In this document: positions 1 to 20,439 of the stretch, piece by piece
How positions within the stretch are numbered: position 1 is the stretch's first letter
Layout of the letters: each line of letters starts with the position of its first letter
Source of the DNA: a virus
Strand: one strand, 5' to 3'
Length of the DNA: 20,439 bases
Virus record (IMG/VR): IMGVR_UViG_3300013099_000113
Span: 1-20,439 of that record
Made by a program: the position numbers and the translations under genes
Notes under the pieces: generated by a model
Databases searched by the model: none
What the model was told of the DNA's origin: nothing
What the model saw: only the letters and a program-made list of their open reading frames with translations

Positions 1-36
1 ATGCCTTGCTCAATTGAGTTTGACTTAAATTATTAA
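1..36 (+). CDS. Possible C-terminal end of an upstream gene (partial)
   Basis: Frame 1 is open from the window edge and ends in TAA at 34-36, two bases before the next start at 38. That spacing fits the tight gene packing seen elsewhere in the window. Only eleven residues are visible (MPCSIEFDLNY), so nothing can be said about function. Frames 2 and 3 also close within the first 30 bases, so the assignment to frame 1 rests only on spacing. Confidence 0.3.
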   Translation: MPCSIEFDLNY

Positions 37-37
37 T

Positions 38-574
38 ATGAAGTCAGTATTTCACTTTTTAGTTTCCCCGAAAGATGGGAAGCAATACGTAACTGAAAAG
101 AAATTAGAAACAAGTTCTTTGATAACTGCGTCTTCAATAGAAAACGCATTCGATGTTAACAGAGTTGGAATTGTAATTGAGACCCCTGTTGGGTATAGTG
201 GAAGTATAAATATAGGTGATACAGTAATTGTTCACCATAATATATTTAGAGACTATTATAGCCAAAACGGAGACATAAAGCATTCTAAAGAATATTTATT
301 CGATGGAATGTTTATTGTTGGAGAGAATGAAATATTCATGTACAATCAATCTAATAAATGGGAAGCTAATATTGATTACTGTATAGTAAAACCATCAAAT
401 CAACAATTAATTGGTGAAGTTGTTTACAGTAATAATAATTTGTTTATTGGAAAGAGGATGGGATTTATTTCCGAAAGCGAATATGAAATGGTTATTCAAG
501 AGGGAAAGGAAGAGGTCTTATATTATAGAATGAAAAATAGTGACATTTGTATAGAGTATGAAGAATTTAAGTAG
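38..574 (+). CDS. Possible GroES/gp31-like co-chaperonin fold protein
   Basis: A 178-residue protein directly upstream of the large terminase, whose start lies inside its last codons (17-base overlap). I do not recognise it with certainty. Residues about 43-105 are predicted to be mostly short beta strands. They include GIVIETP, then INIGDTVIVHHN, an acidic/polar variable loop, then FIVGENEIFMY. This order (G-hydrophobic-P, a GD-hydrophobic strand, a variable loop, a closing strand ending in an E-I pair) resembles the beta barrel of GroES and phage T4 gp31, which help the host GroEL fold the capsid protein. A second small beta segment (IDYCIVKPS, GEVVY) follows. The length exceeds GroES (about 97 residues) and gp31 (111), so there would be an extra C-terminal part. 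The alternative is an uncharacterised beta-rich head protein. The start at 38 has A at -3 and no Shine-Dalgarno. This is the only gene here ending in TAG. Confidence 0.45.
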   Translation: MKSVFHFLVSPKDGKQYVTEKKLETSSLITASSIENAFDVNRVGIVIETPVGYSGSINIGDTVIVHHNIFRDYYSQNGDIKHSKEYLFDGMFIVGENEIFMYNQSNKWEANIDYCIVKPSNQQLIGEVVYSNNNLFIGKRMGFISESEYEMVIQEGKEEVLYYRMKNSDICIEYEEFK

Positions 575-3188
575 GGATATTGAATCAGCAATTAATATTA
601 TTCTCGATGGTCTTGGATATGAACTAGTAGTTTCTGACCTTAGTCCTGAAAAGATGAAGGTTATAATGGACTCTAAAATAAACTCTTTTCAATACGCTAA
701 GGAAATGTTAAATAAGTGGCAGAACAGCCCAAATGCACCAAGTACTGAAAAACTTAGGGATTATATTTCAAGATTAGTAATATCAGGAGATGATGCCTTA
801 GGGGTTTTAAGACAAGCTTTAAGAGAGAAGATTGATTATTCAAAATTAGACCCTTCTAAAGTAGGGAGTGCTGTTCAAGCGAAACCTGTAATACTTCAAG
901 CTATACATGAGTTAGATTCTAGTTTAATTGATTTAAGGTTACAATTAGATTCAGAGAAGTATAATCTAGCTAGTGCTGAATTTACTGTGGGGTATGCTGA
1001 GAAGTATGCTAGACAAGAATTCTTTCCTGAATCAAACTATTATAAAAAGTGGTTCAATGAAGATAAAGATGCATTAATTATTTGCCCAAAAGGAACTATT
1101 GGTGAAATGATAACAATAGATGGATTAAATGTGATTCTTCCAAAGAAACCAAAGAGTAAATCTGAAATTCTATTTTCTGACCAAACAAAAAAGAATCAGT
1201 TTTGGAGAAGAACTCCGATGCCATTGGGATTAACTATTGAAAATGAGGAAGCCCACGCTGAATACATTATAGAAGAGTTTAGAAGACGGCGAGAAGGTAT
1301 TTGGTTTATGAATAATGGAAAAGCCATTTATTTAACTGGCAGGGCTTACTTTACATTACAGTGGGGTAAAATGAAAGATGATGGGAAGTACATGGACTTC
1401 AGAGAACCACAGCTAGAAATGTTTTACTTCAAGCAAGCATGTAGAATTGATAAACGAAGTATAGGTGAGTTATTTGTTAAATCAAGAAGAACGGGATTTA
1501 CGTTTGTAACATTAGGTGAGATGCTAGAAGGCTCAACATCAATGTGCAATGCAACATTTGGAATGACTTCACAGTCAGATAAAGATGCAAGAAAGGCTTG
1601 GTTGAAATTATCATATATGTTTTTAAATCTACCTTTCTTTTTTAGACCTGTAGTAAAGGGAGTAGTTGATTCAGCTAAAATGCTAGAGTTTGCTAAACCA
1701 TCAGATAGAAGTAAAAAGGCTAAAAAACTAAGGGACACACGAACAGACGACTATCTAAACACATTATTCGACTATCAACCAACAAATGATGGAAGCTATG
1801 ATGGTCAGAAAATGAATGAGTACTTAGGAGATGAAGCTTCTAAGTGGAAGAAGCCCGCTAATTACTTAAATCACTGGGGTCGTATTTCACCAACCTTTGA
1901 TGAAGGTGGAAAAATAGTAGGTAAAGCTTGGATTGGCTCAACAGTTAACCCAATGAAAGAAGGTGGAGAGCAATTTAAAAGATTATACTATGGGTCTTTA
2001 GTTTCAAAAAGAAATAAAACCACAGGTAGAACCCCAACCGGATTATATTCTCATTTCCTTCCTGCTCATAAAAATATGACTAAGTTTATAGATAAATATG
2101 GGAAGTGTTGGGATATCACCCCACCACCAAAGACGTACAATGTATATGGGGAGTTAATTGTCATAGGTAGTATAGAGTTCTTAGAAGCTAGGCGAAAGGC
2201 TAAAAAGAGGCTAGGAGATATTTCTTATAATGAAGAGTTAAGAGCTTTCCCAATGAAAGTAACAGAGGCATTAAGAGATGATGCAACTAAGACATTATTT
2301 AATGTTGAAAAAATAGCACAACAAACAGAATTTAACGATAGTATTATACTAAGTCATCATTTAACAAGAGGGGGATTTAAATGGAAAAATGGAATTAGGT
2401 TTACATCTGTTGAGTGGTTTCCGTCAGATAAAGGGAGATTCCTAGTATCTTGGTTACCAAATGAAGAACTTAGAAATAGATTTACAATTAAGAATGGAAT
2501 TAAATATCCATTAAACTCGCATATAGGAGCGTTTGGTTGTGATTCTTACGATATTTCAGGAACAGTGGATGGAAGTGGCTCTAAAGGGGCATTGAGTGGG
2601 GTAACTGGATTTACAATGGAAAACGCACCATCAAACACTTTCTTTTTAGAGTATATAGCTCGACCACAAACGGCTGAAATATTTTATGAAGATGTATTAA
2701 TGGCTGAAATATTTTATGGAATGCCAATGTTAGCAGAGAATAATAAACCTAGAATATTATATCATTTTAAAAATAATGGATATAGAGGGTATTCATTAAA
2801 TAGACCTGATAAATATTCAAGACAACTTTCTAAATCAGAGAAAGAATTAGGAGGAGTGCCAAGTGCATCTGAAGATATGAAGATATCTCATGCTTCAGCG
2901 ATAGAGGATTATATAGAAAAATATGTTGGGGTTTATAACGAAGAAGAAGAGAAGTTGCAAGTTAGAGATTTTGGGTCTATGGGTAATATGTATTTACAAA
3001 AAACATTAGAAGATTGGGCACATTTTGACATATCTAATAGAACAAAACATGATGCCTCAATTGCGTCAGGATATGCTTTAATGGCACTCCAAAGACACAA
3101 GTATCTAAAAAAGCAAATACCAAAAGAAATAGATATGGGATTTGTTAACTATAACAATGCAGGACATAGAAGTGAAATAAAACAATAA
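558..3188 (+). CDS. terL: Terminase large subunit (DNA-packaging ATPase/nuclease)
   Basis: The motor that cuts concatemeric phage DNA and pumps it through the portal into the prohead. The ATPase domain shows an adenine-motif-like segment (FREPQLEMFYF, about residues 279-289), a Walker A-like loop KSRRTGFT at 308-315, Walker B EYLGDEA at 421-427 (D425, E426), and a coupling motif IGST at 459-462. The RNase H-type nuclease domain shows candidate metal ligands D662 in GCDSYD, E727 in LAENN, and D832 in KHDAS. At 876 residues it is longer than T7 gp19 (586) or T4 gp17 (610), mostly because about 230 extra residues precede the ATPase core. The usual Walker A lysine before the final S/T is phenylalanine, while a lysine lies upstream at 308, reminiscent of the shifted lysine in lambda gpA. 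The ATG at 558 lies inside the upstream gene and has A at -3. The next in-frame ATG is about 30 codons further on. The portal gene follows after one base. Confidence 0.95.
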   Translation: MKNLSRDIESAINIILDGLGYELVVSDLSPEKMKVIMDSKINSFQYAKEMLNKWQNSPNAPSTEKLRDYISRLVISGDDALGVLRQALREKIDYSKLDPSKVGSAVQAKPVILQAIHELDSSLIDLRLQLDSEKYNLASAEFTVGYAEKYARQEFFPESNYYKKWFNEDKDALIICPKGTIGEMITIDGLNVILPKKPKSKSEILFSDQTKKNQFWRRTPMPLGLTIENEEAHAEYIIEEFRRRREGIWFMNNGKAIYLTGRAYFTLQWGKMKDDGKYMDFREPQLEMFYFKQACRIDKRSIGELFVKSRRTGFTFVTLGEMLEGSTSMCNATFGMTSQSDKDARKAWLKLSYMFLNLPFFFRPVVKGVVDSAKMLEFAKPSDRSKKAKKLRDTRTDDYLNTLFDYQPTNDGSYDGQKMNEYLGDEASKWKKPANYLNHWGRISPTFDEGGKIVGKAWIGSTVNPMKEGGEQFKRLYYGSLVSKRNKTTGRTPTGLYSHFLPAHKNMTKFIDKYGKCWDITPPPKTYNVYGELIVIGSIEFLEARRKAKKRLGDISYNEELRAFPMKVTEALRDDATKTLFNVEKIAQQTEFNDSIILSHHLTRGGFKWKNGIRFTSVEWFPSDKGRFLVSWLPNEELRNRFTIKNGIKYPLNSHIGAFGCDSYDISGTVDGSGSKGALSGVTGFTMENAPSNTFFLEYIARPQTAEIFYEDVLMAEIFYGMPMLAENNKPRILYHFKNNGYRGYSLNRPDKYSRQLSKSEKELGGVPSASEDMKISHASAIEDYIEKYVGVYNEEEEKLQVRDFGSMGNMYLQKTLEDWAHFDISNRTKHDASIASGYALMALQRHKYLKKQIPKEIDMGFVNYNNAGHRSEIKQ
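2672..2718 (+). repeat. 17-bp in-frame direct repeat inside the terminase nuclease domain
   Basis: The 17-mer ggctgaaatattttatg occurs at 2672-2688 and again at 2702-2718, exactly 30 bases apart. It therefore encodes AEIFY twice at a ten-residue interval, just before the second acidic residue of the nuclease (E727). It may be a small duplication or a coincidence of a helical motif in an AT-rich gene. Confidence 0.6.
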
Positions 3189-3189
3189 A

Positions 3190-5616
3190 ATGGGAGATAA
3201 AAAATATTCAATTAATAAGGTAGGATTTCCTGACCCCTTGTCGTCAGAATCACACAAAGAAACTAAAACTTTTGGGTTAGAAGTTCAAAAGGCAATAGAG
3301 GGAGAATGGTTTAGACGTTATCAAGGAGACTGTAAGTATTACGGCAATAGGGCTGAACACCATAGACTTAGGCTTTATGCAAGAGGAGAACAGCCAATTT
3401 CTAAATATAAAAATGAAATAGCTATAAACGGTGACCTTTCTCATATAAACCTTGATTGGACTCCTATTCCAATAATTCCTAAATTTGTTGACATTATTGT
3501 TAATGGAATGGAGGATAGACTATATAGCATTAAAGCTACATCAGTAGATAAAGTCGCATCAGACAGTCGTAATAAATATATAACTGAGATGGAGAAGGAT
3601 ATGTTAGCTAAAGAGATGTTAATGCAAGCAAAGAATGAGCTTGGAGTTGATGCTTTTGTTAATGACCCTAAAACCCTTCCTAGAAACAATGAAGAGTTGG
3701 AAGTCCACATGCGATTAAACTATAAACAAGGTATAGAGATTGCTGAAGAAGAAGCTATAAAAGTTATATTTGAAGATAATGATTACGATGATATAAAGAA
3801 AAGAATAACATATGATTCGGCTGTATTGGGGGTTGGGTTTGGAAAACATGATTATAATTCCTCAAAAGGAATAGTAACAGAATATGTAGACCCTTCAAAT
3901 ATGGTTTACTCATATACAGAATCTCCATACTTTGAAGATTGTTATTATTTTGGAGAAGTTAAGAAAGTTCCAATATCTCAATTAAAAAATTATAATCCTA
4001 ACTTAACAAATGAAGAATTAGAGATAATTTCAAACAACTCTTCTGATTGGGATAACTACCATAATATAAGTAGGGGTGGAGATGATAACTTTGACGACCA
4101 TACAGTTAACTTATTATTTTTTAATTATAAAACAAATAAGGAACTAGTTTGGAAAAAAAGAAAAAATAAAAGAGGGGGAAGTACAGTTACTAAGAAGGAA
4201 TCAGATTGGAATCCACCAACTGAGAAATTGAGAGGTTCTGAAAGAATTAGTAGAAACATTGATGTATGGTATGATGGAATTTCAGTATTGGGGACTGATA
4301 TAATCCTAAGATGGGAGCTATTAGAGAATATGGTGAGACCTAAGTCTTCAACAAATAAAGCCCTTCCTAACTATATAGCTTGTGCTCCAAGAAACTACAA
4401 TGGAACTATAGAATCTCAAGTTAGAAGAATGATTCCTTTTGGAGATGCAATACAGCTAACTCATTTAAAACTACAACAAGTAGTTCAGAGAGTTGTTCCT
4501 GATGGAGTGTTTATAGATGCTGATGGTTTAAATGAAGTTAACTTAGGAGATGGTAATGCTTACAATCCAAAGAAAGCGTTGGAGCTGTATTTTCAAACAG
4601 GTAGTGTTGTTGGTAGGAGTCAAACATCAGAAGGTGAGTTTAATCATGGGAAAATACCTATCCAAGAATTAAGTCATAATAGTGGAGGGAATAAAATACA
4701 ATCTCTCATTACTGTTTATAATTATAATTTACAAATGATTAGGGATGTCACCGGAATAAATGAAGCAAGAGATGCATCAATGCCGGACTCTAGGACGTTA
4801 GTTGGGGTTCAAAAACTAGCAGCCTTAAATTCAAATACAGCTACTAGGCATATATTAAATGCGGGAGTATATATAACTAAGAAGTTAGCCGAAGCATTAT
4901 CATATAGAATATCAGATGCACTAGAAGACCCAATACATAGAGAAAAGTTTATTCAATCGCTAGGTAGAGCTAATGTATCTATATTAGATGATATGAAAGA
5001 TTTGCACTTACACGACTTTGGAATATATATTGAGCTTTCGCCTGACGCTGAAGAAGCAGCTACATTAGAAGGTAATATACAACAGTCATTAGCTAAAGAC
5101 CAAATATACTTAGAAGATGCAATAGACGTTAGACAGATTGATAATTTAAAATTAGCAAATCAATTATTAAAGATAAGAAGGAAAAGTAAGTTAGAGGAGG
5201 ATATGGCTAAGAACCAACACTTATCTCAAACTCAAACTCAATCAGCCATTGCAGCAACCCAAGCTAAGTTGCAAGCCAGTATGAAAGAAATTGAAGCTAA
5301 AGCATTGGCTCAAATACAAATAGATACTAATTTAAAACAATTAGAAGCTCAAAATACAGAGCATGAGGCTAAGGTTAAAGAAACTCTAATGATAAAAGAG
5401 TTTGAGCTTAATATGATTATTAGAGGGCAGGATGCTGTTATAACTAAAAATAAAGAAGAGGAAAAAGAAGATAGAAAAGATGAGAGAACTAGAATTCAAG
5501 CTACTCAGCAATCTAAGCAGATAAAGCAACGAGAAGTAAATGGAAAACCAATTAATTTTGAATCTAATGAGGATAGCTTAGATGGGTTTAACTTATCGGA
5601 GTTTGAACCTAGTTAA
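3190..5616 (+). CDS. Portal protein
   Basis: Forms the dodecameric ring at the unique capsid vertex. It docks the terminase during packaging and the tail afterwards. The 808-residue length is in the range of the long portals of P22 (725) and crAss-like phages. The core includes a beta-rich crown/wing region, VVQRVVPDGVFIDADG (about 429-444) and RDVTGINEARDASMPD (518-533), a typical portal segment of a long helix followed by a conserved G-I-N loop. From about residue 668 to 775 the protein becomes a Gln/Ala/Glu/Lys-rich helical coil, as expected for the C-terminal barrel that projects into the capsid in P22. The tail is acidic (ESNEDSLDGFNLSEFEPS). It starts one base after the terminase stop, with AAA before the ATG and no Shine-Dalgarno. 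It ends in TAA, 20 bases before a promoter-like element. Confidence 0.9.
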   Translation: MGDKKYSINKVGFPDPLSSESHKETKTFGLEVQKAIEGEWFRRYQGDCKYYGNRAEHHRLRLYARGEQPISKYKNEIAINGDLSHINLDWTPIPIIPKFVDIIVNGMEDRLYSIKATSVDKVASDSRNKYITEMEKDMLAKEMLMQAKNELGVDAFVNDPKTLPRNNEELEVHMRLNYKQGIEIAEEEAIKVIFEDNDYDDIKKRITYDSAVLGVGFGKHDYNSSKGIVTEYVDPSNMVYSYTESPYFEDCYYFGEVKKVPISQLKNYNPNLTNEELEIISNNSSDWDNYHNISRGGDDNFDDHTVNLLFFNYKTNKELVWKKRKNKRGGSTVTKKESDWNPPTEKLRGSERISRNIDVWYDGISVLGTDIILRWELLENMVRPKSSTNKALPNYIACAPRNYNGTIESQVRRMIPFGDAIQLTHLKLQQVVQRVVPDGVFIDADGLNEVNLGDGNAYNPKKALELYFQTGSVVGRSQTSEGEFNHGKIPIQELSHNSGGNKIQSLITVYNYNLQMIRDVTGINEARDASMPDSRTLVGVQKLAALNSNTATRHILNAGVYITKKLAEALSYRISDALEDPIHREKFIQSLGRANVSILDDMKDLHLHDFGIYIELSPDAEEAATLEGNIQQSLAKDQIYLEDAIDVRQIDNLKLANQLLKIRRKSKLEEDMAKNQHLSQTQTQSAIAATQAKLQASMKEIEAKALAQIQIDTNLKQLEAQNTEHEAKVKETLMIKEFELNMIIRGQDAVITKNKEEEKEDRKDERTRIQATQQSKQIKQREVNGKPINFESNEDSLDGFNLSEFEPS

Positions 5617-5636
5617 AATGTATCAATTATTTTTAT

Positions 5637-5646
5637 TATCTTTGCA
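5637..5646 (+). promoter_or_regulatory. Bacteroidota-type promoter -7 element before the head module
   Basis: TATCTTTGCA lies in the 56-base gap between portal and scaffold genes, 26 bases before the ATG at 5673. TATCTTTG fits the Bacteroidota primary sigma -7 consensus TAnnTTTG. The same 10-mer recurs in two other intergenic gaps (8988, 14655). No good TTTG -33 box is found at the usual spacing; the nearest TTTG (5602-5605) is too far upstream. Confidence 0.7.
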
Positions 5647-5672
5647 GTAACTATAAATCAAATCTATATATA

Positions 5673-6734
5673 ATGAAATTCAAAAAAGTTGAAGTCGAAT
5701 ACGACCAAGAAGGAAATGCAATAGTTAATCCAATTGAAAAAGAAGGTGAACCAAAACCTGAGCCAAAGCCTGAACCAAAACCTGAGCCAAAGCCTGAACC
5801 AATTAAATTAGAAGACGAACAAGTTGTTAACTATTTAAAAGGTAAATTTAATAAAGAGGAAGTTGTATTAGAAGACCTTTTTAAAGAAAAAGATAAACCT
5901 GCTGAGTTATCCGAAAGAATGCAAAAACTCTTAAAGTACCAAGAGGATACAGGTAGAAGTATTGAAGATTACGTTCTTTTAAATAAAGATTATGATTCCG
6001 TATCAGATGATGAGCTAATGAGTGGTTTTTTAAAAACTACAAAAAAGCATTTGTCAAATAAGGAAATCGTCTTTGAAATAAAAAATAAATTCTCATTCGA
6101 TGAAGAGTTAGACTCTGAAGATGAGATACAGGCTAAGAAGATAGCCAAGAAAGATTTTATACAAGAGGCTAAGGGCTTCTTTAATGATATGAAAGATAAG
6201 TATTCTGCTCCTGCTGTGTCAGTAGATAAGGATGCTTCTAAAGAATTATCAACATTTAAAGAAAACCAAAGACTGTATAATGAAAGTGCTAAAAAAGCAC
6301 AGTCTCTAGCAAAAAACCAAAGAGATGTCTTTTTAGAGAAGACAAACGAGGTGTTTAATGATAAATTTGAAGGTTTCAAGTTTAAAATATCAGATGACAA
6401 ATCTCAAGTTTACAAGCCTTCAGATATTAATAAAGTGAAGGAAAGTAATTTAGATATTGGGACACTGTTAGATAAGTTTGTTGATGATAAAGGATTAATG
6501 AACGATGCTGAGGGGTATCATAGAGCTTTATCAATTGCGTCAAACCCTGATGAATTTGCAAAGTTCTTTTATGAACAGGGAATCGCAGATAGTGTAGATG
6601 ATATGTCGAAGGATTCAAAAAACAGAAACTTCAACGCAAGAGGGGTTCATACTCCAACTGATAAGAAGAAAAAGTTTAAAGACGTTAGTTCTGCTAAATC
6701 AACAAAAGGAATAATTAAACTGAAACATTATTAA
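5673..6734 (+). CDS. Probable capsid scaffolding protein
   Basis: 353 residues, placed between portal and major capsid protein, where scaffolding genes usually lie. The protein is highly charged and mostly helical with no enzyme motif. After a short N-terminal strand (KKVEVEYDQEGNAIV) comes a Pro-Glu-Pro-Lys spacer (about residues 27-43). Acidic Lys/Glu/Asp-rich helices follow to about residue 320. The last 30 residues are basic (TDKKKKFKDV, then KGIIKLKHY). In P22 and phi29-type scaffolds a basic C-terminal helix-turn-helix binds the coat protein, and this tail could act in that way (inference). No head-maturation protease is visible in it or beside it. It is the first gene after the 5637 promoter element and is followed by the capsid gene after 22 bases. 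It could instead be another internal head protein. Confidence 0.5.
   Translation: MKFKKVEVEYDQEGNAIVNPIEKEGEPKPEPKPEPKPEPKPEPIKLEDEQVVNYLKGKFNKEEVVLEDLFKEKDKPAELSERMQKLLKYQEDTGRSIEDYVLLNKDYDSVSDDELMSGFLKTTKKHLSNKEIVFEIKNKFSFDEELDSEDEIQAKKIAKKDFIQEAKGFFNDMKDKYSAPAVSVDKDASKELSTFKENQRLYNESAKKAQSLAKNQRDVFLEKTNEVFNDKFEGFKFKISDDKSQVYKPSDINKVKESNLDIGTLLDKFVDDKGLMNDAEGYHRALSIASNPDEFAKFFYEQGIADSVDDMSKDSKNRNFNARGVHTPTDKKKKFKDVSSAKSTKGIIKLKHY
5751..5801 (+). repeat. 24-bp tandem repeat encoding a PEPK spacer
   Basis: Two exact 24-base units (5751-5774 and 5775-5798), followed by a partial third (CCA). Each unit is two diverged 12-base halves, CCAAAACCTGAG and CCAAAGCCTGAA, encoding Pro-Lys-Pro-Glu. Units like this can vary in copy number by replication slippage, which would change the length of a stiff spacer without breaking the frame. 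Confidence 0.9.
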
Positions 6735-6756
6735 TTAACATTAAAACAAAAATAAT

Positions 6757-8094
6757 ATGGCATTAGAAGCATCACCAACGTATAGCTTGACACCATCAAG
6801 TGAGCCCGTTGTGTTATCTAGTAATTATATCACAAGTTTTGACTTTTTGAAAGTTGAACTTCCTGATACATATTCAGAAGAGTTTGAACGATATGGCGAT
6901 AGAACAATCGCTGCATTTTTAAGACACTGCTCTGCTGAGTATCCATCTACATCTGACCTTATTAAATGGACAGAAGAAGGTAGATTACATACACAATATG
7001 AAGGAGTAACAAGAGTTGCTAACGTATTTACAGAAGTAGGTCACGTATTTAGAGCAAAACAAACAGTTATCGTTTCTGACGGAACTGTTATAGAAAAAGG
7101 TATCATTGATAGTAAAACCGATGATACATTTACAGTAGCCCCATTTGCAGCAGCAGGGTGGACAATTGGAACATCAGCATTGAAAATATATGTTTATGGT
7201 TCTGAGTTCGCTAAGGGAACAAACGGAATGGTTGGAGCACTAGAAGCTGTGCCTGAGTTCTTCGAGAACAACCCTATTATCATTAAAGATAAGTATGAAG
7301 TTAGCGGTTCTGATATGGCTCAAATTGGTTGGGTAGAAGTATCAACTGAAGGAGGCGGAAGCGGATTCTTATGGTATCTTAAATCTAATCATGAAACACG
7401 TTTGCGTTTTGACGATTATTTAGAGATGTCAATGGTAGAAGGTGTACCGGCTGAAACCGGCTCTGATGCTGAAACAGCAGGAGCACAAGGTACACATGGT
7501 GTACTTAATGTTGTTGGAAGTAGAGGTAACGTGTTTACAGGAGTAATGACTGCTATTGGAGATTTTGATAGCGTTCTTAAACGTCTTGATAAACAGGGTA
7601 GTATTCAAGAAAATATGATGTTTATAGATAGAGACCAGTCTTTAGCTATTGATGACATGTTGGCAGCTCAAAATTCTTATGGAGCAGGTGGAACATCTTA
7701 CGGGGCGTTCAACAACGATGAGAATATGGCGTTGAATTTAGGATTTACAAGTTTCCATCGTGGTTCTTATGAGTTCTATAAAACTGATTGGAAGTATCTT
7801 AATGACGCTTCAACAAGAGGAAATCTTACAGGTACAGGTAAAGTTAGAGGACTATTAGTTCCTGCCGGTACAAAAACTGTATATGACCAAATCTTAGGTA
7901 AGAAGATTACTAAGCCTTTCTTACATGTTAAGTACAGAAAATCACAGTCGGAAGACCGTAAGTACAAAACGTGGATTACAGGTTCAGCAGGAGGAGCAAG
8001 CACTGATGATTTAGATGCTATGCAAGTTCAATTCTTGTCTGAAAGAGCCTTAGTTACTATTGGAGCTAATAACTTCGTATTAATTCAAGACTAA
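6757..8094 (+). CDS. Major capsid protein (HK97-fold, crAss-like)
   Basis: Main shell subunit. 445 residues, close to the usual length for crAss-like capsid proteins. The N-terminal segment contains FERYGDRTIAAFLRHC (43-58) and WTEEGRLH (71-78), which match my recollection of the conserved N-terminal region of that family. A beta-rich, Gly-rich region follows (about 85-240) and could hold a surface insertion, with the rest forming the expected P- and A-domains. The placement after portal and scaffold supports the call. Arg codons include five CGT of 17, more than in neighbouring genes, as expected for a strongly translated gene. The start at 6757 has A at -3 in an A-rich leader without Shine-Dalgarno. 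The gene ends in TAA just before a strong hairpin (8106-8137). No separate protease is seen. Confidence 0.88.
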   Translation: MALEASPTYSLTPSSEPVVLSSNYITSFDFLKVELPDTYSEEFERYGDRTIAAFLRHCSAEYPSTSDLIKWTEEGRLHTQYEGVTRVANVFTEVGHVFRAKQTVIVSDGTVIEKGIIDSKTDDTFTVAPFAAAGWTIGTSALKIYVYGSEFAKGTNGMVGALEAVPEFFENNPIIIKDKYEVSGSDMAQIGWVEVSTEGGGSGFLWYLKSNHETRLRFDDYLEMSMVEGVPAETGSDAETAGAQGTHGVLNVVGSRGNVFTGVMTAIGDFDSVLKRLDKQGSIQENMMFIDRDQSLAIDDMLAAQNSYGAGGTSYGAFNNDENMALNLGFTSFHRGSYEFYKTDWKYLNDASTRGNLTGTGKVRGLLVPAGTKTVYDQILGKKITKPFLHVKYRKSQSEDRKYKTWITGSAGGASTDDLDAMQVQFLSERALVTIGANNFVLIQD

Positions 8095-8105
8095 TATTAA
8101 TAATT

Positions 8106-8140
8106 AAGAGTTGAGAGGGTAACTCCTCTCTTCTCTTATT
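8106..8140 (+). terminator. Hairpin after the capsid gene, likely partial terminator or attenuator
   Basis: AAGAG-TT-GAGAGG-GTAACT-CCTCTC-TT-CTCTT. Eleven Watson-Crick pairs form around a symmetric TT/TT internal loop: 8106-8110 pairs with 8133-8137, and 8113-8118 pairs with 8125-8130. The 3' side runs into ATTTTAAT, a weak U tract. It begins 11 bases after the capsid stop. No promoter element is seen before the next gene at 8169, so that gene probably depends on read-through. RNA processing or mRNA 3'-end protection are alternatives. Confidence 0.6.
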
Positions 8141-8168
8141 TTAATCAAATTAATTAAAATTAAATATA

Positions 8169-8927
8169 ATGGCACAACCAAAGATTATAAAAGTACCGAG
8201 CTTAGAAATAAAAGATAGAGTGTATATTCTTAATTCAAATGTTACACCAATTAGCTTTCAATTACGCTCAAGACACACAAAATATAACCAACTACTTTAC
8301 TTTGATGGAAGAACTAATAGAGCATTAAGATATTGCTCTAATCAGAAATCACCATTTGTAGACATGCAAGATGATAATGCTTTACTAGAGCCTATCATTT
8401 TCGAAGATGGTAAATTAGTAGTAGATTCTAGGGATACGGTTCTACAAGAGTTCTTATCAATATATCACCCTGATGCAAATAAGGTCTATCATGAATTTGA
8501 CCCTGAAGAAAACGCTCAAGAAGATATTGAGCAATTGTCTGTAGGGATTAATGCTCAATCAATTGCATTAGATTTAGATATTGCAGATGTTGAAGCAATT
8601 GCTAGAGTTCTTTGGAGAAGTAGAGTAGATAAAATGGCATCTTCTGAAATACGAAGAGATGTATTAATTTACGCTCGAACTCACCCACAGAAGTTCTTAG
8701 ACTTATCAAACGACACAGATATTAAGCTTAGAAATTTAGCAATAAAGGCTGTAGATATGGCAATTATTGGATTAAAAGATGACAATACTACTATCTTTTG
8801 GGTAGACAGTAATGATATCATAATTAAGCTTAAATATGGAGATAACCCTTATACTTCATTAGCATCATACTTTAAAACAGATGAGGGAATGGACGTAATG
8901 AAAGGAATATCTGCTAAATTAAAATAA
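8169..8927 (+). CDS. Probable capsid-associated structural protein
   Basis: 252 residues, directly downstream of the capsid gene. Residues about 8-75 appear beta-rich and carry IKDRVYILNS, LRSRHTKYNQLLYFDGRTNR and NQKSPFVDMQDDN. The rest is mainly helical (DVEAIARVLWRSRVDKM, then a segment ending TSLASYFKTDEGMDVMKGI). I recall similar proteins beside capsid genes of Bacteroidota and some T4-like phages, but know no proven function. Position suggests an auxiliary capsid or head-completion protein. It has no signal peptide, membrane segment or catalytic motif. The leader is extremely A/T-rich with A at -3. Expression probably depends on read-through of the post-capsid hairpin, and a strong terminator lies 26 bases after its stop, so it closes the head module. 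Confidence 0.5.
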   Translation: MAQPKIIKVPSLEIKDRVYILNSNVTPISFQLRSRHTKYNQLLYFDGRTNRALRYCSNQKSPFVDMQDDNALLEPIIFEDGKLVVDSRDTVLQEFLSIYHPDANKVYHEFDPEENAQEDIEQLSVGINAQSIALDLDIADVEAIARVLWRSRVDKMASSEIRRDVLIYARTHPQKFLDLSNDTDIKLRNLAIKAVDMAIIGLKDDNTTIFWVDSNDIIIKLKYGDNPYTSLASYFKTDEGMDVMKGISAKLK

Positions 8928-8952
8928 CTAACTTAGTATTTTCACAATGAGT

Positions 8953-8984
8953 AAAAGGGGGTTTCGCAAGTTGTCCCCTTTTTT
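8953..8984 (+). terminator. Rho-independent terminator between head and tail modules
   Basis: AAAAGGGG (8953-8960) pairs perfectly with CCCCTTTT (8975-8982) around a 14-base loop, with a further G-T pair possible at 8961/8974, and continues into a run of six T. It lies 25 bases after the TAA of the preceding gene and only three bases before the next promoter element. Confidence 0.85.
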
Positions 8985-8987
8985 CAT

Positions 8988-8997
8988 TATCTTTGCA
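8988..8997 (+). promoter_or_regulatory. Bacteroidota-type promoter -7 element before the tail module
   Basis: The second exact copy of TATCTTTGCA, 21 bases before the ATG at 9018 and immediately downstream of the terminator T-run. Because the terminator stem and loop occupy the region where a -33 box would lie, that part does double duty. The loop contains TTG at 8971-8973 but no clean TTTG at standard spacing. Confidence 0.72.
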
Positions 8998-9017
8998 GAA
9001 CATAAACTACATATGGG

Positions 9018-9713
9018 ATGATTAATAATGTGAGAAGTACAGTTTTGTCAATAATAAACAAAGAGGACAGAGGTTGGATAACCCCTGAGGAGTTTAATCT
9101 ATTTTGTGCTATGGCTCAATTAGAGGTGTTTGAAGATTACTTTTATGAATACAATAAGTGGTTGAATTTTCAAAATAAAAGACTAACTAATTCTGAGTAT
9201 TCAGATATACCTAAGAATATAAGAGAAAAGATAGATAGGTTTTCAGATAACTACTCTCTTCCATATGATAATGTAGATTACTTATTTATAGTCCCTGATG
9301 AAATTTATAGAATTGAAGCTTTGATTTATTCAGGTGCTGAGATAGATGAAGTAAGTAAGAGGGATTTAATTAACTTAGAGAATGCAAACTTAAATCCACC
9401 AACTGAGGAGTATCCTGTTTATACAAGATTCAATAATAATATAAAAGTATTACCCGCAACAATAAACAGTACTATAAAATGTTATGCATTAAGAAAGCCA
9501 CTTACTCCAAAGTGGACATATATAGAGGTTTCTGAAAACCCATTATTTAACCCCTCTGCTGATGACTATCAAGATTTAGAAATACATCCTTCAGATGAAC
9601 CATCAATTATAGTGAAGATATTATCTTATGTTGGAATTTCATTAAGAGAAGCTGATGTTGCTCAATTCATGGAAGCAAAAGAAATTAAACAGACTCAAAA
9701 AGAAAACGCATAA
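9018..9713 (+). CDS. Probable portal-tail ring/adaptor protein
   Basis: 231 residues. The N-terminal half is mostly helical, with GWITPEEFNLFCAMAQLEVF (20-39) and LNFQNKRLT. A short beta section follows: VPDEIYRIEALIY, YPVYTRFNNNIKVLPAT and RKPLTPKWTYIEV. The C-terminal helix region (PSIIVKILSYVGISLREADV) ends in a charged tail. This arrangement is one I recall for a structural protein common in Bacteroidota phages and placed between capsid and tail genes. In crAss-like virions such proteins form ring layers below the portal, but assignment to a particular ring is inference. It is the first gene after the 8988 promoter. It is the only gene in the window with G rather than A at -3 (GGGATG). 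The frame is closed by TAA at 9003-9005 upstream, so 9018 is the first possible ATG. It overlaps the next gene by one base. Confidence 0.55.
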   Translation: MINNVRSTVLSIINKEDRGWITPEEFNLFCAMAQLEVFEDYFYEYNKWLNFQNKRLTNSEYSDIPKNIREKIDRFSDNYSLPYDNVDYLFIVPDEIYRIEALIYSGAEIDEVSKRDLINLENANLNPPTEEYPVYTRFNNNIKVLPATINSTIKCYALRKPLTPKWTYIEVSENPLFNPSADDYQDLEIHPSDEPSIIVKILSYVGISLREADVAQFMEAKEIKQTQKENA

Positions 9714-10633
9714 TGGCTATAGAGCAAGTACTAGACAACGCAAACATCCCCTTCAATTCACAGCAAGAATATTATGAAGATGACTCATTACATGGCATAT
9801 ATCAATATGTAACATTAGATGATGTTATTAATAATTTCATAATGAATTATGTGGGAGATGATAAATTAATAAACAACGTAAAAAGGCATACTATCCTTTT
9901 TCATGCTAAGAGAGGATTGCAAGAATTAAACTATGATTCATTAAAGGAAATAAAAGCAATTGAAACAGAACTATCGGATACGTTAACTTTAATCCTACCC
10001 GATGATTATGTAAATTATGTTAGAGTTTCTTGGGTAGATGACTGTGGTCATTTTCATCCTATGATATTAAACAATGACACAAGGATAGCAAAAAACTACT
10101 TACAAGATAATGAGTTTAACATCCTATTTGATGAGAATGGAGAAGGGTTGCAGGCTGATAAAAACAGCTATGACCCCTCATTGTTATCGGATGGATGTAT
10201 GCAATATGTAATAGATGATACATGTGCTAATGGTAGCAGTGGTGGATGTACAAGTCAAGTACATAGTGGGAGATTTGGATTAGAGGCATCAATGGCTAAC
10301 TCAAATGGATGGTTTACAATTGATAAAAGACAAGGGGTGATGAAATTTAGTTCCCAAGTAAAAGATAGACCTATTGTATTAGAGTATATCTCAGATGGGT
10401 TGGAATATCGAAGCCCTTCTGATATAAGAATTCATAAGTTAGCAGAGCAGTCATTATATAATTATATTCGTTGGATGCTGTTGAGTAATAAACTTGGAAT
10501 ACAAAGATATGTAATAAGGGATGTTAAAAAGGACTTCTCTAATGCTAAAAGGGTAGCAAAAGGAAGATTACAGAATATAAGATATAATGAATTAGTTATG
10601 GCTATTCGTTCAAAGTCCAATTGGCTAAAATAA
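9713..10633 (+). CDS. Probable tail tubular/ring protein (gp4- or gp11-like position)
   Basis: 306 residues. The start overlaps the preceding stop as TAATG (A at 9713 shared), so translation is probably coupled and similar amounts of both proteins are expected. Recognisable segments are YVTLDDVINNFIMNYVGDDK (32-51), FHAKRGLQELNYD (63-75), LILPDDYVNYVRVSWVDDCG (about 93-112), and a helical C-terminus with a basic end (VKKDFSNAKRVAKGR). I recall this as a family of short-tail or neck proteins that sit beneath the portal, comparable in position to P22 gp4 or T7 gp11. A loop with three cysteines (C162, C171, C179), and C111 nearby, is unusual in a phage whose other structural proteins have few cysteines. 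The next gene follows after seven bases. Confidence 0.55.
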   Translation: MAIEQVLDNANIPFNSQQEYYEDDSLHGIYQYVTLDDVINNFIMNYVGDDKLINNVKRHTILFHAKRGLQELNYDSLKEIKAIETELSDTLTLILPDDYVNYVRVSWVDDCGHFHPMILNNDTRIAKNYLQDNEFNILFDENGEGLQADKNSYDPSLLSDGCMQYVIDDTCANGSSGGCTSQVHSGRFGLEASMANSNGWFTIDKRQGVMKFSSQVKDRPIVLEYISDGLEYRSPSDIRIHKLAEQSLYNYIRWMLLSNKLGIQRYVIRDVKKDFSNAKRVAKGRLQNIRYNELVMAIRSKSNWLK

Positions 10634-10640
10634 TTAAACT

Positions 10641-13600
10641 ATGAAGTTACAAAATACTTTTCTACAAGGAAGGATGGATTCTGATACAGACGAACGTTTA
10701 CTTCAAAAGGGGGTATATAGAGATGCCCTTAATATACAAGTAGCTAACTCAGAAGGCTCTAATGTGGGTGCAGTAGAAAATATCATAGGTAACACTAAGG
10801 TTTCAAACTTCAACCTTACAAATGCTAAATGCATTGGAGAACTAGAGGATGGGAAGAGTAGAAAAATATATTATTTTATAACATCTGATGAAAAGGATTT
10901 AGTAATAGAGTTTGATGAAGAGACTTTAACTACAACTAGAGTATTAGAATCTACTATTGCAGGTAATAACATTTTAAAATTCAATCCCGATTACTTAATA
11001 ACAGGAGTTAATAAAATAATAAATGGAGATTCAAGTAAGGACTTATTAGCTTGGACAGATGACGTTAATGCACCTAGAATACTTAATATAGCTAGGGCTA
11101 AGTCTTATCCAATAGATGACTTTGTAGAAGATGATATTTCAGTTATAAAAAAGCCACCAAGATATGCACCCACTACCGTATTACAACAAACTGTAAACTT
11201 AGAAAACTACTTAGATGATAAATTTATAAGCTATGCGTATAGATATAAATACTTAGATGGGGAATATAGTGCTCTATCCTCATTCTCAAATTATCAGTTC
11301 TTTCCTAAAGCTTTTAAATTAGATTATCAGACAGCAGAGAATACAGGAATGGAAAATGTATTTAATCAAGTATTAATTGAATTTAATACTGGCAGTGAGA
11401 GAGTTACAGATATTCAGTTAGTGTTTAGAGAATCAAATAGCACATCAGTTTACATCATTGAAACATTAAATAAAGAAGATGAAATATTAGCAGATGATGA
11501 TGATGTAACTCACTTATTTAATAATAGTAAAAAATATGAAATATTACCTGTTGATGAACTATCTAGGCTTTACGACAATGTTCCTAGATTATCAAAGACT
11601 CAAGAGTTCATAGGTAATAGGCTAGCTTATGGTAACTACTTAGAAGGATATAATATGATTGATAGCTCAACTAATAAGGTTGCTATGAACTATGATTTAA
11701 ACTTAGTGAGTGCTGATACTGCCTATAAATCTTTAAATTATGTGTTATTTCCTGAAAATGCAGACTTTGATAAATGGAGAATGGATTTCTTTGGACAGAG
11801 TTTAAATGAAGGCGATGTATTAAGCTTCAATATTGTTTTAACAAGAACAAATGCAAGTTTTATATATAATTATTCTTATATTTTAATTCAAGACTTTACA
11901 GATATAGCGGAGCTATCAGCAGATTCAGACTTTATTTACTTCGTTGAGGAAGTAATGTCTTCAATATTTGAACAAAATGTACAAGATGTAGTACCTGATG
12001 ATACAATATCCACAGCGTACACAGGGTTTAAAATATTAAATGAAATTGCTTGGGAATTAACAATATTAGCTCCGTATATAACTTATACAATCGATGATGG
12101 AATTAGTCCCGCATATACTGAAGACCATTTTTGGGACTTCGTAGATGAAGCGATAGATATATCTACTAGTGAGGGAAGAGGAAATAAAAGCTTAAAGAGT
12201 AATAGAAGCTATGAAGTTGGAATGGTTTATTTAGATGGATATAATAGGTCTTCAACGGTAATTACTGATATTACAAATACAATAACAGTCCCTCATAACC
12301 TATCAACTTCTCAAAATAAAATTCAAATAGATATAAATCATAACCCTCCTGAGTGGGCAGATAGATATAAATTTGTAATAAAGCAAAATAAAGGGGAATA
12401 TGAAACAATGTATATTAATATATTCCATGAAGATGGGCTGTTTAGATGGGTTAAGTTAGAGGGAAGTAATAGAAATAAAGTAAAAGAAGGGGATGTATTA
12501 ATAGTAAAATCAGACTTGTCAGGAGTAGTTGATAACTTAGTAAAAGTTAAAGTACTAGAAGTAACTCAGAAAGAGGAAGATTTTATAAATGGGAATATTG
12601 ACCAAAATGGAAATGATGTAATAGAGCCTCCCGGACTATATATGAAGATTAAACCGTTGGATTTCTTAATGGATGAATCAGATGCGAATGCCCAAGAGCT
12701 CCATGATAATGGTACTCCATTAGCAGCAAGTGGGCATGGAATAATAAATATAGGAAACACAGATAACCTAGATATAAATTCATTAGGTGGATACCTAGAC
12801 CCTGTAACTGAAAGGTTTATAAACTATGATATGAACATAGGAACTAGAGTTCATATGGTATTTAAAGTAAAAAATAGATTAACTTCAAATCAGTCATTAG
12901 TTACATATGATAGACAATTTATTGTCCAAGAAAACTACTCGAACTTTGAAGATTGGTATAATGCTGAAGTTGTAACATTAGGTGTAGTGTTTGAAGCAGA
13001 GGTAAAGCAAACAACCAATAGATTTAATTGGGGAGGAATTAATGATTTAACCATGAGGTTAAAGACTGAGAACGTTTATGCTGCAATAGATGGTACTATA
13101 TCTATAGTATATAATACCGGAGATTTAATATTTGAAACTCAAGCTGATGATATAGAGGATGAAGTATTTTATGAAACAGGATTAACATTTGACATAGTAG
13201 ATAACTTACATCAAGGTAACATTCAAAACCAAACAATAGACCCTTTACCTGCAACGTGCCTGTTAGATGCGTTTAACTGCTATGTAATGGGGAATGGAGC
13301 AGAGAGTTACAAGTATCAAGATTCACTTAATGTAGCAAGCTTACAAATGAACTTGCGACCAAACGCTGTTGATTTAAATGGGTTTAAAGAGATTAGGAGA
13401 TACGCAGATATAACTTATAGCGAACCATATAATGAAAACAATAGTATAAATGGGTTAAATGAGTTTAATTTGTCTAGGGCTAACTATAAAGAAGATATTG
13501 AAAAGAAATATGGCTCAATACAGAAAATGTACTCTAGGGATACCGATATTGTTATATTCCAAGAAGATAAGATTAGTAAAGTACTATTTGGTAAAGACTT

Positions 13601-14648
13601 ATTATATAATGCAGACAGCACTACGAATCTATCTATAGTAGACGATGTATTAGGGCAAGCAGTATCATATGCAGGAGAATACGGAATAAGTAGAAATCCT
13701 GAAAGCTTTGCATTCAATGGTAATAATTTATACTTCACTGATGTAAAGAGGGGAGCTGTGTTGAGGCTTGGAGCTAACGGTTTAGTTGAAATATCAGCAA
13801 ATGGAATGAGGACTTGGTTCAAGGATAGATTTAAAGAAAACTTAAATGGAGTAAAAATGGGGGCATTTGACCCTTATTATGACCAATATGTTTTACATTT
13901 AAACAATGAAGATGTAGATTTTGATAGCTACACTTTAACGTTTGATGAAAAGGTAAAAGGATGGACATCTTTTTATTCATTCTCTCCTGAGCAAATGACA
14001 GGGGTTAATAATAAATTCTTTACAGTAAAGGAAGGTGAAATATATCAACATCATGTTGGAGACAGAAACGTATTTTACGAACAGCAATACCCATCAGGTA
14101 TAAAGTTTGTATTAAATGATTCCCCATCAGACATTAAAGCGTTTAAGACTTTAAATATAGAAGGAACTCACGCTTGGGATTGCTCAATACTTACTAATTT
14201 TACAAATGGACATATACACGGTAAGGAGTTTATAAATAAAGAAAACGAATGGTATACTCATTTAAGACGTTCAGAAAACTCTCAAGACTATAGTACATTG
14301 GCTACTCAAGGGGTTGGTAGATTAGAGTCTATTGATTCTTTAACATTAACTTTTTCAAATAATGTAAGTAAATCGCTATCTAATGGAGATAAGCTTTATG
14401 TACTAAACGAAACAAATGGAGTGTTATCTTTCTTAGGGAATGTGGATTTACATTCTGATACAACTATAACATTAGATTTATTAACAAATACTCCTTCAGT
14501 TAATGAGTTTATAGTATTTACTAAAGATAGTAGAATGGAAGGGTCTATGATACGGGGGTATTATATGGAAATAGATATGACAATTGACTCTCCTGAGATG
14601 GTTGAACTATATGGGGTTAACTCAGAGGTGTTCAAGAGTTTTGGGTAA
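10641..14648 (+). CDS. Tail stabilisation/muzzle protein (P22 gp10-like)
   Basis: 1335 residues, probably the large protein that forms the distal tube or nozzle of the short tail. The N-terminus has LQGRMDSDTDERLLQKGVYR (8-27) followed by DALNIQVANS. This GxMxxDxDxRLLxxGxYRDAxN signature is typical of tail stabilisation proteins in crAss-like phages and distant P22 gp10 relatives. The body is beta-rich with repeated tyrosine/aspartate strands, in keeping with propeller or stacked beta domains. A later conserved-looking part reads YGISRNPESFAFNGNNLYFT (about 1014-1033) and GMRTWFKDRF (1055-1064), again a blade-like pattern. There is no signal peptide, coiled coil or enzyme motif. It is co-transcribed with the two ring genes and ends in TAA seven bases before the third promoter element. 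A receptor-binding role of some domains cannot be excluded. Confidence 0.72.
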   Translation: MKLQNTFLQGRMDSDTDERLLQKGVYRDALNIQVANSEGSNVGAVENIIGNTKVSNFNLTNAKCIGELEDGKSRKIYYFITSDEKDLVIEFDEETLTTTRVLESTIAGNNILKFNPDYLITGVNKIINGDSSKDLLAWTDDVNAPRILNIARAKSYPIDDFVEDDISVIKKPPRYAPTTVLQQTVNLENYLDDKFISYAYRYKYLDGEYSALSSFSNYQFFPKAFKLDYQTAENTGMENVFNQVLIEFNTGSERVTDIQLVFRESNSTSVYIIETLNKEDEILADDDDVTHLFNNSKKYEILPVDELSRLYDNVPRLSKTQEFIGNRLAYGNYLEGYNMIDSSTNKVAMNYDLNLVSADTAYKSLNYVLFPENADFDKWRMDFFGQSLNEGDVLSFNIVLTRTNASFIYNYSYILIQDFTDIAELSADSDFIYFVEEVMSSIFEQNVQDVVPDDTISTAYTGFKILNEIAWELTILAPYITYTIDDGISPAYTEDHFWDFVDEAIDISTSEGRGNKSLKSNRSYEVGMVYLDGYNRSSTVITDITNTITVPHNLSTSQNKIQIDINHNPPEWADRYKFVIKQNKGEYETMYINIFHEDGLFRWVKLEGSNRNKVKEGDVLIVKSDLSGVVDNLVKVKVLEVTQKEEDFINGNIDQNGNDVIEPPGLYMKIKPLDFLMDESDANAQELHDNGTPLAASGHGIINIGNTDNLDINSLGGYLDPVTERFINYDMNIGTRVHMVFKVKNRLTSNQSLVTYDRQFIVQENYSNFEDWYNAEVVTLGVVFEAEVKQTTNRFNWGGINDLTMRLKTENVYAAIDGTISIVYNTGDLIFETQADDIEDEVFYETGLTFDIVDNLHQGNIQNQTIDPLPATCLLDAFNCYVMGNGAESYKYQDSLNVASLQMNLRPNAVDLNGFKEIRRYADITYSEPYNENNSINGLNEFNLSRANYKEDIEKKYGSIQKMYSRDTDIVIFQEDKISKVLFGKDLLYNADSTTNLSIVDDVLGQAVSYAGEYGISRNPESFAFNGNNLYFTDVKRGAVLRLGANGLVEISANGMRTWFKDRFKENLNGVKMGAFDPYYDQYVLHLNNEDVDFDSYTLTFDEKVKGWTSFYSFSPEQMTGVNNKFFTVKEGEIYQHHVGDRNVFYEQQYPSGIKFVLNDSPSDIKAFKTLNIEGTHAWDCSILTNFTNGHIHGKEFINKENEWYTHLRRSENSQDYSTLATQGVGRLESIDSLTLTFSNNVSKSLSNGDKLYVLNETNGVLSFLGNVDLHSDTTITLDLLTNTPSVNEFIVFTKDSRMEGSMIRGYYMEIDMTIDSPEMVELYGVNSEVFKSFG

Positions 14649-14654
14649 ATTTCG

Positions 14655-14664
14655 TATCTTTGCA
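14655..14664 (+). promoter_or_regulatory. Bacteroidota-type promoter -7 element before the internal-protein module
   Basis: The third exact copy of TATCTTTGCA, 35 bases before the ATG at 14699. TTTG occurs at 14640-14643, closer than the usual -33 spacing. No terminator is visible between it and the stop of the 1335-residue gene, so it would add transcription to read-through from upstream. Confidence 0.7.
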
Positions 14665-14698
14665 ACAATGATTAAAATAACTTAAAAAATAAAATACT

Positions 14699-15280
14699 AT
14701 GTCAGGACTTGGAATGGGAAGTATTGGGGGATTCGGTTCAGTAGGAATGGGGATGCTCTCAAGTGTTATGAAAATGAGCGAAGGAATGAGAATGCAAGGA
14801 AAAGGTCAATCCGGAATAGATAACTTTCAATGGAACGATTTAGTAAACCCCTTTACTAATGCTCAAATAAGTAGACAGGGTGGAGATTTAAGAAGTGAGC
14901 AAGCGAATATGGGATTCGGAACAATAGTTGATGCATTTAGAGGTGGAGGCACAAGAGGAATAATGGGTGGACTCGGTCAAGCGTATAACCAAAGAAATAT
15001 GGTTAATAGAGAAGTTGGAGCTAACTTTGATGCTCAACAAAGAAATATTGATATGTCAACCGCCCAATATGGCACTAAGATACAAGCAATGAAAGAAAAG
15101 CGACAGACTGACGAATTAGCAGGATTTGGAGCACTACTCAATCAAGGAATGGGGATGAAATATCAAGGATTTGCAGATGCAGCTAACTCTTTTGGGGCAT
15201 TGGGTCAGATGGGAGAAAGAGGAGATGAAACCGGAGGATGGGGAAATTACTTTGGTCAAGAATCACAAAGATATAATTAA
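14699..15280 (+). CDS. Small Gly/Met-rich protein, probable internal (ejected) virion protein
   Basis: 193 residues, about 38 of them Gly and 16 Met. The first 30 residues are a glycine- and methionine-studded hydrophobic stretch (GSIGGFGSVGMGMLSSVM, 7-24), without a signal-peptidase site or positive N-terminus. This suggests a flexible, membrane-active or tightly packed segment rather than an exported protein. The C-terminal half alternates Gln/Ala helices (ANFDAQQRNIDMSTAQYG) with Gly-rich parts (LLNQGMGMKYQGFADAANS). Size and place, first of three genes after the tail-tube genes, match T7 gp14 (196 residues), the pore-forming ejected core protein. This is analogy of position and composition, not sequence similarity. 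It follows the 14655 promoter and precedes the 546-residue gene by 18 bases. It could instead be a small tail or collar component. Confidence 0.5.
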   Translation: MSGLGMGSIGGFGSVGMGMLSSVMKMSEGMRMQGKGQSGIDNFQWNDLVNPFTNAQISRQGGDLRSEQANMGFGTIVDAFRGGGTRGIMGGLGQAYNQRNMVNREVGANFDAQQRNIDMSTAQYGTKIQAMKEKRQTDELAGFGALLNQGMGMKYQGFADAANSFGALGQMGERGDETGGWGNYFGQESQRYN

Positions 15281-15298
15281 GAATTTAACTAAGCAATA

Positions 15299-16939
15299 AT
15301 GGCAAAAGTATCAGGAGCATCAGCATATCAACAGTTAAGACCAATCAACGATGGGATGTCTCAAGCTCAACAATATTGGGGTAAACTAAAAGCAGGACAA
15401 GATGAGGCAGAGCTTCAAAGAGCACATCAAAGAGACCTCGCTGAAGGAAAGATTAGAGCCACTAAAGATGCTGCTGCAAAGGTAGCATTTGATGAGAGAT
15501 ATGGAATTACTCCTGAAGATACATATCTACAAGAAAGTGAGTTTGGCAACTTAAACGATGCATATAGTCAAGAAATGTCATTACATAGAGATAACTTATA
15601 TACTCAACAAGAAAAGTTAAAATCAAACCCCAACGATGAAGAAGCTAAGATAGCTTTCAATAAGAGTAAAAACTCTGTTAAGAACTTACAAGAGCTTAAT
15701 ACGTCAATGGTTAAGATAGGGGAAGACTTATTACAGAAAGAATTAAATGGAAAGTTAAGTGGAGTAGATAAAGACCGTTGGAGAGAAATTAAAGTTTCAC
15801 ACGAAAATGGAAAATATAAGGTAAAACTTGATGAAAATGGTGAGAGCGTATATATGTTCTATAATGAAACAGATGATGGTGGGTATGAGTTAGGAAATGT
15901 TGTAAATAGAAGAGAGTTGCTAGGTGGAGAGGTATATGATGAAATTGATATTGAACAGAGAGCCACAGACATAGCGACTGAGTTAGGTAGAGAAGTAATT
16001 GATACAGCTACCGGAGGTAAAATTGTAACATATGATGAATGGGATGAAGCAAAGCAGGGAAAAGCCTTAGACGACTTATTAAATGTATATTTAAATAATG
16101 ACAGCATTGTAGCTGATGTACTGCATCAATTAGACCCAACTAGCATGCAACGAACTAAATTTGATATAGCACAAAAAGATAAGGTTAGAGACTTCTTAAC
16201 TGAGGCTGTCAAAGACAAATATGGTAGAGAAAAGAAAATAAAATCAGGAGGTAACAGCTATAGTTGGACTAGAAATAAAGATGAACAAAGTGCTACTTGG
16301 TTATTTGATATAACTAATAGAGTATATGCCGGAGAAGAAGAGGCTTTTGGGTCATTAAAAAACATTAAACAAACATCTCAACCTGAAGGGTCAGACACAG
16401 CAAAAACTAGAGTTTCAAGTGAGGTTGTAATTGTTGATGGTAATTTAATTGTAATGGATAACGTAGGGAATAAAATGTTAACTGTGAGATTGGATGGTGG
16501 AGAAGCCTCTAAAATGCAAATAGCAAACTTCATCAAGGGTGGAGCTAATCCTGATAAAGTCTTAGCAACATATGAGTTAGGTAGACAAACTACAGGTGGT
16601 AAATTTGAAGTAGGGGATAAAGCTAAATCTTCAACCATGAAAGAGTCTCCCGATATTGATACAACTAAGATAGATGATTTACCAACAGACTCCGATAAAG
16701 CTAAAAACTTTTTAAAAGGAGAATATACTGATGATGGATTTAAATTCAGTACTACGGACAAGTGGTTTGAGGATAATGAAGTTGTAATAACAGCAGAAAG
16801 TGGAAATAAAAAAATGTTCAAGCTTACAGATAAAGAAGGAATTAAAAAGTTCTTAGAAGATAATTCTCCAACTAAGAAAACTTATACTAAAAATAAAAAA
16901 TCTAATAATAAAAAGAAATCTACACCAATAAGTAACTAA
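15299..16939 (+). CDS. Probable internal (cargo) virion protein
   Basis: 546 residues, not recognised as a characterised family. Residues about 1-130 are helical and Gln/Ala/Glu/Lys-rich (MSQAQQYWGKLKAGQDEAEL, HQRDLAEGKIRATKDAAAKV), likely coiled coil. The middle mixes beta strands (YKVKLDENGESVYMFYNE; VVIVDGNLIVMDNVGNKML) with helices. The C-terminus has a compact repeat-free segment (KFSTTDKWFEDNEVVITA) and a strongly basic tail (KKTYTKNKKSNNKKK, about 527-541) that could contact packaged DNA. It is the second gene of the set, between the Gly/Met-rich protein and the giant protein, which start 600 bases upstream and one base downstream of its ends. By position it resembles T7 gp15 or the cargo proteins of crAss-like virions (inference). 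It has no signal peptide or enzyme motif. Confidence 0.48.
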   Translation: MAKVSGASAYQQLRPINDGMSQAQQYWGKLKAGQDEAELQRAHQRDLAEGKIRATKDAAAKVAFDERYGITPEDTYLQESEFGNLNDAYSQEMSLHRDNLYTQQEKLKSNPNDEEAKIAFNKSKNSVKNLQELNTSMVKIGEDLLQKELNGKLSGVDKDRWREIKVSHENGKYKVKLDENGESVYMFYNETDDGGYELGNVVNRRELLGGEVYDEIDIEQRATDIATELGREVIDTATGGKIVTYDEWDEAKQGKALDDLLNVYLNNDSIVADVLHQLDPTSMQRTKFDIAQKDKVRDFLTEAVKDKYGREKKIKSGGNSYSWTRNKDEQSATWLFDITNRVYAGEEEAFGSLKNIKQTSQPEGSDTAKTRVSSEVVIVDGNLIVMDNVGNKMLTVRLDGGEASKMQIANFIKGGANPDKVLATYELGRQTTGGKFEVGDKAKSSTMKESPDIDTTKIDDLPTDSDKAKNFLKGEYTDDGFKFSTTDKWFEDNEVVITAESGNKKMFKLTDKEGIKKFLEDNSPTKKTYTKNKKSNNKKKSTPISN

Positions 16940-16940
16940 T

Positions 16941-19900
16941 ATGGATGAAGAAAAAGCATTAGAGCTATATAACTTTTTCAATAAAGAAGGTTATGATTTA
17001 GGAGATATTGATAATTTTAAATCAGCCTTATCAGATGAAGTAAAAGGTAAAGAGTTGCATACTTTCTTTAACGCTGAAGGATATGATGTAGGAGATATTA
17101 AAAACTTTAACTTAAAAAAAAAAGACGATGGAGAACTTACTTCAACTCGTCAAGAATCGGATTTACCTATACAGGAAGAGACTACAAAGTTTCCTTTGGT
17201 TACAGAAGAGAAAGTAGGGGAGATAAAACTTAGTGATAAAGAACTAGGTAAGGAAGTGAATGGAGAAGATGGGATACCTGAGCAAACCCGTAGAGAGCAA
17301 GAAGCTAAAGAGTACTTTACAAACTTACGTGAAGAGTCAATCAATGAACCCGTAGCTGAAACATATAATAAATACAAGAAGTTAGGGGTTCTTGAAGAAG
17401 ATATTATTTCTAAAATAAAAGATGAAAAAGGAATAGCACCACAACAGATTAACTTTATTAAAGACTTACCTGATGAAAAGCGACAAGCCCTTTTTGAATA
17501 TTCATTAAATAGAGCAGAAAACTTAAGCAAAGAGACCATGAACATTATGGCTCTTAATTCAACACTTGAAGAACAATATAAAAACTTAACAAAGGCTCAC
17601 CTACAGTATGAAAGAATATATAAAAATGCTGAAGAAAAAGGAACTACCCCTAACATTACTGAGAAGTTTTATACCGATTGGAAAGCAGTAATTGATGAAG
17701 CAGAGTCTATTGAGAAAAATGTTAACTCCAACAATAAAAAAATAGAAGATAATTCTGAAGACTTGAGTACGTTTGACGATGAATTAGATTTATTCAAACG
17801 AACTTATGATTCTTCAAAGAACTTTTGGGGGAAAGCTAGATGGGCAGCAACAGAGCACACAGTAGGGTTTGAACAAAAAAGAAGTAAGGCATGGCTATCA
17901 CTTTTAATGTCAGTTAGTGCGGGTAAAAATATATTCGATAAGGAGCAATATAAAAAGGAGAGAGAGCAATATGTAGCAGAGTGGGTTGGAAATGAAGATT
18001 ACAATAAAGATGCGCTTAAATATGTTAGAGGTCAATCTGAGGGGTTAAGAAAAGATTTAAAAATAGCTGATATAAATTCCACATCAGACTTTGGGGAGTG
18101 GGCATCTGAGCAAATCGCAAAACAGTTAGGGATTATAGCTGTAATATCTGCAACCGGAGGCACTACTGGTTCAAGTATGATAGGTGTTGGAACAGCAGGG
18201 ACTAAGGAGTTGGAGATGAAGATTGAAAATGAGACTAAAAAGGTCAAATATACACCAACAGAAATATCCTTAGCTTCAATAGGGTATGGGATTACTGAAG
18301 CAGGGTTTGAAATGCTAGGTACAGCAGTTATTTTAAAGCGAGGTAAAAGAGCATATAGGTCAATCTTAAAGGATGGAACAAAAGAAACCTTTACAAAAGG
18401 AGTTGGTAAGTTTGTAAAAGGAAACTTTACAGCAACAACTCTTGAATCAACAACTGAAGGATTTACAAGTTATTTTCAAAACGCAATCGATAAATTTGGA
18501 TTGGGTCATAAGGATGTGAGCTTGTATAGAGGGATGGGAGACGCAATGGCTTCCGGTGGGTTCATGGGGTCTGCCATGCATGCATCACCAATTATTACAG
18601 GAAACCTACTTAAACCTTTTTCAGAAAGAAAGAATAGAGAACATGTAGCTACTAATTTAGAGAAGATTAAAATATTTAAAGAGCAACTTGAAAATGATAA
18701 CTCTACTGAAATTGAAAAAATATTAAATAAAGGAATTGCTAAACTTGAAGAGGAAAATAAAAAGATACTTGAATCTGAAATTGCTAAGGTAGATAGTATG
18801 GAAGAGGGTGATGTAAAGGAGCTTATTAATGTCGATGAAAAACTAGAGCAAAGGGAAGCAATTAAATCTGAGATTGACAGAAATAAAGAAATGTCAGATG
18901 AAATGAAAGAAGATGTCTCTAAAGAGAATGATAATATTATTTCAGAACTATATACTAGAAAGCAAACTATCCTTAATAAATATAAAAATAAAGAAGGTAA
19001 AGTATTAAGTATTGTAGATACACCTGTGACTCTTACTAAGCAAGGTGGAAGTGAAGTTGCTCCGGTTAAGGGAGAGGCGTACCTTGATGGTAAAACATTA
19101 GTTATAGAGGACAGTGAAGGTAATATATATGAGGTAGGAAACATAGATGAGATTGGATTTAGAGATTTAGAGGAGATGGGAATATCTCAAGATAAGTCTA
19201 GGGTATCCACTAAAGGGGGAGATGTAACACTGGATGGAGAAATAGTAGTTGCAACAGGTAAGCATACCACTAAACCAAATAAGGAAGGAAAGTTCCCTAA
19301 AAACACTAGAGTGGAAGTAACCAATAAGCAAGGAGATAAAACATTTACATTAAGGGGGCAGACTGCTCAAGATATGATTTATCAATTAACATTAAAAGAA
19401 AAAGAAGATGGCAATTTACAAAGTGAAGAAAAAAAAGACACCAAAGAGAAAAGCGACAACGGTAATAAAGAACCCGTACAACAAGTCAAAGAGAAAGAGA
19501 GTTACAAAGGTGAGCAAGAAATAGTAAAGGAAAAGCCACCTAAAAAGGAGGGTATAGTTAAGAAAGTAAAGGCGTGGGCTGATAAGAAAAGTAAAGAGTT
19601 TGATAAAGCTCACGCTAAAGCTGAAGAAGAGTATAATAAATCTGAGCAAAAGAAGATAGATAAGAAAAAAGATAAGGATAACAGGGAGGATAATATAAAA
19701 AACCGAACAGACGCTCAAAAGAAAAGAGATACAAAAAAAGAAGAGAATAAAAAACGTAAAGCTGAATATAATAAAAAGAAAAAAGAAGAGGTAGAGGAAA
19801 TAATAGAAGTTATAAAAGAAACTCCAAAGAAAGAGAGAAAGATAAAAGAAAGTAAGAAGGTAAAGAAAGTAAAGAAAAGTATAATATCTAAAGCTAAGTT

Positions 19901-20439
19901 GTCTAATATAGAGAAAAAATTAATTGAAAAATTAAAAGGCTCAAGAGAGACAGTTAGTGAGTATATCGGAAGACTAATTGACGGTACAGCTAAAGTGCAT
20001 GTTAAACTTAAAGACCTTGTATCAAAAATTAATAAAAACATTAAAAGAGCATTATTAGGTATAATGATAATGTCTTCTGTAACAATTGGTGGAAAGGAAA
20101 TATCTAGCATTCCTGTAATAAATGATTATATAGAACAGAACATAAGCGATGATGTAGCGAATGTGGTTAAGATGGAGTATTCTGATATACTAGATGTAGC
20201 TCCAAATATAATAGATTATATGACAGGATTGGGCTCTTATGCTGAAACCGTATCAGATGTAAGTAATATTTTAGAAAAAGCTACACCTGAAACAATAGAG
20301 GTAGTAGAAGCTAAAGAAGAGGTTAAGGAAGAACATTTCTTAGAATCAGGAATAAATTTAGGCAAACCTGTAATGACAACTAAGAGTGGTGGAAAAGTAA
20401 GACCATATGTTATAGACTTAACCCATGAAGTATATATAG
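16941..20439 (+). CDS. Giant multidomain virion protein, N-terminal 1166 residues (runs off the window)
   Basis: Starts one base after the previous stop and stays open through 1166 codons to the edge. Order: two copies of a 30-residue repeat (9-26 and 39-56, sharing FFNxEGYDxGDIxNF); charged helices (57-380); a Gly/Ala-rich hydrophobic region (LGIIAVISATGGTTGSSMIG at 396-415 and 442-465, ESTTEGFTSYFQN 502-514, DAMASGGFMGSAM about 534-546); coiled coil (about 566-690); a beta domain (about 690-815); a Lys/Glu-rich stretch (819-980); and a short hydrophobic segment (ALLGIMIMSSVTIG, 1037-1050). The repeat and the amphipathic Gly-rich part recall giant internal proteins of Bacteroidota phages and, by place and size, T7 gp16 (1318 residues), which is ejected and spans the envelope. 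No peptidase, transglycosylase or polymerase motif is visible in this part; catalytic domains may lie beyond 20439. Function is inference. Confidence 0.55.
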   Translation, partial: MDEEKALELYNFFNKEGYDLGDIDNFKSALSDEVKGKELHTFFNAEGYDVGDIKNFNLKKKDDGELTSTRQESDLPIQEETTKFPLVTEEKVGEIKLSDKELGKEVNGEDGIPEQTRREQEAKEYFTNLREESINEPVAETYNKYKKLGVLEEDIISKIKDEKGIAPQQINFIKDLPDEKRQALFEYSLNRAENLSKETMNIMALNSTLEEQYKNLTKAHLQYERIYKNAEEKGTTPNITEKFYTDWKAVIDEAESIEKNVNSNNKKIEDNSEDLSTFDDELDLFKRTYDSSKNFWGKARWAATEHTVGFEQKRSKAWLSLLMSVSAGKNIFDKEQYKKEREQYVAEWVGNEDYNKDALKYVRGQSEGLRKDLKIADINSTSDFGEWASEQIAKQLGIIAVISATGGTTGSSMIGVGTAGTKELEMKIENETKKVKYTPTEISLASIGYGITEAGFEMLGTAVILKRGKRAYRSILKDGTKETFTKGVGKFVKGNFTATTLESTTEGFTSYFQNAIDKFGLGHKDVSLYRGMGDAMASGGFMGSAMHASPIITGNLLKPFSERKNREHVATNLEKIKIFKEQLENDNSTEIEKILNKGIAKLEEENKKILESEIAKVDSMEEGDVKELINVDEKLEQREAIKSEIDRNKEMSDEMKEDVSKENDNIISELYTRKQTILNKYKNKEGKVLSIVDTPVTLTKQGGSEVAPVKGEAYLDGKTLVIEDSEGNIYEVGNIDEIGFRDLEEMGISQDKSRVSTKGGDVTLDGEIVVATGKHTTKPNKEGKFPKNTRVEVTNKQGDKTFTLRGQTAQDMIYQLTLKEKEDGNLQSEEKKDTKEKSDNGNKEPVQQVKEKESYKGEQEIVKEKPPKKEGIVKKVKAWADKKSKEFDKAHAKAEEEYNKSEQKKIDKKKDKDNREDNIKNRTDAQKKRDTKKEENKKRKAEYNKKKKEEVEEIIEVIKETPKKERKIKESKKVKKVKKSIISKAKLSNIEKKLIEKLKGSRETVSEYIGRLIDGTAKVHVKLKDLVSKINKNIKRALLGIMIMSSVTIGGKEISSIPVINDYIEQNISDDVANVVKMEYSDILDVAPNIIDYMTGLGSYAETVSDVSNILEKATPETIEVVEAKEEVKEEHFLESGINLGKPVMTTKSGGKVRPYVIDLTHEVYI
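16965..17108 (+). repeat. Duplicated 30-residue N-terminal motif of the giant protein
   Basis: Residues 9-26 (LYNFFNKEGYDLGDIDNF) and 39-56 (LHTFFNAEGYDVGDIKNF) match at 13 of 18 positions, 90 bases apart. I recall motifs of the type LY-x-x-L-x-x-x-GYD-hydrophobic-G-x-x-x-x-F at the N-termini of very large proteins in other Bacteroidota phages, where they look like modular docking tags. That role is inference. Confidence 0.85.
17114..17123 (+). other. A10 tract, possible slippage site in the giant gene
   Basis: A run of ten A (codons TTA AAA AAA AAA GAC) directly after the second N-terminal repeat. Such runs can cause RNA polymerase or ribosome slippage. A shift in either direction meets a stop within about 110 bases (TAG at 17231-17233 in the -1 frame, TAG at 17215-17217 in the +1 frame). 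It would release a short product carrying only the two repeats. No stimulatory structure was identified. Confidence 0.4.

What the first reader, a model, noticed from the sequence alone, without database searches (positions are those of the whole stretch)
14655..20439. Candidate ejection-protein operon with its own promoter in a crAss-like/Bacteroidota podovirus
After the tail-tube genes comes a promoter element and three tightly spaced genes of rising size: 193 residues (20% Gly, Met-rich, hydrophobic N-terminus), 546 residues (coiled coil, basic tail), and more than 1166 residues (repeats, amphipathic Gly-rich region, coiled coil, Lys-rich region). The order and sizes parallel T7 gp14-gp15-gp16, the ejectosome that forms a channel through the cell envelope, yet I see no sequence resemblance. 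If real, this would be an independently built or highly diverged DNA-ejection machine.
Basis: partly seen in the sequence, partly recalled or inferred. Interest (0 to 1): 0.65.

Follow-up and report, generated by a model that had tools for sequence, protein, structure and literature searches.

The report
Phage DNA-injection gene trio, likely
Three adjacent genes in a short-tailed virus of Bacteroidota bacteria most likely encode the proteins it shoots into the host ahead of its DNA to build a tunnel through the cell envelope; the trio is conserved in dozens of related phages and is a diverged form of a known machine, but with an unusually large third part that seems to carry different extra domains in different phages.

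Summary
Directly after a crAss-type muzzle gene lie a TATCTTTGCA promoter-like element and three tightly packed genes: A (193 aa), B (546 aa) and C (over 1166 aa, cut by the contig end). The same order follows the muzzle in dozens of related contigs (A-B gap 39 nt or less in 46 of 46). In Cellulophaga phage phi18:3 all three homologues are annotated as virion proteins from MS/MS. Small-medium-large after the nozzle is the arrangement of T7 gp14-15-16 and other podovirus ejection proteins, so an ejection module is the best reading. 'Independently built' is not supported: ten relatives' A proteins match Pfam T7_gp14 end to end, one above the curated cut-off, although the window's own A does not. 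B and C show no detectable link to gp15, gp16 or crAss cargo proteins; the crAss C1, C2 and RNA-polymerase families and a lytic transglycosylase were not found. C keeps a ~520-aa core in about 40 loci while its length (mostly 1649-3694 aa in complete relatives) and C-terminal domains vary (LPD38, LPD23, ADP-ribosyltransferase, DUF3293), so it looks like a giant polyvalent protein delivered with the tunnel. Function is inferred, not shown.

The parts
10641..14648 (+). Muzzle/nozzle gene, 1335 aa, directly upstream of the trio; marks the gene-order position
   Evidence: Pfam crAss_MUZ 5e-18 and crAss_MUZ_C 4e-13; 37-39% identity to phi18:3, elemo and Calle structural proteins
14655..14664 (+). 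Promoter-like element TATCTTTGCA (Bacteroidota -7 type TAnnTTTG)
   Evidence: third of three identical + strand copies, all in gaps before genes; TAnnTTTG within 150 nt upstream of A in 22 of 63 relatives against 12% of random windows
14699..15280 (+). Gene A, 193 aa, gp14-like small ejection protein (proposed outer-membrane pore piece)
   Evidence: PHROG 13764 virion structural protein 1e-16; family matches Pfam T7_gp14 in relatives; phi18:3 homologue gp120 annotated from MS/MS
15299..16939 (+). Gene B, 546 aa, proposed tunnel protein in the gp15 position
   Evidence: conserved directly behind A (gap 39 nt or less, 46/46 loci); phi18:3 gp121 annotated from MS/MS
15362..16243 (+). Part of B modelled with fair confidence (residues 22-315): helical coil plus small beta subdomain
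   Evidence: AlphaFold2 block pLDDT mostly 70-96, whole model 62.6
16941..20439 (+). Gene C, more than 1166 aa (cut by contig end), giant third protein in the gp16 position
   Evidence: PHROG 22602 virion structural protein 2e-24; phi18:3 gp123 annotated from MS/MS; complete relatives mostly 1649-3694 aa
16947..17108 (+). Two tandem 24-residue repeats at the N-terminus of C (residues 3-26 and 33-56)
   Evidence: 16 of 24 identical; motif not found in the other C proteins examined
17391..18980 (+). Conserved core of C (residues 151-680)
   Evidence: core profile found in 42 ORFs including the window, E down to 1e-167
18126..18188 (+). Gly-rich hydrophobic segment in the core of C (residues 396-416), candidate membrane segment
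   Evidence: Kyte-Doolittle peak 1.36; core segments reach 1.6-1.7 in L039, L040, L050, L022, L003
19341..19970 (+). Lys-rich region of C (residues 801-1010, 27.6% Lys)
   Evidence: composition

Best explanation
A, B and C are the cargo (ejection) proteins of a short-tailed Bacteroidota phage. Proposed working, by analogy with T7 and Schitoviruses: the three proteins are packaged in the virion; after the muzzle opens, the small A protein leaves first and inserts in the outer membrane, B forms the periplasmic tunnel, and the giant C crosses to the inner membrane and cytoplasm, carrying variable C-terminal domains in with it, before the DNA follows. Shown by sequence: gene order, tight conserved spacing, a conserved core and variable tail of C, and an end-to-end but weak T7_gp14 profile match in part of the A family. 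Taken from a database record: virion location of the homologues in phi18:3. Inferred only: ejection, membrane insertion, tunnel formation and the order of exit. A is probably (not certainly) a diverged homologue of T7 gp14; B and C are assigned by position and size.
For: Trio after the muzzle in the loci that reach that far; A-B gap 39 nt or less in 46/46 and B-C gap 31 nt or less in 38/40. phi18:3 gp120, gp121 and gp123 annotated from MS/MS proteomics as virion proteins; Calle and phi38:1 homologues annotated structural. Gene order matches T7 12-(13)-14-15-16 and the published rule: small gene of about 200 aa, then 431-982 aa, then a larger ORF (PMC8954989). T7_gp14 profile: L021 A protein 31.8 bits, cut-off 27, residues 1-175 to model 1-181; in whole-record scans of 36 relatives 10 have exactly one match, at the A gene, while the window and crAss001 have none. 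Block-shuffled A sequences: 1 of 26 reached E 0.05 and the best was 18.7 bits, below seven of the real matches (21-31 bits). hhalign A family against gp14 family E 0.0008-0.003, the best of the pairs tried. Schitovirus DEV has the same kind of set with a 3398-aa third member (PMC10925440).
Against: The window's own A has no T7_gp14 match even at E 10, and a gp14 profile built here from nine T7-like proteins does not separate A from shuffles. hhalign probability for A-gp14 is only 11-24%. No sequence link of B to gp15 or of C to gp16; no PDB fold match for B. No lytic transglycosylase. The MS/MS statement is a record annotation for a distant relative (A about 28% identical), not this phage. No evidence of ejection.
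Confidence: 0.78

Rival explanations
1. The trio are crAss-type cargo proteins (C1, C2 and an RNA-polymerase-associated protein) that have diverged beyond recognition, so the module is crAss-like in origin rather than gp14-15-16-like.
For: Same position behind the muzzle; crAss001 gp45-gp46-gp47 are 842, 534 and 2341 aa, so B and C sizes fit gp46 and gp47; crAss001 gp45 and gp46 are themselves proposed channel proteins (PMC10172136).
Against: PF25725 (C1), PF25712 (C2) and the crAss001 polymerase gp50 are absent from the window and nine relatives tested, apart from one sub-threshold C1 match in Panino at another place; hhalign of A, B and C against gp45, gp46, gp47 finds nothing; A is 193 aa against 842 aa.
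Confidence: 0.12
2. The trio are other internal virion proteins (head core, scaffold remnants or host-takeover proteins) that are packaged but do not build a channel.
For: Virion location is the only annotated experimental fact; C relatives carry polyvalent effector-type domains; membrane segments are weak in the window's A and C.
Against: Gene order and size pattern follow ejection-protein sets in several podovirus groups (PMC8954989); partial T7_gp14 profile match of A.
Confidence: 0.08
3. They are tail-fibre or baseplate proteins.
For: They follow tail genes.
Against: No fibre or baseplate family match; predicted B is helical coil plus small beta parts and its only good structural matches in the viral library are five unnamed proteins of similar size; genes annotated as tail fibre or tail protein lie elsewhere in relatives.
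Confidence: 0.02

Closest known systems
T7 gp14-gp15-gp16 internal core / DNA ejectosome (Autographiviridae)
   Same: Gene order after the nozzle, own promoter in front (T7 phi13), size of the first protein, virion proteins in a relative, weak end-to-end T7_gp14 profile match of the A family
   Different: No detectable similarity of B to gp15 or C to gp16, no lytic transglycosylase domain, third protein larger in most complete relatives (1649-3694 aa against 1318 aa) with a variable tail
Schitoviridae ejection proteins (DEV gp73, gp72 and giant vRNAP gp71)
   Same: Three-protein set in an operon whose largest member is a giant multidomain protein
   Different: No RNA-polymerase similarity found in window C or in the 3694-aa elemo C
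Crassvirales cargo proteins C1 (gp45), C2 (gp46), RNAP-associated gp47 of crAss001
   Same: Position directly behind a homologous muzzle protein
   Different: Different protein families by Pfam and profile comparison; crAss polymerase absent
Polyvalent proteins (Iyer et al. 2017, PMC5512222)
   Same: C relatives carry LPD38, LPD23 or ART-PolyVal domains and lie among virion genes
   Different: Window C itself, truncated, has no recognised domain; here the giant protein is the third gene of an ejection-like trio
Pachyviridae, Pervagoviridae, Elemovirus (phi18:3, phi38:1/Calle, elemo phages)
   Same: Same trio, about 28-32% identity in A
   Different: Not named as ejection proteins in the records or papers read here

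Membership tests
T7-type ejection trio (gp14-gp15-gp16) | Small, medium and large co-directional genes in a tight operon next to the nozzle | tested here: met
T7-type ejection trio (gp14-gp15-gp16) | First protein in the gp14 size range (181-240 aa, PMC8954989) | tested here: met
   193 aa in the window; some relatives reach 326 aa
T7-type ejection trio (gp14-gp15-gp16) | First protein belongs to the T7_gp14 sequence family (PF24072) | tested here: inconclusive
   one relative above cut-off, others below it, window none; local-composition shuffles reach 18.7 bits
T7-type ejection trio (gp14-gp15-gp16) | Several membrane helices in gp14 | tested here: inconclusive
   only one moderate N-terminal segment; T7 gp14 itself scores little higher on the same scale
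T7-type ejection trio (gp14-gp15-gp16) | Second protein shares sequence or fold with gp15 | tested here: inconclusive
   no sequence match; no PDB match to a model of modest confidence
T7-type ejection trio (gp14-gp15-gp16) | Lytic transglycosylase domain in gp16 (absent from P22 and Sf6 homologues) | tested here: not met
   PF01464 finds T7 gp16 but nothing in the window or 11 relatives
T7-type ejection trio (gp14-gp15-gp16) | Packaged in the virion | tested here: inconclusive
   record annotation from MS/MS for all three phi18:3 homologues; not known for this phage
T7-type ejection trio (gp14-gp15-gp16) | Ejected into the host and forms a channel | not testable with these tools
   needs infection and bilayer experiments
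Crassvirales cargo set | crAss muzzle upstream | tested here: met
   PF25731 and PF25729
Crassvirales cargo set | Cargo protein 1 domain PF25725 | tested here: not met
   no match in window; crAss001 found as control
Crassvirales cargo set | Cargo protein 2 PF25712 | tested here: not met
   no match in window; crAss001 found as control
Crassvirales cargo set | Virion RNA polymerase (gp50 type) | tested here: not met
   absent from the window and complete relatives; the window itself is a fragment
Polyvalent proteins | Giant multidomain protein with effector-type domains, encoded among virion genes | tested here: inconclusive
   met for relatives L045, L033, L053; window C is truncated with no domain match
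Schitovirus ejection set with giant vRNAP | RNA polymerase domain in the giant protein | tested here: not met
   no polymerase chain matched by window C or elemo C in single-sequence searches

The most novel reading that the evidence does not exclude
In this group of Bacteroidota podoviruses the third ejection protein is a giant polyvalent protein: a conserved core that serves the trans-envelope machine is fused to a swappable C-terminal payload (ADP-ribosyltransferase, LPD and other domains), so the DNA-injection tunnel itself delivers host-takeover enzymes, without an RNA polymerase.
Probability: 0.4. Interest if true: 0.62.

Novelty: new variant of a known kind. Interest (0 to 1): 0.45.

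Why it matters
It would extend the tripartite ejectosome to a widespread group of marine and flavobacterial phages whose trio genes carry no functional name in the records read, tie crAss-type tails to a T7/gp14-like cargo set, and suggest that giant polyvalent proteins can be a structural part of the injection machine. It names which genes to test in cultured model phages (phi38:1 gp99-gp101; phi18:3 gp120, gp121, gp123).

Tried and rejected
Direct search for B in IMG/VR with the single window protein found no relative. The A1 and A9 alignments were too diverse for the viral scan. hhalign of A with shallow gp14 alignments gave nothing. A home-made nine-sequence gp14 profile did not beat shuffles, so the gp14 link rests on Pfam's broader model and was tempered by shuffle controls. 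A visual resemblance of A to the C-terminal 200 residues of crAss001 gp45 was not supported by hhalign (E 0.08 or worse). AlphaFold of A was poor (pLDDT 57, pTM 0.24), and its structure comparison reached a single chain and says nothing. Foldseek of B against PDB gave no match with E below 0.4; T7 gp15 was not among the rows listed. The B profile against PDB sequences gave only chance hits; the C core likewise. The ~135-aa ORF between muzzle and A in relatives looks like an acetyltransferase (T7 gp13 position), but PF00583 and PF13508 do not confirm it.

Full report
WHAT IS THERE. The window is a 20,439-base virus record with a packaging-to-tail gene block: terminase, portal, probable scaffold, major capsid protein, one unknown, two PHROG virion proteins in the ring-protein position, muzzle, then the trio. 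The muzzle (10641-14648) matches the Pfam crAss muzzle families and is 37-39% identical to structural proteins of Cellulophaga phages phi18:3, phi13:2 and Calle and of Flavobacterium elemo phages. After a 50-nt gap holding TATCTTTGCA come A (193 aa), B (546 aa) and C (at least 1166 aa), 18 nt and 1 nt apart.

PROMOTER. TATCTTTGCA fits the Bacteroidota -7 consensus TAnnTTTG (own knowledge). It occurs three times on the + strand, each time in the short gap before a gene (scaffold, first ring gene, A), though gaps make up 319 of 20,439 bases. TAnnTTTG lies within 150 nt upstream of A in 22 of 63 relatives, against 12% of random windows; in many others an extra ORF sits between muzzle and A, so a promoter would lie further up. 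Expression from it is not shown.

CONSERVATION. A scan of IMG/VR with a muzzle alignment returned 80 loci. Where the contig reaches past the muzzle and A was recognised, the order is muzzle, sometimes a ~135-aa ORF, A (about 170-330 aa), B (about 380-700 aa), then a giant ORF C. A second scan with A added 32 loci. A-B gaps are 39 nt or less in 46 of 46 loci, B-C gaps 31 nt or less in 38 of 40. C keeps a core of about 520 residues (window residues 151-680) in 42 ORFs; in complete relatives C is mostly 1649-3694 aa, shorter in a few.

VIRION EVIDENCE. The phi18:3 record annotates gp120, gp121 and gp123, the A, B and C homologues, from 'experimental MS/MS proteomics analysis'. phi38:1 and Calle homologues are called structural. 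This is second-hand and concerns relatives.

RELATION TO T7. The gene order parallels T7 12-13-14-15-16. A review states that ejection proteins are clustered as a ~200-aa gene, a 431-982-aa gene and a larger ORF, and that gp15 homologues in particular are mostly matched by size and synteny (PMC8954989). By sequence, 10 of 36 A-family members match Pfam T7_gp14 at E 0.05 or better, the best (L021) at 31.8 bits over the whole model, cut-off 27. Whole-record scans of 36 relatives gave ten with a single match, at the A gene. Controls: 25-residue block shuffles gave one hit in 26 at E 0.05 or better, best 18.7 bits, so matches below about 20 bits mean little and seven real ones stand above. The window's own A does not match, and a narrower home-made gp14 profile failed against shuffles. 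Profile-profile comparison gives E 0.0008-0.003 with low probability. I judge A a probable, unproven, distant gp14 homologue; descent is more likely than independent origin. B and C show nothing against gp15 and gp16, and no SLT domain was found; P22 and Sf6 also lack it in this protein (PMC8954989).

RELATION TO CRASSVIRUSES. [quoted passage not shown] C1, C2 and the crAss polymerase are absent from the window and the relatives tested, and profile comparisons are negative. So this is not the crAss cargo set, although the tail gate is homologous.

THE GIANT PROTEIN. Relatives' C proteins carry different domains: DUF3293 (elemo), LPD38, LPD23 and ART-PolyVal, weak GNAT. Such polyvalent proteins are thought to be packaged and delivered at infection (PMC5512222). 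In Schitovirus DEV the third ejection protein is a 3398-aa RNA polymerase (PMC10925440). No polymerase was found here. The window's C has an N-terminal 24-residue repeat, a Gly-rich hydrophobic segment in the core and a Lys-rich stretch, and no recognised domain.

STRUCTURES. A: pLDDT 57, helical, uninformative. B: residues 22-315 modelled fairly, helical coil plus beta subdomain; its five significant viral-library matches are unnamed proteins of 449-672 aa, and PDB gives none. No fibre or baseplate fold stood out.

VERDICT. An ejection-protein module of known general kind, diverged, with a giant variable third member. Ejection itself is inferred.

Noticed in passing
L136:5511-5921, L003:20408-20833, L005:17066-17464; absent from window 14649-14698: Many relatives have a 130-141 aa acetyltransferase-looking ORF between muzzle and A, the place of T7 gp13; hhalign to the T7 gp13 family E 0.016, but PF00583 and PF13508 do not match.
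   Followed up: partly
window 5637, 8988, 14655: Identical TATCTTTGCA elements in three gaps suggest separate promoters for scaffold/capsid, tail and trio transcription units.
   Followed up: yes
window 8113-8130 and 8946-8988: Two stable hairpins (shuffle z -4.3 and -4.2), the second GGGG...CCCC followed by a T-run directly before the 8988 promoter element: likely terminators.
   Followed up: partly
L053 C protein (residues 1576-1743), L033 C protein (1625-1790), L045 C protein (1883-2090): Different polyvalent domains (ADP-ribosyltransferase; LPD23 with a weak metallopeptidase match; LPD38) in the tails of giant proteins in the same gene position.
   Followed up: partly
L143 and L144 (contig IMGVR_UViG_3300046002_004363): One 99.6-kb contig holds two separate A-B-C trios about 65 kb apart; could be a joint assembly of two phages or a duplication.
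   Followed up: no
L007:27126-29889: Maribacter phage Panino has 15 annotated tRNA genes and a tmRNA next to its C gene.
   Followed up: no
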